This document shows positions 1-64,000 of a stretch of 64,000 bases of DNA, piece after piece. The position numbers and the translations under genes were made by a program. The number at the start of each line of letters is the position of its first letter. Within the stretch, counting starts at the first letter, position 1. The notes beneath the pieces are model-generated. The model saw only the letters and a program-made list of their open reading frames with translations, was not told the DNA's origin and did no database searches. The DNA is taken from positions 248,001 to 312,000 of the forward strand of contig NZ_CP016809.1 in NCBI RefSeq assembly GCF_002741055.1. The letters run 5' to 3'. The stretch comes from Paenibacillus ihbetae. Lineage in GTDB: Bacteria > Bacillota > Bacilli > Paenibacillales > Paenibacillaceae.

Positions 1-1381
1 GCTGCGCGCCTCCTGGCAGAGTCTCATAATAAGTATAGAATACCGTTTTGCCGTCAGGCGCTAGCGGTGAGAATCCCCTGGCGTTATAGGCCGTATTGTT
101 ATTGACGATCCAGCTGGCGGTATCGGGATCATAGACGAACATAACGGGGCCCGGATCCACGCGCACGAATAATTTGCCCCCTGCATACCGGAGATCATAA
201 ACCGAAGTCATGCCCTTAAATTCAGGCGGATGAAGGGCAGTGGATGTTCCGCTTGCGAGATCGTATTGATAAAGCTTGGCAGCATCGGAGCCTCCTACAT
301 AGATCACTTGGCGATCGGGATCGTAAGCAAGACTGCGGATATGCGACTCTTTCGATGAAGACTTGAAGGATTTGAGGATTCGGGTCCGGTCTGAAGCGGG
401 ATCATATTCAAACAGCGTTTGGGAATAACCCGTTCCTCCGTACACTTTGCCATCTTCCCCGGCAACAAGCGTCCAGATAACGGTATCGGTAGGTACCGGT
501 TTGCCGATCGCCCGCATTGTATCCTGAGCCGGATCATATTGAAACAATGTCCCGTTCGGCGTACTGCCGATGTATACTTTTCCGTCAGAAGCTGTCACAA
601 TCGCCCAAGCTGCCGAAACGTTGCTGCCGTCAAGCGCTACGAGCGGATGGGTGGCCTTCACTTCTCTTGAAGCAACATCCATTACGATGAATTGTGCCGG
701 ATCACCCTGTGCAACCGTAAACAAAGCATCCCGACCATTCCTGTCTTTGCCGAACGCTGCGGTCATCAAGGTTAGACTTGACGACTGCGGTCCCAAATTC
801 GTTAAGTACGGGGAGGCCGCATGCGTTTGCAATGTGACGCTGTCAACGAAGTACCGGCCGGTTAAATCGCCACTAAAATCAAAGGCGACTTTAACCTCCG
901 CTGCATGTTTAGGTGCAGCGGCCGCTACTCGTAAACGGTGCCATTGATCGGAGGGTCCACCGACCAGGCTGCTGACTACGGAAACTAGCTTACCGTCTGC
1001 ATCATAAAATCTGAGATCGGCCTTGCCTCCTTTGCCTTCCTCCGAAAGCACGCTTGCCGTCATGACGACATTGCCGAATGGCTCGATTGCGTACGCATCG
1101 CTCACAGCTCCGGAGCCAGCAGCTGGCAGCTGGCGCTCCACTTGAAGACTTCGTTCCCCGTCGGCATATACGGTCTCACTGACGGTAAGGGCTGCTGCAT
1201 CTACATCAGGCTGCCAACCCGGCATGCGCCCATCCTGTTCAAGATCCTCAAAGCTGCCGTTGATGATGATGTTGCTCGCATCTTTATCGGCTGCATACGT
1301 GATCGGCATGGCCCACTCGAAACTTGCAAGCATCATGATAACCGTTACAGCTGCGGCAATCCGGCTCCACTTGCTTCTCAC
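1..1381 (-). CDS. Secreted carbohydrate-binding / beta-propeller protein (3' end outside window)
   Basis: The frame is open from a GTG at 1381 to the window edge, about 460 codons, so the C-terminus is missing. The GTG follows a good AAAGGAGAG ribosome site. Residues 1-30 form a signal peptide (basic start, hydrophobic core, cleavage near MPITYAAD). Residues about 30-190 look like a jelly-roll carbohydrate-binding module: they begin NIIINGSFED, typical of CBM4/9-like modules. From about residue 200 there are repeated blade-like units (GKVYIGSTPNG, GKVYGGTGYS, VIYVGGSDAA), each followed by a short segment ending YDP, which fits a PQQ/NHL-like beta-propeller. I infer an exported polysaccharide-binding or degrading protein; no catalytic domain is visible in the part present. 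A cre-like site lies upstream, which suggests carbon catabolite control. Confidence 0.75.
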   Translation of the reverse strand, partial: MRSKWSRIAAAVTVIMMLASFEWAMPITYAADKDASNIIINGSFEDLEQDGRMPGWQPDVDAAALTVSETVYADGERSLQVERQLPAAGSGAVSDAYAIEPFGNVVMTASVLSEEGKGGKADLRFYDADGKLVSVVSSLVGGPSDQWHRLRVAAAAPKHAAEVKVAFDFSGDLTGRYFVDSVTLQTHAASPYLTNLGPQSSSLTLMTAAFGKDRNGRDALFTVAQGDPAQFIVMDVASREVKATHPLVALDGSNVSAAWAIVTASDGKVYIGSTPNGTLFQYDPAQDTMRAIGKPVPTDTVIWTLVAGEDGKVYGGTGYSQTLFEYDPASDRTRILKSFKSSSKESHIRSLAYDPDRQVIYVGGSDAAKLYQYDLASGTSTALHPPEFKGMTSVYDLRYAGGKLFVRVDPGPVMFVYDPDTASWIVNNNTAYNARGFSPLAPDGKTVFYTYYETLPGGAQ

Positions 1382-1420
1382 TAAACTCTCTCCTTTGCGA
1401 TTGGATTTTTCCTAGCACTG

Positions 1421-1434
1421 AGTAAACGCTTTCA
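1421..1434 (-). promoter_or_regulatory. cre (CcpA) site upstream of the secreted propeller gene
   Basis: On the minus strand the sequence is TGAAAGCGTTTACT, which matches the Gram-positive cre consensus TGWNANCGNTNWCA at every fixed position except the last. It lies 40 bp upstream of the GTG start at 1381, where CcpA would repress transcription when preferred sugars are present. The match is seen in the sequence; the regulation is inferred. Confidence 0.6.
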
Positions 1435-1515
1435 AGACGCTATCATCTTATCACATCTCTTTGTTTGTATACAAGTAAAATACATGTAAACGAATTAAAA
1501 CAGTGCTTTCTGCGC

Positions 1516-1554
1516 ATAAAAAAACAGCCTGAAATCCGAGAAGGAATAGGCTGT
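1516..1554 (-). terminator. Minus-strand terminator-like hairpin with no obvious gene upstream
   Basis: ACAGCCT and AGGCTGT (1524-1530 and 1548-1554) can pair, and on the minus strand they are followed by a run of seven T. No minus-strand gene lies just upstream, since 1662-2495 is a plus-strand gene. It may be a leader attenuator of the secreted propeller gene, a block to antisense transcription, or the remnant of a lost gene. Confidence 0.4.
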
Positions 1555-1661
1555 GTAGATGAAGTTGAACAAGGCTCGTGACTATAGTTTCATTCTGATT
1601 GAATAACAAGTTAAAAGCCCGGGGAATATTAGGAGCAAAATATACCTGAGGAGATTGAATT

Positions 1662-2495
1662 ATGAACATTCGGTGGTTTCTGCCGCTATTGATATTCCTA
1701 ATATGCTGTAGCTGCAGCAACCGGGCGCAATCGGTCCCCCAACCGCGTCAAAATACGGTGGTCCACAACCTGACACAATCATCCGATACCCCCAATTTAT
1801 TAGATGGTTCTGAGCAGGCGGTCCGTACCACGAAACCCATGTCTCTCGCGGACTTAAGGGCTAAGTACCAAAGCACATTCTGGCTTCATGGTCCGTCTTC
1901 CAAGCGCGAGGTCGCTTTAACTTTTGATGATGCGCCTGACGATGTATATACTCCACAGATTTTGGATGCTTTAAAACGGGAAGGAGTACGGGCAACTTTC
2001 TTCGTTGTTGGCAATCGGATGGAGGCTCACCCTGAAATCGTCCAGCGTATGGTTGAAGAAGGTCACATTTTAGGAAACCATTCGTATAATCATGCGAATT
2101 TGCCTAAATTAAGTGATGAAAATTTCCGGAATCAAATTAACAGGACAGACGAATTGATTCAATCGTTTACGGGCTATCGGCCAACCTTCGTTCGGCCCCC
2201 CTACGGAAACATCAATGAACCACAAATTCAATGGCTGGCTAGCCAACATAAAATCATCGTGAACTGGAATGTCGATTCGTTGGACTGGAAAGGCTTGAAC
2301 GCAGAGCAAGTCAAAAGCAACATTTTGGTACACACCATGCCAGGATCCATTATTTTGCAGCATGCTGCCGGCGGAGTCGGCGAGGATTTATCGGGTACGG
2401 TTCAAGCGTTGCCGGACATCATCCACAGCCTCCGGAACCAAAACATTAAGTTGGTTACCATACCGGAACTGCTCGATGAATCGATTCGCCGCTAA
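1662..2495 (+). CDS. Polysaccharide deacetylase (NodB domain), exported
   Basis: 277 aa with GAGGAG 8 nt before ATG. Residues 1-20 form a hydrophobic leader ending in a Cys-rich stretch (ICCSCSN); it may be a lipoprotein, although the lipobox is not canonical. Residues about 85-270 are a NodB/CE4 domain: motif 1 TFDDAPD (87-93), metal ligands H140 and H144 in HSYNH, motif 3 RPPYG (178-182), motif 4 around DSLDWK, and motif 5 ILQH. Such enzymes remove N-acetyl groups from GlcNAc or MurNAc in peptidoglycan or chitin-like polymers at the cell surface. Motif 1 has Ala where TFDDGPD is usual, a known tolerated variant. It is monocistronic with its own terminator. Substrate cannot be told from sequence. 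Confidence 0.88.
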   Translation: MNIRWFLPLLIFLICCSCSNRAQSVPQPRQNTVVHNLTQSSDTPNLLDGSEQAVRTTKPMSLADLRAKYQSTFWLHGPSSKREVALTFDDAPDDVYTPQILDALKREGVRATFFVVGNRMEAHPEIVQRMVEEGHILGNHSYNHANLPKLSDENFRNQINRTDELIQSFTGYRPTFVRPPYGNINEPQIQWLASQHKIIVNWNVDSLDWKGLNAEQVKSNILVHTMPGSIILQHAAGGVGEDLSGTVQALPDIIHSLRNQNIKLVTIPELLDESIRR

Positions 2496-2511
2496 TTTGG
2501 TTATAAAAAAG

Positions 2512-2547
2512 CACTGACGAGCTTAACAGCTCGTCAGTGTTTTTTTT
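2512..2547 (+). terminator. Intrinsic terminator of the deacetylase gene
   Basis: Perfect 11-bp stem CACTGACGAGC / GCTCGTCAGTG with a 6-nt loop (TTAACA), followed by eight T. It begins 17 bp after the stop codon at 2495. Confidence 0.93.
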
Positions 2548-2672
2548 ATGATATTCCGTTTCTAAGAACTAGAATTGGCAATAAGCATCGTGGTGAAGGA
2601 ACTTATCGGTCGTAGTTATATCTGTCCATTCCGGGCTATGGAGCCTATGATTTCGAAGCAAATGGTTCTGTT

Positions 2673-3551
2673 CTAACGAACTTTAACAACGGGAATCCAT
2701 AACTCGACCTCAATTTCTTCCGTAAATACCTGCTTTTCTAAGCCTACTTCGATTTCAGGACCCACTTGGATCATCGGCCCCTCAGCTTGCTCATATCCCG
2801 AGGAAGGAAACCATTCGCCATAAATCCGGTGCCACTTTTCTTGTTCCCATGGAATTTTCACTTCAAAGATAGCCCAAGTCATTGCAGGCACGATAAAATG
2901 TGAGAAGTGTTCGGGACAAGATGCTGTTGATGCAACAGCCATATAATATTCAAAATCTTGCTTCCCAAACAGTCCTCCTTCTCCAAGATGTACATGCGAT
3001 ATTCCGTAAGGTGCTTGGTTATTTAACGATTTCAGCTTGGCATACCGTTCATGGTCTGTCGATCTCCAAACCTGCGCTACACCGGGATGTTCACCTGAAG
3101 CAATGGGTGTGACTCTGTTTCTTACCCCGATCACTTGAAAAGCGTCCCTTTGCTCGATTCTATACTTCATGGGCTCACTACCTCCTATGGATAATCGAAA
3201 GGTCATGGGAGGATATGCTTTTAAGGAATGCCCGGCATTTCTCGCCTCAGTCGGTGTAACTCCATGTAAAGCCTGGAAAGCGCGGGTGAATGCATCGCCC
3301 GATTGATAACCGTACTTTATGGCGGTGTCGATGACTTTGACTGAACTGTCCTGCAGATCAATCGCTGCAAGCGTAAGACGTCTGCGACGAATATATTCTT
3401 GCAGAGGAATACCTGCCAAGTATGAAAACATCCTTTTGAAGTGAAAAATGGAACAGCAGGCTCGTTTAGCGATCTCGCGTTCATCCATTTGGTACTCAAG
3501 ATTCTGTTCGATATAGTCTAATGCTCCATTCAAATGTTCAAGCACATTCAT
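2673..3551 (-). CDS. AraC-family regulator with GyrI-like effector-binding domain
   Basis: 292 aa. The ATG at 3551 is preferred because AAAGGAGG lies 7 nt upstream; the open frame continues further upstream without a better site. Residues about 1-105 are the two AraC helix-turn-helix motifs (REIAKRACCSIFHFKRMFSY and DTAIKYGYQSGDAFTRAFQA), here at the N-terminus. Residues about 130-290 are a GyrI/AraC E-binding domain starting YRIEQRDAFQVIGVRNRV, with the final strand ELWIPVV. This SoxS/Rob/BltR-like layout usually binds hydrophobic small molecules and activates efflux or detoxification genes. No obvious partner is adjacent. Confidence 0.9.
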   Translation of the reverse strand: MNVLEHLNGALDYIEQNLEYQMDEREIAKRACCSIFHFKRMFSYLAGIPLQEYIRRRRLTLAAIDLQDSSVKVIDTAIKYGYQSGDAFTRAFQALHGVTPTEARNAGHSLKAYPPMTFRLSIGGSEPMKYRIEQRDAFQVIGVRNRVTPIASGEHPGVAQVWRSTDHERYAKLKSLNNQAPYGISHVHLGEGGLFGKQDFEYYMAVASTASCPEHFSHFIVPAMTWAIFEVKIPWEQEKWHRIYGEWFPSSGYEQAEGPMIQVGPEIEVGLEKQVFTEEIEVELWIPVVKVR

Positions 3552-3730
3552 CCATGACCCTCCTTTCCTCCATAGGATAACAGGGAATAATAGCAAACAT
3601 CCGATATATCCCGTTCAACTTCTGCAGGGAGGCCGGGAACTAACTTATCTGCAGAGCAGTAATATCAATTATTTTACTTGACCAAATGGGGGTGTTTTCC
3701 ATCAACGCATGCAGCCCCCTGTAGCCATAA

Positions 3731-4183
3731 TTACTTAAACAGCCCCTCAAGGACACTCCGATCAAAATCGTTTGTGATTCTATAGGTCCAGTCATATCTT
3801 TTATGTCTCATCGTACTGTTGTAAATATGAATGTGGTCCGGGCTATAAAAGAATATACCGAACGTCCTGTAATTTGAAGTGTACAACCATATTTCATACT
3901 CGTCGTTATCATAATTCCAGCTATCGCTTTTTCGCAGCTTAATTTCGGAAAAGCTGTTCAGAATGCGATCGATCTCGTCTTGATCTGTAATTTTCAGCAC
4001 TTGCTCTTCAGGACCAAACCGATTCTTACCGACATTCATCTCGATGACCTTCTCGGACTCCTTTAAATGATCGAGCAATAGCTCCTTGAACGAAGCTTTG
4101 GATTGATGCGCACCGTAAACCATCCCGCTAATGACAATCAGGGCGCAAAGTGTCAAAAAGACGTACCATGAGCGCTTGCTCAC
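3731..4183 (-). CDS. Hypothetical membrane-anchored protein
   Basis: 150 aa from a GTG at 4183 with AAAGGGGGAG 7 nt upstream; a longer frame to 4258 has no ribosome site. One transmembrane segment at about residues 5-25 (WYVFLTLCALIVISGMV) follows a short basic start, giving an N-in, C-out protein with about 120 residues outside. The outer part has a helix (FKELLLDHLKESEKVIEM) then alternating strands with many aromatic residues, resembling small Bacillus surface domains such as DUF5301. I do not recognise a function. Confidence 0.65.
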   Translation of the reverse strand: MSKRSWYVFLTLCALIVISGMVYGAHQSKASFKELLLDHLKESEKVIEMNVGKNRFGPEEQVLKITDQDEIDRILNSFSEIKLRKSDSWNYDNDEYEIWLYTSNYRTFGIFFYSPDHIHIYNSTMRHKRYDWTYRITNDFDRSVLEGLFK

Positions 4184-4323
4184 GGAGCATCTCCCCCTTT
4201 GTTTCATTTTACTGCATGGTTCGTGATTTTCTTTGGGTTTGCCAGAGACATTAAACAACCATTCAGCGCGGCCAATTTTATTGTAACATAAGGATATACA
4301 GGAAAATCCTGATTAATACTCTC

Positions 4324-4848
4324 CTATTTTTTAATCTTGCAAATGAAAAAAGGGTACTCGGGAAACTCTTCGTACACATTCTTTTGTTCGATCTGAAACG
4401 CAGTTCCCTTTATGTAAATTCCCAGCATTTCCAGGTAGGAGTATTTAAGGCTTGCCATAAACATAAGGTAGCCACCTTGCTTCAGTAAGCTGAAACAAGA
4501 ATCCAAGCATCTATTGAAGTCACCGGTCTCATTGATTGCAGAATTGGAAGGATTGGGATGCCCTTCGCGATTTTGCCTATAAGCAAATATCGCACATATT
4601 TCTTGGTCGAGATCAATGCTGGTTAACGCTCCTTTTCCTTTAAGCCAGTAACCAAGGTAATCATCCCAATCTCCAGTACCAATTCCAACATTGCATACCT
4701 GAAGACCTTCAGTAAGTGTGAATGATCTTCGCACATATTCCCTTGTCGCCACTTCTGTATACAGACATGGTGGAGAAGAATTCCATTCGCCGGCTTCGGA
4801 ACCTTTCAGCTCAAGATAATAACGAAATAGCTTTTCGTCCATGTTCAT
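4324..4848 (-). CDS. SAM-dependent methyltransferase-like protein
   Basis: 174 aa, ATG at 4848 after GGAGGAG. A Rossmann motif I is visible at about residues 50-60 (LQVCNVGIGTGDWDDYL), then a motif II acid (SIDLDQEICAIFAYR), and a C-terminal LLKQGGYLMF strand as in class I methyltransferases. The middle is short: motif I to the LLKQGG strand is about 70 residues instead of about 90, so a small deletion or a divergent family is possible. The substrate is unknown. It sits between a hypothetical gene and the ROK-MFS operon without obvious linkage. Confidence 0.65.
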   Translation of the reverse strand: MNMDEKLFRYYLELKGSEAGEWNSSPPCLYTEVATREYVRRSFTLTEGLQVCNVGIGTGDWDDYLGYWLKGKGALTSIDLDQEICAIFAYRQNREGHPNPSNSAINETGDFNRCLDSCFSLLKQGGYLMFMASLKYSYLEMLGIYIKGTAFQIEQKNVYEEFPEYPFFICKIKK

Positions 4849-4888
4849 AATAACTCCTCCAGGTAGAATGCTTGGATACTAACCCCTC

Positions 4889-6106
4889 TCATAGCGGATG
4901 AATATCTGCCGAACGATCGTGTTGACGGTTCAATAGGACGTTCAACCGCTCCGAGAATAACATCATGGCTGCAGCCAAAATGGCGATATAGATCGGAAAG
5001 ATTCCGATCGTCGCGAATCCTGCCAGCAGTCCCAGCAGCGGCGGCAGCAACGTGCTGCCTGTGTAGGCGACGGCCATCTGGTAACCCATGATCTTTCCGG
5101 CATGCTCTTGACCGAATCGAGCCGGCGTTTCATGCAGCATACATGGATAGATGGGCGCGAGTCCCAGTCCGATGATCAGCAATCCGGCCAGCGCACAACC
5201 GGTCGGAAGCGGCAGCAGCAGGAGCAACACCCCGGTAAGCGTCAGCAACTGACCGCCCCGAATAAGCAGCCGATTGCTTAACTTGAAGGTAATGAATCCG
5301 GTAATCAGCCTACCGATCGTAATGCCGGCAAAATAAATCGAACCCCACAGTGCGGCTTCATCAGCGGCAAGTCCCCGCTCTTTCACTAAGTAGCTGCTCC
5401 CCCATAAGCCCACTGTCATTTCAACCCCGCAATAGAACAAAAACGATCCCAACGCGAACTTAACGCCTTTCACCTTCAGCGGTTTGGACGCCGCCTCATT
5501 GTCCGTAAGAGAGGCTGAATCCGAATGCTCCGCGTCCGAACTCGTACTCCCCTTCCCGGACCGCGCCCTCCATAAAGGAAGCGTAAAGACCAGGACAATC
5601 ACCAGCGCGAATTGAATGCCTGCCACGGCCAAATAGCCGTCTCTCCAGGATGCATTTCCCGATAAGAATGCGCCCATGATCATCGGACCGGCTGTCGCGC
5701 CGACACCCCAAAAACAATGCAGCCAGCTCATGTGATGGGCTTTGTAACGTGCTGCAACATAATGATTGAGCGCCGCATCGACGGCTCCTCCGCCAAGTCC
5801 GAGCGGAATGGCACAGACGATTAACCACACAACGGATGGAGCAAATGAAAATCCGATGAGTGCGCTGGCCGTCATCACACAGCTTGCAAGCGTCACGAGT
5901 CCCGTGCTGAAACGGCGAACGACGACTCCGCTTAACAGGCTTGATACGATCGTCCCGACCGTAACGGTCATAGACAGCAGTCCCGCCATCCCCAGCGGCG
6001 CGTTCAGATCCAACCGCATGACCGGCCATGACGCGCCGAGCATGGAATCCGGCAGCCCAAGGCTAATAAAAGCTAGATAAATAACTAGAAGCAATATGGT
6101 TCCCAT
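4889..6106 (-). CDS. MFS transporter, sugar-type (cotranscribed with ROK regulator)
   Basis: 405 aa, ATG at 6106 with GGGAG upstream. About 12 transmembrane helices, with a charged central loop of about 25 residues (SGKGSTSSDAEHSDSASLTD) separating two six-helix halves; typical of FucP/FHS-like or YfkF-like MFS proteins. The start is 24 bp after the stop of the ROK regulator at 6131, so the two probably form one transcript. The pairing with a ROK repressor suggests import or export of a sugar or sugar derivative. Substrate unknown. Confidence 0.82.
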   Translation of the reverse strand: MGTILLLVIYLAFISLGLPDSMLGASWPVMRLDLNAPLGMAGLLSMTVTVGTIVSSLLSGVVVRRFSTGLVTLASCVMTASALIGFSFAPSVVWLIVCAIPLGLGGGAVDAALNHYVAARYKAHHMSWLHCFWGVGATAGPMIMGAFLSGNASWRDGYLAVAGIQFALVIVLVFTLPLWRARSGKGSTSSDAEHSDSASLTDNEAASKPLKVKGVKFALGSFLFYCGVEMTVGLWGSSYLVKERGLAADEAALWGSIYFAGITIGRLITGFITFKLSNRLLIRGGQLLTLTGVLLLLLPLPTGCALAGLLIIGLGLAPIYPCMLHETPARFGQEHAGKIMGYQMAVAYTGSTLLPPLLGLLAGFATIGIFPIYIAILAAAMMLFSERLNVLLNRQHDRSADIHPL

Positions 6107-6130
6107 TCTTGTACTCTCCCGTCTTCAAGT

Positions 6131-7156
6131 TCAATGTCCTGCAGAAATAAGCAGATTCAGCCCCAGTCTTTTTAAGCCGTTCAAATAGTCTTCCTGCCAA
6201 TCGCTGGGCACAAGCTTCGGCAGATGCTCCTTTGATATATATGAAGCGCTTCGTGCCGAGATAGCGGAAAGAAGGCGTTCGCTTACTTCATCCCGGCTAA
6301 AAATGACCGCATTCGGGTTCAGAATCGCCGTAAATGAAGCAATCAGACGACTCACGGCATCAATCCCGCCAGCCTCGTTAATGGTTCCGGTCTGACCTTC
6401 GGCGTCTGTCATCGCTTGATAGAAATTCCGGTTGTCATACAGGGGAACGAATGAGACCTCGCCCGAGAAGGACGTGCTACCGCGAACGACGTTTCCGTTG
6501 ACCAGGATCCCAGCTCCCGGCCCGTTCTGGCCGAAATAAAAATACACGAGCGAAGGGTTCTCGCGGTCATCCAGTTTGTCGTAATAGCCCAATACTGCTG
6601 CGTTCATATCGTTCTCCACAACGACAGGAAGCTCGAAGCGCGACTCGAAATGGTCTTTCAAATCAAAATCATGATATTTCTCATAACCCGGAATATAAAT
6701 GATCCGCCCGTCATTAACCGACCCGGGGACGCCGAAAGCCAGCGAACCGATCCTAGGAAACCGATCGATCAAGGATTCGATTTGTTCTGTCAACATCTCA
6801 ATGCCGTCAAGCAGAAATCCGGGGGACATTCCTTTCTCCTTCACCTCGCCTAAACTGTTATATATTGTGTATTGCGATTCCGTTCTTTCCAGAAATAAGG
6901 CGACGCCGAGCTGATAATCAGGATTATATGCATAACGCTGAGCTCTTCTTCCGCCGCTGGATTCATCGAGACCAAGCGTGATCAGTTCGCCTGCCTCCTC
7001 CATCTGGTTGACAAACTTGGTGATCGTCGGAAAGCTGATTCCGAGCTTTTCGCTCAGCTCGACCTTCGTTGCACTCCCGCATGACAAGAGCGTGGCACGA
7101 ATGCCTTTGAGCATTTCCTTCCTCAGGTCCTTCGGTGTTGATATCTTTTCGCGCAA
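6131..7156 (-). CDS. ROK-family transcriptional repressor
   Basis: 341 aa. The start is TTG at 7156 (REKISTPKDL), the only start near the GGAGATG site. Residues about 10-75 are a winged helix (TKVELSEKLGISFPTITKFVNQM). Residues about 80-341 are a ROK sugar-kinase-like domain with the phosphate-binding motif VVENDMNAAVLGYY. The ROK zinc signature (CxCGxxGCxE) is absent: the equivalent stretch reads FSGEVSFVPLYDNRNFYQAM, so this member lacks the structural Cys residues and is unlikely to be a kinase. It probably represses itself and the downstream MFS gene through the inverted repeat at 7207-7224. Confidence 0.88.
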   Translation of the reverse strand: MREKISTPKDLRKEMLKGIRATLLSCGSATKVELSEKLGISFPTITKFVNQMEEAGELITLGLDESSGGRRAQRYAYNPDYQLGVALFLERTESQYTIYNSLGEVKEKGMSPGFLLDGIEMLTEQIESLIDRFPRIGSLAFGVPGSVNDGRIIYIPGYEKYHDFDLKDHFESRFELPVVVENDMNAAVLGYYDKLDDRENPSLVYFYFGQNGPGAGILVNGNVVRGSTSFSGEVSFVPLYDNRNFYQAMTDAEGQTGTINEAGGIDAVSRLIASFTAILNPNAVIFSRDEVSERLLSAISARSASYISKEHLPKLVPSDWQEDYLNGLKRLGLNLLISAGH

Positions 7157-7206
7157 GGTTGGATCATCTCCATCTCCGACACTTTTTAAAATCGTTTAAT
7201 AAGTAT

Positions 7207-7224
7207 GCCTATCATAACATAGGC
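7207..7224. promoter_or_regulatory. Inverted repeat upstream of the ROK gene (candidate operator)
   Basis: GCCTAT-6 nt-ATAGGC is a perfect inverted repeat about 50 bp upstream of the ROK start. Its position and size fit an autoregulatory operator, but binding is inferred. Confidence 0.45.
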
Positions 7225-7278
7225 GTCGAGCAAGCGGAAGCCCTTAGAGGAGTAAATTATGCAAACGAGAGCAGTAAA

Positions 7279-7353
7279 GCCGCAAAATTGAACTGCACCT
7301 CTATTGTTAGACATACGTTATCCGCTGGAGATGCAGTTATTTGCGACTTTTTT
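7279..7353. repeat. Long hairpin with T-run; bidirectional terminator or dispersed palindromic repeat
   Basis: The left arm at 7279-7301 (GCCGCAAAA, AACTGCA, CTC) pairs with the right arm at 7328-7347 (GAG, TGCAGTT, TTTGCG) around a 26-nt loop. Six T follow on the plus strand and three on the minus. It can terminate the nucleotidyltransferase gene (stop at 7365, minus strand). An 11-codon reading frame with GAGGAG 7 nt before its ATG (7259-7291, plus strand) ends inside the left arm. The TGCAGTT-rich arms make me suspect a dispersed repeat, which I cannot test here. Confidence 0.5.
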
Positions 7354-7364
7354 CCAATAAGGGA

Positions 7365-7949
7365 TCAAGCTTTTTTTCTTAACCACGCTTCGAATTGTTC
7401 CGGCGTCCGTACATCATCCTCTAAGACCGCTGTGTAAATATCATAGCTCTTAACCGCATTGCCGTATTCCTGGCGTGCAGCCCAGCGGCTTTTGATCTGA
7501 AGGATTGCGTGACGCAGCTCCGGTGTTAGACGATCAGGCATCGTGTTCACATGCTTGAGATCGGGCTGCAGATCCGGCTCATCGACAAACCAAAGGTCCA
7601 TCGACCAATCCTTGCCTTTTGAAGAGGTATACTTTACCCCGAGATATAGACCATCGGGATAGCTTGGATCTGTCCTAAAATCGCCCGAATCATTCAGGAA
7701 TCGAAGCTCTCGCACACCTTTACTCGTAATCAGCATCGAAGCAATTCGTGCAATTTCATCAACCTGGAGCCGGGAGCAAACCACGGTCATGTCAAGGTCT
7801 CTCCACACCATTAATCCGAGCGCGGAGCTGCCTACGCGAACGGGCTTTCCTGCTGTTGCAAGAAGCTCCTCCAGCTTCAATTCTTTCACGACCTCATCGG
7901 CCTCATGCTGAAGGGCATCCTGCTGATGTAATAATTGAATATCATTCAT
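7365..7949 (-). CDS. Nucleotidyltransferase-fold protein
   Basis: 194 aa, ATG at 7949 with GGAGG 8 nt upstream. Residues about 35-60 contain the pol-beta-like nucleotidyltransferase motif GSSALGLMVWRDLDMTV (GS then DxD), and a further acidic strand follows (DWSMDLWFVDEPD). The C-terminus is helical. These features match small MNT/GrpB-like nucleotidyltransferases of unknown target. It is single-gene, with no HEPN partner beside it, so a toxin-antitoxin role is not supported. Confidence 0.68.
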   Translation of the reverse strand: MNDIQLLHQQDALQHEADEVVKELKLEELLATAGKPVRVGSSALGLMVWRDLDMTVVCSRLQVDEIARIASMLITSKGVRELRFLNDSGDFRTDPSYPDGLYLGVKYTSSKGKDWSMDLWFVDEPDLQPDLKHVNTMPDRLTPELRHAILQIKSRWAARQEYGNAVKSYDIYTAVLEDDVRTPEQFEAWLRKKA

Positions 7950-8042
7950 TCGCAATACCTCCATGCTATGCTAGCATACTTTCATTCAAGCAGGCATCAC
8001 CCTCCTTCCGATTATACTCCAATACATCGTTCTATGTTTTGC

Positions 8043-9266
8043 TTATCCATCCTTATCGAGGGCCCCTGTAATTTGAGTTACATGCTCTTCCCAGTCTATG
8101 CGATAGTCGTACATCCAGCTATGCGAATCTTTATTGGCCGATTTCAAGAACAGGGGCATCATCGTGTCCCGAAAAAAGGCCTGTACCCGGTTCGCTGCAT
8201 ATTTACGCTGTCCTAAGGTGCGGGAGTACCGCACGATTCGCTCTACGCGTTCATGCCTGAGCGATCGGAATGTGGTGAAAGCCCGCTCCAGATCCTCGAT
8301 ATCCCGTATGCATTTCGTCAACATCATCGCATCCTCCAATGCCATCGAGGCGCCCTGCCCGGCATTCGGAGACGTCGCATGAACGGCATCCCCGATCAAT
8401 ACAGCGGGGCCATCGTGCCACGTCGGCTGCGGCGGTATATCGTAGATTGGAAACGCACCGATATCTCCCTGTGTTGATCGAATGATATCCAGTATCAGCG
8501 GATCATCGCCCTTATATAATTCTGCGGTTCGGCGGTTCCATTCCGCCTGGGAGATCGCTAACATGTCTTTGCGAGTCGGTATTCCTTTCACCTCCTCGTT
8601 TCCAAACCAGAATAGCTCTCCTGATGGCTGAACAATATATCCGAAAAAGGCTCGTTTGCCGAATACCATCTGTTGTACGCCCGGCACAAACGGCACTTTT
8701 ACCCCTTTGGAGAACCCCCCGATGCTGATCAGGCCCGTAAATTGGGGCTGCGGCGCATCCGGCAGAAGGCATTTGCGCAGCGAGGAATGTATGCCGTCAC
8801 AACCAACGACGAGTCTAGCGGCTTCCGTCCTACCGTTTTCAAACTCCAGCTCCGCTCCTTTGTTTCCGTTTTTCATTCGAACCAGCTTGGCTCCAAGCAC
8901 AATCGGAATTTTCTGTCGGATGACTTCATCTCGCAGGACACGGTGGAGGTAGCCGCGCTTTACGGTATATCCTTGCGGCTCTCCCTCCATATGACCGACC
9001 TCACCGAGCGGCTTTCCCTTTCCGTTGCGAAACCTCATCACTCGCATTTCAAAGCCTTCGCTGCGAATCGGTTGATCAATGCCTAGTTCCTTCAGGACAC
9101 GCAAGCCGTTGCGTCCAACGTTTAGAAATAAGCCTGCATAGTCGTCATGTGTCGTGGCTGCTTCATAGATGACTGGATCCCACCCGATTCGCTTGAGGAA
9201 TAACGCCGCTGCCGGCCCTGCTATTCCGCATCCGATCACCGCTACCTTATTATTGTTCGTATCCAT
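8043..9266 (-). CDS. FAD-dependent monooxygenase (PHBH/TetX-like fold)
   Basis: 407 aa, ATG at 9266. The N-terminal dinucleotide motif is VAVIGCGIAGPAAALFLKR (about 8-26). The DG motif is VVGCDGIHSSLRK (about 153-165), and the GD motif with the FAD-ribityl site is VLIGDAVHATSPNAGQGASMALEDA (about 289-313). These three motifs define class A flavoprotein monooxygenases, which hydroxylate aromatics, antibiotics or polyketides using NAD(P)H. It is divergent from a MarR gene, with a perfect palindrome in between, so it is likely a detoxification enzyme induced by the MarR ligand. Substrate not predictable. Confidence 0.88.
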   Translation of the reverse strand: MDTNNNKVAVIGCGIAGPAAALFLKRIGWDPVIYEAATTHDDYAGLFLNVGRNGLRVLKELGIDQPIRSEGFEMRVMRFRNGKGKPLGEVGHMEGEPQGYTVKRGYLHRVLRDEVIRQKIPIVLGAKLVRMKNGNKGAELEFENGRTEAARLVVGCDGIHSSLRKCLLPDAPQPQFTGLISIGGFSKGVKVPFVPGVQQMVFGKRAFFGYIVQPSGELFWFGNEEVKGIPTRKDMLAISQAEWNRRTAELYKGDDPLILDIIRSTQGDIGAFPIYDIPPQPTWHDGPAVLIGDAVHATSPNAGQGASMALEDAMMLTKCIRDIEDLERAFTTFRSLRHERVERIVRYSRTLGQRKYAANRVQAFFRDTMMPLFLKSANKDSHSWMYDYRIDWEEHVTQITGALDKDG

Positions 9267-9283
9267 CTGGATTCCAGCTCCTT

Positions 9284-9302
9284 TATCTTAATTATTAAGA
9301 TA
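9284..9302. promoter_or_regulatory. 19-bp perfect palindrome, likely MarR operator
   Basis: TATCTTAATTATTAAGATA: 8-bp arms around TTA. It overlaps the start-proximal region of the monooxygenase, 18 bp before its ATG, in the divergent promoter region shared with the MarR gene. Its length and AT-rich dyad are typical of MarR boxes. Confidence 0.65.
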
Positions 9303-9479
9303 TTTGTTGATAAAAATCATTATGTTCATTTTACAATAATGAGGCGGTGCGGCATTTGGTCTCAAGACGGATAATTCACCTGGACTCTGGATGGAAATAT
9401 TGGTGCCTTCGCCGCTTTTTCTGCGTAAGCAGCTGGTGTGGTATACTTCATGTATCGCTATGTTTAAAGGTGGTATCGT

Positions 9480-9950
9480 ATGAAACCGACACACCAAGAT
9501 CTGAAACTGTCGCTGATTGAGGCTTCCAAACAACTATCAACACAAACCGTCATGTTTCATCAAGCGGTCGCGGCGTATCTGGGTCTTAACATTACGGATC
9601 ATAAATGTGTGGATTTCATCCTAAGCAAAGGAAGAGTCACAGCGGGACAGCTCGCCGAATGGACCGGCCTAACCACCGGGGCGATAACAAGCGTCCTTAA
9701 CCGATTGGAGAAGGCAGGCTTCATCTGCAGGGCCAAAGATCCCGGCGATCTCAGGGTCGTCTATGCCGAGCCCGTCTATTCGCAATTGCATGCGATTAAA
9801 GAGGTTTTCGCTCCATTAAACGCTGCCATGCTGGACTTATATTCAAAGTACGACCAAGATCAGCTGGAGACCATACTCGATTACATCCTTCATTCCAATC
9901 AAATCCTGCGGAACCTCATCGAAGATCTTCGCAAGCCCGCGGCGGAGTGA
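9480..9950 (+). CDS. MarR-family transcriptional regulator
   Basis: 156 aa, ATG at 9480 after AAAGGTGG. It has a winged helix-turn-helix at about residues 38-100 (RVTAGQLAEWTGLTTGAITSVLNRLEKAGFICR, then the wing DPGDLRVVYAEP), with the flanking helices used for dimerisation. It is divergently transcribed from the FAD monooxygenase and most likely represses it via the palindrome at 9284-9302. MarR proteins release DNA on binding phenolic ligands or on oxidation. Confidence 0.9.
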   Translation: MKPTHQDLKLSLIEASKQLSTQTVMFHQAVAAYLGLNITDHKCVDFILSKGRVTAGQLAEWTGLTTGAITSVLNRLEKAGFICRAKDPGDLRVVYAEPVYSQLHAIKEVFAPLNAAMLDLYSKYDQDQLETILDYILHSNQILRNLIEDLRKPAAE

Positions 9951-10095
9951 TATAACGGGCATGTTTTTAACTTACCGAAGGTCTCTATTCAGAACTCAAC
10001 CCTGGATATCTGAAATACAAGATCCTATTAAGAGGAACAAACAGGATTCTGCAGAACCGTAAAAGGACGCATAGAAAAGAGGATATGTTCGCTGT

Positions 10096-10120
10096 AAAAA
10101 AGTCGCCATTAAGGCGACTT
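10096..10120 (-). terminator. Terminator of the MerR / small-multidrug operon
   Basis: AAGTCGCC / GGCGACTT stem with a 5-nt loop. On the minus strand it is followed by a T run (the plus strand shows A at 10096-10100). It lies 30 bp downstream of the stop at 10150. Confidence 0.85.
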
Positions 10121-10149
10121 CTCTTCCAAATTTTTATCTCTCCCACTTA

Positions 10150-10623
10150 TCAAACGAAGTACCCTCTCCCATAATATATCAACAGCCCCGATCCGACTGC
10201 CCACAAGAGGATGCTGACGGTTTGCCAGATGATAATATTCTTCTTATTTGCTGCTGCCATCGTACATATTAGTGCGCCTATATGGTTAGCTCCAATGATG
10301 GGCCCTGCAAGGGATAGTCCGGGCACACCAAATCGATTGAAATACAACCTGCCTTTTTGAAAGCGACGGTGAACAAAGCTATCGCCATTAGGATCGGTAA
10401 ATTTGGATTTAATCCACGAAGAGAAAAGGATTACGAACATGACCGATAACCAGTTTCCTGCAACGGCCAGAAGTGCAATTGGCACGAATGGAAGCTTTAG
10501 CAGCACTCCAACCGGTACCGCCACATGAGCCTCAAGAAAAGGAATAAGCGAAATGATGAAAATCGATATAAATTGATAAAGAATCGGGATATGCTCAACT
10601 TTTTGCAAAATGTCTTGAATCAA
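10150..10623 (-). CDS. Small multidrug export protein family membrane protein
   Basis: 157 aa from a TTG at 10623 with AAGGTGG upstream; no ATG is near. Four or five hydrophobic segments are seen (about 15-40, 42-62, 95-120, 130-152). The conserved PFLEAHVAVPVG stretch near residue 30 and the GPIIGANHIGALI stretch near residue 110 fit the Sm_multidrug_ex family (PF06695). The function is poorly characterised. It is 34 bp downstream of a MerR gene and probably in the same transcript. Confidence 0.75.
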   Translation of the reverse strand: MIQDILQKVEHIPILYQFISIFIISLIPFLEAHVAVPVGVLLKLPFVPIALLAVAGNWLSVMFVILFSSWIKSKFTDPNGDSFVHRRFQKGRLYFNRFGVPGLSLAGPIIGANHIGALICTMAAANKKNIIIWQTVSILLWAVGSGLLIYYGRGYFV

Positions 10624-10657
10624 TGTACTTTCCCACCTTAAATATAAAATAGAAGGT

Positions 10658-11389
10658 TTACTTCAATTCTGCTAACTTACGCATAGCTTCTTTAATGAAT
10701 GCTTTCTCCTCATCAGTAAACGGATCCAATATATTGGAGGTTTCGGTTTGATCGGGACCTTCTTCCTGTAGTTTAGCGATCTTGATCAGAGTTGCTTGAT
10801 GAAGAAACACCAATCTTCTCATGCAATCCAGCGCCTCCTCCGTTTCAGGGCTTGTCTTTGACATAACCAAATGTCTGATGCTGGTAATTAAACCGTAGTA
10901 TTCTCGGTCAAGCTCAAGACGCTCCGGTTCTCGAAAATTAAAGATAGAATGCTGTTCCCGATTCTTTTCATCCACATGCTCTTCTTCCCAGAGGATGGAA
11001 TGTATAATAAAACAAAAGGATTTGATATCTACTGTTTCCTCGTTCGAAATAATCGCATCCATATGATTTAATTGATCAATCATCTCTTGTATTCTCTCTT
11101 GCTCCGCAAGGAGCTGTTTCCTTTTGAACTGGATTGAGCTCTTAATCTGCTCATGTTCAATGAGAGGATGCTGGAGTAAATCCCCGATGTCCTTCAACGA
11201 AAAACCAATAAATTTCAGTGCTTGAATCTGCTGGAGACGGACCAGGTCATCCACGCTGTACAGGCGGTGTCCTCCTTCCTTATAGTCGCTCGGCGTCAAC
11301 AAGCCTATCTTGTCGTAGTATCTTAACGTTCTGATCGTTTCTCCAGTCCGGTTGGATATTTGTCCTATAGTCAACATTGGATTTAACAT
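10658..11389 (-). CDS. MerR-family regulator
   Basis: 243 aa, ATG at 11389 after GAGGCG. Residues about 5-75 are a MerR winged helix (TIGQISNRTGETIRTLRYYDKIGLLTPS, then the wing EGGHRLYSVDDL). A coiled-coil dimer helix follows (about 80-115). The remaining 120 residues form a helical effector domain without recognisable metal-binding Cys residues. It probably controls the downstream small membrane exporter. Confidence 0.9.
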   Translation of the reverse strand: MLNPMLTIGQISNRTGETIRTLRYYDKIGLLTPSDYKEGGHRLYSVDDLVRLQQIQALKFIGFSLKDIGDLLQHPLIEHEQIKSSIQFKRKQLLAEQERIQEMIDQLNHMDAIISNEETVDIKSFCFIIHSILWEEEHVDEKNREQHSIFNFREPERLELDREYYGLITSIRHLVMSKTSPETEEALDCMRRLVFLHQATLIKIAKLQEEGPDQTETSNILDPFTDEEKAFIKEAMRKLAELK

Positions 11390-11554
11390 TCTAACGCCTC
11401 ATTTCAATTTTGTCCTTTAGTCTTAATATAAGAGATTGCCAAATAAACAGTGGGCTTCATCAAGTGAGATACAAAACATAGCATACAATATGATCGGATT
11501 TTCGATCATCAAGACTGCACTAAACCTTTTCTTTTCTAGATGTAATTTCAATCA

Positions 11555-11602
11555 CGTCACCTTTCATTTCAAATGTCTTGAATCATATCTTAAAAGGTGA
11601 CG
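11555..11602. repeat. Inverted repeat in the 11390-11706 intergenic region
   Basis: CGTCACCTTT (11555-11564) and AAAGGTGACG (11593-11602) are perfect 10-bp arms around 28 nt. The 317-bp gap between the MerR and ribokinase genes holds this repeat and the ribokinase terminator; I see no gene in it. The arms could be an operator or a remnant. Confidence 0.4.
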
Positions 11603-11638
11603 CGAGTAGAGGTTCAAGCCTTTTTTTTAAAAGGCCAT

Positions 11639-11674
11639 ATAAAAAAAGACAGCCGATCATACGATCGCCTGTCT
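11639..11674 (-). terminator. Terminator of the LacI-epimerase-ribokinase operon
   Basis: On the minus strand AGACAG-G-CGATC pairs with GATCG-G-CTGTCT (one mismatch) around GTAT and is followed by seven T. It starts 33 bp after the stop at 11707. Confidence 0.85.
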
Positions 11675-11706
11675 CCAAAGTGTATGAGAAGTTATCTCCA
11701 TATCTA

Positions 11707-12630
11707 TTAGCAAGTAGAACGATAAGACAATACCTCTTGTAAGGATGGGATGGCATCCTGACCGCCGGATCGGGAAACCTTGATGCCTGCCGCTACACTG
11801 GCAAATTTCACGGCTTCAACCAGGTCGTTCGTTTCAAGCAGCGAACTGGCAAGTGCTCCCGCAAAGCAATCTCCGGCTCCAACCGTGTCAACGGCTTGGA
11901 CTTTGATGGCTTCAATATAGGTAGGCGTGTCATTATGGTAGACGAGGCTGCCGTTTTCCGCCATTTTCACGACAGATTGAGGGATGCCCATCTCCTTGAG
12001 CTTAATCGCAGCCTGCAGCGCAGTTTCTCGATCGACCACATCGATGCCGGTAATGGCTTTGGTCTCTTGTTTATTCGGTAAAATGAGGTCTGCATATTGA
12101 AAAGCTTCCTCGAATATTCCGTCAGCCGGCGCCGGGTCCAAAATGACGAACATCTTTCTTTTGCGGGCTTCTTGCATCGCGGCCAGAATGGATTCCTTAC
12201 TGGTTTCCATTTGGACCAGCAGAATCTTGGCATCGAGCTGATCAAAAATCTGCTCAATATCTTTTCGTAAAATGTGGTCGTTCGCCCCTTTGGTCCCCAC
12301 CATCGTATTCTCGCCGCGCACATCAATCATCGCAACAAATGTCCCCGTGCCGCTTGTTTCCACTTCGAGAACATGACTGACATCTACACTCTTGACTTCC
12401 AGGTTTCTCAGCAGCTGACTGCCTGCGCTGTCTTTGCCGACTGCGCCGATCAAAGCCGTTTTTTTATTCAACTGAGCAGCCGTCACCGCCTGATTCGCGC
12501 CCTTTCCCCCCGGCGTCATATTGATCGAGTTACAAAACACGGTATCCCCATAGGCAGGATATCGGTCCGTATTCACGATAACGTCCATATTGATGCTGCC
12601 CACAACCAAAATATCGTAGTTCTTCTTCAT
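11707..12630 (-). CDS. rbsK: PfkB-family sugar kinase, ribokinase type
   Basis: 307 aa. The start is ATG at 12630 (KKNYDILVVG) with AGGGG upstream; an open frame to 12894 lacks a ribosome site and overlaps the epimerase. PfkB motif 1 is MTPGGKGANQAVTAAQL (about 38-55) and motif 2 is VDTVGAGDCFAGALASSL (about 250-267), with the catalytic Asp in GAGD. It is closest to ribokinases, which make ribose-5-P, but the AlsE-like neighbour leaves open a ketohexose such as allulose. It is last in a three-gene operon, 28 bp after the epimerase. Confidence 0.82.
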   Translation of the reverse strand: MKKNYDILVVGSINMDVIVNTDRYPAYGDTVFCNSINMTPGGKGANQAVTAAQLNKKTALIGAVGKDSAGSQLLRNLEVKSVDVSHVLEVETSGTGTFVAMIDVRGENTMVGTKGANDHILRKDIEQIFDQLDAKILLVQMETSKESILAAMQEARKRKMFVILDPAPADGIFEEAFQYADLILPNKQETKAITGIDVVDRETALQAAIKLKEMGIPQSVVKMAENGSLVYHNDTPTYIEAIKVQAVDTVGAGDCFAGALASSLLETNDLVEAVKFASVAAGIKVSRSGGQDAIPSLQEVLSYRSTC

Positions 12631-12658
12631 GGTGATTTCCCCTATCTCGGATTTTCGT

Positions 12659-13318
12659 TTAGTTAAAAAGCTTGCGTGTATTTGCGACATTATCCTGAAT
12701 GGAGCCGGCATCATTGAATACGGCACTTGTACCGAGCACATACATGGAAGCGCCAGCCTCCCTGCATTTCGGAATCGTTCCGGCGCCGATATTGCCATCG
12801 ACTTGAATTGCGATTTCCATGCCCGTGCTTTGAATGAATGCATGAAGCTCAGCGATTTTGTCATACATCGCGGGTATAAACTTTTGTCCTGCAAATCCGG
12901 GATTCACGGTCATCAGAACTACGTAATCGGTTACGTTATAGACATACTTAAGAAAATCGAGCGAGGTTGCAGGATTTATTGCCACCCCTGCCCGAATTCC
13001 CAAGCTTTTGATTTTGGTTAAAGAGCTTTGCAGATGTGCGGTCGCTTCTTCATGAATGGAGATCATGTCGGCTCCGCAATCGGCGAATAACTCGATATAA
13101 TTCTCCGGTTTGTTAACCATCAAGTGAATATCGAGCGGCTTATCCGTTAATTTGCGGACCGTCCGGACAAAGTCGGGGCCGAGCGTGAAGTTCGGGACAA
13201 AGTTCCCGTCCATAATATCGATATGGTAAAAATCGACGCCCGCCTTGTCCAGCTCCGAAATCTGGGACTCCAGGTTTCCAAGATCCGCACACATTAATGA
13301 TGGACCTAATTTATACAT
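12659..13318 (-). CDS. Ribulose-/allulose-phosphate 3-epimerase family protein
   Basis: 219 aa TIM barrel. Visible motifs are GPSLMCADL (5-13), FYHIDIMDGNFVPN (about 30-43) with metal-binding His and Asp, DIHLMVNKPENY, MTVNPGFAGQKFIPAMYDKI (about 133-152), IQVDGNI, and VLGTSAVFN. The wording SLMC, NPGFAGQKFIP and DKIAEL is nearer to AlsE (D-allulose-6-P 3-epimerase) than to Rpe. It lies 14 bp after the LacI gene and 28 bp before the kinase. With that kinase it would convert a phosphorylated pentulose or ketohexulose into a central metabolite. The exact sugar is inferred only. Confidence 0.8.
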   Translation of the reverse strand: MYKLGPSLMCADLGNLESQISELDKAGVDFYHIDIMDGNFVPNFTLGPDFVRTVRKLTDKPLDIHLMVNKPENYIELFADCGADMISIHEEATAHLQSSLTKIKSLGIRAGVAINPATSLDFLKYVYNVTDYVVLMTVNPGFAGQKFIPAMYDKIAELHAFIQSTGMEIAIQVDGNIGAGTIPKCREAGASMYVLGTSAVFNDAGSIQDNVANTRKLFN

Positions 13319-13332
13319 GGTTTACTGCTCCT

Positions 13333-14331
13333 TTACTTCGTAGCGGAGGAGTTCCTTATGATCAAATCAGGTTCCAGGTTATACTGCTTCGATTGCCCGT
13401 TCTTGTCCTGAATCAGCCTTATCAGCTCCTGCACAGCGATTTTTCCGATCTCCGATTTTTTCTGGTCCACTGTCGTAAGCGTAGGCGTAATAAAGGAACC
13501 GGAACTGATGTTATCGTAGCCAACGATTTTTACTTGTTCAGGCATGCGTATATGAAATTCATTGCAAGCGTGAATCGCTCCGATGGCCATGGCATCATTT
13601 GAACTGACGATGCTATCAAACGTTTTGCCGGACTCAATGTATCGCTTGATCTCGTGATAACCGCTTTCCATGCTGAAGTCACCGTAAACGATGCTTGTAT
13701 TGACAGGATGGGGCGCATGCTCCACCGCTTTCCGGAAACCGGCAAAGCGATCACTGGAGCTCTTCTCGTCTTTCGGACCGGATAGAAAAACGATATTGCT
13801 GCATCCGGAATCACAGATGAGATGATTCGCCGCCTTCCAGGCACCAAGCTGATGATCCACCGTGACGGCCGAATAGGCATGCTCGAAATTCGCCCGGTCG
13901 ATCGTAATCGTCCGGATGCCACGTGCCTCAAGCATCGCCAAGTCATCGGCATTGACATGCAGCGAGTTGATAATAGCACCGCTTACATAATGGTCCACCA
14001 TCGAGTCCAAGTAATATTTGACCTTGGAGCGCTGGTCGTCACTGTTGCACAAGAAAATATTATAGCCCTCCGCATTAGCCGCCGTCTCGATCTCCTTTAC
14101 CAGCTCCGGGAAGAACGGGTTATTGAGCGTAGGCACCAATAAGCCGATCAAATCCGAAGTTCGCTTGGACAGGCTCTTCGCAAGCAGGTTAGGCTTGTAA
14201 TTTAATCGTTTAATGACTTGTTCTACACGGGCAATCGTTTCGGGGCTAGCTTCTCCCTTGTTGTTGATAATCCTGGAAACTGTCGCTACAGAAACCCCTG
14301 CTTCTCTTGCTACATCTCGAATTGTTGTCAT
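13333..14331 (-). CDS. LacI-family repressor of the sugar module
   Basis: 332 aa. LacI helix-turn-helix at 1-25 (TTIRDVAREAGVSVATVSRIIN), hinge helix near 50-58 (NLLAKSLSKR), then a ribose-binding-protein-like ligand domain (IGLLVPTLNNPFFPELVKEI, VTVDHQLGAW, IVSSNDAMAIGAIHACNE, IVGYDNISSGSFITPTLTTVDQ). It resembles RbsR. It is first in the minus-strand operon and divergent from the PTS IIC gene. Identical palindromes lie before both transcription units, so it probably represses both and its own gene. Confidence 0.93.
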   Translation of the reverse strand: MTTIRDVAREAGVSVATVSRIINNKGEASPETIARVEQVIKRLNYKPNLLAKSLSKRTSDLIGLLVPTLNNPFFPELVKEIETAANAEGYNIFLCNSDDQRSKVKYYLDSMVDHYVSGAIINSLHVNADDLAMLEARGIRTITIDRANFEHAYSAVTVDHQLGAWKAANHLICDSGCSNIVFLSGPKDEKSSSDRFAGFRKAVEHAPHPVNTSIVYGDFSMESGYHEIKRYIESGKTFDSIVSSNDAMAIGAIHACNEFHIRMPEQVKIVGYDNISSGSFITPTLTTVDQKKSEIGKIAVQELIRLIQDKNGQSKQYNLEPDLIIRNSSATK

Positions 14332-14352
14332 AAATTAGTATCCCTCATTTAC

Positions 14353-14364
14353 GTAACCGGTTAC
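14353..14364. promoter_or_regulatory. LacI-type operator 1 (GTAACCGGTTAC)
   Basis: A perfect 12-bp palindrome with central CG, 22 bp upstream of the LacI start. The same sequence recurs at 14464-14475, about ten helical turns away, which would allow repressor-mediated looping. Confidence 0.8.
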
Positions 14365-14462
14365 TGACTAGTTAAGCATGGATCATTTTTTCTGTCAAAT
14401 TTAATTTTAACCCCTTGCATAAATTTTTTGCATGTGCTAGATTTCAACTATCCCTCAAGTCA

Positions 14463-14476
14463 CGTAACCGGTTACG
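14463..14476. promoter_or_regulatory. LacI-type operator 2 (CGTAACCGGTTACG)
   Basis: A perfect 14-bp palindrome 22 bp before the IIC ATG, so it overlaps or follows the transcription start of the PTS IIC gene. It shares its 12-bp core with operator 1. Confidence 0.8.
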
Positions 14477-14498
14477 ACCTTGTTGAGGAAGTGACCCA

Positions 14499-15893
14499 AT
14501 GTTTATTGATACGATGAATAATCTATTTAACGGCTTCATCAATCTCGGCGGACCCGCCATGATGTTTGTCATTATTACTGTGCTTTCGCTGCTTGTCGGC
14601 GTATCCATCTCGAAGTCTTTGGAAGGCGGCCTTCGGATGGCCGTTGCGCTGACCGGTATGGGCGCGGTCATTTCACTATTGACCAGCTCCTTTGCTCCTG
14701 CGCTCGAGCAGTTCGTTGAATCCACGGGCGTATCCTTGTCAATTACGGACCTTGGCTGGGCACCGCTCGCCGTCATTACTTGGGGTTCTGTGTATACGCT
14801 TTACTTTGCTTTTGTCTGCCTGGTTGTCAATTTTATTATGCTGATTACGAAAATGACGACCACATTGAACGTGGATTTATTTAATATTTGGAATTTATCG
14901 GTCATTGGGCTGTTAACGCTGTATTACTCGAATCAGAACTTCATTCTCACGACATTGTTTGTCATGGTGATTTATGCCCTGATGCTGATCAATGCCGATG
15001 TCATGAAGCCGACGATCAATAAGCTCCTTGATTACGATGATACGAATATCACCACGACAGCGCATCCGAGCTTGTTGATTGCACCTGTTGTGATGATTTT
15101 TAATAAAATCATTGACGTGTGTCTTCCATTTATCGATAAGTATGATTTCAATGCCGAGGTTCTGAATAAAAAAATCGGATTCTGGGGCAGCAAGTTTGCC
15201 ATCGGCGCTTATCTAGGCATCTTTATCGGACTTCTTGGCCAGCAATCGGCTGCCGAGATCTTCACGCTGGCATTTACCGGGGGAGTTGCATTGGAGTTGT
15301 TCGCGCTGGTAGGCGGATGGTTCGGGCCTGCCATTGAACCGCTTTCAAACGGCATCACCAAGCAAATGAGCAAGCGCTTGAAAGGCAGAACTCTGCTCGT
15401 AGGAATCGATTGGCCGATCCTTGCGCCTAGAGCCGAGCTGTGGGCGGTCGCAAACATTCTGGCACCGATCCTGCTAATAATTTCAATCTTCTTGCCGGGC
15501 AACAAAGTGCTTCCGCTCGGAGGCATCCTGTTGACCGTACTGGCCCCTGCCCTGCTGATCATAACGAAAGGCCGGGTATTGCGAATGACCCTCATTGGAA
15601 CCGTTCTTATTCCTTTGTTCTTATGGGGCGCGACTTTTATCGCGGAATTTGTAACGGAGACGTCCAGAGCCATGAACAGCATTCCGGCGGGCCTGTCTGC
15701 AAACGCTCTATTCTCGTCCATTGATTCGGACCCGATCGAGAAAATGCTTGCCATCTTGATGGGCAGTGCCGTGAAGACCATGGATATGAAATGGATCGGG
15801 CTTAGCATCGTTGCGGTTGCCCTTTATCTTCTTATGTTCTTCTGGTATTTCAAACAGATGCGCAAGGATCATGCAAAAGATCTGAACATCTAA
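14499..15893 (+). CDS. GatC/SgcC-type PTS IIC permease without IIA/IIB partners
   Basis: 464 aa, ATG at 14499 after GAGGAAG. About 11-12 hydrophobic segments with loops typical of the galactitol-family EIIC (PF03611): the N-terminal FNGFINLGGPAMMFVIITVLSLL, and the LLGQQSAAEIFTLAFTGGVALELFALVGGWFGPAIEP region. Length fits GatC (about 450). No IIA, IIB, HPr-like or fused domain is present here or in the neighbouring genes. The partners in the module are a free-sugar kinase and an epimerase, so it may work as an uncoupled permease or borrow IIA/IIB from elsewhere. It is controlled by the LacI gene through two operators. Confidence 0.85.
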   Translation: MFIDTMNNLFNGFINLGGPAMMFVIITVLSLLVGVSISKSLEGGLRMAVALTGMGAVISLLTSSFAPALEQFVESTGVSLSITDLGWAPLAVITWGSVYTLYFAFVCLVVNFIMLITKMTTTLNVDLFNIWNLSVIGLLTLYYSNQNFILTTLFVMVIYALMLINADVMKPTINKLLDYDDTNITTTAHPSLLIAPVVMIFNKIIDVCLPFIDKYDFNAEVLNKKIGFWGSKFAIGAYLGIFIGLLGQQSAAEIFTLAFTGGVALELFALVGGWFGPAIEPLSNGITKQMSKRLKGRTLLVGIDWPILAPRAELWAVANILAPILLIISIFLPGNKVLPLGGILLTVLAPALLIITKGRVLRMTLIGTVLIPLFLWGATFIAEFVTETSRAMNSIPAGLSANALFSSIDSDPIEKMLAILMGSAVKTMDMKWIGLSIVAVALYLLMFFWYFKQMRKDHAKDLNI

Positions 15894-15913
15894 GACCTCA
15901 TTCTTATTCGCAG

Positions 15914-15965
15914 AAGGAAACTCTTCCGGTTGTAATACTGGGGGAGTTTCCTTTTGCTTGTGATC
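15914..15965 (+). terminator. Terminator after the GatC-type permease
   Basis: AAGGAAACTC pairs with GAGTTTCCTT across a 30-nt loop, ending in a short T run, 20 bp after the stop. Confidence 0.7.
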
Positions 15966-16040
15966 TATAACGTCGTATCTGAAGGATGTCGTTTCACTAA
16001 AACTTCCCTATCGGGGGTCTAGCTTGCCCAGCAGCCCGTG

Positions 16041-16697
16041 TTAGCCAATTGCGAGCGGGCTGTTCTGAACGACGTTCAGCCATTCACGCGCAATCAACCA
16101 ATGGCCCGCTGTCGTCGGATGGATCCCGTCCCAGATCCAATAATCTGCCCCTGTTCGGGCTGCGGCATCGTCGAAGGCTTTCTGCAAGGGAACAAGCAGC
16201 GCATCATAATCATGCGCCAATTGCCAAACCACCCTGCCGTATTCATCGATTATTTGTCGCCATCTTTCCCAGTGCTGCTCGGTACCTCCTGTTTTCAGCA
16301 CAAACGGCTCGCATAGTACGAGCCCCGTTCCTGGAAGCAGTTCCTTCGTTTCTTCAAGAATATGCCGGTACGCCCTCTCGAATCGATCGCTGGCTCCTTC
16401 CGGAGCGCCTTCAATGATTCGTCCTGCATCATTTACGCCGACCAATATGCTGATCAGGTCTGGCTGAAGATGTACGGCATCCTCGTTCCATCTCGCGTAC
16501 AAATCCGATGCGCGATTGCCGCTAACCCCACGATTAATGAACCGCGGCCTTGAACCCGCTAGTTCGAATCCCAGCTCAGCCGCAATAAGATACACGTAAC
16601 CGTGACCATGAATATGATTAGGATCGCCATCGCGCCCCCGATTTCCATCCGTGATGGAATCCCCCTGGAATAATACGGTTTTTCCTGATGTTATCAT
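16041..16697 (-). CDS. SGNH/GDSL-type esterase
   Basis: 218 aa. The ATG at 16697 (MITSGKTVLFQGDSITDG) has GGAGTG upstream; a frame to 16799 has none. SGNH blocks are visible: block I GDSITDGNR with the nucleophile Ser (about 12-20), block II GVSGNRASDL (Gly), block III GVNDAG (Asn), block V DGIHPTTAGH (Asp and His). There is no signal peptide, so it acts in the cytoplasm, probably deacetylating a sugar ester. It is monocistronic. Confidence 0.88.
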   Translation of the reverse strand: MITSGKTVLFQGDSITDGNRGRDGDPNHIHGHGYVYLIAAELGFELAGSRPRFINRGVSGNRASDLYARWNEDAVHLQPDLISILVGVNDAGRIIEGAPEGASDRFERAYRHILEETKELLPGTGLVLCEPFVLKTGGTEQHWERWRQIIDEYGRVVWQLAHDYDALLVPLQKAFDDAAARTGADYWIWDGIHPTTAGHWLIAREWLNVVQNSPLAIG

Positions 16698-16940
16698 CTG
16701 CTCACTCCACCCCTTATATAAGTACGAATGATATTTCGATAGATTCAACACTTCTACGTTTATGATGATATAGGAAGCGTCGGCTCGGTGATACCCCATG
16801 GATTGGCTTGAAATTCATATATATTTTTGATCCGTTCCCGATCCAGTCCTCACTCTGGGCTAAGATTGAACTTTTCCGTTACCTGTTTGTGAGGATCTGG
16901 TATAATCAGGCAGAGTTCGTATTTGAGAGGTGATCCTATC

Positions 16941-18272
16941 ATGGATAATTCATTGTCCCCGTATCGTTTGCGACCCTTTCAGGACCAAGACCGTGAAGCC
17001 TGCTTAACTATATTCGACAGCAACGTGCCCAAGTACTTTGCGGCTGAGGAACGGCGGGACTATGCATTGTACTTAGAGAAACTGCCGGGGCCTTATTTTG
17101 TGCTGGAGAATGACTCGGGTTCTGTCATTGCCTGCGGCGGGTATGGGGCCGATAGAGGCAATGAAAGCAGCGCCGTTCTATGCTGGGGCATGGTGGATCG
17201 GAGCCTGCATCGAACGGGAGCCGGCACGAAGCTTCTGACAGAACGGCTGCGTCGAATCAGCGCCGATCCTCAGTTTTCCATTGTAAAGCTAGAAACCTCC
17301 CCCCATAGCCGCGGCTTCTTCGAGCGGTTTGGGTTTACCGCCCTGGGAACAATTCCGGACGGCTTTGCGCCTGGCCTGGACCTTGTCAAAATGGAGCTGG
17401 ACCTCGCGCTGGCATCCATCCGCCGTGCTTGCCCGGATCTGGAGCTTCATTCCGTGGAACCCATCGGTTCCGGACAAAACAATGTCATCAAGCTCGTCAA
17501 CGCGGAGCTCATCTTCCGCTTCCCCAAATATAAAGAAGGAACAACCCGTTTGAAGCGTGAAGCCGATCTGTTGAGCTTCATCGCCGATCGCCTCCCGCTG
17601 GATGTACCGCTGCCGCTTACATGCTGTTTGGACGATGATGCCATTTACCGGCCCTTCATCTGTTACCGGAAGGTGAACGGGGAACCTTTGGAAGCGGAAC
17701 GATTGCTGCAGCTCGGGCATGACGTATTACGGCGGCTGGCAGGACAGCTGGCGGGATTCCTGCGCCAATTACATAGCATGAACCTTGGCGATCTCTTTAA
17801 AAAGGAGCGATCAACGTTTGACCCATATGCTGAATGGGAGGACTTGTACGAGCGAATCCAGTCCAAGCTGTACCCTGATCTGAAGCCGGAAGCCAGAGAA
17901 TGGACGGATCAGCATTTCGGACAGTTCCTTCATGCGAAGACCGCCTCCCCGATCGTTCCGGTTTTGGTTCACGGCGATTTTGGCACTTCAAACCTATTGT
18001 TTGACCCGTACGAATTACGAATTTGCGGCATATTGGATTTTGATGAAGCCGGTATCGGCGACCCGGCCGTTGACTATGCGGCGCTGCTTGCATCTTATGG
18101 GAAGTCCTTTTTCAAGCTTGTACTCGATGAACATCCGGAGGTGCAGCGGATGATGGACCGCGTACTCTTTTACCAGGGCACTTTTGCGTTACAGGAGGCA
18201 TTATTCGGTTTGGAAAACGGTGATTCGGAAGCCTTTCAAGCCGGAGTGGAGACGGTTAACTCGAGATGTTAG
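16941..18272 (+). CDS. GNAT acetyltransferase fused to APH(2'')-like phosphotransferase
   Basis: 443 aa, ATG at 16941 with AGGTGAT upstream. Residues about 5-155 are a GNAT domain: YRLRPFQDQDREACLTIF, a pyrophosphate loop RTGAGTKLLTERL and the C-terminal strand GFFERFGFTAL. Residues about 160-443 are an aminoglycoside-phosphotransferase/kinase domain: GSGQNNVIKLVNAELIFRFPK (nucleotide loop and Lys region), the Brenner motif VHGDFGTSNLLF with catalytic Asp, and GILDFDEAGIGDPAVDYA (metal Asp). The domain order equals that of the resistance enzyme AAC(6')-APH(2''), but the GNAT half is not recognisably AAC(6'). The substrate is unknown; aminoglycoside modification is a hypothesis. Confidence 0.85.
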   Translation: MDNSLSPYRLRPFQDQDREACLTIFDSNVPKYFAAEERRDYALYLEKLPGPYFVLENDSGSVIACGGYGADRGNESSAVLCWGMVDRSLHRTGAGTKLLTERLRRISADPQFSIVKLETSPHSRGFFERFGFTALGTIPDGFAPGLDLVKMELDLALASIRRACPDLELHSVEPIGSGQNNVIKLVNAELIFRFPKYKEGTTRLKREADLLSFIADRLPLDVPLPLTCCLDDDAIYRPFICYRKVNGEPLEAERLLQLGHDVLRRLAGQLAGFLRQLHSMNLGDLFKKERSTFDPYAEWEDLYERIQSKLYPDLKPEAREWTDQHFGQFLHAKTASPIVPVLVHGDFGTSNLLFDPYELRICGILDFDEAGIGDPAVDYAALLASYGKSFFKLVLDEHPEVQRMMDRVLFYQGTFALQEALFGLENGDSEAFQAGVETVNSRC

Positions 18273-18286
18273 CCAAACGTATCATC

Positions 18287-18318
18287 AAGCAGCTCGAATC
18301 GGACATGAGCTGCTTTTT
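18287..18318 (+). terminator. Terminator of the GNAT-APH gene
   Basis: AAGCAGCTC pairs perfectly with GAGCTGCTT around 11 nt and is followed by T-rich sequence, 15 bp after the stop. Confidence 0.85.
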
Positions 18319-18406
18319 CTTATGGATGCAGGAATTTCTCAACCAGACCCAGGAGACGGCTCAGACTCTTACCTCGGATTACGCCTTGAATTCTCAATTA
18401 AAAAAA

Positions 18407-18426
18407 AGCCGCGATAATTCGCGACT
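18407..18426 (-). terminator. Terminator of the rsbQ-like/PAS operon
   Basis: On the minus strand AGTCGCGA pairs with TCGCGGCT (one G-U) around ATTA, then a run of T. It lies 33 bp downstream of the PAS gene stop at 18459. Confidence 0.8.
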
Positions 18427-18458
18427 GTCGGAATGGGTGCTTCATATGGGTTCCTGAA

Positions 18459-18926
18459 CTAGGCCTTGGGATCAGCTAATGTTGCTAGCTCCTCCCTTTT
18501 CATTTTAAGCTCCTGCTCAATGCGTTGTAATTCATCTTTCGCTTTCCGATACGCGTTCTCGGCTTGTTCAATCTGCTGCTCGTATTCCTTCCTCTGCAGC
18601 ATCGGAATTAAGACGCAATCGTAAACGGATTCATCTTCCCGCTCTCGAATCACAGCATTTAAAAGCACGGGAAGGGTTGCGCCGCTGCCCGTTTTCATCA
18701 TCAGATACATCTCGTCAATGTGATGATTAAGCTTAATTAACGGCAAAAAATAGATCTGAAAAAAAATTTGGCTGGATCGGGTAAGCAGGGATTCAAAGCT
18801 GATGCCGATTACCCCTTGTTTTTCATATTCCAACAAGCGAGAAAAGGTAGCGTTGACGCAGCGTATCGTCCGATTTTGATCCATTGATAAATAGCCGCAA
18901 GGCGCGTGATCCAACCGTTCATCCAT
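18459..18926 (-). CDS. RsbP-like PAS / coiled-coil protein lacking the phosphatase domain
   Basis: 155 aa. The ATG at 18926 lies one base after the rsbQ-like TGA (18928-18930), so the two are translationally coupled. Residues 1-110 are a PAS domain (MDERLDHAPCGYLSMD, then YFLPLIKLNHHIDEMYL and YDCVLIPM), very like the N-terminus of Bacillus RsbP. A coiled coil follows (about 112-150, QQIEQAENAYRKAKDELQRI). In RsbP a PP2C phosphatase would come next. Here the frame stops, and a terminator 33 bp later leaves no room for it. It probably senses redox or energy state or a ligand supplied by the hydrolase, but the output is missing. Confidence 0.82.
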   Translation of the reverse strand: MDERLDHAPCGYLSMDQNRTIRCVNATFSRLLEYEKQGVIGISFESLLTRSSQIFFQIYFLPLIKLNHHIDEMYLMMKTGSGATLPVLLNAVIREREDESVYDCVLIPMLQRKEYEQQIEQAENAYRKAKDELQRIEQELKMKREELATLADPKA

Positions 18927-18927
18927 A

Positions 18928-19767
18928 TCAGGCGTGCAGCTCGCTTTCCGGAACCGGCTCCGTTGAGGCCAGGTATTCGTTGATGAGCTGAATGGTCTCT
19001 TCCGGATGGCTGAGGTGAGGACAATGACCGGTTGCATCCATCAGCCGGAACTCGCTTCCCTTGATCTGCTGGTGGACAAAAGCCCCGGCTTCCATCGGAG
19101 CAATTACATCATCGGAGCATTGCAGGATGAGCGAAGGCACCGTGGCCTTGCCGAGCTCCTGACGGTAATCCGAGAGAAAAGTGGCTTCCGCAAAAAGACG
19201 GGCCGCTTTCGGATCCGTTGCGCAGAAGCTGAGCTCCAGCTCTTCCGATAATTCCGGCCGGTCCGCATTCCCCATTATGACCGGAGCCAAGTAACTCGCC
19301 CAACCTTGATAATTTTGATCCATCATGTCCAATAACGCAACCAGATCTTCCCGCTCAAATCCGCCGATGTAATCCGGCAGATCGTTCATGTAACATGCCG
19401 AAGGCCCGATCAGAACAAGGCGCTCAAAGTACTCCGGTCTTTGAATAGAGGCCAGCAACCCGATCGTTGCGCCGACGGAGTGACCCACTAGAATAGCATC
19501 CTTCAACTCAAGCGCTGAGCAGATGTCCAGGATATCCTGGGCATAGCCGTTCAAATCATGATAACGATTGGGATCATAGGCTTGTATATCGGACTTTCCC
19601 GACCCTACAAAGTCAAACAATACCACCTTATACTTCTCTTCGAAAGCTGGAGCGACAAAACGCCACATGTTCTGATCACAGCCAAAGCCGTGGGCGAATA
19701 TAAGAGCCTTTGTACCATAGCCCGTTACTTTGACGTTGTTTCGGATGAGAATTTGTTGGCTATCCAT
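18928..19767 (-). CDS. rsbQ: RsbQ-like alpha/beta hydrolase
   Basis: 279 aa, ATG at 19767 with GGAGG upstream. The catalytic triad fits RsbQ: Ser97 in GHSVG, Asp near 220 in CSDDVIAP, His near 248 in ATGHCPH. The whole chain follows RsbQ (FAHGFGCDQNMWRFVAPAFE, FVGSGKSD, GGFEREDLVALLDMMDQNYQGWA). In Bacillus, RsbQ is needed for the RsbP phosphatase to respond to energy stress and activate sigma-B. The C-terminus carries about ten extra residues. The downstream PAS partner has no phosphatase domain, so the classical pathway is incomplete at this locus. Confidence 0.88.
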   Translation of the reverse strand: MDSQQILIRNNVKVTGYGTKALIFAHGFGCDQNMWRFVAPAFEEKYKVVLFDFVGSGKSDIQAYDPNRYHDLNGYAQDILDICSALELKDAILVGHSVGATIGLLASIQRPEYFERLVLIGPSACYMNDLPDYIGGFEREDLVALLDMMDQNYQGWASYLAPVIMGNADRPELSEELELSFCATDPKAARLFAEATFLSDYRQELGKATVPSLILQCSDDVIAPMEAGAFVHQQIKGSEFRLMDATGHCPHLSHPEETIQLINEYLASTEPVPESELHA

Positions 19768-19911
19768 TGACTCTTCCTCCCGGTTACGATGAATTCTGAT
19801 ATTTCAATCTAATACAATATACTACTATATCAAGATTTTCAAATTAATTTCTGATTCTTGGGTTTAATCTCCTATTATTTCTTAGTTGGTCCGTTTGGGG
19901 GGGAAGTGCGA

Positions 19912-19920
19912 TGCTATAAT
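19912..19920 (+). promoter_or_regulatory. Extended -10 promoter of the two-component operon
   Basis: TGCTATAAT: a perfect TATAAT (19915-19920) with the TGn extension and no good -35 at 17 bp. It lies 41 bp before the response-regulator ATG at 19961. Confidence 0.6.
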
Positions 19921-19960
19921 AAAGGTAAAAAATATATCGTTAATTGGAATAGGAGCGACA

Positions 19961-20674
19961 ATGAAGATGCAATCTCCTAAAACCGTACTCATTATTGAGG
20001 ATGAGCAGGATATCTCGCGGATCGTGCATGATTATTTGCGTGTGCAAGGATTCGAACCACATGTTTCGGAAAATGCCGGCGACGGAATGCAGGAGATCCT
20101 TAACCGGCAGCCGGATTTCATTATTCTTGATCTGACGCTGCCTGATGCAGACGGCATCGAATTTTGCCGTAATCTCCGGGCAATGACAAAGGCACCCATT
20201 CTTATTCTGAGCGCTCGCAGCAGCGATACCGACAAGGTGCTTGCCCTTGGTTTCGGCGCCGACGATTATATGACCAAGCCCTTCTCGCTCACTGAGCTGG
20301 TCGCCCGCGTTCAGGCACATTTGCGGAGGATGGCGGATCTGAACAGCTCGGCATCGACAAGAGAGCAATTGCGGTTCGGTATGCTTTCGATAGACCGCAA
20401 CGCCCGCAAGGTAATGGTTGGACAGCAGGAAGTCACCCTGTCCGCCAAAGAATTCGATCTGCTGTTCTTTCTCGCTTCACATCCTAACCAAGTGTTTTCC
20501 AAAGCACAGCTCCTTGATCAGGTGTGGGGGTATTCCGCTTATGTCGAGGATAATACAATCACGGTTTACATAAGAAGATTGCGTGAAAAATTGGAGCGAT
20601 GCGAAAGTAAGCGGTCCTATATCACGACAGTATGGGGTGTCGGATATAAGTTCGCGCCCGATGAAGCGGAGTAA
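19961..20674 (+). CDS. OmpR/PhoB-family response regulator
   Basis: 237 aa. ATG at 19961 with TAGGAG upstream; the open frame further upstream has no ribosome site. The receiver domain (about 6-120) has acidic IIEDEQD, phosphoacceptor Asp in FIILDLTLPD, switch residue in ILSARS and Lys in DDYMTKPFSL. The OmpR winged helix is at about 140-232 (LSAKEFDLLFFLASHPNQVFSKAQLLDQVWG, then VYIRRLREKLE). It is followed after 5 bp by its kinase and then by the ABC exporter genes that it probably controls. Confidence 0.95.
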   Translation: MKMQSPKTVLIIEDEQDISRIVHDYLRVQGFEPHVSENAGDGMQEILNRQPDFIILDLTLPDADGIEFCRNLRAMTKAPILILSARSSDTDKVLALGFGADDYMTKPFSLTELVARVQAHLRRMADLNSSASTREQLRFGMLSIDRNARKVMVGQQEVTLSAKEFDLLFFLASHPNQVFSKAQLLDQVWGYSAYVEDNTITVYIRRLREKLERCESKRSYITTVWGVGYKFAPDEAE

Positions 20675-20679
20675 CCGGT

Positions 20680-22128
20680 ATGGACTGGAAAACCTGGTAT
20701 TCCAAACGACGCTGGGCTGCCGGACTATCAATCTTCATTGTGATTCTATCGGTCTTCTGGCTCACTTTAATCGGACCCTCAAACCAGCCGGCTCCAGCAA
20801 CGATGGTGAAGCAAATCCGCGTGTTGACGAATCCGATCGTTCACACCTTGGAACATAAGCATGCGGAATCGCTGCTATCCGATCAAAGGCTCCAACGGAA
20901 ACTAACCGAATGGACTCAAGAGTCGCAAGTGGACCTCAAGGTTGTGCTTCCTGATGGAACGATAGTCTTTGACGGCGAAAATCCACCCAAACCACGAATC
21001 AATCCGCGCTTCGAACTGGACTATACGCTTCGTATTTCCGACAGCGAACCGCCCCGCTATCATCTCGCCTTTCCGCTGCGGGATGCCGGCAGCCATACCC
21101 TGACGGGCTACGCTCAATTTTCGGTCCCCGCTTCTGTTGTGGCTTCAGGATTGCCCTCATCCGACGCCTATAGCTATGTGCCATGGATTATGCTGGCTCT
21201 GGCGCTTGGAACGCTGCTTTATTTATTCTTCTCCGTCGGACGCCGGGTGCAGCACGAGCTGGTAGAGCCGATTGCCGGACTCAAGCCTTATACGGAAGCC
21301 ATATTGAGGGGCGACTATGAGCAGCGTGCCGAATGGACGAACGATAACGAAGTCGGGGAGCTCTATGCCGTATTTGATCTCATGCGTGAAGAGCTCCGGA
21401 ATTTACATATTCGGCAAACCGCCCACAACCAGTCGCATAAAGAACTGATAACCAATCTGTCGCATGACTTAAAAACTCCGCTGTCGACGATCAAAGCATA
21501 TATTGAGGCGATTCGCGAAGGGATATGCCCCGATCTTCCAAGTGTGATGACTTATCTTGAAGTCGTGCACGCAAATGCGAGCAGAATGTCCGTGCTCGTA
21601 GACGATTTATTGCTTCACGCGCTGCGTGATTTGGGACAGATTGCCGTACAGCCGGTCGAGAAATACAGCGCTCCAGCGCTGAAACCTATCTTTAGTGCAA
21701 TGGCCCATTATATACGAACGTTAGGGATAAGCTGCGAAGTACCGGCTGACATTCCGAACTTGCTTGTCCGCATGGACAGTGTACGGATTGAGCAGGTCGT
21801 TGCCAATCTCGTCACGAACGCACTGAAGCATACGGAGCCTGGGGATACGATTCGTTTGGCGGTTGAGGAAGAACCGGAGACATCCTCCTTGCATATCATC
21901 GTCTCGGATACAGGCAGCGGGATATCCCCGGAGGATATGCCATTTATCTTTGAACGGTACTACCAGGGTAATGTTTCCCAGCGAACGTCCGGCCAACTGG
22001 CCGAACGCTCCGGGGTGGGGCTCGGTTTGTCGATTTGCAAATATATTATGGAGGCGCATGGCGGCACGATCTCTTTTTACAGTCAACGGCAGCAGGGAAC
22101 TACCTTCTGCTTAACGCTGCCCCTTTAA
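20680..22128 (+). CDS. Membrane sensor histidine kinase
   Basis: 482 aa. TM1 at about 10-30 and TM2 at about 167-188 (YVPWIMLALALGTLLYLFF) enclose an extracellular sensor of about 135 residues. Then come a HAMP-like segment, the H-box LSHDLKTPLSTIKAYIEAI, N-box VANLVTNALKHT, G1 SDTGSGI, F-box FIFERYYQG and G2 SGVGLGLSICKYI. The large outer domain differs from intramembrane-sensing Bce kinases, so ligand is probably sensed directly. A 98-bp gap separates it from the ABC ATPase gene. Confidence 0.94.
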   Translation: MDWKTWYSKRRWAAGLSIFIVILSVFWLTLIGPSNQPAPATMVKQIRVLTNPIVHTLEHKHAESLLSDQRLQRKLTEWTQESQVDLKVVLPDGTIVFDGENPPKPRINPRFELDYTLRISDSEPPRYHLAFPLRDAGSHTLTGYAQFSVPASVVASGLPSSDAYSYVPWIMLALALGTLLYLFFSVGRRVQHELVEPIAGLKPYTEAILRGDYEQRAEWTNDNEVGELYAVFDLMREELRNLHIRQTAHNQSHKELITNLSHDLKTPLSTIKAYIEAIREGICPDLPSVMTYLEVVHANASRMSVLVDDLLLHALRDLGQIAVQPVEKYSAPALKPIFSAMAHYIRTLGISCEVPADIPNLLVRMDSVRIEQVVANLVTNALKHTEPGDTIRLAVEEEPETSSLHIIVSDTGSGISPEDMPFIFERYYQGNVSQRTSGQLAERSGVGLGLSICKYIMEAHGGTISFYSQRQQGTTFCLTLPL

Positions 22129-22226
22129 ATAACGATGTCATACTTTATTTATAATTTGATAACGATTGTGCAAGATTCGCGCTCTATACTTTGGTGGCAG
22201 TAGGAGATACAGAGAGGAGAACATAT

Positions 22227-22991
22227 ATGTCATCAAGCAAAACCGTCATGCTGCAAGCTAATCATGTATGCAAAACCTACACCACCGGCAAGGAACAATT
22301 CCATGCCATTCGCAATGTCGATCTGTCCATATATCAAGGAGACTTCACCGTCATCATGGGCGATTCTGGATCGGGGAAGTCCACCTTGCTGTACCTGCTC
22401 AGCGGACTTGATGAAGTGACCTCGGGGGAAGTCCGTATTCAGGGCCAACGCCTGGATCAATTTACAACTAAGGAGCTTGCACGCTTTCGCGCGAACCGGA
22501 TCGGCTTTATCTATCAAAACAGCAACCTTGTACCGGATTTGTCGCTTTTCGATAACATTGCTCTCCCCGGCTACATCGCTAATCAAGACAAACACCTTGT
22601 GCAGCAAAGAGCACGTGATTTATTGCTTGACTTGTCCCTTGATAAACAGGGCAGCCGCTTGCCTTCTCAAGTATCCGGAGGGCAGCAGCAGCGGGCGGCG
22701 ATTGCGAGGGCGCTCATCAATAACCCGGACGTCATCTTCGCCGATGAACCCACCGGCAGTCTGAACTACGAGCAAGGCGTTACCGTGCTTGATATCCTGA
22801 GCCGGATGCATGCAAACGGTCAATCGATCGTGATGGTTACCCATGACATGAAGGCAGCGTGCCGCGGCAACCGCCTGATCTACATTCGCGATGGCAAAAT
22901 CGGCGGATCCCTGGATATGGGACCTTATTCACCTGAGCAAGCCGCCGAACGGGAAGCGATGATCTTTGCCTACGTCACCGGGAGGAGGTAG
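22227..22991 (+). CDS. ABC transporter ATP-binding protein (MacB/LolD type)
   Basis: 254 aa, ATG at 22227 with GAGGAGA upstream. Walker A GDSGSGKST (about 48-56), Q-loop FIYQNSNLVPDL, signature VSGGQQQRAAIARAL, Walker B VIFADEPTGSLN and H-loop MVTHD. The SGGQQQRxAIARAL form and the linked FtsX permease place it in the MacB/LolD/BceA group used for export or extraction of peptides or lipids. Confidence 0.95.
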   Translation: MSSSKTVMLQANHVCKTYTTGKEQFHAIRNVDLSIYQGDFTVIMGDSGSGKSTLLYLLSGLDEVTSGEVRIQGQRLDQFTTKELARFRANRIGFIYQNSNLVPDLSLFDNIALPGYIANQDKHLVQQRARDLLLDLSLDKQGSRLPSQVSGGQQQRAAIARALINNPDVIFADEPTGSLNYEQGVTVLDILSRMHANGQSIVMVTHDMKAACRGNRLIYIRDGKIGGSLDMGPYSPEQAAEREAMIFAYVTGRR

Positions 22992-22997
22992 TCAGAG

Positions 22998-25379
22998 ATG
23001 CGAGCTATATTGACGCTTTGCCTGGGGAATCTGGTAAAAAGAAAACTGCAAAATACGCTGATCTCGTTGCTTATTGCGCTATCCGCTTTGTTAGTCAGCT
23101 CCGCATTTACCGTTTTGCTAAATACGGAGAACGTCTTCGAAGACCGCCATTCGGCAGCGCAGGGTGCCCATGAAATCATAAACATGACCCGCGGGCTGCA
23201 TGACGAACAGAAGGTAACCGAGTGGTGGTCCAGCCAGGAAGGCGTAACCGCATCCCGTTTACTGCCTTACAAGCCCTGGACGGGACTGGTCTTTAAGGAA
23301 GAGGAACTGCCCAATCTTTATCTTTATATGATCAATACGCCAGCGATGCCGCATGGGGTTAATAATCCTCTTCCCGGTGCAGGACCTCAGCAACTGAGTC
23401 TGCCGGAACCCGGGGAGATTTGGGTGCCGACTTCGCTTGCTTATAAATACAACATGCAGGTTGGCGATGAATTGGTGTTCACCTCAGGCTCTGCACCTGT
23501 GCAATTCAAGATCGGCGCGATTGTCATCGACATATCCCACGGCGGTCCTTTCTCCACCACTGCCCGCATCTGGATGAATGAAGCCGATTACCAGTCTACG
23601 ATGGGCCCCTTGGACACGCCGGAACAGTATATGTTGTCGCTTCGCTTTGAACATCCCGAACAAAGCGAAGCATACTGGAAGCGATTCGAGGAGTCGCTTG
23701 GATCGCCGTTCTTGGAAGAACGCGTGACGTTTGCCGAACTGTCGGCATTCTACTTTATCATGAACAAGGTGATCGGCTTTGTGATGAGTTTTCTCGGTCT
23801 GGTCATGATTCTCGTCGCTTTGCTTACGATCGGCTTTACGATCACGGACACAATCCTTGCCAATTACCGCACCATCGGCATTCTCAAATCGATCGGGATG
23901 ACTTCCCGTCGCATCATCGGCACTTACTTGCTGCAATACGGACTCATGGCGATTGTTGCCCTGGTCCCGGCACTCATGGCAAGCCGCTTCCTTTCAGATG
24001 CCATCATCCAGAATTCCCTGTCATTCCTTAAATCCGAAACAGCCCCAGTACCGGTTCAAGCAGCAGACGTGGCGATCTGGACTGGCTGCGGCCTGCTGCT
24101 CATCATCCTTCTATGTGTCCTGATATATGCGGCCAAAACACGTCATATCGAGCCGATCCAAGCGATCCGATTCGGCATGTCGGAGTCTGCGCATAGTCGT
24201 ACGCATCGTCCAGGCACCCGCAGCAGATTACTGGATCGCTGGTCCGTGCCCGCGGTTATCGCCTGGAAGCAGGTGAGCGGCAACAAAAAAAGCGCAGGGC
24301 TGATCCTCTTCTTAATGAGCATCACCGTCGCTGTGCTCGTATTTGGCGCCGTACTCATAAACAGTGTCTATCGCATTAGTGATACATCGGCCCAGTGGGG
24401 TTATGACGATGCCGATATCGCCATGATGGTGATTAACGCCGAAGGTATGGATCGGATGGAAATGCAATCCACCATTGAAAGCGACCCTCGGGTCCTCAGT
24501 CTGAACTGGTCCGGGTCCGCTATCGGCGTCATCGCCGAGCCTGAAGGGAACAGCGAGCGCCAACAATCATTCAGCCTTCCCTTAACCGTTGTTGAAGGCA
24601 GCATGGACGAGATGGGATTCGCCTCCCTTTCGGGACGCAATCCCGTTCTGCCGAACGAAATCTCGATCGGAATCAATATTGCCCGTAAATTGAAAAAAGA
24701 TATTGGCGATATACTCACGATTTATATTGAAGGAAAACCGCAGCAATTGCTGATCACCGGCACATTTCAATCCATCTCGAACATGTCGAACACGGCTCGG
24801 GTCACCTCGGACCTTGTTGAACAGCTAAATCCGGATGCCGGGTTTATACAGCTGAAGAACCCATCCGACCGCGATGCGCTAGTGCAGCAGCTGAACGACC
24901 GCTATGGCCCTTCCATCCAAGCGTTAAAGCAGGAAGTGCTGCTCGATTCCGTGTTCAAAGAAGCCGCAGCCGTTTTACTTGTCCCAATGAGCCTGCTAGC
25001 CCTTCTGTTCATGGCCGTCACCTGTCTGATCGTTTATACGACTTGCCGTTTGCACATCCGCAAGGAGACAAAAACATACGGCATCTATGCCTCGCTTGGC
25101 CTGACCGCAGCCGACATCCGTCGCGCCCTGACAAGCAGCATCGCCGGACTTGCAGCCCTCGGCTCAATGGTTGGCATTGTCTGCGGCGCTTACGCATTGC
25201 CAGCCGTGCTGCGCAGCCTGCTCTCCAACTACGGAATTGTCAAACTGCCGTTAATCATGGCGTGGCCGGTGGCCGGTGGCTTGGCTCTAATCGCCCTTGC
25301 TATTGCCGTCAGTGGCTGCTGGCTCGCTTCGCGTATTCTTCGGCGCGCTTCCCTTCGGGTGCTGGTCCTGGATGCTTAA
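22998..25379 (+). CDS. FtsX-family ABC permease with two FtsX modules
   Basis: 793 aa, ATG at 22998 after GGAGG and 6 bp from the ATPase stop. One TM near 20-40 is followed by an outer domain of about 200 residues. Then come three TMs (about 253-365), a cytoplasmic link, a TM near 435-455, a second outer domain of about 200 residues, and three more TMs (about 650-785). This is the eight-TM double FtsX layout, unlike the ten-TM BceB. With its ATPase it probably extracts or exports a hydrophobic or peptide substrate, perhaps an antimicrobial sensed by the kinase. Confidence 0.9.
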   Translation: MRAILTLCLGNLVKRKLQNTLISLLIALSALLVSSAFTVLLNTENVFEDRHSAAQGAHEIINMTRGLHDEQKVTEWWSSQEGVTASRLLPYKPWTGLVFKEEELPNLYLYMINTPAMPHGVNNPLPGAGPQQLSLPEPGEIWVPTSLAYKYNMQVGDELVFTSGSAPVQFKIGAIVIDISHGGPFSTTARIWMNEADYQSTMGPLDTPEQYMLSLRFEHPEQSEAYWKRFEESLGSPFLEERVTFAELSAFYFIMNKVIGFVMSFLGLVMILVALLTIGFTITDTILANYRTIGILKSIGMTSRRIIGTYLLQYGLMAIVALVPALMASRFLSDAIIQNSLSFLKSETAPVPVQAADVAIWTGCGLLLIILLCVLIYAAKTRHIEPIQAIRFGMSESAHSRTHRPGTRSRLLDRWSVPAVIAWKQVSGNKKSAGLILFLMSITVAVLVFGAVLINSVYRISDTSAQWGYDDADIAMMVINAEGMDRMEMQSTIESDPRVLSLNWSGSAIGVIAEPEGNSERQQSFSLPLTVVEGSMDEMGFASLSGRNPVLPNEISIGINIARKLKKDIGDILTIYIEGKPQQLLITGTFQSISNMSNTARVTSDLVEQLNPDAGFIQLKNPSDRDALVQQLNDRYGPSIQALKQEVLLDSVFKEAAAVLLVPMSLLALLFMAVTCLIVYTTCRLHIRKETKTYGIYASLGLTAADIRRALTSSIAGLAALGSMVGIVCGAYALPAVLRSLLSNYGIVKLPLIMAWPVAGGLALIALAIAVSGCWLASRILRRASLRVLVLDA

Positions 25380-25439
25380 TTCAAGTTAATGAGCCAAAGA
25401 GCATGGATGACGTGAGTACCCATCTTTAAAGATTGAAGA

Positions 25440-25474
25440 AAGTTCTTGTCCTACCTAGGGATAAGGACTTTTTT
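25440..25474 (+). terminator. Terminator of the two-component/ABC operon
   Basis: AAGTTCTTGTCC pairs with GGATAAGGACTT (two G-U pairs) around 7 nt, then TTTT, 60 bp after the permease stop. Confidence 0.8.
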
Positions 25475-25505
25475 CATTTTTATTTATCATTTTAAAATAA
25501 ATCGC

Positions 25506-25539
25506 TTGATTAAAATATATGTATGCGATATATTGCATA
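25506..25539 (+). promoter_or_regulatory. GntR-ilvD promoter overlapped by an 18-bp palindrome
   Basis: -35 TTGATT (25506-25511), 17-bp spacer, -10 TATATT (25529-25534). The near-perfect palindrome TATGCGATATATTGCATA (25522-25539) covers the -10, as expected for an autoregulated GntR gene. Confidence 0.6.
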
Positions 25540-25556
25540 TTAAATAAAAGGAGTGA

Positions 25557-26258
25557 ATGATGATGCCAATTCCAAAAAGTTATTCCACACCTGTCCGGAT
25601 GTCTGCCAAGGAACGGGCTTTAAGCCAAATTCAGCGATGGATTATCGACGGTACCCTGCAGCCCGGCGAAAAGCTGGTGGATGCCGAACTGGCGGAAGCC
25701 CTTGGCGTATCCCGTACTCCTGTTAGGGAAGCGCTGCAGCTCTTAGAGGTTCAAGGCCTGGTTGAGATGCATCCGGGGAGGGACACGCGGGTCAAGACCA
25801 TCGAGAAGGAGGATATTCAAAAATTGTACGCCACCTTGGCTGCCCTGCATTCCCTGGCGGCTGAAACTGCCGCAGAACATTTCACGGCGGAGCAGATTGA
25901 ACAGCTGAAAGGGCTCAATGCCGAGTTCGCAGCAGCCATTGAGAACGGACAGCCGTATCAGGCCATGGAGCTGGATGAACAGTTTCATAACCTGATTGTG
26001 GATGCCTCGGATAACTCCTATGTGGCCTCCTTCAGCGCCTCCCTTCAAATCCACATCCGGAGGTTCAAATATGTTTTCCTGGCCCAGCCGGTATCCGCAA
26101 CGTCCGCCTCGGTCGAGGAGCATGCCCGCATAATTCAGGCGCTTGAGAACAAGGATGGAGCGCTGGCCTCTTCGGTGATGAAGCAGAATCTGATTCGACC
26201 GATGAAGGAACTGTACGCATTCATCCAAAACGCACAGGAAGGTGAGGATCAGAAATGA
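25557..26258 (+). CDS. GntR-family regulator (FadR subfamily)
   Basis: 233 aa. AAAGGAG precedes three tandem ATG codons (25557, 25560, 25563); the exact one is uncertain. Winged helix at about 15-80 ([53 protein letters not shown]). Helical FCD ligand domain at about 90-225, with metal-site candidates including His in [11 protein letters not shown] and [10 protein letters not shown]. Its stop overlaps the ilvD start (ATGA), so the two are coupled. It probably responds to an acid intermediate linked to the dehydratase. Confidence 0.92.
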
Positions 26259-27943
26259 CGCATGCCAATAAGAGAGATTTGCGCATTCGCAGCAAGGTCA
26301 TCAGTGAAGGCGTGAACCGGGTCCCGAACCGGGCCATGCTTCGGGCAGTAGGGTTCAACGATGAGGATTTCAAGAAACCGATGATCGGGGTGGCAAGCAC
26401 GTGGAGCGAGGTCACGCCGTGCAATATCCATATCGACGCACTGGCCAAGGAAGCCAAGAAAGGCGTCCAGACCGGCGGCGGAGCTCCCCTAATTTTCAAT
26501 ACCATTACCGTGTCTGACGGCATTTCGATGGGACATGAAGGGATGCTCTTCTCCCTGCCAAGCCGGGAAATCATTGCCGATTCCATCGAAACCGTGGTCA
26601 ACGCCGAACGTTTCGACGGTCTCGTTGCGATCGGCGGCTGTGACAAGAACACGCCGGCTTGTCTCATGGCCATCGGACGCATGAATCTCCCCGCAGTCTA
26701 CGTCTATGGAGGCACCATTCAGCCCGGATCGCTCAATGGACGCGACGTCAATATCGTGACCGCCTTTGAAGCGGTCGGACAATATCATGACGGGAAAATG
26801 ACCCCGGAGGAGCTCCATCAGATCGAGTGCCACGTATGTCCGGGTGCCGGCGCCTGCGGCGGCATGTATACTGCTAATACCATGGCCGCAGCGGCCGAGG
26901 CACTCGGTATGAGTCTGCCCGGTTCATCCTCCACGGCAGCCATAGCAAGCCATAAAGCCGATGAATGCGTCAAGGCTGGAGAAACGGTCGTTAAGCTGCT
27001 GGAAATGGGGATCTATCCCCGGGACATTATGACGAAAAAAGCATTCGAAAATGCGATTACGGTTGTTATGGCCTTGGGAGGCTCAACCAATGCATTCTTG
27101 CATTTATTGGCTATCGCCCATTCGGTTGAGGTCGACCTGACCATCGACGACTTTGAGCGTATACGCAAAAAAGTTCCGCATCTTGCGGACCTTAAGCCGA
27201 GCGGTCAATATATGATGCAGGATTTGAGCAATGTCGGAGGCGTTCCTGCCGTGATGAAATTGCTGCTGGAGCATGGTCTTCTGCATGGGGATTGCTTGAC
27301 CGTCACGGGGCGAACACTCGCCGAAAACTTGGCAGAGGTTCAGCCGCTTACGGGCGGCCAGGATGTGATCCGTCCGTTTGACCGGCCGCTGAAGCCAACC
27401 GGACCGCTCGTACTGCTGAAAGGCAATTTGGCGCCGGAAGGCGCCGTGGCCAAAATGTCCGGACTCGCCAAGCTTACATTCACCGGTCCTGCACGCGTGT
27501 TTGACAGTGAAGAAGAAGCTACGGAAGCCATTCTGAACGACCGCATACACAAAGGGGATGTGGTGGTTATCCGCTACTGCGGTCCAAAAGGCGGGCCGGG
27601 AATGCCTGAAATGCTGTCTGTCACGGCCATGATAGTCGGCAAAGGACTTGGCGGCGAGGTGGCCCTCTTAACAGACGGTCGATTCTCCGGGGGATCGCAT
27701 GGTTTTGTGGTCGGACATGTCGCGCCGGAAGCACAGGTTGGCGGACCAATCGCCCTCCTGCGCGAGGGGGACATCATCACCATCGACAGCGAAACACAGG
27801 AAATCAATATGCAGGTAACGTCTGAGGAGCTTGAAGCAAGAGCCAAGCAATGGACGCCGTTGCCATTAAAGCATTCCAGCGGAGTCCTCCGCAAATATGC
27901 CAAGCTGGTATCCTCCGCATCCAGAGGAGCCGTAACGGACTAA
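26255..27943 (+). CDS. ilvD: Dihydroxy-acid dehydratase
   Basis: 562 aa, the usual IlvD length. Fe-S cluster ligands are visible: Cys in TPCNIHI (near 56), Cys in [10 protein letters not shown] (near 130) and Cys in [19 protein letters not shown] (near 190-210). The catalytic-Ser region GRFSGGSHG lies near 470. The family makes 2-ketoisovalerate or 2-keto-3-methylvalerate in valine/isoleucine synthesis, though some IlvD/Edd proteins dehydrate sugar acids. It is separated from any other ilv gene and coupled to a GntR regulator, which leaves a sugar-acid role possible, but the sequence reads as true IlvD. Confidence 0.88.
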
Positions 27944-27949
27944 CGTGCA

Positions 27950-27982
27950 GGGAGCACCGCCAAATGCGGCGCTCCCTTTTTT
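27950..27982 (+). terminator. Terminator of ilvD
   Basis: GGGAGCACCGC pairs with GCGGCGCTCCC (one mismatch) around CAAAT, followed by six T, 7 bp after the stop. Confidence 0.93.
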
Positions 27983-28076
27983 GCGAAAGACCGGACGCAG
28001 CTTTTATTGTTAAGGGTTTATCATTTAATTTAGCTGCAGCTCCCTCCCTTCTTCTGATGACTAACATAATCTCGTA

Positions 28077-28107
28077 CAAAAGAGCGTCTCATTCAGGCGC
28101 TCTTTCC
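28077..28107 (-). terminator. Terminator of bpsA
   Basis: AAAGAGCG / CGCTCTTT stem with 11-nt loop just beyond the bpsA stop at 28126, read on the minus strand. Confidence 0.75.
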
Positions 28108-28125
28108 TGTATATCGCTTGATCGG

Positions 28126-29289
28126 TTAACAAGATTTTCTCGCGATCAATTCGAAGTCGTCGTTATTGCAACGGGGGCAGCCCGCATTCTTCAGCTTCTC
28201 AATCGTTGCGACCTGCTGATTCACTCCAACCGTAACCTGCTGCTTGCATTGTGTGCAGCTGTATATGCGTACGGTCCGCTTAATTTCACCTGTATAGATG
28301 GCATCCGGATACCGGCCAGCAATTTCTGCTGATCTAAAATCGGTCGTGCGGAGCACGAACATTTGACTCCGATTCGCGATCAGCTCCGCTCCCTCGTAAA
28401 CATTGAAGCTAGGATAATTGGCGCTGATGGTTAAGCCCTTTCGAACGAACTCGCGCTGCATAGCCAGCATGACCTCCGGCGATTTGTGAGCGAACGAGAG
28501 AAAGATCGGCAGACCTTGGACCTGCTTCAGACCATGGATTCCCCGCGAAAGGAACAAGTTCATTCCTGGCAGCGTATAGGGCGGATCGGTGTAAAAGCAG
28601 TCAAAACGACCACGTAGCTCCGGGGGAAGCGGATCCCTGACATCGTGATGATAGCAGACAATGGGCAGCTTTAGTTCAGTGGCGATCCCCCGGATAAAGC
28701 CGATAAAACGTTCGTCAATATCAACGACGTGCACGCTAGTTGCCGCATGATCGGCGGATGGGAACAGCTTGTGCAGCAGCAGTCCGATCGATATGCTCAC
28801 CAAATCATCATCCCCTATGCACAGGATTTGTTTTCCGATTAAGGTGTGATGCTGTAAGGCAAGCACAGCCCTGCGCAAGCTGGTCTCGGGCGTGCAGGAA
28901 GATTGGTCGATCTGTACGTTGACTTGCGGCCGCGAAGGGAAGATTTGCTGTAACACCGACAAGATGTCCCTCCACTCATCTGTATCCTCCCGTCCGAGTA
29001 GCATCGACCGATGGCAGTCGCGCTGCAGCCCCGCATATCCCCATTCGCGTTCAATCGATTGCCGGCCTTCTGGCGTGCATCGGGCGCCGCGGTCCTGTAC
29101 AAGCGCCCCTGTCCGAATGAGCTCCTTCTTGACGGCTGCGGCAACCGGCGTCGGTATCAGGGCTGCGCGCGCCAGCCCTTTCGTTGATACCCCCGGATTC
29201 AAATAGCATTCGATCAGAATTCGTTCTATAACCATCGGACCTTCCTGCAGTCGGATGTGCTTACTTGCCTGTGCTACGTATGGATTCAT
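28126..29289 (-). CDS. bpsA: Branched-chain polyamine synthase family protein (BpsA-like)
   Basis: 387 aa, ATG at 29289 with AGGGGGG 7 nt upstream. Residues about 20-80 are a winged helix (VIERILIECYLNPGVSTKGLARAALIP). Residues about 145-340 are a Rossmann methyltransferase-like aminopropyltransferase: GKQILCIGDDDLVSISIG with the GDDD motif of BpsA, VHVVDIDERFIGFI and DCFYTDPPYTLPG (DPPYT). Residues about 345-380 contain a zinc ribbon (CTQCKQQ then CPRCNN). The family (PF01861) adds aminopropyl groups to spermidine to give N4-branched polyamines, mostly known from thermophiles. The activity here is inferred. It sits behind a long structured leader. Confidence 0.82.
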   Translation of the reverse strand: MNPYVAQASKHIRLQEGPMVIERILIECYLNPGVSTKGLARAALIPTPVAAAVKKELIRTGALVQDRGARCTPEGRQSIEREWGYAGLQRDCHRSMLLGREDTDEWRDILSVLQQIFPSRPQVNVQIDQSSCTPETSLRRAVLALQHHTLIGKQILCIGDDDLVSISIGLLLHKLFPSADHAATSVHVVDIDERFIGFIRGIATELKLPIVCYHHDVRDPLPPELRGRFDCFYTDPPYTLPGMNLFLSRGIHGLKQVQGLPIFLSFAHKSPEVMLAMQREFVRKGLTISANYPSFNVYEGAELIANRSQMFVLRTTDFRSAEIAGRYPDAIYTGEIKRTVRIYSCTQCKQQVTVGVNQQVATIEKLKNAGCPRCNNDDFELIARKSC

Positions 29290-29318
29290 GTCCTGTCCCC
29301 CCTTTTAGTGGTAAAAAG

Positions 29319-29358
29319 CAAAAAAGGACAGAAGTGAACATACGTTCACCCCTGTCCT
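29319..29358 (-). terminator. Leader terminator T2, upstream of bpsA
   Basis: On the minus strand AGGACAG..GTGAAC pairs with GTTCAC..CTGTCCT around GTAT, then TTTTTT. It is 30 bp before the bpsA ATG. Its 3' arm CTGTCC could also pair with GGACAG in the bpsA ribosome-site region, so the two structures would compete. Confidence 0.8.
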
Positions 29359-29390
29359 CGTATAACCCTCACGAAGCGCATCCATAAAAA

Positions 29391-29418
29391 CAAAAAATCC
29401 GTACGAAAGAGTACGGAT
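29391..29418 (-). terminator. Leader terminator T1, upstream of bpsA
   Basis: On the minus strand a perfect 8-bp stem ATCCGTAC / GTACGGAT with a 6-nt loop, then TTTTTTG. An overlapping alternative hairpin (29415-29442; GGATAC pairs with GTAT and ATCC) would prevent it forming. Confidence 0.85.
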
Positions 29419-29463
29419 GCATACGCCTAGAAATAGGTATCCCTAAGGTTGGTTATATCCGTT

Positions 29464-29586
29464 GTTCTTAACTAATCCTGTGACTTCAGCTCATCCCACG
29501 CATAACGCCCCGAATGGACATACGGGTAGCGTAAAGCAGATGAATACAAGCCAAAGTCCTCGTATGGAATTATATTAGTTAAGAAC
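29464..29586 (-). repeat. 13-bp inverted repeat enclosing a foldable 97-nt core in the bpsA leader
   Basis: GTTCTTAACTAAT (29464-29476) and ATTAGTTAAGAAC (29574-29586) are exact reverse complements. As minus-strand RNA the interior can form an extended imperfect hairpin: CATACG with CGTATG, or GACTT with AAGTC and CATC with GATG, capped by CCCG..CGGG. No match to a riboswitch class I recognise. The upstream arm overlaps the last codons of the short leader ORF. Confidence 0.6.
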
Positions 29587-29598
29587 ACTCGCAGACAT
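29575..29598 (-). CDS. Putative 7-residue leader peptide (MSASVLN)
   Basis: ATG at 29598 with AAGGGG 8 nt upstream, seven sense codons, then TAA at 29575-29577. Codons V-L-N and the stop lie inside the 13-nt arm of the inverted repeat, the usual layout of translation-controlled attenuators. A longer frame through the same region (stop at 29472) would give a peptide of about 38-61 residues but has no ribosome site. Expression is not shown. Confidence 0.4.
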   Translation of the reverse strand: MSASVLN

Positions 29599-29628
29599 AA
29601 AACATTCCCCTTAGTCAAGTTAATCCCA

Positions 29629-29657
29629 ATCTTACCGGAATGTCCCAGCGAAGTCAA
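29629..29657 (-). promoter_or_regulatory. Sigma-A promoter of the bpsA leader
   Basis: On the minus strand -35 TTGACT (29652-29657), 17-bp spacer, -10 TAAGAT (29629-29634). Transcription would start near 29622, about 330 nt before the bpsA ATG. Confidence 0.65.
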
Positions 29658-29681
29658 TACAATCGTTTGTCATCCTTTCGC

Positions 29682-29710
29682 TTGACATGCATTGAATACG
29701 TCGCTATGAT
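29682..29710 (+). promoter_or_regulatory. Sigma-A promoter of the DHA2 transporter
   Basis: -35 TTGACA (29682-29687), 17-bp spacer, -10 TATGAT (29705-29710). It is back to back with the minus-strand bpsA leader promoter, 24 bp between the -35 boxes. Confidence 0.85.
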
Positions 29711-29721
29711 ATTTTCTAGTT

Positions 29722-29757
29722 GTGACTAATAGGTTTTTATAAAAACTAATAAGTCAC
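29722..29757. promoter_or_regulatory. 36-bp quasi-palindrome, likely TetR operator
   Basis: GTGACT ... AGTCAC ends with a central GTTTTTATAAAAAC dyad; two half-sites also contain ACTAATA as a direct repeat. It begins 12 bp after the -10, covering the transcription start of the DHA2 gene. The TetR gene downstream is the obvious candidate ligand. Confidence 0.65.
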
Positions 29758-29845
29758 TATAGCGGATGAACTTCTTTTTTCTGACGGCGGGAGACTTATT
29801 CGTCCTCTCCATTTTTTAAACTATTTAGAAAGCAGGTGCATCTTC

Positions 29846-31276
29846 ATGCCAAATCCAATACCAGCACAAATGCCTCAGGAGCAAGGACCGCTGCCAATGA
29901 ATAAAATCATCGCCTCGCTGGTCGCCGTCGTTATCGGAACCTTCATGGTTCTTCTGGACAGCACGGTCGTTAACGTCGCCATCCCTACATTGGTGAACTA
30001 TTTCGACAGCTCGCTTCATCTCATTCAATGGTCGATAACAGCCTACACCTTATCCTTGTCGGCAGTCATTCCTTTAGCCGGCTGGATGTCGGATAAATTC
30101 GGTCCCAAACGTGTTTTTCTGATCTCGATCGGTTTGTTTACCCTCGGATCGGTCTTATGCGCCTTGGCTCAAACGCCCCAGCAGCTGGTTCTCTATCGAA
30201 TCCTGCAGGGCCTGGGCGGGGGAATGGTCTCCCCGATCGGAATGGCCATGGTCTACCGTATTGCTCCGCCGGAAAAAAGAGGCTCCATCATCGGAATGCT
30301 TGGCATTCCGCTTCTGCTGGCTCCCGCTCTCGGTCCGGTGATTTCCGGATGGATGGTGGAATACGTAAGCTGGCAATGGATCTTTCTGATCAATCTGCCG
30401 ATTGGACTTTTGGGCCTGGTGATCGGGAAGAAATATTTGCCCTCCTTTCCTAAGCAGAAGGCGCCATCGCTGGATAAGACGGGGTTAATCCTGGGTCCGT
30501 TGGCTTTTGCATTGATCACGTTCGGTGTTGGCGAAGGCGGGGTGAGCTGGAGCTCTGTCCGTACGTTAACCGGTCTCATCATCGGTGGCGCAGTTCTTCT
30601 GGTGTTTATCTTTTCTTGCTTGAGAAAAGCCGAACCGTTGCTGGAGCTGAGAGTCTTTCAATCATCCGATTTCAGACGCGGGATCATCACATCCTGGTTC
30701 ATGCAGGCAGCGATGTACGGAACGGTGCTGCTCTTTCCTCTTCTGCTTCAGCAAGTTAAAGGATACTCGCCGTTCTCGACCGGTCTTATCCTGCTGCCGC
30801 AGGCGATCGGCTCCATGATTTTTATGCCGTTAGCGGGCAGGATCTTCGATAAAGCCGGTGCCCGTCCGCCTCTCATCGCAGGCATGGCCTTGATGACGAG
30901 CGGATTGTTTGCGATGACCTTTCTCCGAACGGACACACCGCTGCTCTTTATTCTAGTCGTTTTATTCATGCAGGGCTCGGGGATGGGATTGTCCATGATG
31001 TCGTTAAATACCTATGTATTGAATGCTACACCTCGCCATCTGGTCAGCAGGGTCACTCCACTCACCAGCGCATCGCAGCAGGTCATCGCCTCGTTTGCTA
31101 TATCGGGCTTTACCGGCTTTCTAGCCTCCCGAATGACTGTCTCCGGGTCGGACGGGAATGGGATAGCGACGAACCTGACTCCGTTTTGCGACACCTTCTT
31201 CGCTGCAGCATGTATAGCAAGTGCAGGACTTGTGCTCAGCTTCCTGATCCGGAAGCCGCAGCCTGCTGCCGCGTAA
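29846..31276 (+). CDS. DHA2-family MFS drug efflux transporter
   Basis: 476 aa, ATG at 29846 with a weak AGGTG; a second in-frame ATG 17 codons later is possible. 14 predicted helices. N-terminal LDSTVVNVAIPTL (motif D1) in TM1, motif A GWMSDKFGPKRVFLISIGLF, motif C around LLAPALGPVISGWMVEYVSWQWIFLINLPIGL: the EmrB/QacA signature. It exports lipophilic compounds using the proton gradient. It is followed by a TetR regulator, and a strong promoter with an overlapping operator precedes it. Confidence 0.92.
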   Translation: MPNPIPAQMPQEQGPLPMNKIIASLVAVVIGTFMVLLDSTVVNVAIPTLVNYFDSSLHLIQWSITAYTLSLSAVIPLAGWMSDKFGPKRVFLISIGLFTLGSVLCALAQTPQQLVLYRILQGLGGGMVSPIGMAMVYRIAPPEKRGSIIGMLGIPLLLAPALGPVISGWMVEYVSWQWIFLINLPIGLLGLVIGKKYLPSFPKQKAPSLDKTGLILGPLAFALITFGVGEGGVSWSSVRTLTGLIIGGAVLLVFIFSCLRKAEPLLELRVFQSSDFRRGIITSWFMQAAMYGTVLLFPLLLQQVKGYSPFSTGLILLPQAIGSMIFMPLAGRIFDKAGARPPLIAGMALMTSGLFAMTFLRTDTPLLFILVVLFMQGSGMGLSMMSLNTYVLNATPRHLVSRVTPLTSASQQVIASFAISGFTGFLASRMTVSGSDGNGIATNLTPFCDTFFAAACIASAGLVLSFLIRKPQPAAA

Positions 31277-31496
31277 AGCCTCCAATCCGGGCGTGAGTTA
31301 ATGTCTGCTGCGAGCATTACGTTTGGTATTTCTATCTTTTTCAGATCTTATCTGAGTGTCATGTATTTCATGCGCAAGGACTGGTACAATGTTATTCGTA
31401 CACTCCGCCCGGATGTTCTTGCGGTGTCCTTTACAACCCGGCATCCCGGGGCGATTATTGAAATATATGGATGTTTGGTATCATTGAGGAGGCGGC

Positions 31497-32375
31497 ATGA
31501 TGAGCATGATTAAGGAGAAAATTCTTCAATCGGCGGTTCGGCTTTTTGCGGAAAAGGGCTACCAGGCGACATCCATCCAGGATATCGCTGATGACTGCAG
31601 CATTGCCAAGGGCTCGCTGTACAAGCATTTTTCCTCGAAAGAAGAATTGTACGTCAGCATTTTGGAGCGGCGGCAGCAGGTTATGGTCGACGAGGTGGAC
31701 CGAATCAGAAAAAAGCAATTGTCCACGAGAGATACCTTTTTGGCGGAAATCGCCTATCAGTTTGATTTTTACGTAGAGCATGGTTATTACATATCCCGGG
31801 ACCACAATGAGCTTGCCCCGCTCGGCAGTGAAATCATCGAAGATGTCCTAAGCCGTATCCGTAGAAGCATGTTCCTGTATTATCAGGATATTCTTCGCCG
31901 CCAATACGGATCGGCGATTGAGCCTTGGAAGTGGGATGCCACCGCCGTATTCAACGGATTGATCCGTGAATATACCTTCCATCTGTTATTCGGATACAAG
32001 CCGATGGACAAGCAGGCGCTCGCTCTGTTCATTGCAGAACGAATGGACGATCTGGTGCATGGGCTGAAGCGGCGATCTGCCCCTGCCCTGCTCACGGATG
32101 AGCTCATGACCGAGTATTCGGGCTTGGAACTCCAGCCGTTGCTTGCATCGCGCGGATCGAGGAGAGATGCGCTGATTGAAATGATCGCCTCATTGATTCC
32201 GGATATCGCCGTGCCTAACCAGAGAAAACAAGAACTGACGGAGGTCGCAGCCATGCTGCGTGATGAAGCCGTGAAAGAGCAGCCGCGGTTGTTCCTGCTC
32301 CGGGCGCTTATGCGTGATCTCGAGTCCGAGAGCGAGCTCGCCTTTTACGTAAATCAGCTTCGTCAGCTGATCTAG
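31497..32375 (+). CDS. TetR-family regulator of the DHA2 transporter
   Basis: 292 aa, ATG at 31497 after GAGGAGG. The HTH lies at about 10-55 (KILQSAVRLFAEKGYQATSIQDIADDCSIAKGSLYKHFSSKEEL). The ligand domain is long (about 240 residues against the usual 150), with a second helical half after residue 200. It probably represses the transporter via the palindrome at 29722-29757. Confidence 0.9.
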   Translation: MMSMIKEKILQSAVRLFAEKGYQATSIQDIADDCSIAKGSLYKHFSSKEELYVSILERRQQVMVDEVDRIRKKQLSTRDTFLAEIAYQFDFYVEHGYYISRDHNELAPLGSEIIEDVLSRIRRSMFLYYQDILRRQYGSAIEPWKWDATAVFNGLIREYTFHLLFGYKPMDKQALALFIAERMDDLVHGLKRRSAPALLTDELMTEYSGLELQPLLASRGSRRDALIEMIASLIPDIAVPNQRKQELTEVAAMLRDEAVKEQPRLFLLRALMRDLESESELAFYVNQLRQLI

Positions 32376-32432
32376 TTCGCAGGGTTAAAGGGCATGCCTT
32401 CCGTTTGCTTTAACCCAGTGATCCACCTGCCA

Positions 32433-32460
32433 AAAAACCGGAGCACAGGCTCCGGTTTTT
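32433..32460. terminator. Bidirectional terminator
   Basis: AAAAACCGGAGC / GCTCCGGTTTTT: a perfect 12-bp stem with a 4-nt loop, with A run before and T run after. It can end both the TetR gene (plus) and the sigma-factor remnant (minus). Confidence 0.93.
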
Positions 32461-32595
32461 ATCGTTTGCAAAAAGACGCGTACGCGAATGAAAGCATTGG
32501 CAGTTAAAGCGGAATGCTGAACAATTTTTTGTCCGTAGGGCGTTATGGCCTGTGCTCCTCCGGAGGGTGTCCCCGTTTCATCTGTGTTTCTTTGC

Positions 32596-32994
32596 TCAAT
32601 ACGCGATATTCGGTGTGTATCGTTTTGAATGGCGCTCCAAGTACTCCGCCTCAGCAGATGGCGATGATGGTTTCCCCGTCATCCCTTCCAGCCCGTCTCC
32701 CGGCGATCGCTCTCCAAGGAGGACCACTCTGCGAAAGAACGCTCGTTTCAAATAGGACAGCGCGGTGTTTCGCGTGATTTTGAGCAGCCAGGTTTTCATT
32801 GAAGCTTCCCCTCGAAAGGAGGCAGCATGTTGATAGGCTTTAATAAAAACATCCTGTGCAACGTCATCCGCCGTATGTGTGTTTTTGGTAATGACGTAAG
32901 CATAATTCCATATGTCTTCTCCGTAGGATTCCATAAGCTCCCGTATGTCCGATATGCTCAGCTCTGCAGAAAGCTGCAGCTGCATTTTCTTCAA
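32596..32994 (-). pseudogene. Truncated ECF sigma factor (region 2 only)
   Basis: 132 codons from TTG at 32994 (GGAGGAG 6 nt upstream) to a TGA at 32596. Sigma region 2 is intact (MESYGEDIWNYAYVITKNTHTADDVAQDVFIKAYQHAASFRGEASMKTWLLKITRNTALSYLKR). Residues 90-125 are the usual linker (SPSAEAEYLERHSKRY), but region 4, the -35-binding helix-turn-helix, is missing. The three downstream frames up to the terminator at 32460 show no LPxxYREVL or GTVKSRL-like sequence, so the 3' part is deleted or replaced. It is unlikely to work as a normal sigma factor. No anti-sigma gene is adjacent. Confidence 0.75.
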
Positions 32995-33077
32995 GCTCTT
33001 CTCCTCCCCCCTTACTCAAACAGACTCCCCAAGGAGGGTGAAAGTTCCCAAAATCGGTTAATCTATTTTCACTTAAG

Positions 33078-34244
33078 TCAGCCGCGTGTAATTTCGGGTT
33101 GTTTCTTTAAAGCAAAAGAGTATAAGACCGAAACGACGCCGAATACGATACTCATCGCACCGTAGTATCCTAAATCCATGACTGAGGTTTGATGGACGAT
33201 CCACCCACCAGCAGCGGCACCGACAGCCATTCCGAGTTGGAAAACGGAGTTATTCATCCCTAGCGCCAGTCCGGAGGATTCAGGCGAAAGCGAAATCAAA
33301 TAGAACTGCTGTACAGGCGTCGTCATCGTGGCAAAACCGATCCAGATCGCCAAAATCATTAAAGCCCCGATAAATGTTGTCGCTGCCCATGGAAAGACGA
33401 ACAGCGCCGCTGCGTGAACCAACAAACTCACCATCAACATCGGGAATATCCCCCAGCGATCGGAACCATAGCCTCCAATTCGTGAGCCTGCTATAGCGAA
33501 AATCCCGCTTACAAATAACGCGGCGCTAATCCGGGTCGCATCAAGATTTGCGGTTCCCTGCAGAAAGGGTGTGATATAGGTGAACATCATTTGATATCCG
33601 GTGACCCAGAACAAAGTAATGAGCAGCCCGCTTACAATGCGTCGATTTCTCAATACCCCGAGCTGCTGTTTCAAGGATAGAGACTCCTGATGCTCTGATT
33701 TCGGCACGGTAAATGCGATGCCAATGACGGAGATCAGAGCCAGTATGATAATGAATACAAAGACAAAACGCCATCCCCAATGTCCTCCGATCAATGTTCC
33801 TAGAGGAACGCCGACAGCTAATGCCGTCCCTGCTCCCATAAGTATAGTGCCGATGGCTGTTCCCTGCCGCCCGGGTGCCGCAAGGCCGGATCCCACCGTC
33901 AGGGCTGCGACCGTAAACACGCTAGCACTTGCCGCCTGGACAATGCGAGCGATCAGAAGGATCGAAAAATCAGGACTGAAGTAGCCGATGCCATTGCCAA
34001 TGATGAATGCTAGGAACGATAGAACAAGGAGCCATTTTCTTTCAACCCTTGCCGTGATTGCCATCAGGACCGGAGAGCCGATTGCGATAACTAATGCATA
34101 AACCGTAACCAACTGACCGGCCATCCCAACGGAGACCTTCAAATCCTCGGATATCATCGCTAAGATGCCGGAAACCACGATCTCGGCTGTTGCCATGACA
34201 AAGACGCCAAATGCCAGCCAATAAATGCCTAGAGTCTTTCTCAT
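33078..34244 (-). CDS. DHA1-family MFS transporter (AraJ/YdhP type)
   Basis: 388 aa. ATG at 34244 with GAGGTG 7 nt upstream is preferred to the upstream codon at 34253. 12 TM helices, motif A region SPVLMAITARVERKWLLVLSFLAFI, motif C GTALAVGVPLGTLIGGHWGWRFVFVFIIIL. It is close to sugar/drug exporters such as AraJ and YdhP. It is 65 bp downstream of a TetR gene and probably in the same transcript. Confidence 0.9.
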   Translation of the reverse strand: MRKTLGIYWLAFGVFVMATAEIVVSGILAMISEDLKVSVGMAGQLVTVYALVIAIGSPVLMAITARVERKWLLVLSFLAFIIGNGIGYFSPDFSILLIARIVQAASASVFTVAALTVGSGLAAPGRQGTAIGTILMGAGTALAVGVPLGTLIGGHWGWRFVFVFIIILALISVIGIAFTVPKSEHQESLSLKQQLGVLRNRRIVSGLLITLFWVTGYQMMFTYITPFLQGTANLDATRISAALFVSGIFAIAGSRIGGYGSDRWGIFPMLMVSLLVHAAALFVFPWAATTFIGALMILAIWIGFATMTTPVQQFYLISLSPESSGLALGMNNSVFQLGMAVGAAAGGWIVHQTSVMDLGYYGAMSIVFGVVSVLYSFALKKQPEITRG

Positions 34245-34309
34245 CAGAATCACCTCATATTTTTTTGAATGATCATTAAATTATTAATTAAAAAAAGAGA
34301 GGTCCGCTT

Positions 34310-34891
34310 TCAATCAAAAATCGAAAGCGTCACCCGAATGATATCTTCAAGTACAGCCGGATCCGAAACCGACTTGGCGGTAACGATCAGTCCGGATTGC
34401 GCATTGTTTAAGTATCGTGCAAGTGCCCTCAAATCCTGGTGTCGATCGGCAAGCTCGCCTTGTTCCTTCGCGCGGCTTAGTGCGAGGAGATATGCGTCTT
34501 CCACGCGTTTGCTTTCTTTTTCAACAAAGTCTGCGATTTCGGCATCATGCGGCGCTAGTTCAACGCAAGTGTTCACCATGAAACAACCTTTCGCTCGATG
34601 TTCGGGCTGTGCAAGGCTGGATAATAAATCATGGAATACCTTGATGATGGCTTGCTTCCCGGATGGAGTTTGTTCGAGTGTGGCGATTACCGTGCTCTGA
34701 TTTACATACAGCTTAAGGGCCGCTAAATATAAATCCCGTTTCCCTCCAAACGCATTGTATAGACTTTGAGCCTTGATTCCAACATGCTGAACCAGCTCAT
34801 TCATGGAGGAACCATCATAACCATGTCTCCAGAAATACTCCATCGCTTTGGTCAATACCTCCGTCGTATCAAATTCTTTATGGCGTGCCAA
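34310..34891 (-). CDS. TetR/AcrR-family regulator of the DHA1 transporter
   Basis: 193 aa from a TTG at 34891 (ARHKEFDTTEV) with GGAGGG upstream. The TTG start is chosen over a frame beginning at 34927 because of the ribosome site and the typical N-terminus of this subfamily. HTH at about 10-55 (TKAMEYFWRHGYDGSSMNELVQHVGIKAQSLYNAFGGKRDLYLAAL). The C-terminal domain has the TetR_C_16-like CFMVNTCVEL stretch. It probably represses itself and the MFS gene. Confidence 0.9.
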   Translation of the reverse strand: MARHKEFDTTEVLTKAMEYFWRHGYDGSSMNELVQHVGIKAQSLYNAFGGKRDLYLAALKLYVNQSTVIATLEQTPSGKQAIIKVFHDLLSSLAQPEHRAKGCFMVNTCVELAPHDAEIADFVEKESKRVEDAYLLALSRAKEQGELADRHQDLRALARYLNNAQSGLIVTAKSVSDPAVLEDIIRVTLSIFD

Positions 34892-34917
34892 CGTGATTCC
34901 CTCCCTCCCTTTTCTGT

Positions 34918-34961
34918 ATATTACCATTTCTTTAATAAGTGTTCAAGAATAATTCTTTAAT
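34918..34961 (-). promoter_or_regulatory. Promoter of the TetR-MFS operon with a direct-repeat operator
   Basis: On the minus strand -35 TTGAAC (34941-34946), 17-bp spacer, -10 TAATAT (34918-34923). ATTAAAGAA occurs twice (34928-34936 and 34953-34961), 25 bp apart, flanking the -35. Confidence 0.6.
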
Positions 34962-34966
34962 GATTG

Positions 34967-35968
34967 CTAAAAATGACTATGGATCCACTTCTCAAGCTCC
35001 TGAATGACGGTGACGGGCACGTTTCCTGGAAGGAGATACTCTGCCCCTGTTGATTCGGACTCGAATTATCTCGATCATTCGGCCCTGATCCGTGCACAAG
35101 CACTACGGCAGGAAACGGTCCCTTCCCTTCGGGTACAGTTAGCGTTCCAGGGAGAGCATAGGTTCCTTCGCCAATAACCACCTCTTGTTCATCGTATAAT
35201 TCGACATCATCATATGTAGGTCGTTCATAGGATTCCGTAAGTAAAGATGATATGAATAGATCGTCAACATTTCCGCGTTGATCAAACCTTACGGTGACAG
35301 AGAGTCCCCCTCCATTAGGTAAGGCATAGTCTAACATCACGTTTTGATGTACGGCCGTTTTGCTTATAGACCATTTTTGAAGTTTTCCTAGCTGGCCATA
35401 AGCAGCTTGATAGGATTCACTTAATCGCTGAAGTCCCGGCTTAGTTAATGATTCGGCTAAATCATCGCTTAACATCCCCCAAGCCCGTTCAATATTTTCT
35501 AGCATCAATTGACGCATGAAAAAACTGGCTCTCGCAGCGATGTCCGTCTTGGCGATTGTAACTCCAGTCTTTTCCTCCCAGGTAATATCTACTTTCATCG
35601 CATTGACGAATGCGTCACGACGCACGTATATTACACCATTTCGGAGGATTGCCGACGAATCCGGTGGTACGCGCTTGTCGTTTAATTCGGTAGTACGGAT
35701 GCCAGGTTTAAGCCGCCATAGTACATGATTTCCACGATGAACCGTTACACAGTTATGTCTTTGATTCCAGAGCCACCAATGCTCCGATATCTGTTGCCAC
35801 CTGGCGCAGAGGGATCATCGCAGAAATCTGATTGGATGTGGACGTTACTTGATGCTCTTTACTTATTGCTTCATAATGGCGACCCTGATCTGCTGCAGCA
35901 TAATCGGCGCCTCCTATAACCATAAGTATCACAAGTGTCGATCTCCATAGACTCGGTTTTGGTTTCAT
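34967..35968 (-). pseudogene. Pseudogene: exported alpha/beta hydrolase with a stalk domain, frameshifted and internally deleted
   Basis: The N-terminal piece starts at ATG 35968 (AAGGGG upstream) with a signal peptide (WRSTLVILMVIGGADYAAAD), then a copper-amine-oxidase-like stalk repeat (MIPLRQVATDIGALV). It stops at 35753. One base on, the stalk continues in the next frame (WNQRHNCVTVHRG, then SSAILRNGVIYV), followed by a DUF3887-like domain and the hydrolase start GTLTVPEGKGPFPAVVLVHGSGPNDRD. After that the frame runs into nonsense, while the neighbouring frame gives a proper hydrolase C-terminus (EYLLPGNVPVTVIQELEKWI, stop 34967). Thus the middle of the hydrolase, with its nucleophile, is deleted. 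The two lesions are at about 35770 and about 35065. Confidence 0.85.
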
Positions 35969-36288
35969 AATGACTACCCCTTCCCCCAACAGTAAATTTT
36001 AGATTGTACTGTAATGCTAGCAGGCAGACATTAAAATCAGGATAGGCTTTCATTTAAAAAGAGTTTAATTTTCGGAGTGCCTTAAACGGTTTAATCTTAG
36101 GAGTACAGCATTGCATGTTATCTCATGTGCAGCGATTTGACTATTCGATTGAAAAGGAATGTGAAGGTATCTGCTGCAAGTGGAAATGTGCAGTTAAATT
36201 TGCAAGATGCGAATAGAATTATGTCTCAAACAACAAAGAGAGCCCTCAATCGTGGCCCTCTTCCTCTGATAGTTAAAATGCTTCATCA
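35969..36288. other. 320-bp intergenic stretch
   Basis: AT-rich, no supported gene. It holds a direct repeat of 16 bp with two mismatches (GTTTAATTTTCGGAGT at 36063-36078 and GTTTAATCTTAGGAGT at 36089-36104), whose meaning is unknown, and a weak stem-loop just after the DUF421 stop. Confidence 0.4.
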
Positions 36289-36990
36289 TCAACCTTCTGT
36301 TCTTGAAAACACCCTCACGGTCTCGTTCTCGACGATCGCTAACGACACTTCATGGATATTCGAAATAGGCGCGATTTGTGTAAGCAGCCAATCGTTATCT
36401 TTTCCGATCTCCTGGAGAAGAGACTTATCGGCCTTTCCATCTATAATGATCGGTCTTAGGATCGTGAACGGCTGAGTCTCTAGTTTCAGGTTAGCCGGAG
36501 TCACCGGTTGGTATGGCGTGTCCATAAAGACGGATATGGTTCCACCTGGCTCCCATAATGCGAGCGCAACTTTTTGGACATCCTCTACTTTTTCTTTCCT
36601 TAGCTCGGAAAATAAATAATCTATGGAGATCCTTGCCTTCGATAAGTTCTCGAACTGAATGAGTCCCTCTTTGATAAGCGTGATCGGCGACGGATCCAAA
36701 AACCGTTTAAAGAACGGCCACTTCAACCCGAGCCATGTCGCTACAATATATAGTAAAATGAGAACGATCGTTGTGATCATAGACCCTTTTAATCCTAATT
36801 CCTCATCGGACAGCGGGTGCGCGATAATATTGCCGAGGGTTAGAGCAATAATGAAATCGAGAAACCTTAATTGTGAAATGGACCGCTGGCCTAGAAATTT
36901 GGCTGCAATAAGCAAAAATACAAAGCTGACAATTCCCCTTAAGACCCATTCGATGGTTGTCAACGATTCTTTACTCTCGAAAAAATCCAC
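36289..36990 (-). CDS. DUF421 (YetF/YrbG-like) membrane protein
   Basis: 233 aa. GTG at 36990 (DFFESKESLTT) is chosen because AAAGGGG lies 8 nt upstream. Three TM helices in the first 100 residues (about 18-38, 50-70, 75-95) and a cytoplasmic domain. The family-specific motif KFLGQRSISQLRFLDFIIALTLGNIIAHPL and the downstream DYLFSELRKEKVEDVQKVALALWEPGG region fit DUF421, a spore- or envelope-associated family of unknown activity. Confidence 0.85.
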   Translation of the reverse strand: MDFFESKESLTTIEWVLRGIVSFVFLLIAAKFLGQRSISQLRFLDFIIALTLGNIIAHPLSDEELGLKGSMITTIVLILLYIVATWLGLKWPFFKRFLDPSPITLIKEGLIQFENLSKARISIDYLFSELRKEKVEDVQKVALALWEPGGTISVFMDTPYQPVTPANLKLETQPFTILRPIIIDGKADKSLLQEIGKDNDWLLTQIAPISNIHEVSLAIVENETVRVFSRTEG

Positions 36991-37088
36991 CCCGTTCACC
37001 CCTTTCACCCAAAATCCAGTTCCATAGACAGTTCCCTACAATGCCAAGTCCTATGCCACCGTGTTTGGAAGGATTGGCGGTTCCGCCG

Positions 37089-37565
37089 CTATACTCGCAC
37101 CACTTTCACGAATAACCGTTTTAAGGTCCCTATAAACCGAGGCTTGACCATAGAAGAGGATACGAATATAGTGTACATGCCTAAACGATTTCCGCCCCAT
37201 ACATCCGTAATGATGCCATTGCCAATAACAGCCGTCTCATGAATGCGGGTACCTAGGATGTTCATTGCTGCAACAAATGCTTTTTTCTTCGGTTTTCCCG
37301 CCTCGAACAAAGCTGGGATCTCATGGCTATGCCCATGTTCTTCCTTCGGAGGTTTACCGTTGGAGACAACGATCACCTTTATTCCATATTGAGACTGAAG
37401 CTCGTGGAGCCAACGGTTGATCGATTCCGATATAGTTCCGTCCTTCTTCGCTGCTATTGTATTGGTCCAATCAATGATGATCCCTTTAATACCCGCCAGC
37501 TGGAGCGCTTCTCCATCAATCTCATAAATCGAGTGTGCAATATGAGATGGTTTAATAATTGACAT
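37089..37565 (-). CDS. YqeG-like HAD family protein with altered catalytic residues
   Basis: 158 aa, ATG at 37565 after GGAGG. It aligns along its length with YqeG-type phosphatases. Motif I, normally DLDNTLV, reads DWTNTI: the nucleophile Asp is kept but the acid/base Asp is Thr. Motif II is VVSNG, motif III Lys is in GKPKKKAF, and motif IV, normally GDQxxTDVxGGN, reads GNGIITDVWGGN, so the first metal Asp is Asn. A Gly/His-rich insert (EEHGHSHE) follows motif II. It is likely catalytically changed or inactive. It lies 98 bp upstream of the DUF421 gene in the same direction. Confidence 0.78.
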   Translation of the reverse strand: MSIIKPSHIAHSIYEIDGEALQLAGIKGIIIDWTNTIAAKKDGTISESINRWLHELQSQYGIKVIVVSNGKPPKEEHGHSHEIPALFEAGKPKKKAFVAAMNILGTRIHETAVIGNGIITDVWGGNRLGMYTIFVSSSMVKPRFIGTLKRLFVKVVRV

Positions 37566-37650
37566 GCGTTACCTCCACTGCATTAGAAATGTGAGTCGTG
37601 TATAGAGTGCCTCCTATTTATAAAATCATGCCAAGTCTTAGCCGAATAAC

Positions 37651-37682
37651 AAAAAAACCGCTGACCACATAAGGTCATGCGG
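37651..37682 (-). terminator. Minus-strand terminator upstream of the HAD gene
   Basis: CCGC-a-TGACC pairs with GGTCAGCGG around 6 nt and is followed by seven T on the minus strand. No minus-strand gene lies upstream, so it is either a leader attenuator of the HAD gene or a remnant of a lost gene. Confidence 0.6.
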
Positions 37683-37689
37683 AAGAGAT

Positions 37690-38154
37690 GGTGAACCCGA
37701 AGTGATTCATGTCGATCAGGAGGATGATTATGAGATCACATTCCCTGCTGGCAATTTCGAAGCGTTCATTCGGGGGCTGGTAAGCGAAGAGGAATAGTAT
37801 GATGTGCAGTTCTGGTTATACCTGAAGTCTTACCCGGATACGAGTCGAGATCAATATTTGGCGCGCTATAGCCATATGATCGCATTTGGCGGAGAATTCG
37901 GCCAGGGCGGCTATGCTCCTGGATGGATTACCGAATGGCTGGATCACCGCATGAATGAAGGGCGGATCATCCAAGAGATGAGTGCCTCCGGTTTACGGAT
38001 GCGTTTGCTTTGGATCTCGTTAAGCAGCTACGTGAATTCTAAAACAATCGGCTCGTTCAAACATGCCGTCAATGAGAAGGGCCCGCGTTCGACGCGGGCT
38101 CTTTTAGTCTGCAGTCGACATCCTATTTCCGGTACCAGCTTGAATCTCTCATGA
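37690..38154 (+). pseudogene. Remnant of a SUKH (SMI1/KNR4)-like gene
   Basis: In one frame the sequence encodes GEPEVIHVDQEDDYEITFPAGNFEAFIRGLVSEEE, typical of the C-terminal end of SMI1/KNR4 (SUKH) domains. It is then interrupted by TAG at 37795-37797 and continues in the same frame with YDVQFWLYLKSYPDTSRDQY. The N-terminal half is absent: a minus-strand terminator sits at the break. The open part to 38154 runs through a plus-strand terminator (38081-38105), so its tail is not original. SUKH proteins often act as immunity proteins to contact-dependent toxins; no toxin remains here. Confidence 0.65.
38081..38105 (+). terminator. Plus-strand terminator inside/after the SUKH remnant
   Basis: GCCCGCG pairs with CGCGGGC around TTCGA, then TCTTTTA. 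Confidence 0.8.
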
Positions 38155-38171
38155 GCAAGTAGCAGCTTCCC

Positions 38172-38588
38172 CTATCTATGATTATTAATAACAATCGATA
38201 ATTTATAGCCCACATGATGACTCAAGCCAGTCAAAAATTCATCCAGGATTTCGTTGGAAGGAAATCTGCATTCGAGTATGTAACAGCTGTCTCCGCTCAC
38301 TTTGTAGTTGTTGACGACGTAAGGTTCTTGTGCTTTCAGGAATGACAGATACGGCTGATGATTCGTGTGTCGGGTAAATATTTGAAGAAGCGCATGAACG
38401 GCATACCCCAGTTTCACCTGATCGACTTTAATGGTGTACCCCTCAATAATCCCTTTGTCCTCTAACTTGGCCACTCTTGCTGCAGTGGCAGGTCCAGTCA
38501 AGTGGACTTTTTCGCCCAATTCCTTCATGGTAATTCGACTGTTCTTGGATAGTTCATCCAAGATTTGAATATCCGTATGATCTAACAT
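38172..38588 (-). CDS. Lrp/AsnC-family regulator
   Basis: 138 aa, ATG at 38588 with AAAGGA 9 nt upstream; an upstream open frame is less well placed. HTH at about 1-50 (LDHTDIQILDELSKNSRITMKELGEKVHLTGPATAARVAKLEDKGIIEGY). RAM (beta-alpha) effector domain follows (LLQIFTRHTNHQPYLSFLK, VSGDSCYILECRFPSNEILDEFLTGL). It is divergent from the metallo-beta-lactamase-fold gene 131 bp away and may regulate it. Confidence 0.92.
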   Translation of the reverse strand: MLDHTDIQILDELSKNSRITMKELGEKVHLTGPATAARVAKLEDKGIIEGYTIKVDQVKLGYAVHALLQIFTRHTNHQPYLSFLKAQEPYVVNNYKVSGDSCYILECRFPSNEILDEFLTGLSHHVGYKLSIVINNHR

Positions 38589-38719
38589 AAATTGAAATCC
38601 TTTCATTAATAAAGTCAGACGCCCGAAACGCTTTATTTTCATCATGTATCGATTAGGGAGTACGGTTTAGAATATACACTGTTGATAAGGAAATATCAAA
38701 AGAAAAGGAGCTGAAGAGC

Positions 38720-39484
38720 ATGAACATACAGCATATTCGAAATGCAACGATCATCGTTGAGTACGCACGGAAACGTTTTTTAATCGACCCGATGTTAGCC
38801 GACAAAGGAGCCTACCCGCCATTTCCCAACTCGCTGAGACAAGATCAAAATAATCCTTTGGTCTCGCTGCCTCTTCCGCTTGACCAGATTATCCATCCTA
38901 TTGATGCTGTAATCGTAACCCATTTACATTTGGATCATTGGGATGAAGCTGCTAAAGAGGTGCTCCCCAAGGACATCCCAATCTTCGCTCAAAGCGAAGC
39001 GGATGCCGCAGACATTAGAAGCGCCGGTTTTGTACAGGTCGAGGTTTTGTATGAGGACACTGTCTTCGGAGATATCCATCTGGCGATAACAAAGGGGGAG
39101 CATGGAAGGGGAGAGATCTTAAAGCTTGCGGGGCCTGTATCCGGCGTCGTCTTCAAACACCAAGCAGAGAAGACCTTATATGTGGCAGGTGATACCGTTT
39201 GGTATGAAGGAGTTCGCGATGTCATCGATACGCACAGACCCGAGATTATTGTTGTGAACGCCGGCGACAATCAATTCTTTGAAGGCGGCTCATTGGTTAT
39301 GGGCAAGGAAGATGTCTACGAGGTTCACAAAGCTGCTCCGGATGCCGCAATTGTTGCGGTTCATATGGAAGCTGTAAACCATTGGACATTATCAAGAGAA
39401 GAATTGAAGCATTTTGTTGCAGAAAAAGGAATTTCCCGCAACGTTTTCGTGCCGGATGACGGAGAATCCTATACCTTCGAATAA
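38720..39484 (+). CDS. Metallo-beta-lactamase-fold hydrolase (UlaG-like)
   Basis: 254 aa, ATG at 38720 after AAAAGGAG. Metal-binding motif THLHLDHWD (HxHxDH) near residues 71-79, later His in ITKGEHGRG near 121, Asp in VAGDTVWYE near 155 and His in VAVHMEAVNHW near 215. The UlaG/TaT-D-like subfamily hydrolyses lactones, phosphodiesters or amide bonds. Substrate unknown. It is divergent from the Lrp gene. Confidence 0.85.
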   Translation: MNIQHIRNATIIVEYARKRFLIDPMLADKGAYPPFPNSLRQDQNNPLVSLPLPLDQIIHPIDAVIVTHLHLDHWDEAAKEVLPKDIPIFAQSEADAADIRSAGFVQVEVLYEDTVFGDIHLAITKGEHGRGEILKLAGPVSGVVFKHQAEKTLYVAGDTVWYEGVRDVIDTHRPEIIVVNAGDNQFFEGGSLVMGKEDVYEVHKAAPDAAIVAVHMEAVNHWTLSREELKHFVAEKGISRNVFVPDDGESYTFE

Positions 39485-39498
39485 GCTTTCACGCTAAT

Positions 39499-39550
39499 AA
39501 ACCCAAGCACTTGCTTTGAGCAGGCGCTTGGGTTTTATTTATCTGGGATT
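39499..39550 (+). terminator. Terminator of the MBL-fold gene
   Basis: AAACCCAAGC pairs with GCTTGGGTTT across a GC-rich loop of 27 nt, then TATTT, 15 bp after the stop; it can also act on the converging PAP2 gene. Confidence 0.75.
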
Positions 39551-39561
39551 AAAATTGCTGC

Positions 39562-40218
39562 TTAATCAGCCGTTAAATTTTGACGAACGACTTCTCCCTT
39601 GAACTTCGATTGCTGACCCAAGGGTAGCTTGCCTACCCCATACCATAGCAGCTCGACCACCGCGATGGCCCCGGCGATGTCCAGAAGGACATGCTGCTTC
39701 ACGAACAGGGTCGAAGCGATGATCATCCAGGCACATACTTTCACCGCTGTCCGTTCCCAATTAGGATAGGATGCACAAGCCGTTGCACCCTTGATCATCA
39801 AGTAACTGGTCAACACATGAATGCTGGGAAAGCAATTATAAGGATTATCGGTGCTGTACACCAGATTCACAAGTCCTTCGAATATCCCTGTCCCCATAGT
39901 CGTCGGACGCTCAACCGTCGTCTGGAACAGATAAAATATAATATAGCAAGCAACCAAACCGAGGCATTGGGTTAGCAGCGTCCGGTAATACACACTACGC
40001 TCCCTGATACAGAGCATGAACAGAACGATGATGATGAATGGGTACCATATCAGATAAGGGATGATAAACATCGGCACAAACGGAATTTGGGCATCCAGAT
40101 CCGTCATCAGGCTGTAAACCGGCATATGCGCCTGATTCAGAACAGCATAAAAGATGTTCAGTACGGGAATGACCAGGATCCATAACATCGGGAGATAGGC
40201 TTTCACTTTCGAATTCAC
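39562..40218 (-). CDS. PAP2-family membrane phosphatase (Aur1/inositolphosphotransferase-like)
   Basis: 218 aa from GTG at 40218 with GGAGGG upstream. Five or six TM helices. PAP2 motif C2 is NCFPSIHVL (SxH, catalytic His) at about residues 128-136, and motif C3 is KQHVLLDIAGA (about 174-184), giving the second His and Asp. Motif C1 is degenerate (KxxxxxxRP appears only as VERPTT). This matches the phosphatase/inositolphosphotransferase branch. It likely acts on lipid phosphates on the outer membrane face. Confidence 0.82.
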   Translation of the reverse strand: MNSKVKAYLPMLWILVIPVLNIFYAVLNQAHMPVYSLMTDLDAQIPFVPMFIIPYLIWYPFIIIVLFMLCIRERSVYYRTLLTQCLGLVACYIIFYLFQTTVERPTTMGTGIFEGLVNLVYSTDNPYNCFPSIHVLTSYLMIKGATACASYPNWERTAVKVCAWMIIASTLFVKQHVLLDIAGAIAVVELLWYGVGKLPLGQQSKFKGEVVRQNLTAD

Positions 40219-40612
40219 ATGCTCCCTCCATTCTTCCGAGACACATCATTCTGATCCATGTATATGAAGCGGCAGCCTCTCGACATGACTCGTTGGTTTT
40301 TGATTTTTGTAGCCTTGAAACATTGAAAATCCATTCCTTGCACTCCTTTTTTCACAGTGAAGCCCATATTCTATCATGACGAAACGGATGTACAAAGTAA
40401 AAAACTGGTTATCCGCGGAACCGAGAACGTACGTGAAACGAAGAAAAGCCGCGATTACCGCGGCTTTAAATTGAAAGCGAGTAAATGAACGGAGGTATCC
40501 CGTTCCCATTCGTTGATACATTGGAGTCGATTATTTTTTCCTTATTCATCGCAAGAAGCATTTCGTTTAACCGCCGTTAATCAAAACAGACTTTGCTACA
40601 ACTCCCCATCCG
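40219..40612. other. 394-bp intergenic region between the PAP2 gene and the opp operon
   Basis: Holds the opp terminator at 40447-40465 and the upstream region of the PAP2 gene. No reading frame with a ribosome site is seen. Confidence 0.5.
40447..40465 (-). terminator. Terminator of the opp operon
   Basis: AGCCGCG / CGCGGCT stem around 5 nt; on the minus strand it is followed by TTTTCTT. It is 150 bp downstream of the oppF stop. Confidence 0.7.
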
Positions 40613-41578
40613 TTACACCAAATGACAGGCAACATAGTGATCGTCGCCGACATGTCGGAATTCGGGCGCTTGCTCTTTGCACTGGGCTGTGGCGAGCGGA
40701 CAGCGGGTATGAAACTTGCAGCCTGAAGGCGGATTGGCCGGACTCGGAATATCGCCCTTGAGCACGATTCGCTCCCGCTTCAGCCTTGGCACAGGCACAG
40801 GAATTGCCGAGAGCAGCGCTTTTGTATAAGGATGAAGCGGCCGGCTAAACAATTCATCCCGTGGTGCCATCTCCATCATCGAGCCGAGGTACATAACCCC
40901 AATTCGGTTGCACAAATGCTCGACTACGCTCAAGTCGTGGGAAATGAACAAATAGGTCAATCCCCGGGTACGCTGAAGCTTCTGGAACAAATTTATAATT
41001 TGGGCCTGTATAGACACATCGAGCGCAGAGACCGGCTCATCCGCAATAATAAAATCGGGATTCAGCACCAACGCCCGGGCGATCCCGATCCGCTGCCGCT
41101 GCCCGCCGGAAAACTCATGGGGGAACCGACTGTAATGATAGGAAGAAAGACCGCAAGCCTCGAGCACATCAAGTACACGGTCGCGAAGCTCATCCTTTTC
41201 CGCCAAACCATGCTCCAGCAAGGATTCGCCAATGGCGTCGCCAATACGGATACGGGGGTTGAGGGAGCTGTACGGATCCTGGAAAATCAGCTGCATCTTG
41301 GGTCTAAGCTTGCGGACCTCCGATTTGGGCAGCTCGTGAAAGGGAATTCCCTTAAAAAGCACGTCCCCGCTGGTTTTCTCATGCAGCCGCAAAATCGTCC
41401 GCCCAACGGTGCTTTTGCCGCTGCCGGATTCGCCGACAAGACCGAATGTCTCTCCCGGCTGGATGGTGAAGCTGATATCGTCCACGGCTTTCACGTAGCC
41501 AACTGTCCGGTTTAACAGACCCGCATGGATCGGAAAATACTTCTTCAATCCCCTCACTTCAAGCAATGCTTCGCTCAC
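40613..41578 (-). CDS. oppF: Oligopeptide ABC transporter ATP-binding protein OppF
   Basis: 321 aa from GTG at 41578, which overlaps the oppD stop (GTGA) and has GAGGAGG 7 nt upstream. Walker A GESGSGKST (about 54-62), Q-loop LIFQDPYSSLNPR, signature FSGGQRQRIGIARAL, Walker B FIIADEPVSALD, H-loop FISHD. The C-terminal oligo_HPY segment (HPYTKALLSAIPVP) ends with a Cys-rich CKFHTRCPLATAQCKE that can bind an Fe-S cluster or metal. It is last in the operon. Confidence 0.95.
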   Translation of the reverse strand: MSEALLEVRGLKKYFPIHAGLLNRTVGYVKAVDDISFTIQPGETFGLVGESGSGKSTVGRTILRLHEKTSGDVLFKGIPFHELPKSEVRKLRPKMQLIFQDPYSSLNPRIRIGDAIGESLLEHGLAEKDELRDRVLDVLEACGLSSYHYSRFPHEFSGGQRQRIGIARALVLNPDFIIADEPVSALDVSIQAQIINLFQKLQRTRGLTYLFISHDLSVVEHLCNRIGVMYLGSMMEMAPRDELFSRPLHPYTKALLSAIPVPVPRLKRERIVLKGDIPSPANPPSGCKFHTRCPLATAQCKEQAPEFRHVGDDHYVACHLV

Positions 41579-42555
41579 GCTCGCGCCTCCTCTTCGTACA
41601 GCCAACAAGCTGCTAAATGACCGGCTGCCACTTCGCTCAGCTTCGGCTGCCGTGTTCGGCAGATCGGGATGCAGGATTCGCACCGATCGTGGAAATAGCA
41701 TGATTCCGTCAAATCAAGCGGGCTCGGGACCTGCCCCGGAATCGAGTACAGCTCTTCTGCGCGCTGACCGATGACCGGCTTGGATTTAAGCAGTCCCTGC
41801 GTATACGGATGCTTCGGCCGCTCGAACAGCTCCTCGACATCGCCTTCTTCAACGATCTTCCCGGCATACATGACGATCACATAGTCCGCCATCTCCGCCA
41901 CCACGCCTAGGTCATGCGTGATCAGCATGATCGACATATTGGACTGCTCCTTGCTCTGACGGAGCGTTTCCAGAACCTGGGCCTGGATCGTTACGTCCAG
42001 CGCGGTCGTCGGCTCATCGGCAATCAGCAGCTTAGGACCACAGGAGATTGCGATCGCGATCATGATCCGCTGCAGCATGCCACCCGATAATTGATGGGGA
42101 TACGAGGCCGCGATCTGTTCAGCCCGGGAAATACCGACCAATTCGATCAGTTCGAGTGCCCGGGCATAGGCTTGCTTCTTGTTCAGCTTTTGATGAAGCA
42201 TGAGCGGCTCCATGATTTGCCTGCCGATCGTGATGACCGGATTCAGGGAGGACATCGGCTCCTGGAAAATAATCGAGATGTCATTGCCGCGGATGCGCCG
42301 CATCTCTTCTTTGCTGATCTTCAAGAGATCCTTGTCTCCGAACCGGATTTGACCGCCTACGACCTTGCCGTGAGGTTCATCGACCAATCCCATGATCGAC
42401 ATCGCCGTGATGCTCTTGCCGCAGCCGGATTCCCCTACGATACATACCGTTTCCCCTTCACGAATCCGAAAGCTGATATCGTCAACCGCCTTGACCGTCC
42501 CGGCGCCAGTTTCAAAATAAGTGCTTAAGTTATGAATCTCGATTAATGAATTCAT
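41575..42555 (-). CDS. oppD: Oligopeptide ABC transporter ATP-binding protein OppD
   Basis: 326 aa, ATG at 42555 with AGGTGAACGG upstream; upstream codons lack a ribosome site. Walker [10 protein letters not shown]-loop [13 protein letters not shown], signature [15 protein letters not shown], Walker [14 protein letters not shown]-loop LITHD. C-terminal Cys motif [14 protein letters not shown] typical of OppD/DppD. It pairs with OppF as the energy-coupling heterodimer. Confidence 0.95.
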
Positions 42556-42562
42556 CTTCCGT

Positions 42563-43495
42563 TCACCTGCTTGTATTCTGTTTAGGATCGAGAACGTCTC
42601 GGAGCCCGTCGCCGAAAATATTGATGGCAATGACCGTCAAAAAGATGGCCAGCCCGGGAGGAATCCACAGCCAAGGACGCTTCTCGAAATCGATCACGTT
42701 GTTGGCCGCATCGATCATATTCCCCCAGGTCGGCGTCGGCGGCATAACGCCTAGCCCAAAGAAGCTGAGCGCGGATTCCGATAATATCGCTCCACCAATG
42801 CTCAGTGTAGCGATTACGATCAGAAGCGGAAAAACATTAGGCAGCAAATGGCGGAACAGCTTCCGCTTATCGCTGAGGCCGAGCACGTCGGCAGCCTGCA
42901 TATATTCCCTTTCCCTTAAGGTCAGCATCTGGCTTCGGACAAGGCGGGCCACGCCCGGCCATCCGATAATGCTCAGCATCAGCATCACGAGATAAAGCCG
43001 ATAATCGGTCGGAATCTTCCAATCCGACATGAGTGCCCCCATGATGAAGAGGATCGGAAGTCCGGGGATCGTGAACAACAGGTCGGCGACCCGCATAATG
43101 ATCTGATCCACAACACCGCGATAATACCCCGAAACGATTCCGAGAACCGTTCCGATGGTCATCGACAGCGCCATGGATGCGAGACCTACCGTAAGCGAAA
43201 TCCTGCCGGCCTGCAGCAGCCTTGTGAGCACGTCCCTGCCGAGCAGATCCGTTCCCAGCCAGTGGTTGGAGCTCGGCGGCTGGTGCATACTGCCGGGATT
43301 GATCTTTCCGTCTGCATAAGGCGAGAATAACGGGCCGATAAAACAAATCAGAAACATAAACACAATAAAAGCGAAGCCGGCGACCGCCAGCTTATTTGTG
43401 CCCAATTGACGGATCGATTGCCGCCATAACGAATCGGATGCATCCAGAGCGCGGATGGCTTTTTCCGAACGTCCTGCCGTCGTTGGAATAGACAT
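42563..43495 (-). CDS. oppC: Oligopeptide ABC transporter permease OppC
   Basis: 310 aa, ATG at 43495 after AAAGGAGGAG. The N-terminal OppC extension carries one TM (about 38-58), followed by a loop with HWLGTDLLGRDVLTRLL and a five-TM core. The EAA loop (EYMQAADVLGLSDKRKLFRHLLPNVFPLL) contacts the ATPase. It starts 18 bp after oppB. Confidence 0.95.
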   Translation of the reverse strand: MSIPTTAGRSEKAIRALDASDSLWRQSIRQLGTNKLAVAGFAFIVFMFLICFIGPLFSPYADGKINPGSMHQPPSSNHWLGTDLLGRDVLTRLLQAGRISLTVGLASMALSMTIGTVLGIVSGYYRGVVDQIIMRVADLLFTIPGLPILFIMGALMSDWKIPTDYRLYLVMLMLSIIGWPGVARLVRSQMLTLREREYMQAADVLGLSDKRKLFRHLLPNVFPLLIVIATLSIGGAILSESALSFFGLGVMPPTPTWGNMIDAANNVIDFEKRPWLWIPPGLAIFLTVIAINIFGDGLRDVLDPKQNTSR

Positions 43496-43513
43496 GTAGA
43501 GCTCCTCCTTTCG

Positions 43514-44467
43514 TTAAAGCCTGACCCGCGGGTCTGAGGTATGATAGAGGATATCGGAAATGAATGTACCGACGACCGTCAAGATGGCGAGAAACATCGT
43601 GAAGCCCATCAGCAGCGGATAATCCCGGACCGTAAACGACTGCATGTACAGCTGACCGATTCCCGGCCAGTTAAATATCTTCTCGATAATGATGGAGCCC
43701 CCGAACAATCCCGGCAGTTCGAAACCGATCAATGTAATTGCGGGCAGCATTGCATTTTTCAACGCATGGCGATAAAGGACCGTCCTCTCCTTCAACCCTT
43801 TGGCCCGCGCGGTCCGGACGTAATCCTGCCGAATGACCTCCAGCATGTTGCTGCGAAAATACCGGGTCAGCGAGCCTACGCCGAGCAGCACCATGACGGC
43901 AACCGGAAGCAGCATGTGATGCAGAACTTGCGCGACATATTCCAAGCCTGCAGCACGGCTGCCGGTCGTAATCATTCCTCCCGGCGGGAGAATTTTCAAA
44001 TCAACGGCAAATACCTTGATCAGGAACAGCCCGATAAAGAACGAAGGAATGGACATAGCCGCGAATATCCCGATCATGACCAGCGTATCGAGCAGCGAAT
44101 ACTGCTTGTAGGCCGTCAGCACGCCGACGACAACCGCAAAGAACCAGGTAAAGAACGTTGAAACCACCGCCAGCAAAAAGGAATTCCATATGTAATCCTG
44201 AAACAGATCGAGGACCGGCCGCTGCTGGGCCAGGGAATACCCGAAATCGCCCTTGAACATATTGGCCATCCAGTTCACGTATCGCTCGAGAATCGGCTTG
44301 TTCAGCCCGTGTATTTCCCTGAGCTCAGCCTTGCGCTCCTCGCTTAAGCTCAAATTGTTGTCGACGTAATCGCCGGGCGTTAACGAATACAGAAAAAAAA
44401 TTAATAAGGACGCGCCAGTCAATATTAAGAGCATATAAATACATCTTCGGAGCAAATAGGTTCTCAT
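43514..44467 (-). CDS. oppB: Oligopeptide ABC transporter permease OppB
   Basis: 317 aa, ATG at 44467 (MRTYLLRRC) with GAAGGAG upstream. Six TM helices; N-terminal YLLRRCIYMLLILTGASLLIFFLYSLTPGD and the EAA loop DYVRTARAKGLKERTVLYRHALKNAMLP. It forms the channel with OppC. Confidence 0.95.
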   Translation of the reverse strand: MRTYLLRRCIYMLLILTGASLLIFFLYSLTPGDYVDNNLSLSEERKAELREIHGLNKPILERYVNWMANMFKGDFGYSLAQQRPVLDLFQDYIWNSFLLAVVSTFFTWFFAVVVGVLTAYKQYSLLDTLVMIGIFAAMSIPSFFIGLFLIKVFAVDLKILPPGGMITTGSRAAGLEYVAQVLHHMLLPVAVMVLLGVGSLTRYFRSNMLEVIRQDYVRTARAKGLKERTVLYRHALKNAMLPAITLIGFELPGLFGGSIIIEKIFNWPGIGQLYMQSFTVRDYPLLMGFTMFLAILTVVGTFISDILYHTSDPRVRL

Positions 44468-44565
44468 GTTCTCTCCTTCAATCAAGCGTCTCCCGCCTAG
44501 GAAGCTCAGGCTGAAGACGTTATTGTTATCAAGCGGTCAGAGGTACCGCTGCCTGAAGCAGCAGC

Positions 44566-46320
44566 TTATTTAAGCTCCCAGTTCGGCAAGCTGTGGGCGA
44601 TCCCGGCCAGCGGGTTTAGCTCGAACCCGTCAATACGGCCGTTGATGGCGATCACCGATTTGGTATAGTTGGTAAACATCACCGGCAGCTCGTCGTTAAG
44701 GATTTTGAACATTTCATGGTAGATCTTTTTGCGCTCCTCTACGTCGCTTGTTGCTAAGCCTTTCGCATAAAGCTCGTCGATTTGAGGATTGTTGTAGCCT
44801 TTTGTCTCCCCTTTAATAAAGCTGCTAACGCCCTGGGAAGGGTCACTGATAATCGTCGTAGAGAATGAGGCCATGTCAAAATCGCCGCTGTTCACCTTAG
44901 AAACGAGCGTGTTGAAATCCGGGAACTGCTCAGGGATAAAATCGACGCCGATTTCCTTGTAGTTCTCCTTGGCAACAGCGATAAAAATATCCGTGTTCGG
45001 GCTTTTCGATCCCAGATAGTTGATTTGCAGCTTCTTCCCGTCCTTCTCGCGGATGCCGTCCGCACCGACCTTCCAGCCGGCTTCATCCAGCAATTGCTTT
45101 GCTTTTTCCGGATCGTATGGATATGGATTGATACCTTCTTCCGTATAGGACCATAGAATCGGAGAAGATGGAATATTGGCAAGCGATGCCGCACCTTGCC
45201 TGGAATCGACATAGATCAGCTGGCGGTTCAGCCCGTAAGTCAACGCTTGGCGGACGCGCTTGTCTTTCAGATGGTCCCGCTCCAGATTGAATTGATTGTA
45301 ACCGTAATTGCTCGCTGTGCTTGGGATCAAATTCAAGAATCCGAGGCCCTTAAGCTTCTCGATATTATCCGTCGTAGCAGAGAAGCTGCCGTAATCCACC
45401 TCTCCCGTTTCAATAAACTGCCAAGTGTCTCCTTCGGTTGTCTTATAGATGAAATACTCCGTCTTCGGCTTCCCGAATATATAGTGTTCGTTCGCAACAA
45501 AACGCACTTCTTGGCCGGGAATGAACTTCTCCAGCTTGTATGGCCCGTTCGTGATCGGGTTTGCGTGCAGGTTTTTAATGTAATCCAGATTGCCGTACTT
45601 ATAGTCCTTTCCATAGTAGGCTTTGGATAAGATCGGTCCGCCCAGCACCGTCAGTGCTGTCGCATTGGTCTCTTCCAGCGTTACGGATATCGTCTTCTCA
45701 TCGACCACATGAATACCTTCGATGGAATCGGCCTTACCTTCCTTGTATGCTTTCCCGCCTTTGATGTTGGTTTCCACTACGCTGTTGAGCCCATCGTAGG
45801 ATGGATCGTGAAGCAAGGTCCACGTAAATTCGACATCCTCAGTCGTCATCGGCGATCCATCGCTGTATTTCAGACCTTCACGAAGATGGAACGTATAAGT
45901 CAGCTTATCTTCGGAAACCTCCCACTTCTCGGCAAGTCCCGGAACCGGCAAGCCGTTCGTATCAACCTTGACCAGCGGGGTGTACAGCACGGAATTTACA
46001 TTGCCGTCATACCCGACCTGTGTGAAATAGGGAGTAAACGCACCGCTCGGATTCGTCAGTGTGACGATTATCGCATCATTCCTTTGCTTGGCTCGATGCG
46101 GGAGTTTGGACATATCTTGCGCTGCCAATGGCTCTTGAAGTAAATGTTCTCCCGTTCCTTGATTCGCTTGCGACGACGATTCATTCGCGGAATGGGTCGA
46201 TGAGGGAGTAGCCGCAGTCTCCGTCTGCGTGCTTTCCGTGCTGGAGGAGCAAGCCGCCAGTACGACGGACAACGCCAATAACCATAGCCCGATCAAACCT
46301 GAAACCCGTTGCTTTCTCAT
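44566..46320 (-). CDS. oppA: Oligopeptide-binding lipoprotein OppA (SBP family 5)
   Basis: 584 aa. ATG at 46320 (MRKQRVSGL) with AGGGTGG 5 nt upstream is preferred over one 6 codons earlier. Lipobox LAAC gives a lipid-anchored Cys near residue 24. A Ser/Thr-rich linker of about 40 residues follows, then the SBP_bac_5 domain (YTPLVKVDTNGLPVPGLAEKWEVSEDKLTYTFHLREGLKYSDGSPMTTEDVEFTW). It captures peptides or similar solutes outside the cell for OppBCDF. It is first in a five-gene operon. Confidence 0.95.
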   Translation of the reverse strand: MRKQRVSGLIGLWLLALSVVLAACSSSTESTQTETAATPSSTHSANESSSQANQGTGEHLLQEPLAAQDMSKLPHRAKQRNDAIIVTLTNPSGAFTPYFTQVGYDGNVNSVLYTPLVKVDTNGLPVPGLAEKWEVSEDKLTYTFHLREGLKYSDGSPMTTEDVEFTWTLLHDPSYDGLNSVVETNIKGGKAYKEGKADSIEGIHVVDEKTISVTLEETNATALTVLGGPILSKAYYGKDYKYGNLDYIKNLHANPITNGPYKLEKFIPGQEVRFVANEHYIFGKPKTEYFIYKTTEGDTWQFIETGEVDYGSFSATTDNIEKLKGLGFLNLIPSTASNYGYNQFNLERDHLKDKRVRQALTYGLNRQLIYVDSRQGAASLANIPSSPILWSYTEEGINPYPYDPEKAKQLLDEAGWKVGADGIREKDGKKLQINYLGSKSPNTDIFIAVAKENYKEIGVDFIPEQFPDFNTLVSKVNSGDFDMASFSTTIISDPSQGVSSFIKGETKGYNNPQIDELYAKGLATSDVEERKKIYHEMFKILNDELPVMFTNYTKSVIAINGRIDGFELNPLAGIAHSLPNWELK

Positions 46321-46490
46321 ATAAACCACCCTTTTCATGTTTATAAAAGCTTCTTGGATCTGACTCAGTAAATCATTGATTTTGTAAGATTTTTTCTATC
46401 TACAGCTGCAGGTATTTTCACCTCAAATATGTATTCATCCTCACGCTTTTCTCGAATTAAGCCTCCTCTCCTCTTGTACGTGAAAAACAA

Positions 46491-46531
46491 AAAAACGCAG
46501 GAATAGCTGAAATGCTGCAGCTCTCCTACGT
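46491..46531 (-). terminator. Attenuator-like terminator in the oppA leader
   Basis: On the minus strand ACG.AGGA.AGCTG pairs with CAGCT..TCCT.CGT (small internal loops), then TTTTTTT. It lies about 170 nt before the oppA ATG and about 190 nt after the thioredoxin-reductase-like stop, so it may be either an oppA attenuator or the terminator of the upstream operon. Confidence 0.75.
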
Positions 46532-46576
46532 CTCCAATGGTATGGTCGACTTTATGTTTTTCAACTGTGTAATTTA

Positions 46577-46596
46577 ATAATTCCAATTGGAATTAT
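46577..46596. promoter_or_regulatory. Perfect 20-bp palindrome upstream of oppA
   Basis: ATAATTCCAATTGGAATTAT is an exact palindrome. It lies just after a minus-strand promoter candidate with TTGACA at 46634-46639 and only a weak -10 near 46611-46616. The ATAATTCC..GGAATTAT half-sites resemble CymR/Rrf2-type boxes, and an Rrf2 gene is nearby, but the link is inferred. Confidence 0.6.
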
Positions 46597-46716
46597 CGGA
46601 CTTTTTCGTAGCTTATCATTACCTGTTAAGGATTGTCAATAGTCTGTTTTTGTTACGATGCTCACCCGTCGGTTCTGTTGTTCATTATAGAATGGAATAT
46701 ACCGATGAGTGTGGCA

Positions 46717-47637
46717 TTAACCATTCCTTCTCCAAGCCTCCAAATTCATCTCGTTGTTCATAGCCGCGGCGACTAAGGCTCCCATGGAGGCAGCAGCAAC
46801 CGCTTGGTGAAGCCTGGATGCTGCATCCCCAGCGCTATAAACGCCCGGGACACTCGTCTTCCCAAAGTCATCCACGACTACGGCCCCCATCTCCGTCATG
46901 CTGCACCCCATGGCTTGCGGAAGATCCGATCCCGTGACAAGCGTCGGTTTGAAAAATATTCCCCTGCATGGAATGGCCGCCCCATCTTCGAGAACGACCT
47001 GCCGCACGATTCCCTCGCTTGCGTCGATGAACCGAATCGGTGAATCAAACACAGGTACATGATGCCGCTGCAGCTCTTCGCGCTGAGCCTCGGTCAGCTC
47101 ATCGGGGCCATTCGTGCAGATGGTAAACTGGCTGGTCCAGCCGGATATCAATGGAGCCAAGTGCATGGCATCCGCTCCTTTGGCAATGATGACAAGCGGC
47201 TGGTCTCTTAACTCCCACCCATCGCAATACGGACATACGAATGCGCTTTTTCCATAAACCTCAACCAATCCTGGAATATCGAGGGGCCGATCCTTCATAC
47301 CGACGGCAAACAGCACTTTTTTGCTGGAAATAGAGTTTCCTTGAGCAGTCTTAATTATAAAATGGCCATCCGAACCCGTTATTGCTACGGCCGTATCCTG
47401 AGTGAAAGATACGGAAGGATATCTGCTGATCTCTTCCCTGGCAATTTGCCGGAAATCACCCGGGCTTATTCCATCGCGCGTCAGGAATCCGTGGGTCGCA
47501 TGGGTCACTGCGTTGCGGGGACGGCCTTCATCGATTACTATTACATGTTTTCTTGCCCGCCCCAGTACAAGAGCAGCATTCAAGCCTGCCGGACCGCCGC
47601 CAATGATCGCTACATCAAGAAGCTGTTTTGTTGTCAT
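46717..47637 (-). CDS. Thioredoxin-reductase-like flavoprotein (CPYC)
   Basis: 306 aa, ATG at 47637 after GGAGG. FAD-binding GGGPAGLNAALVLGRA (about 13-28), redox motif FVCPYCDGWE (CxxC near residues 134-137), NADPH region and final FAD motif YSAGDAASRLHQAVAAASMGALVA. The CPYCDG form marks the TrxB-like subfamily often paired with stress regulators rather than canonical TrxB (CATCDG). It is 54 bp downstream of the Rrf2 gene in the same operon. Confidence 0.88.
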   Translation of the reverse strand: MTTKQLLDVAIIGGGPAGLNAALVLGRARKHVIVIDEGRPRNAVTHATHGFLTRDGISPGDFRQIAREEISRYPSVSFTQDTAVAITGSDGHFIIKTAQGNSISSKKVLFAVGMKDRPLDIPGLVEVYGKSAFVCPYCDGWELRDQPLVIIAKGADAMHLAPLISGWTSQFTICTNGPDELTEAQREELQRHHVPVFDSPIRFIDASEGIVRQVVLEDGAAIPCRGIFFKPTLVTGSDLPQAMGCSMTEMGAVVVDDFGKTSVPGVYSAGDAASRLHQAVAAASMGALVAAAMNNEMNLEAWRRNG

Positions 47638-47691
47638 TATTAATTACCTCCATAGATCTGTAATGTCCATAATTAGGCCACAAGAAGTGGT

Positions 47692-48171
47692 TCACTTCTT
47701 GTGCGATTCATGGTTGCCGTGCTTGAGAGCCTCATCCAGTACCGTCTGGATCGTATGCTCCCGTAAGTATTGGTGCAGATGCTCTTCAGCACCTTCCATC
47801 ACCTTCTCCACCAGACATCCGTTTCTCGCCGGTTGTTCTTGCTGAGGTGCTCCCTCTTGGGCTAACAACTGATGCTGCCGCGAATTCATATTGGAGCATT
47901 CGAACAGCTGCTGTCGTCCTTCAATCACTTGAATCACATCGAGAAATGTAATCTGATCGGCAGGTCTTGCAAGCTCGTAACCGCCGTTCACCCCAGGGAC
48001 GGCACGAACGATTCCATCCTGCCTCAGCTTGGACATAATCTTGGACAAGTAGCTTTCGGAAACTCCAAGCGCCGCGGATAATTCCTTGATTCCGACGTTG
48101 GTGTGACGCTCTGGAAGACCCAAATGAATTAATGCGTGCAGGGCGTAATCCGTGCTTTTCGAGAACTGCAT
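47692..48171 (-). CDS. Rrf2-family regulator
   Basis: 159 aa, ATG at 48171 after GGAGGG. Winged helix in the first 80 residues (QFSKSTDYALHALIHLG, ELSAALGVSESYLSKIMSKLRQDGIVRAVPGVNGGYELARP). Only two Cys follow (FECSN near 91 and NGCLVE near 118), so an NsrR-type three-Cys Fe-S cluster is less likely than a two-Cys redox switch. It probably represses its own operon via the inverted repeat at 48204-48228. Confidence 0.9.
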   Translation of the reverse strand: MQFSKSTDYALHALIHLGLPERHTNVGIKELSAALGVSESYLSKIMSKLRQDGIVRAVPGVNGGYELARPADQITFLDVIQVIEGRQQLFECSNMNSRQHQLLAQEGAPQQEQPARNGCLVEKVMEGAEEHLHQYLREHTIQTVLDEALKHGNHESHKK

Positions 48172-48203
48172 GATGTCTACCCTCCCTTCCTTATATTATC
48201 GTA

Positions 48204-48228
48204 ATCATGGACCTATGAAATCCATGAT
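48204..48228. promoter_or_regulatory. Rrf2 operator: ATCATGGA-9-TCCATGAT
   Basis: Perfect 8-bp arms separated by 9 bp, 33 bp upstream of the Rrf2 start, close to the expected promoter. The spacing fits dimeric Rrf2 proteins. Confidence 0.6.
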
Positions 48229-48269
48229 AATTGATTCCGCTCAAATTTGCAAGCAACAAAACGCGGGAA

Positions 48270-49727
48270 TTAACTTTGTCTTTCCTTTAACCATTGGATT
48301 AAAGGGGCTGCCTTTGAAATGATGGAATCCGGGTCGTGGGTCATTTCAAGCTGAGGGTGAGATTCAGGAAATTTCGCAAGATATTCGCTTACGCACCAAC
48401 GAACAGACCAATTGATATCCCTTGACCATGGTATCCATTTCGAAGCTTCATTTTCTCTAATGTCTTGCAGCAATCCAGAGGCAAGCAAGCCACGGACGCC
48501 CCCCTCCGATTCCTTCTTGAGCCGCTCCCAGAAAGCCTCTCTCTCTTGTTCATTTAACGGTTTTTCCAATGTTGAAACTGCAATTTTCCTAATGACCGGT
48601 GAATGATCGTTTAAATATTCCCATAGGAGCTCTCGAGAGCAAAGTTGATTTCGCACAAGCTTCGACAGGGCCACCGCCTTTTCCATTTCATCTTGGGAAT
48701 GTAAGGCTACAGAAGGGTCTTTTGCATTGAGAGAGGGCAACTTTTTCCCCGGATCATGGATTGTTAAACCAGCTTCAATGGCTGACTCGACTTTGTGGAC
48801 ATTTATTCTAGGAGCGGGATTCTCGTACCCATGAATGGGATCTCCGTAATTAGTTAATGCATAGCGCAGCATATTCGCATCTAGACTTGGGTATTTGGAC
48901 AACAAATATGCAGCGACACCCGTTACTAATGCTGCAGTTCCCGATGTTCCCCAATAATAGGAAACCTCGCCCCCTTCCTCATGGGATTCACAAAACGGCA
49001 GGGTTAGATAAACTCTTGGTGCAAGGACATCCGGCCTGAAGTGGCCGTCCGCATTTCGTCCGTACGGTTCATCCGGAAATACGGAATGCTTTTGACGATC
49101 CGCGAATCCTCGGTCATGATATCCCCCCACTGCCAGATATTCGTATGGCGGCAACATATTAATTGTCCTCGTATTCCCGTTCGAGCAAACAACCAATATT
49201 CCGGCTTGAACCGCTGACGCTAATGCCTGCACCGTGGAGTTTTCATTTGTGCTTCTCAGAAGGATCAGATGATCAAGCGCATGCCAACCTGTGCTTAGGA
49301 TGATTCTTATATTCCATTCTTGACGTTTTTGCATGATCCATGATATACCTGCGCTCAATCTTTTTCCTTCGCCGGTCTTGAATGCACCATGATCAAGTAC
49401 GATCAATTGAGCTGCCGGTGAAATGCCGGTATGTATTTGTCCATCCACAACAAAAGGGAGGTGAGACAATGCGAGTACCGTCATTAAACCATGTTCGCCA
49501 TCCCCATCATGATTTTGCTCAGGCGCTTCATTAGCGATATCGCGGCATGTAATCGAGTAGTCGTCATGAACAGTGACAACTTGAATGCGATTGCCTAAAT
49601 GTCGAATTGTAGGATGAGGGGTAATTTTATCGATGATGACAATCCCTATATCCTTCCCTGCTTCATGGAAGTCAGGAGGTTCAGAAAAGCCTAAGCGGGC
49701 CCAGTTAGGATCCTTTGATTTGGTCAT
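48270..49727 (-). CDS. Subtilisin-like serine protease with C-terminal HEAT-like repeats
   Basis: 485 aa, ATG at 49727 after AGGAGAG. No signal peptide or pro-region, so intracellular. Peptidase S8 domain about 20-330: Asp in GIVIIDKITPHPT (near 34), His in DGEHGLMTVLAL (near 80), oxyanion Asn in VVCSNGN (near 184) and Ser in WGTSGTAALVTGVAAYLLSKYP (near 266). Residues about 350-485 are helical repeats resembling HEAT units (LLWEYLNDHSPVIRKIAVSTLEKPL, FWERLKKESEGGVRGLLASGLLQDI, INWSVRWCVSEYLAKFP). Such a helical tail may recruit substrates. No partner gene is obvious; it lies upstream of the Rrf2 operon in the same direction. Confidence 0.85.
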   Translation of the reverse strand: MTKSKDPNWARLGFSEPPDFHEAGKDIGIVIIDKITPHPTIRHLGNRIQVVTVHDDYSITCRDIANEAPEQNHDGDGEHGLMTVLALSHLPFVVDGQIHTGISPAAQLIVLDHGAFKTGEGKRLSAGISWIMQKRQEWNIRIILSTGWHALDHLILLRSTNENSTVQALASAVQAGILVVCSNGNTRTINMLPPYEYLAVGGYHDRGFADRQKHSVFPDEPYGRNADGHFRPDVLAPRVYLTLPFCESHEEGGEVSYYWGTSGTAALVTGVAAYLLSKYPSLDANMLRYALTNYGDPIHGYENPAPRINVHKVESAIEAGLTIHDPGKKLPSLNAKDPSVALHSQDEMEKAVALSKLVRNQLCSRELLWEYLNDHSPVIRKIAVSTLEKPLNEQEREAFWERLKKESEGGVRGLLASGLLQDIRENEASKWIPWSRDINWSVRWCVSEYLAKFPESHPQLEMTHDPDSIISKAAPLIQWLKERQS

Positions 49728-49800
49728 TTGTATCTCTCCTGTGAATCTATTGGTTGAATTATATCGTCATTGGCAAGTTTCGGTTGTGTTTTAATATATC

Positions 49801-49832
49801 AAAAAGCCCCCATCCGCTCTTTGGATAGGGAC
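49801..49832 (-). terminator. Terminator of the MurE-like gene
   Basis: On the minus strand CCCTATCC pairs with GGATGGGG around AAAGAGC, followed by TTTTT, 16 bp after the stop at 49848. Confidence 0.85.
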
Positions 49833-49847
49833 CTTGACATGCAGATG

Positions 49848-51344
49848 CTAATGATTCCGGTTACGAATCGCCGCTTTGGCCTCTTCCCGGTCATCGAAAT
49901 GGATCGTCTGATCGTTCAGGATTTGATACGTTTCATGGCCTTTCCCCGCGATGATGACGATATCTCCGGAGCGGGCCATATCCACTGCCCGAATGATCGC
50001 TTGCCGCCGATCGGCAATCATTTCATAGGATTCAGACGACATCCCGTATTCCAGCACGCCATGCTCAATATCTTTCAGGATTCCGAGCGGATCTTCCGTA
50101 CGGGGATTATCCGATGTGATGATTACATGATCACTGTGCTTGGCCGCCAACTTCCCCATCACGGGACGTTTGGTTCGATCCCTGTCCCCGCCGCAGCCGA
50201 ACACGGTGATGATCCTCTGATCTGCAAATTCGCGTAAGGTGGACAGCGCATTGTCCAAGCTATCCGGAGTATGGGCGTAGTCAACAAGGACAAGAAAATC
50301 CTGTTGTTCATCAATGACCTCCATTCGACCGGAAACATTGCTCAAACCATGCAGCCCTTGCTGAATGACATGAAATGGAACTTGTTCGGCAAGCGCTGCA
50401 GTCATGGCGGCAAGGGCATTGTACACATTAAACATCCCCACCTGCTTCAGCTCGATCTCGGCATCTCCCGCAAACGATTCGACCGTGAATGTCGTTCCTT
50501 TCGGGGTCAGCCGGATATCTTTAGCGATGACATTTGCAGTGGTGTTAATCCCGTATGTAATAACCTGTGCGGCGGTTATCTCGCTTAGATATCGGGAAGC
50601 CTCGTCATCCGCGTTCAAAATGGCAAATTTTCGTTTGGCGGGATCCGGCGCATACGAATTGCCTAAACCGGAGAACAACATTCCTTTTGCCGCAAGATAA
50701 TTTTCCTTGGTTTTGTGATAGTCCAGATGATCATGCGTTAAATTCGTAAATACAGCGGTTCTAAAATCACAACCGAGCACTCTTCCCATATGCAGACCTT
50801 GGGAACTTACTTCCATGACGCAATAATCGGTCGATTCCTCCTTCATCTTGCGTAGATTCGCTTGCAGATGCGGAGGATCCTGGGTGTTGATGTCGGTTTT
50901 ATGCATCGTCGAACCGATCTTCGTGCCGATATTGCCCATCAATCCCGTCCGGAAGCCGGCATGAGCAAAAATCGATTCCATCATATAGCTTGTCGTCGTT
51001 TTTCCCTTCGTTCCCGTTACCCCGATCAGCTTGAGACTATGGCTCGGATACCCGTAAAAATGTGCAGACAGCAGGGCTAGCGCAAATCTGGCATTTGGTA
51101 CCTTAATTGTCGGTACAGACGATACCACATCGCGTTCGACAACGATAGCGGCTGCGCCCGCCTTCACGGCATCCTCCACGTAGAGATGCCGGTCTTCCTG
51201 TAAGCCCGGAATCCCGGGTATACAAACAAACAGCTCGCCAGGCTGCAAGAATTTCGAATTCATACTGATCCCAGTAATCTCAACGTCAGCATTCCCTTGG
51301 ATTTGGGCAATGGTTAAGGGCCGAATCAGCTCGGTTAATTTCAA
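49848..51344 (-). CDS. murE: MurE-like UDP-MurNAc-tripeptide ligase paralogue
   Basis: 498 aa from TTG at 51344 with GGAGGG upstream. Mur ligase N domain about 1-100, central ATP-binding domain with P-loop IGVTGTKGKTTT (usually TGTNGK), and C domain with VDYAHTPDSL, FGCGGDRDRTKRPVMG and TSDNPRTEDP, whose DNPR motif indicates meso-diaminopimelate as the added amino acid. Two substrate-contact stretches differ from usual MurE: NTTPE is NTQDPP and SSHAL is SSQGL. It is a lone copy, outside any dcw cluster. It is probably a second MurE, perhaps spore- or condition-specific, with altered UDP-substrate preference. The gene symbol denotes family only. Confidence 0.83.
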   Translation of the reverse strand: MKLTELIRPLTIAQIQGNADVEITGISMNSKFLQPGELFVCIPGIPGLQEDRHLYVEDAVKAGAAAIVVERDVVSSVPTIKVPNARFALALLSAHFYGYPSHSLKLIGVTGTKGKTTTSYMMESIFAHAGFRTGLMGNIGTKIGSTMHKTDINTQDPPHLQANLRKMKEESTDYCVMEVSSQGLHMGRVLGCDFRTAVFTNLTHDHLDYHKTKENYLAAKGMLFSGLGNSYAPDPAKRKFAILNADDEASRYLSEITAAQVITYGINTTANVIAKDIRLTPKGTTFTVESFAGDAEIELKQVGMFNVYNALAAMTAALAEQVPFHVIQQGLHGLSNVSGRMEVIDEQQDFLVLVDYAHTPDSLDNALSTLREFADQRIITVFGCGGDRDRTKRPVMGKLAAKHSDHVIITSDNPRTEDPLGILKDIEHGVLEYGMSSESYEMIADRRQAIIRAVDMARSGDIVIIAGKGHETYQILNDQTIHFDDREEAKAAIRNRNH

Positions 51345-51540
51345 GAAGGTCCCTCCTGCCAGCGTAGGATGTCATTCTAATCCATTATAATATTTCCGGC
51401 GTTGAAATAACATCTTTTTCCAAGACTAAAGCTTCATATGCACTGATCTGATGCCGAAGCCGAGCAGACCGCGATCCGCTTGGCTCCTCGGTTTTGATCC
51501 GCTTGCCGATATATATTTGCCGAATACGGGCTGATCAACA

Positions 51541-51570
51541 AAAAAACATCCCCGTTTTACTGGAGATGTT
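51541..51570 (-). terminator. Terminator of the glutamate-synthase-like gene
   Basis: AACATCTCC pairs with GGGGATGTT (one G-U) around 8 nt on the minus strand, then TTTTT. The 5' arm overlaps the end of the coding sequence. Confidence 0.8.
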
Positions 51571-52948
51571 CTTCGTAAGTTTGTAAGAACGGTTTCGTTT
51601 CATCGAAGAACCGGCCTTGATGTTCAGGAGCGACATATCCAAGCTGGATTCCACTGGCTTTAGCCAGGAAAGGGTCCATTGTGCATAAATCGGATTTGGT
51701 AATATCGGTTAGTGCTGTTTTGCCGAGGGTTACCGCGACTTGTTCCATCTCCAGGACGCAAGCATTCAGGTATCTAACTAAATTCATAGCAGCCATGTCT
51801 TCATCTAATTGGTCAGTCTGCTCAGTTGTATAGACAACTAACCTTGTTGGAGGCACTATAGGCACCTCTACCATTTGCTCGCTTACCAGTGCCATTAGGG
51901 CTGCTGAACCGATGTAGACTCCATCCGCTCCCAATGCGATGGCTTTCAGCATTTGACCGGGTGTTACTAACCCCCCTGTTGCGATTAAGTTTATGTCGTG
52001 GATCACTTTTTTCCGTGTGAAATATTCCGTAGCCCTTGTAATGGCGAATAATGTAGGCAAACCAACATCATCTTGTAAGGTCGGCGACCCGCCATGTGTT
52101 CCACCTTCAGCGCCGTCCAGTGTTACAAAATCAACCTCGGCTTCTATTGCGATTTGCAGCTCTTTTTCAAGATGATGCGTGGCTGCAATTTTCAAACCGA
52201 CGGGCACACCGGTTTCATCACGTAAGCGCCTTACTAACCGGATAAAGTCATCCTTCGTATTGATTCCTGGAAGTCGGGAATGGATCAATGCATCCTCCCC
52301 TTCCCGCAGGCCATACACTTCCCGAAAGTCCTCACCGATATTTTTCGCTGAAGTCCTCTGGGGAGCGGATCCTTGTGCACCCTGCCCCAACTGTATTTCT
52401 ATAGCATCCAGCTGCTTATATTGGTCAGGGGTATTTATCCAGCCCCCTCGATTATACTGTCCGATCAGTAATTGGGCTGATTTCCGTTCCTCATGCAGGA
52501 TCGCCTCACCCGTATTCGAGGCCGTTCCGACAGCGGTCGCAGCCTTTGCCAAAGCGATTTTGGTGCTTTTGTTTAACGCACCGCCAAAAGACATGGCCGC
52601 AATCATGATCGGAATGGAGAGAGTCATGGGTCTTTTGGCCCGGTGCCCGATCGTAATCGAAGTTCGTATTCCAACATTCTCTTGCGTCGGGAAGCGAAAG
52701 AGATGAACCGGATTGAACAGAAGCTTCTCCCATGGAGATAAATGGACGGGAGTTCCAAGAGGACGGGAGATTGGGGTTCCTTGATTCCCCCGCATGGCTA
52801 TTTCCATGAGGTTGGATATTCCAACTTTTTTCGTTGATGGAATCATTCCATACAAGCTCTCCGTATATTGGCCTCTGATAGCTCGTATGATCGCTTTATC
52901 TACGGCTTCGTTAATAATGGAGCGGAGAAATTTTTCAATGGGCTTCAT
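51557..52948 (-). CDS. FMN-binding glutamate-synthase-family protein
   Basis: 463 aa from ATG 52948 (a GTG just before, at 52951, fits the ribosome site slightly better). It matches the FMN/synthase barrel of glutamate synthase (IAAMSFGGALNKSTKIALAKAA, QLGQGAQGSAPQRTSAKNIGEDFREVYGLREGEDALIHSRLPGI, VGLKIAATHHLEKELQIAI, DGAEGGTHGGSP, ATGGLVTPGQMLKAIALGADGVYIGSAALMAL). The glutaminase domain and the small NADPH subunit are absent, so it cannot be a standard GOGAT. YerD-type homologues have unknown substrates. The start overlaps the 97-residue gene upstream, so the two are coupled. Confidence 0.85.
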   Translation of the reverse strand: MKPIEKFLRSIINEAVDKAIIRAIRGQYTESLYGMIPSTKKVGISNLMEIAMRGNQGTPISRPLGTPVHLSPWEKLLFNPVHLFRFPTQENVGIRTSITIGHRAKRPMTLSIPIMIAAMSFGGALNKSTKIALAKAATAVGTASNTGEAILHEERKSAQLLIGQYNRGGWINTPDQYKQLDAIEIQLGQGAQGSAPQRTSAKNIGEDFREVYGLREGEDALIHSRLPGINTKDDFIRLVRRLRDETGVPVGLKIAATHHLEKELQIAIEAEVDFVTLDGAEGGTHGGSPTLQDDVGLPTLFAITRATEYFTRKKVIHDINLIATGGLVTPGQMLKAIALGADGVYIGSAALMALVSEQMVEVPIVPPTRLVVYTTEQTDQLDEDMAAMNLVRYLNACVLEMEQVAVTLGKTALTDITKSDLCTMDPFLAKASGIQLGYVAPEHQGRFFDETKPFLQTYEEHLQ

Positions 52949-53228
52949 CACGATGAGTACCCTCCACAAGCTCCCCGCGGTCAATGGCATTCTTTATTTC
53001 TTCAATTTTTTCAGCCATGGCCAGACACATATGCTTCATGGTTCCAAGCTGCCTGGCGGCAATCTGTTCTTCAACTGCTATATCCAGGATTTCACGATGG
53101 TCGAAATTTGCAAGCCTATTGTAGTGATCACGTTCAATAGAAGACAAGGTTCCAGCCATAGTTTCAACTCGATTCAGCTCGGAATGAATATAAGAAAGTG
53201 TATTTTTTAGATCCTGATATTTACTCAA
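52935..53228 (-). CDS. Small helical protein upstream of the glutamate-synthase-like gene
   Basis: 97 aa from TTG at 53228 with GAGGTG 8 nt upstream. Almost entirely helical with heptad-like spacing (LKNTLSYIHSELNRVETMAGTLSSIERDHYNRL, ILDIAVEEQIAARQLGTMKHMCLAMAEKIEEIKNAI). Its stop overlaps the start of the following enzyme by 14 bp. I do not recognise it. It may be a partner or scaffold of the FMN enzyme. Confidence 0.7.
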   Translation of the reverse strand: MSKYQDLKNTLSYIHSELNRVETMAGTLSSIERDHYNRLANFDHREILDIAVEEQIAARQLGTMKHMCLAMAEKIEEIKNAIDRGELVEGTHRDEAH

Positions 53229-53322
53229 TTGGGTAACACCTCGGGTTCAATTTTTTAATCAATTTTTTCTAAATCAGAACAAGTATAAACAACCTGTTCG
53301 ATATTACGGACGCTCAATAGCT

Positions 53323-54423
53323 TCATTGACGCTGCTTCGCCCACTTGCTTCGAATCCATATCGCCAGCAAAAGAATCAGAGGCAGAATAATTTGAAAGAT
53401 CGGAGTTACGTAGGTAACCACTACTTTAATTCCTAGCCAAATATGATGAGGATAGTTGGGGGATATGAACGCTAATGCAAAGATGCATGCAGCAGTGATC
53501 ACCGTCCACATAGGGTAGGATAGGCCCGTTATTTTATGCAATCCCATGACAGCTCCCATAAAAAAAGCTGCCATTTTGGTGCCCAGGCCAAGCACTAACA
53601 CAAATACAAACAATACATCAAAACGTTCAAAGGCTTCAGCGATTTCTATAAGCTGAACCACCTGCAGAAGCGGCAGCGTGCTGTTGGCTGCCTGAGTCGG
53701 CCCTAACACGAGGATATTGATTTGATTAATCATGATTAAACAAATCGCCGTAATCGTGTATGAGATCACCACGCCCATCCCTATCTTATCCCTTTTTTGG
53801 ACAAGAGGAAAAAAGAGCAGAAACAATAACGTCTGCCCGAACGGGAAGGACACGATTTCCGGCACGGCGGCTGTCCAAACCGGACGGAACCCCTCTTCCA
53901 GAACCGGCAGCATCAATTCAAATCGGACCAGTCCTGAAGAAACAAGCAGCGTATAGATCGTGAGATAGCTCAAAATGATGATCGGCAGAAATCCGGCGCA
54001 CATCCAAATCACCACCTTGGGTCCATACCGAACGGTATTAGCCACTACGATTATTGCCGTCAACATGATAAACAGCAGAGGCGTACGGTCTAATAACGTC
54101 AAGATCGTAAGCTCACCCAGATCTCTTAAATTACGGGATGCTTCATATGCAAAATAACCTACAAAGCTTAAGTTAACCGCAGTGCCGATGACTTTGCCGA
54201 AGTGCTGTCTGCACAAGCCATATAAATCAAGTTGGGGATTGGAACGGTAGATTAAAAGATACATGGCTAGCAGGAACAAACCAATCAAGGCAGCAATGCC
54301 CATGGCGATCCATGCATCCCGTTTCGCTTCAGCCCCCAAGAAGAACAATGTCGTGCTTCCGACTTCAAACACCGCAAGAAAACATACCAGATCGGTAACT
54401 CGTATGGATTGCTTCATTTCCAT
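53323..54423 (-). CDS. GerAB-family spore germination permease
   Basis: 366 aa; ATG at 54423 (MEMKQSIRVTDL) with AAGGG upstream, an ATG two codons later also possible. Ten or eleven TM helices, no signal peptide. The amino-acid-permease-like fold (PF03845, ArcD/ProY-related) is recognisable from IRVTDLVCFLAVFEVGSTTLFFLGAEAKRDAWIAM. In GerA-type receptors this subunit binds the germinant. It is last in the A-C-B operon, 42 bp after the C gene. Confidence 0.93.
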   Translation of the reverse strand: MEMKQSIRVTDLVCFLAVFEVGSTTLFFLGAEAKRDAWIAMGIAALIGLFLLAMYLLIYRSNPQLDLYGLCRQHFGKVIGTAVNLSFVGYFAYEASRNLRDLGELTILTLLDRTPLLFIMLTAIIVVANTVRYGPKVVIWMCAGFLPIIILSYLTIYTLLVSSGLVRFELMLPVLEEGFRPVWTAAVPEIVSFPFGQTLLFLLFFPLVQKRDKIGMGVVISYTITAICLIMINQINILVLGPTQAANSTLPLLQVVQLIEIAEAFERFDVLFVFVLVLGLGTKMAAFFMGAVMGLHKITGLSYPMWTVITAACIFALAFISPNYPHHIWLGIKVVVTYVTPIFQIILPLILLLAIWIRSKWAKQRQ

Positions 54424-54465
54424 TGTTCCCTTCTTCAATCAACATCCATCTGAATATGGAGCAAA

Positions 54466-55686
54466 TTATCGTACGCCCGATTTAAACGCTTTTTGGGTCA
54501 TACCCGTTTGACTGATGGTTACGTTGACTTGCAGGACAAGCTTAATGGAATTCATCCCGTCTGCTTCCCACTGATCCTTGATGCTCCTCCAGTCCTTCGG
54601 ATATTTGCGATGGATATCGTCTGCAAAGTGAGGCAAGTCGGCATGAAGCCTTTTGGAGGCAGCCCACCCCTCCCTCATATGTTCCTTAATGACCTCTTCG
54701 ATCCCTTTTTCCGCAGCATGGAGGTTGGATAGTTTCCCTAAATTTATGGAACAATTGGACTCTGTAATCCTGCCCTTCGCTTTAACGGAGACCAGCATCG
54801 TATACTCGTCCCCTTGCTTACGGGGCTTTACATTCGTTTTGGCGGATATCGTTTGAAAGGAGAATTTCTCCGTTTCTTTATTGGAGCCAGGACAGGATAC
54901 GGATAAGGTACTGATCCGGACTTTGCCCGTTAACCATGATATTCCGATGCTCTCATTCCGGTTTAATGCCCCGACTCTCCGGTCTTTTCGAAACACGGCC
55001 AATCCTGTAATTCGAACCTTAGCAGGAGTAGAGGTTCTATTTAGCTGATCCATGGATTCCAGCCTTGCCTGCGATTCCCCCACCAATTCAACCTGAGGGA
55101 CCCCGGCAGCACGGGCTTCAGCATCCAGATTTCGCGTCAACTCATACATCTTAATTGAAGGATAATTACTGTTGAAATGATCCGTTTGCCTTGAGATGTT
55201 GGCGATGGCTGCCCCGGGCAATCGTTCAGGCGGGATTAGCTGCTTCAGCATCTCGCTTGCTTGCCCGCTCGCGACCAGCACGTTGACATTTTCCCGTAAC
55301 TGAGCATTCCTCCAATAAAAGTCGATGATATCCTGAATTCCTCTGCTTGCAGCCTCTTTGCCGAGCACGAGAATATCCGCATGAGGGAAATAAAGACGTC
55401 GCGGCGATTCCGTATAGCTTACATCAATCGCTTCGCGAAGCGTAGGGCCTACGGAAGAGAAAACATGGACGGGGGATTCCCCACCCCCTCCTTTGGTTGC
55501 TCCGCCAGTCCCCGCCGAAATGGCGGAAGGATTAATTAACTGATAGGTTACGATCCATCCTGCTTCGCCCCGGTCTATGCCTAGAGCTGCAATCAGACCG
55601 ATTTCATTTAATTCCGTTCGGTTCCAGCAGCCTGTCTGCGATAATGCCAGAACGAACAGCAGTGAGAATATACCTAATCTACGCAT
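54466..55686 (-). CDS. Ger(x)C-family germination lipoprotein
   Basis: 406 aa, ATG at 55686 with GAGGTG; an overlapping GTG at 55713 is poorly placed. Lipobox LSQTGCWNRTELNEIG (Cys near 20), then a GerC body (GLIAALGIDRGEAGWIVTYQLINP, PRRLYFPHADILVLGKEAASRGIQDIIDFYWRNAQLRENVNVLVASG). The C-terminal domain ends in an amphipathic strand region. Member of the germinant receptor on the spore inner membrane. Confidence 0.93.
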   Translation of the reverse strand: MRRLGIFSLLFVLALSQTGCWNRTELNEIGLIAALGIDRGEAGWIVTYQLINPSAISAGTGGATKGGGGESPVHVFSSVGPTLREAIDVSYTESPRRLYFPHADILVLGKEAASRGIQDIIDFYWRNAQLRENVNVLVASGQASEMLKQLIPPERLPGAAIANISRQTDHFNSNYPSIKMYELTRNLDAEARAAGVPQVELVGESQARLESMDQLNRTSTPAKVRITGLAVFRKDRRVGALNRNESIGISWLTGKVRISTLSVSCPGSNKETEKFSFQTISAKTNVKPRKQGDEYTMLVSVKAKGRITESNCSINLGKLSNLHAAEKGIEEVIKEHMREGWAASKRLHADLPHFADDIHRKYPKDWRSIKDQWEADGMNSIKLVLQVNVTISQTGMTQKAFKSGVR

Positions 55687-55709
55687 ATCGCACCTCAGTT
55701 CATATAGGG

Positions 55710-57269
55710 TCACTTCCTTCCCTGTTGCGATCCACTCATCCCCTGTCTTACAACGTTACGACGATTCATCTCCTTAGGCCTCGTCTTAAGGAAGGGCCAC
55801 GGCAAACGCACAAACAGGTCTTTCAGATCGGAGAAACGGAGCGGGCTAACGGGTGAAAGATAAGGGATGCCAAATGAAGTTAAAGAAACGAGATGAACAT
55901 ATATCGGAATGAGCCCCGCCAATATCCCGTATAAACCGAGGGTCCCCGCCAGTAACATCAACACAAATCGAATGAGCCGGATGGCCGCAGCCATGCTGAA
56001 TGCAGGGATCGCAAAGTTGGCGATGGCGGTAAAGGACACCACGATGACCATTGCCCCCGACACGAGTCCTGCCTGTACTGCAGCCTGGCCCAGCACAAGC
56101 GCCCCGACAATGGAAATGGCCGGCCCGATCACCCTGGGCATCCGCACTCCTGCCTCACGGATAATTTCGAACGTAAGCTCCATCATGATGGCTTCAACGA
56201 GTGCCGGCAGTGGCGTTCCTTCCCTTTGTGCAGCCAGACTGATCAACAGGGTGGTTGGAATCATCTCCTGATGAAAGGTTGAAATGGCTATATACAGTGA
56301 TGGCAGCAGCAAGGATACAACGAAGGAGAAAAATCGGATCGCACGTAAGAAAGTAGTTAGATCATACCGCTGATAATAGTCTTCGCTGGAATGGAGGAAC
56401 CTGAAAAAGGTGACGGGTGCCAGTAAAGCAAAGGGGGTGCCATCCACGAGAATCGCGATTTGTCCTTCCAGCAGACCGCCTGCTACCGCATCGGGGCGCT
56501 CCGTATTGATCAATGTAGGGAATGGACTCAAGGTAGTATCTTGTATAAACTCTTCAATATACCCGCTTTCCAGAACGCCGTCGGTTTCGATGCTTTGCAA
56601 CCGAGACTTTATTTCCGATACGACACTTTGATCAGCTAAGCCTTCAATGTAAGCCATAGTTACTTTGGTATGGGTATAGCTGCCGATGACCATCGTTTGG
56701 ACCCGTAAGTCCGGGGTACGCAGCCTTCTTCGGATGAGTGACACATTCGTCGAAATATCTTCGGTAAAACCGTCCTTCGGTCCCCGAATGACGGTTTGTG
56801 AGCTTGGCTCTTCGATTGCGCGCTTTTCCAGGCTTTCGATCGAAGTCGAAAAGGCGTCTTTCATCCCATCTACTAGTAGGACAGCCTTCCCCTCTAAAAC
56901 AGCCGAAGTGACGGATTGCGTAGTATGTAATTTGTTGACAGGACTTGCAGGCAATATTTTTCTCAACAACGATTCTATGCCGGGCATAGGATCGGCTTCC
57001 AGCGTAACGGTTAACCAGGATTCCAGAATCCGATTGAGTTGATTGGCATCAATCAGCCCTTCAATATAGCAAATGGCAATCTCCGGCAGATCGTCGCGTC
57101 CTGAAATATATCGGACCACAAAGTCCGTACTGTTCCCCATGATATGAGTTAAGGTTTGAATAGACTCCTGTAGAGTCATGCTAATCGAGGTAGGTGAATC
57201 AGTTCGAACCTGCGTTTTGTTCTTCGAACGGCTTCGATTGAGCGCTTTTTGCAGTAACCGAATCAGCAT
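55710..57269 (-). CDS. GerAA-family spore germination protein
   Basis: 519 aa, ATG at 57269 after AAAGGGGGGG. Large N-terminal cytoplasmic domain (about 1-300, including DLPEIAICYIEGLIDANQLNRIL and EGQIAILVDGTPFALLAPVTFFRFLHSSEDYYQRYDL), then five or six TM helices (about 310-480). It is first in the operon A-C-B. With the C and B subunits it forms a nutrient germinant receptor. No D-type subunit is seen. Confidence 0.94.
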   Translation of the reverse strand: MLIRLLQKALNRSRSKNKTQVRTDSPTSISMTLQESIQTLTHIMGNSTDFVVRYISGRDDLPEIAICYIEGLIDANQLNRILESWLTVTLEADPMPGIESLLRKILPASPVNKLHTTQSVTSAVLEGKAVLLVDGMKDAFSTSIESLEKRAIEEPSSQTVIRGPKDGFTEDISTNVSLIRRRLRTPDLRVQTMVIGSYTHTKVTMAYIEGLADQSVVSEIKSRLQSIETDGVLESGYIEEFIQDTTLSPFPTLINTERPDAVAGGLLEGQIAILVDGTPFALLAPVTFFRFLHSSEDYYQRYDLTTFLRAIRFFSFVVSLLLPSLYIAISTFHQEMIPTTLLISLAAQREGTPLPALVEAIMMELTFEIIREAGVRMPRVIGPAISIVGALVLGQAAVQAGLVSGAMVIVVSFTAIANFAIPAFSMAAAIRLIRFVLMLLAGTLGLYGILAGLIPIYVHLVSLTSFGIPYLSPVSPLRFSDLKDLFVRLPWPFLKTRPKEMNRRNVVRQGMSGSQQGRK

Positions 57270-57470
57270 GACAGTCCCCCCCTTTTTGCTATCCAGTATT
57301 ATGGGGACTCAGAGGTTAAATTATTCCCTTGATTCCATATTCTTCGATATGTCCTTAGGAATCGGCAGTATATCCATTATGTTGGAATTTTTAGCACTAC
57401 TTGTGCGGTACAGGCAGATTTTCAAAGCATTTTGAATATATATCAGCATCTTGTTCCGTGAGGTGATCAT

Positions 57471-58325
57471 TTGTTTTTTCATATTAAGGAATTACAATTT
57501 CATGCAAAACCTGAACGCCCCGATCCCGTTTATGCCAGAAAGCTTCAGGAGGTGCTCGGAGGACAGTTCGGTGAGATAACCGTTGCCATGCAGTATCTTT
57601 TCCAGGGCTGGAACGTCCGCGGGGACGGAAAGTACAAGGATCTTCTGTTGGATACGGGTACAGAGGAATTGGCGCATGTTGAAATGTTGGCCACTATGAT
57701 CGCCCGACTGCTTAATAATGCCCCCCTGGAAACGCTGGAGGACGCAGCGAAAGACCCTGTAATAGCAGCTATACTGGGAGGCAGCAATCCACAGCATGCC
57801 ATTGTAACAGGTTTGGGAGCAGCTCCAACCGATAGCAACGGGTACCCTTGGAACTCCCGCTACACCATCGCCAGCGGTAATCTTCTTGCAGATTTCAGAC
57901 ATAATTTGGCGGCTGAATCGCAAGGCCGACTGCAGGTGGCCCGCCTGTATGAAATGACAGATGATCGTGGTGTCAAAGATATGTTGGCCTGGCTGCTAGC
58001 CAGAGATACCATGCACCAAAATCAATGGATCGTCGCGATAAAAGAATTGGAAGCGAAAGAAGGGGTAGTCGTTCCTACTACGTTTCCGAAGGAGCGTGAA
58101 ATCCAAGAAGTATCCCATGTGCTGTTTAACTTTTCTCGAGGCCAGGAAAGTGCACAGGGACCCTGGGCTCATGGTCCGAGCCCGGATGGCGCCACCTTTC
58201 AGTATGTTGCCAACCCTCAGCCTCATGCTCCTGAGCCTCACTTGCCGCCCGCACCGCCGTATATCCATGACACACCTCCAAAGGTATTTAGATCGCAAAA
58301 TATGCCGCATATGCCTCCACAATAA
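57471..58325 (+). CDS. Manganese catalase (CotJC/YjqC type)
   Basis: 284 aa from TTG at 57471 with GAGGTGAT 3-10 nt upstream; no ATG fits. The dimanganese site is visible: Glu in GQFGEITVAMQYL (near 35), Glu and His in TEELAHVEML (near 65-69), Glu in NLAAESQGRLQ (near 148) and His in ARDTMHQNQWI (near 181). It decomposes hydrogen peroxide. The C-terminus is Pro/His/Gln-rich (about 230-284), as in spore-coat catalases. It stands alone beside the germination operon. Confidence 0.92.
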   Translation: MFFHIKELQFHAKPERPDPVYARKLQEVLGGQFGEITVAMQYLFQGWNVRGDGKYKDLLLDTGTEELAHVEMLATMIARLLNNAPLETLEDAAKDPVIAAILGGSNPQHAIVTGLGAAPTDSNGYPWNSRYTIASGNLLADFRHNLAAESQGRLQVARLYEMTDDRGVKDMLAWLLARDTMHQNQWIVAIKELEAKEGVVVPTTFPKEREIQEVSHVLFNFSRGQESAQGPWAHGPSPDGATFQYVANPQPHAPEPHLPPAPPYIHDTPPKVFRSQNMPHMPPQ

Positions 58326-58328
58326 ACA

Positions 58329-58357
58329 AGAAGGATGTCATCGAGTGACATCCTTCT
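58329..58357. terminator. Bidirectional terminator between catalase and GH3 genes
   Basis: AGAAGGATGTCA / TGACATCCTTCT perfect 12-bp stem with TCGAG loop, then TTTA. It serves the catalase (plus) and the GH3 gene (minus, stop at 58398). Confidence 0.9.
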
Positions 58358-58397
58358 TTATTATCACAGCTATATCATTTATTTCTGCAAGATAAGG

Positions 58398-60692
58398 TTA
58401 TAATGGTTTAGCTTGCTGCGCCTCGAGCCGTTTCTCGTTAACCCGTCCGATAAGCTCGCTGACGACCTCATCCGGAGACCGCTCCATCATCCAGCTTTGC
58501 CCGAACATCTGGAAGATTTTAATGACCGGGAAGTCCTCCCAAAATCCCAGGAATTCATCCTGGAGAGATACTTTGTCCTTAACATGCTTGTTCATTTCAT
58601 CGATGCACTCTTCCAGCACGTTCTTCGCGATCGGGTCGCTCACCCACTCATTAAGCAAGCTGAATTTATGGAACGTGATTTCCTCCTTGCCGAAGTCGCA
58701 GAACAGTCGGTGTGTCACTCGGATATCGCGGGACGAGCTGCCTGCGCAGAGTTGGAAATATCCGCTTTCTGCTACCCAGCGATTGTATTTCGTGTTGTAA
58801 TAGGCAAAATCTCTTTCTTCAAGCTCAAAGACGATCTTCTCCTTCTCGCCCGGCGCGAGCTCGATTTTGGCAAAAGCTTTAAGCTCCTTCTCGGGACGCA
58901 CCCATTTGCATTCCTCATCATGGACATACAATTGAACGGTTTCCTTCCCGGAGCGCTTTCCGGTATTCTCCAATTGGAGGGTAACGGTAATTCCCTTCTC
59001 ATGCTGTACCGCTTGAAGATCCGTGTACTTAAATTTTGTGTACGACAAACCATGTCCGAACGGAAACTGCGGAGCCATTTCCTTACGGTCGTAATAACGA
59101 TAGCCGATAAACAGTCCTTCACGATAATACAGCTTGCCGTTTTCTCCCTGAATCCGCATATGCGATGGGTTATCCGACAGCTTGACCGGGAAGGTCTCCG
59201 ACAGCTTGCCGGAAGGGTTCGTGTGTCCGAACAGGATTTCGGCAATGGCTCTGCCCATACCCTGCCCCGTCAACCAGGAATGGATGACCCCAGGCACATG
59301 CTGCACCCATGGATGCATCGCAAGCGCGTTCCCGCTGCTTGTTACCACGACACAGTTCGGCTGAACGGCTGCAACGGCTTGGATGAGCTTCACTTGGTGC
59401 TCTGGGAGGTTAATGCTCTTCAAGTCATGCATCTCGGATTCCGCATATTCCGGCTGGCCGACGAACAATACGGCTAGATCGGATGTCGCCGCCAACGACG
59501 CGCTTTCCTTAATCAGGTCCTCGCGAATGGAGTCATCTGCGGGATATCCCTCAGCATAGCTTAGCGTGACCGACTCTCCCGCCAGCTCCTTAATTTCATC
59601 CCACGGAATATCGACCCGCGTTGGCGTAACTTCTGCGCTGCCGGCCCCTTGGATTCTTGGCTTCTTCGCAAAACGGCCGATGATTGCAATCGATGGTGCG
59701 GATTCCGGCTGTATAGGGAGAATACCGTTCTCGTTCTTGAGCAGCACGATGCTCTCGGCTGCTGCTTTTCTCGCAAGCGCGTGGTAGTCTTGAACAGTGC
59801 CCGAGACCGTTTCTTTCGGGGCTGTCGCTCGCTCTACAAGCTTTAGAATACGGGCAACGCTTTGATCAAGCTTCTCTTCGGAGAGGTCTCCGCCCTCCAC
59901 AGCCTCCACAATTGCCTTCGTATTGTAGTGAGCCGGCCCCGGCATTTCAAGATCAAGACCGGCCTTAAGCCCGCGAATCCGGTCATTGACGGCGGTCCAG
60001 TCCGACAGCACGACACCTTCGTAGCCCCACTCTTCTCTCAGTATATCATGAAGCAAATGCTCGTTTTCGCTTGTATAACTGCCATTGAGCAAATTATATG
60101 AGCACATGACGGTCCAGGGATCGGACTTCTTAATGATCCGTTCGAAAGCGCTAAGATAAATTTCGCGCAGCGTCCGTTCGTCGACCTCCGAGCTCGTCAC
60201 CATTTTTTCGTTCTCCTGATTGTTGCAAGCGAAGTGCTTGAGGGAAGCGCCCACGCCTTCGCTTTGGAGCCCGTTGATGAAGGCTGCGCCAAGCTCGCCT
60301 GTTAAGCAGGGGTCCTCCGAGTAGTACTCGAAGTTTCTGCCGCCAAGCGGCGTCCGCTTCATATTAATGCCCGGGCCAAGCAGCAGCTCCACGCCCATTT
60401 CCTTGGATTCCTGTCCAAGCGCTACCCCGACTTCATGCAGCAGCTCGGTGTTCCAGGAGGAGCCGATGGCGGAACCGGTAGGATAGCAGGTTGCCGGAAC
60501 ATTCTCGGACGTAATGCCCATTTCTTCATCGCTGTTCGTTTTCCGGATCCCGTTGGTTCCGTCATACATATGCACAGCCGGAATGTTCAATCGCTCGATG
60601 CCTTTGGTCATCCACATATTCAATCCCGCACAGAGGGATGCTTTTTCCGTAAGCGTCATTTCTTGAATTAATTCATGAATTGATCGGTTCAT
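58398..60692 (-). CDS. Glycoside hydrolase family 3 beta-glucosidase
   Basis: 764 aa, ATG at 60692 after AAGGATGG. Domain 1 about 1-290: VHMYDGTNGIRK, LLLGPGINMKRTPLGGRNFEYYSEDP, SLKHFACNNQE and the catalytic nucleophile Asp in YEGVVLSDWTAVNDR (near 230). Domain 2 about 310-500 (IAIIGRFAKKPRIQGAGSAEVTPTR, LAVLFVGQPEYAESE). FnIII-like domain about 550-660 (SGKETVQLYVHDEE). A C-terminal extension of about 100 residues (DFGKEEITFHKFSLL) is not typical. No signal peptide: intracellular. It lies 15 bp after the PTS IIC gene and probably splits imported beta-glucosides. Confidence 0.93.
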   Translation of the reverse strand: MNRSIHELIQEMTLTEKASLCAGLNMWMTKGIERLNIPAVHMYDGTNGIRKTNSDEEMGITSENVPATCYPTGSAIGSSWNTELLHEVGVALGQESKEMGVELLLGPGINMKRTPLGGRNFEYYSEDPCLTGELGAAFINGLQSEGVGASLKHFACNNQENEKMVTSSEVDERTLREIYLSAFERIIKKSDPWTVMCSYNLLNGSYTSENEHLLHDILREEWGYEGVVLSDWTAVNDRIRGLKAGLDLEMPGPAHYNTKAIVEAVEGGDLSEEKLDQSVARILKLVERATAPKETVSGTVQDYHALARKAAAESIVLLKNENGILPIQPESAPSIAIIGRFAKKPRIQGAGSAEVTPTRVDIPWDEIKELAGESVTLSYAEGYPADDSIREDLIKESASLAATSDLAVLFVGQPEYAESEMHDLKSINLPEHQVKLIQAVAAVQPNCVVVTSSGNALAMHPWVQHVPGVIHSWLTGQGMGRAIAEILFGHTNPSGKLSETFPVKLSDNPSHMRIQGENGKLYYREGLFIGYRYYDRKEMAPQFPFGHGLSYTKFKYTDLQAVQHEKGITVTLQLENTGKRSGKETVQLYVHDEECKWVRPEKELKAFAKIELAPGEKEKIVFELEERDFAYYNTKYNRWVAESGYFQLCAGSSSRDIRVTHRLFCDFGKEEITFHKFSLLNEWVSDPIAKNVLEECIDEMNKHVKDKVSLQDEFLGFWEDFPVIKIFQMFGQSWMMERSPDEVVSELIGRVNEKRLEAQQAKPL

Positions 60693-60706
60693 TTGGTATC
60701 CATCCT

Positions 60707-61951
60707 TTATACATGACTTGTTGAGCTTGCTTCCCGCTCTTTCTTAAGTTCTTGCGCATCATACAGCTTGAAGAACGGAAACCATACCGCGAATACAATC
60801 AATAAGACAACGGCCAGAAGAACAAGACCGCCGAGTCCGGACATCATGTAGGTAGACAGCCCGATCGGGGTATACCACAATTGAAAGATTTGGCTTGGAA
60901 TTCTCGCCAGCCCCATATCGAGCGCCAAATACACAATGATCGGCGTTATAAGACCATTAATCCACATCGGAACCATGAGCAGCGGGTTGAAAGCAACCGC
61001 TCCGTAGACGACCGGCTCGTTAATATTAAACAGGGAGGGGATAATCGTCGCTTTACCGACGGACTTCAGCTTTTTCGATCTGGCAAGCAGGAACCAGACG
61101 GCGAGCGGCAAAGTAGCTCCCATACCTCCGATGCCCAGCCATCCCGAGAAAAAGGTTTCAAAGGTATTGATATTGACCGGGTCCAGTCCTTTTGCTACTA
61201 GAGCGGCATTCTCCTCGATAGCCGGAATCCAAATGGTATACCATATCGGCATCAACACCCACGGGCTGACCCCGAAGGAGTACAGAACAACGCCGATAAA
61301 GTTAAACAATACGAACCCGATGAGACTTTGCCCCACAGCATTAAGAGGTTCAAATGCATTTACGATGAGTGCAAAAATATCAAAGTGGAGCTGGTAAACC
61401 AGGACCCATCCTGTAGTTAAAATGATCGCGATCGGAATGAGAAAATCGAACCATTCCTTAATGAACTCAGGAAGCGAGCTCTCTGTTTTAAAGAAGGAGT
61501 ATTTACCGCAGACATTCATGATCACCGCTACGAAGACGCCCACAAGCAGTGCTGTAATCATGCCCGTCGCGCCAAAGCGTTCAAGGATAAATTTGACCGT
61601 CCCATCCTCGTTCATGGTCGGGTTAAGCAGCATGATGAATAAAGATAAGCCGGTCATACCTGCCAGCAGCTTGATTTTGTGGCGCTCCCTCTTTTCCATG
61701 ACCATATAAGGCGTTAAGAACGAAATAAATAAACCTAGCAGACCAAAGCTAAATGTCGTGATCGGTGATAGATCCGGCATCCCCGGAAAGAAATCCTTTA
61801 ATATCGAAATCAACGTAATCATCGAGCCGATAAATATCATCGGAATCGCGACCATAATGGCGTCTTGAATAGATGAAACCCAAGCATTGTTCGTAAACGC
61901 CTCCAATCGAGGCGCAAACGATTCTGTCATCCATTTCATGAAACGCTTCAT
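60707..61951 (-). CDS. Lactose/cellobiose-family PTS IIC, no IIA/IIB partners
   Basis: 414 aa, ATG at 61951 after AGGAGGG. Ten or so TM helices; family motifs TNNAWVSSIQDAIMVAIPMIFIGSMITL, GVSPWVLMPIWYTIWIPAIEENA and the GKATIIPSLFNINEPVVYGAVAFNPLLMVPM loop of CelB. The usual IIA and IIB genes are not in the window, and the next gene is a GH3 hydrolase rather than a GH1 phospho-beta-glucosidase. It is first in a two-gene operon under a candidate cre site. Confidence 0.88.
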   Translation of the reverse strand: MKRFMKWMTESFAPRLEAFTNNAWVSSIQDAIMVAIPMIFIGSMITLISILKDFFPGMPDLSPITTFSFGLLGLFISFLTPYMVMEKRERHKIKLLAGMTGLSLFIMLLNPTMNEDGTVKFILERFGATGMITALLVGVFVAVIMNVCGKYSFFKTESSLPEFIKEWFDFLIPIAIILTTGWVLVYQLHFDIFALIVNAFEPLNAVGQSLIGFVLFNFIGVVLYSFGVSPWVLMPIWYTIWIPAIEENAALVAKGLDPVNINTFETFFSGWLGIGGMGATLPLAVWFLLARSKKLKSVGKATIIPSLFNINEPVVYGAVAFNPLLMVPMWINGLITPIIVYLALDMGLARIPSQIFQLWYTPIGLSTYMMSGLGGLVLLAVVLLIVFAVWFPFFKLYDAQELKKEREASSTSHV

Positions 61952-62006
61952 CTTGTTTTCCCTCCTGTCATTCTTGTGCGGCTGTATCTTTAGTATAGGG
62001 CCTCCG

Positions 62007-62020
62007 TGGCAACGCTTTCT
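62007..62020 (-). promoter_or_regulatory. cre-like site upstream of the IIC-GH3 operon
   Basis: AGAAAGCGTTGCCA on the minus strand has two mismatches to the cre consensus and sits 56 bp before the IIC start, near a TATACT -10. CcpA control of this beta-glucoside operon is plausible. Confidence 0.4.
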
Positions 62021-62105
62021 TGTTTTAAGTTGTCGTGAAGGGGGGCATATTTTGCCTAGTTCGTCTCTTCCGTTCTAGCTTGTGTATCACTCTTGAAAAT
62101 AAACA

Positions 62106-62138
62106 GCAAAAAACACCCCTTTTAATAAAAAGGGATGT
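62106..62138 (-). terminator. Terminator of the AraC-GH39 gene
   Basis: On the minus strand ACATCCCTTTT pairs with AAAAGGGGTGT (one G-U) around TATT, followed by TTTTTTG. It begins 27 bp after the stop at 62165. Confidence 0.85.
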
Positions 62139-62164
62139 CTTGTTGATCCAAGATTCGATTCAAA

Positions 62165-64000
62165 CTAATACTGCCGGTCCAATGTTAGCAGCATGACGCC
62201 ATGGGGCGGAAGTACAATTTCTTTACGCCAGTTATCCTGCTGGAGGAGCTCTGTCCGAATGACAGGCCCGCTTCGTTTATTAAGATAGGCGAGCTCTTCC
62301 TCCGAGAGGAATTCGGGAGCTCCCATGTCAATCCATTCGTCAAACACCGATCCATGCTGCCGGTCCAACCAATAACTGGTACATTTAAAGGTTCCGGTAA
62401 GCCCGCTTAGCGACAGCTCGAAGTTTCGGTTTCCTTTTTCCTCAAACACATCGTAACGGTTCGTGCTGGACAGTTCGGACCAGTCGCCGCTTGAAAACAG
62501 GGGATCCACATGTACGTAGTGATAGAACAGAAACTGCATGCTGCCATCCCTGGTTCGCGTTCCCACATAACCATCCCCTCGCACCAGAAGCTCATCGCCC
62601 AGCTTTTGCAATAGCTCTAAGGCATAATAGCTCGGCTTTTTGAGCCCGTCCCGGTTGATCAAGCCAAATCCTCCGTAGAACGGTGAAGTCGGCACCGTGC
62701 TTTCTTCGAAGACGTCGGTAAAGGACCAGAAGGCCAATGCTTTCACCGCGCCCAGCGTGTTCATCGCATGATAAATGACAAAAGGGGCCATAAACATCGT
62801 ATCATGCAGCAAGTTGCGGTCGTACATGGAGAAATTCCATTCCGTGATATGAAGCTCCACGTCGCCATAGGCGGCGGCTTCCATTTTCCCCCGCAAGCGG
62901 TCAATGCTTTCCCTATAAAATGAAGGGGGCATGATCTTGGTCAGATGCTCCCTTTCTTCCTTAAGCCGAGGGTATTCCGAATAAATATGGAACGAAAAAA
63001 AGTCGAGAGGCACTTCCTGTTCCCTGCAATAATCCATAAACTCATCCGCCCAAGGATCATTCCATAACGATCCATAGCCCATCGCAGGTCCCCCTGTCCT
63101 CAGCTGAGGCCAGACCGATTTGATCGCCCGAACCGTCGATGCATAAAAAGCAAAGTATTCCTCCTTGCTTCCGGCCCAGCACACCCCGGACAAATCCGGT
63201 TCATTCCATACCTCGAAGTACCAGCTTTCCACTTCCTTCGCCCCATATCGATTCAGGCAGTGGCGCACGAACTCCCGCACCAGCGCGTCCCACTTGGTTT
63301 GATCGGCAGGCGGTGAAATATTTCCTCTCCACCAGAATATCGTTTCCTTGGAACGGGCAAGCTGGCTCGGCATGAAGCTGAGCTCGACGAACGGCTTCAC
63401 TCCCTGCTCCAGGAGAAAATCATACAGCTTGTCGACATATGACCAATTATATACAGGAGCTCCGTCTTCTTTCTCACTGTACACCATCATTTCATCGTTA
63501 AATACGCCGTGGAAACGGATATACCGGAACGGAATATGCCCTTTTAGTTCACGCAGCTGCCGGCGCCAGTCTTCCCTTAACCCTTCGATTGCCCTGCCTG
63601 CGGTTGTCGTGACATTCCAATGCTGTTCATATCTTGCCGAGGGCCCATCGGCTTGGATCTCGATCAACTGCCGCTCCGGCGCAAGCCGAGATGATGGGTT
63701 TAGCGCATCGAGCTTCGTGTCCGCTCTAGCATCCAGATACCGATATAACGTCCCCATGGCATTCCATGTATCCATCTCGTAATAGTCGCCGCTTGAGGAT
63801 TCATCGTAAGTTAACGGCTTGCGGTCCGGCCGATCGGCTGCTTCGGCAAGCAAGGCATCACGATAGGAGCTCGGGGTGCAGCCGTACTTTTCTTTAAAAT
63901 ATTTATTAAACAGCTTCACGTTGGCAAAGCCGCAATCGAGCGCGATTTCCGTTATGCTTTTCTCGCTTCCGGCAAGCTGGGCTAGCGCCTTCTCCAGGCG
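62165..64000 (-). CDS. AraC-type DNA-binding domain fused to GH39 beta-xylosidase (5' end outside window)
   Basis: About 612 codons in the window; the frame is open to the edge, so the N-terminus is missing. The visible start is the second half of an AraC helix-turn-helix (RLEKALAQLAGSEKSITEIALDCGFANVKLFNKYFKEKYGCTPSSYR). After a linker, residues from about 80 form a GH39 barrel: acid/base Glu in YFEVWNEPDL and nucleophile Glu in ELHITEWNFS, with GGPAMGYGSLW, AFWSFTDVFEES and FYGGFGLINRDGLKKPSYYAL. A beta-sandwich end follows (VLPPHGVMLLTLDRQY). One protein thus carries regulator and glycosidase folds. The missing N-terminus would show whether an AraC sensor domain is also present. Confidence 0.88.
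   Translation of the reverse strand, partial: RLEKALAQLAGSEKSITEIALDCGFANVKLFNKYFKEKYGCTPSSYRDALLAEAADRPDRKPLTYDESSSGDYYEMDTWNAMGTLYRYLDARADTKLDALNPSSRLAPERQLIEIQADGPSARYEQHWNVTTTAGRAIEGLREDWRRQLRELKGHIPFRYIRFHGVFNDEMMVYSEKEDGAPVYNWSYVDKLYDFLLEQGVKPFVELSFMPSQLARSKETIFWWRGNISPPADQTKWDALVREFVRHCLNRYGAKEVESWYFEVWNEPDLSGVCWAGSKEEYFAFYASTVRAIKSVWPQLRTGGPAMGYGSLWNDPWADEFMDYCREQEVPLDFFSFHIYSEYPRLKEEREHLTKIMPPSFYRESIDRLRGKMEAAAYGDVELHITEWNFSMYDRNLLHDTMFMAPFVIYHAMNTLGAVKALAFWSFTDVFEESTVPTSPFYGGFGLINRDGLKKPSYYALELLQKLGDELLVRGDGYVGTRTRDGSMQFLFYHYVHVDPLFSSGDWSELSSTNRYDVFEEKGNRNFELSLSGLTGTFKCTSYWLDRQHGSVFDEWIDMGAPEFLSEEELAYLNKRSGPVIRTELLQQDNWRKEIVLPPHGVMLLTLDRQY

Follow-up and report, generated by a model that had tools for sequence, protein, structure and literature searches.

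In the vmlR leader of Bacillus subtilis, an upstream ORF (uORF) lies in an anti-antiterminator hairpin that is combined with an intrinsic terminator and an alternative antiterminator; a pause hairpin carries TTATTT, and a stalled ribosome induces the gene (PMC9226507). In Listeria, rli80-hflXr places a ribosome-splitting-factor homologue under a uORF attenuator whose uORF overlaps the anti-antiterminator (PMC6310831). The very short msrDL leader, MYLIFM-UAA, prefers a UAA stop, and its stall blocks the terminator (PMC10314930), while at tlrB/yxjB a NusG-dependent pause synchronises polymerase and leader ribosome (PMC6851288). Several antibiotic classes are sensed by the single toiL uORF of E. 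coli, through stalls at different codons (PMC12121999).

The leader described here precedes a bpsA-like gene in a 64,000-nucleotide stretch of Paenibacillus ihbetae (contig NZ_CP016809.1, positions 248,001 to 312,000; hereafter the window). It has the uORF, anti-antiterminator, intrinsic terminator and alternative antiterminator known from vmlR, the overlap of uORF and anti-antiterminator known from rli80-hflXr, and the short reading frame and UAA stop of msrDL; the putative pause motif of most of its relatives can be likened to the vmlR pause hairpin and to the pause at tlrB/yxjB. The vmlR uORF encodes MIN (3 codons) ahead of an ABC-F gene, whereas the present leaders usually have 6-8 codons with VLN before the stop, their ORF end doubles as a strand of helix P1, a second terminator (T2) is present, and most of the genes behind them encode a MutS2 paralogue or BpsA. 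rli80-hflXr joins a 14-codon RLR leader to an HflX homologue, while here a VLN leader precedes a MutS2 paralogue; these two are compared by layout. In msrDL, cladinose macrolides stall the ribosome on the stop codon, tlrB/yxjB has an RYR motif and a 23S rRNA methyltransferase target, and toiL unmasks a ribosome site with Rho and has no intrinsic terminator. On the best reading of the sequences, the closest class is the stall-induced transcription antitermination of the VmlR/HflXr type.

Architecture of the bpsA leader

An earlier note, made from the window sequence alone, had described a promoter, a short leader ORF, a perfect inverted repeat, two terminators and bpsA, and inspection and scans located all of them where it had placed them (Table 1). 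The promoter matched the consensus at 9 of 12 positions and was one of 2 promoter-like sites in the region; as shuffled regions already yield 1.3 such sites each, its score is weak on its own. The terminator scan found 2 terminators (0.3 in shuffles), and the folding energy of the leader was far below that of its shuffles (z -7.0, 0/100 as low).

Table 1. Positions of the leader features and the controlled gene in the window
Feature	Position	Strand	Basis
Sigma-A type promoter TTGACT-17-TAAGAT (-35, 29657-29652; 17-nt spacer; -10, 29634-29629)	29629..29657	-	sequence and consensus scan
Leader-ORF Shine-Dalgarno (SD) AAGGGGA	29606..29612	-	sequence; position conserved in alignment A1
Leader ORF MSASVLN-stop, 7 codons (ATG TCT GCG AGT GTT CTT AAC TAA, 29598-29575)	29575..29598	-	sequence
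P1 5' arm (anti-antiterminator), GTTCTTAACTAAT, over codons V-L-N-stop	29574..29586	-	perfect 13-bp complement of 29464-29476
Inner helix P2 and apical hairpin P3	29482..29558	-	fold of window leader
P1 3' arm, ATTAGTTAAGAAC	29464..29476	-	sequence and alignment
Antiterminator 5' strand AAGA..ACGGAT	29457..29469	-	pairs with 29407-29418
Antiterminator 3' strand ATCCGT..TCTT (T1 5' arm and loop)	29407..29418	-	duplex computation
Intrinsic terminator T1	29397-29418; with U run 29390..29418	-	terminator scan; pairs covary in alignment A1
Intrinsic terminator T2, apical GAAC..GTTC	29324-29359; with U run 29319..29359	-	terminator scan
bpsA-like gene (PF01861), controlled gene	28126..29289	-	Pfam E 8e-43; PDB 5xnc E 1e-21

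On sequence comparison, this leader probably acts as a transcription attenuator operated by ribosome stalling, with bpsA as one target of a family of such leaders that also controls a MutS2 paralogue lacking the Smr domain and, rarely, ribosome-protection or drug-handling families. Of the parts of this model, the uORF, P1, P2, T1, the antiterminator and the identity of the target genes are backed by the comparison. In the off state, a ribosome would translate the 7-codon leader and depart, the freed GUU CUU AAC UAA would pair with the 3' arm to form P1, enclosing P2 and P3, and T1 would form and end transcription, with T2 as a second stop. In the on state, a stalled or slow ribosome on the leader would mask the 5' arm of P1; the free 3' arm and the bases next to it could then pair with the T1 loop and 5' arm, and polymerase would continue into bpsA, presumably passing T2 as well. 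The antiterminator assigned here would act against T1, not T2. In most relatives, a hairpin and TTNTTT motif just 5' of the 3' arm might pause the polymerase, letting the ribosome load first.

Conservation of the leader across genomes

The strict pattern matched in 142 of 295 family genomes, and covariance model R1 in 77 of 398 class genomes (22 of 145 genera) and in 14 of 398 phylum genomes, 8 of which also belong to the class; outside the class, the family of G985 and the order of G754 are represented by one genome each. Such conservation rules out chance for the element as a whole. The leader ORF and inverted repeat, which the earlier note had proposed to look for in related genomes, are both conserved there, with compensatory changes. 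Most or all of the P1 5' arm was fixed in the pattern searches and scripts, so the invariance of this arm and the V-L-N peptide end are partly a selection artefact. Chance antisense matches (peptides MIS.., MLSV.. and one MSRVLN) were dropped, and near-duplicate leaders were removed before alignment A1 and the antiterminator, P2 and motif tests.

A pattern without a start-codon requirement gave at least 119 stretches, and in 77 of the 80 listed ones, which were read, a start codon lies exactly 12 nt 5' of GTT (ATG 76, TTG 1). Of 179 unique leaders, a script found 178 to have both an SD-like stretch and a start codon, and in the alignments the positions of SD, start and stop are fixed and P1 overlaps the codons. 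Peptide ends VLS, VLK and VQI also occur, and the presence of VQI in place of VLN in L341 and L351 indicates that peptide specificity is not absolute. These variants count against an amino-acid-starvation attenuator, in which the genes would be induced when Val, Leu or Asn codons are decoded slowly. The V-L-N codons do lie within the 5' arm, as in classic leader attenuators; however, there is no run of one amino acid and the targets are not Val, Leu or Asn biosynthesis genes, and we regard this explanation as very improbable.

Among 55 divergent and typical copies, both sides of P1 have changed at four pairs (by row, UA to GC in 4 and 1, UA to AU in 1, AU to CG in 3 and AU to GC in 1, several rows being related); the count was made in alignment A4, after 9 rows, each the weaker second one of a locus, had been left out. 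Some of these changes use synonymous leader codons (CTG, AAT) or the stop UGA. In alignment A2, which holds close relatives, the P1 covariation score was reached in 38 of 500 shuffles, a count that is uninformative because P1 is nearly invariant there. RNAalifold on A1 recovered P1 and T1, the latter with covarying pairs, and nothing else, and P2 and the antiterminator were therefore checked by comparing each leader's own pairing with permuted partners, a test that ignores phylogeny. P2 pairs far better with its own partner (-15.9 versus -8.7 kcal/mol; z -30; 0/2000 permutations as low; n=160).

The earlier note's alternative hairpin competing with T1 gained support in the same way. The antiterminator's own pairing averaged -8.75 versus -7.71 kcal/mol for permuted partners (z -8.1; 0/2000; n=151; phylogeny ignored), a moderate effect: 69% of leaders pair better with their own strand than in the median swap, and in some distant ones (L264, L278, L289) own pairing was no better than swapped pairing. 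In the window (locus L001), the duplex reaches -8.6 kcal/mol and excludes T1, with 25% of swapped partners equally good. A further suggestion, that the T2 3' arm can pair with the bpsA ribosome-site region, fared differently: the pairing is possible in the window (-14.3 kcal/mol) but not conserved, as own pairing was no better than swapped (-9.8 versus -11.1 kcal/mol) over 11 bpsA loci, at one of which, L038, the script used T1 as T2. A GA(A)C..GTTC motif follows T1 on its 3' side in 103 of 206 loci by plain regular-expression count.

The putative pause motif and the middle domain

A NusG-type TTNTTT motif occurs in 124 of the 169 leaders, where 20 shuffles gave 74 on average and at most 82, and its last copy lies a median of 32 nt (IQR 30-34) before the P1 3' arm, in the P2/P3 region. 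An apical GTTTATTT motif, which agrees with the TTNTTT pause signal, was counted in 54 of the 169 leaders, while 20 shuffles averaged about 1. It could be argued that P1-P3 form the aptamer of a metabolite riboswitch in which the short ORF is incidental, since the structured domain of about 90 nt has strongly conserved P2 pairing and a conserved apical motif. That motif, however, matches the TTNTTT pause signal, and outside it and the P2 pairing the middle domain varies freely in alignment A1; moreover, the SD, start and stop positions are fixed and P1 lies over codons. An Rfam scan of the window at the gathering threshold gave 0 matches, in agreement with the earlier note's view that no recognised riboswitch class fits, and a scan of 4 loci at E up to 0.5 gave nothing but one miRNA match (E 0.28). 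We consider a riboswitch very improbable.

The window copy itself has no TTNTTT motif, and among 100 genus genomes a close copy of it was found in its own and one other (L002, 91% identical). Both observations would suit a decayed remnant, constitutively off or on, whose relatives are functional. Yet its P1 is perfect, its P2, T1, T2, SD and ORF are intact, and it scores 86 bits with R1, although it is one of the 48 sequences that built the model; decay is thus an unlikely explanation. Taken together, the uORF, the repeat, the compensatory changes, the antiterminator and the pause motif, as comparative data, strongly support the translation-coupled stall attenuator that the earlier note had proposed.

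Genes behind the leader and the likely signal

Among 99 leader rows, 72 targets are MutS2-like and 25 are BpsA, the latter including L099 (the same place as L004), which was excluded from the alignments. The 36 fetched R1 class places (all those outside families f1 and f23, 12 of f23 and one second f1 copy, G204) precede 22 MutS2-like genes, 12 BpsA genes, one GNAT and one APH-like kinase. Rare targets further include a ribosomal-protection-type ABC-F, above its NCBIfam cut-off, and two ABC exporter genes; the GNAT, the APH-like kinase and the exporters come from broad families and were met at few loci each. The association runs less strictly in the other direction: the leader is absent at 11 of 38 BpsA genes (two weak or partial PF01861 matches over the cut-off, in G347 and G216, and those below it are not counted) and at 2 of 6 retested MutS2-like genes, a third, L342, being weakly matched (E 0.002), and leader L103 has neither gene behind it. 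The leader is not specific for branched polyamine synthesis, the MutS2 paralogue being the gene behind most of the copies read.

The earlier note had named polyamine level or a ribosome inhibitor as the signal. A leader whose ribosome or nascent peptide responds to spermidine or a branched polyamine, with feedback on bpsA, would fit the presence of bpsA among the targets and the strong AdoMetDC match in 35 of 35 BpsA-positive genomes tested (30 other genomes gave 4 strong, 6 weak and 20 without a match); polyamine-related uORF control has also been proposed before, for the odc1 motif (PMC8632094). Against this, the MutS2 paralogue stands behind most copies read and the rare extra targets belong to ribosome- or drug-related families. 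Furthermore, at least 18 of the 20 genus genomes in which neither BpsA nor AdoMetDC was matched have the element (15 by strict pattern and 3 by model, the remaining 2 having been searched with the strict pattern alone), and where read it precedes the MutS2 paralogue in such genomes. Polyamine feedback, by riboswitch or otherwise, is accordingly disfavoured, and we judge it quite unlikely. The other half of the proposal fares better: with a MutS2 paralogue, an ABC-F and often drug-handling families as the other targets, the inducer is probably ribosome inhibitors or similar translation stress. As closely related leaders stand before other genes that probably release or protect ribosomes, or handle drugs, bpsA probably takes part in a little-known defence against ribosome blockers.

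A possible translation-stress regulon

MutS2 of B. subtilis is a ribosome-splitting factor (PMC10897456). The leader-linked paralogue has the ATPase core in common with it (TIGR01069, over cut-off), but its main match ends at about 510-585 of 790 model positions and no Smr domain was matched; Pfam found MutS_V alone in the one example searched. We tentatively suggest, as a reading that may well prove wrong, that one leader (M-x-x-x-V-L-N-stop in P1) marks a regulon for translation stress in Bacillota that is new to the literature searched, in which the Smr-less MutS2 paralogue would free drug-stalled ribosomes without nuclease activity and the BpsA-like enzyme would protect translation by aminopropylation. 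If so, each would represent a new kind of inducible resistance factor. Through the shared RNA switch, the MutS2 paralogue and the branched-polyamine-type enzyme would both be linked to stalled ribosomes, which leads to the prediction of two inducible factors of translation protection in Bacillota, among named records mostly in Paenibacillus and Brevibacillus. Among the papers listed that bring MutS2 together with attenuation, leader peptides, antibiotics or collisions, titles and abstract openings mention no such leader, and the term MutS was not found in PMC2965389, PMC8632094, PMC10219788 and PMC10201436. Outside subscription journals and bioRxiv, no paper was found with both Paenibacillus and 'bis-aminopropyl spermidine synthase'. 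Genes that follow the same leader are candidate ribosome-inhibitor response genes, for which the element can serve as a guide.

The role of BpsA outside thermophiles also becomes accessible with ordinary reporters and deletions. With the Thermococcus and Thermus enzymes (PMC12979288; PDB 5xnc, 6j27), the present protein has in common GDDD, the DPP aspartate (Tk D225), the Tyr290 equivalent and the BpsA_C domain. The GDDD motif, which positions dcSAM, is invariant in 18 of 18 aligned sequences, and the strong AdoMetDC matches in all 35 BpsA-positive genomes tested point to a supply of dcSAM there. On the acceptor side, with residue numbering mapped via the GDDD position, the D225 and Y290 positions are conserved, the E259 equivalent is His, the DPPE of Thermococcus is DPPY, and Y316 lies beyond the alignment. 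The C-terminal acidic aminopropyl-carrier cluster of the Thermococcus and Thermus enzymes was not found in the 18 sequences, which have a CxxC..CxxC stretch in its place. Within the tentative regulon reading, the acceptor might be a polyamine or, because the carrier tail is lost and the end is zinc-ribbon-like, a ribosomal or RNA acceptor.

Conservation and structure of the leader

The promoter, Shine-Dalgarno site, 7-codon ORF, 13-bp inverted repeat (P1), terminators T1 and T2 and bpsA described in an earlier note all lie on the minus strand where it had placed them. Taken from close to the start site as far as the bpsA ATG, the window leader folds at -115.8 kcal/mol, compared with -84.9 in shuffles (z -7.0). 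That no recognised riboswitch class fits is borne out by Rfam, which holds no family matching the leader (window at gathering threshold; four loci). The P. ihbetae genome carries two copies, one 5' of bpsA and one 5' of a MutS2 paralogue.

When 100 genus genomes were searched at the DNA level, 29 contained matches, many confined to a 40-nt block spanning the leader ORF; apart from P. ihbetae itself, just one genome had a close copy. The ORF pattern, with one mismatch tolerated, was present in 142 of 295 family genomes; the reversed control gave one match among the matches listed. A second pattern, fixing the last codons and AATTYCATA and leaving the start codon free, yielded at least 119 hits in named genomes. 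The 80 that were read come chiefly from Paenibacillus and Brevibacillus, with further hosts in Saccharibacillus, Cohnella, Fontibacillus and Gordonibacillus, two Bacillus-named records and one Clostridiaceae MAG. The start codon lies exactly 12 nt 5' of GTT in 77 (76 ATG, 1 TTG). Of the other three, L121, from the Clostridiaceae MAG, has a leader of 6 codons, L138 is degenerate, and L178 matched by chance. A covariance model, R1, built from 48 leaders, matched 77 of the 398 class genomes searched, spread over 22 of 145 genera, and 14 of 398 genomes of the phylum, six of them outside the class.

The earlier note had proposed comparing the leader among relatives; there the ORF and inverted repeat recur, P1 and T1 covary, and the V-L-N peptide end recurs. 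P1 arms are nearly invariant among close relatives, and P1 pairing and the V-L-N end are partly a product of selection, since the search patterns fixed the greater part of the 5' arm. Among the divergent copies that R1 recovered, P1 carries both-sided changes at four pairs. At L271, whose family includes L276 and L277, GTTCTGAAC pairs with TTCAGAAC and CTG replaces CTT in the leader, retaining Leu; at L341, GTTCAGATC pairs with an altered 3' arm though the peptide is MITGVQIS; and at L254 a TGA stop faces TCA in P1. Covariation was also seen in T1 pairs.

Within P1, P2 pairs at -15.9 kcal/mol with its own partner versus -8.7 with permuted ones, none of 2000 permutations being as low (160 leaders; kinship ignored). 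For the antiterminator, in which the end of the 3' arm and the following bases pair with the T1 5' strand and loop, the values are -8.75 and -7.71, again with 0 of 2000 as low (151 leaders; kinship ignored). Its own pairing exceeds the median swap in 69% of leaders, and does not in some distant copies (L264, L278, L289). By eye, CGGAT/ATCCG is replaced by CACAG/CTGTG at L117 and by ACGGTA/TACCGT at L121.

T2 is kept in outline among relatives; its suggested pairing to the ribosome site of bpsA is not kept. An apical GAAC..GTTC, present by regex in 103 of 206 copies (bpsA leaders and relatives), would seem to exceed the needs of a plain terminator.

TTNTTT, described in an excerpt on B. subtilis as a NusG pause motif (PMC9226507), occurs mid-leader in 124 of 169 copies versus a mean of 74 and maximum of 82 in 20 shuffles, and is absent from the window leader. 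The last motif begins a median of 32 nt (IQR 30-34) 5' of the 3' arm, and the hairpin ending at it beats shuffled stability in 101 of 124 (average -5.5 vs -2.4 kcal/mol). The vmlR leader, as excerpted, has the same pause parts, a hairpin and the motif (PMC9226507).

Mechanism and target genes

In the excerpted accounts of vmlR (PMC9226507), hflXr (PMC6310831), msrD (PMC10314930) and tlrB (PMC6851288), a ribosome stalled on a short ORF prevents the terminator from forming, and the present element has corresponding parts in the same order. Covarying P1 and T1, own-paired P2 and antiterminator, the kept start position and these vmlR-type parts support the proposed ribosome-stall attenuator. The leader is likely to be a general stall sensor, because peptide residue 4 varies freely and, according to an excerpt of PMC10201436, some drugs are believed to stall very short uORFs largely irrespective of context. 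Stop codons at the 80 loci are UAA (74) and UAG (6), with UGA in distant copies; UAA is likewise preferred in the msrDL leader as excerpted (PMC10314930). The mechanism is already known in kind, while the RNA family, leader peptide and target set appear new within Rfam and the literature searched.

Attenuator control of bpsA, as first read, holds in its layout; its scope proved broader, the element also preceding other genes, and a multi-gene stall attenuator is supported. Among 99 leader rows read, 72 precede MutS2-like and 25 BpsA-like genes, one BpsA place entering twice (L004 = L099). The other two are L100, which ended too early and in the longer L104 is MutS2-like, and L094, whose longer neighbourhood (L103; G342 C5, ~97.9 kb) shows neither a MutS2-like nor a BpsA-like frame in the downstream stretch read. 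The L103 leader, with GCT replacing GTT (peptide MSVSALN), is an orphan or decaying copy. Downstream scoring of 80 named loci, from a set sharing genomes with the 99 rows, gave 56 MutS2-like, 16 BpsA and eight without a score: five with <750 nt downstream, L138, L178 and L121, where a GNAT gene follows. L112 (Paenibacillus tianmuensis) scored as MutS2-like, yet is BpsA behind a MutS2-paralogue C-terminal remnant; since this remnant sits between leader and bpsA, it suggests that bpsA took over a leader formerly serving mutS2.

The 36 class-search loci comprise 22 MutS2-like genes and 12 BpsA; of the remaining two, L270 has a GNAT acetyltransferase and L286 an APH-family kinase (Pfam 24.4 bits vs cut-off 23.2). 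Outside the class, leaders precede MutS2-like genes (L351, L355/L361), an ABC-F gene (463 bits vs the NCBIfam ribosomal-protection cut-off of 380) and, at L359, two tandem ABC exporter genes (582 and 594 aa) behind MIKGVLK, the peptide also of L352-L354. In arrangement the exporters resemble B. subtilis bmrCD, which is reportedly controlled by ribosome-mediated attenuation (PMC4191407). The GNAT, APH-like and exporter genes, all of broad families, may have a drug role.

By sequence, the leader-linked MutS2-like genes are distinct from housekeeping MutS2. Full-length MutS2 was also present in 26 of 26 genomes tested, and a separate MutS2-like gene, whose match covers only roughly the first 510-585 of the 790 model positions, exceeded the cut-off in 23; in a 24th (G673) the short gene is broken across two frames. 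Pfam found no Smr domain in the one example searched. In several paralogues a faint match (E about 1e-4) around positions 600-725 may represent a KOW remnant. Six MutS2-like genes retested for a leader gave three clear divergent leaders, one weak (L342, E 0.002) and two without. As excerpted, B. subtilis MutS2 splits stalled ribosomes; its KOW and SMR domains recruit it, and cells without it are more sensitive to chloramphenicol, tetracycline and erythromycin (PMC10897456). The short paralogue might likewise split ribosomes.

BpsA and the suggested polyamine signal

The window bpsA product has a BpsA_C domain and matches BpsA structures from archaea and Thermus. With residue positions transferred via the GDDD motif, BpsA-like proteins keep GDDD, the DPP aspartate and the Tyr290 position, and have His at the Glu259 position and DPPY where Thermococcus has DPPE. 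The acidic carrier tail described in an excerpt on Thermococcus BpsA (PMC12979288) is absent from the sequences aligned. We file the window protein as BpsA-like rather than as a proven branched polyamine synthase.

A strong AdoMetDC match occurs in 35 of 35 BpsA-positive genomes; 30 others (20 shown BpsA-negative, 10 merely not listed with a BpsA match) gave 4 strong, 6 weak and 20 no matches. Because AdoMetDC co-occurs with BpsA, these proteins probably use decarboxylated SAM. Polyamine level, suggested earlier as the signal, is disfavoured, and polyamine feedback is ruled out as the leader's general purpose, by leaders in 18 of 20 genus genomes that lack matches to BpsA and AdoMetDC alike (15 by pattern, 3 by model; the other two covered by the pattern search alone). 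All eight of those leaders that were read precede a MutS2-like gene.

Across 290 family genomes we counted 38 full-length BpsA genes, of which 18 have a leader by pattern and 9 more by model; 11 have none by R1 or an arm search of upstream regions. In eight of these 11 the genome holds two BpsA genes, the other copy bearing a leader in six.

Divergent from the window bpsA leader lies an MFS transporter gene, followed by a TetR-type regulator gene; at the L005 bpsA locus an MFS-like frame likewise lies on the opposite strand, by eye.

Features and loci around bpsA (window positions)
Feature	Position or locus	Strand	Basis
BpsA upstream regions without leader	L292, L294, L295, L297, L298, L300, L301, L304, L305, L308, L309		
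Promoter-like site of MFS gene, TTGACA-17-TATGAT	29682-29710	+	promoter scan
MFS transporter gene	29846-31276	+	
Region with MFS and TetR-type regulator genes	29682-32375
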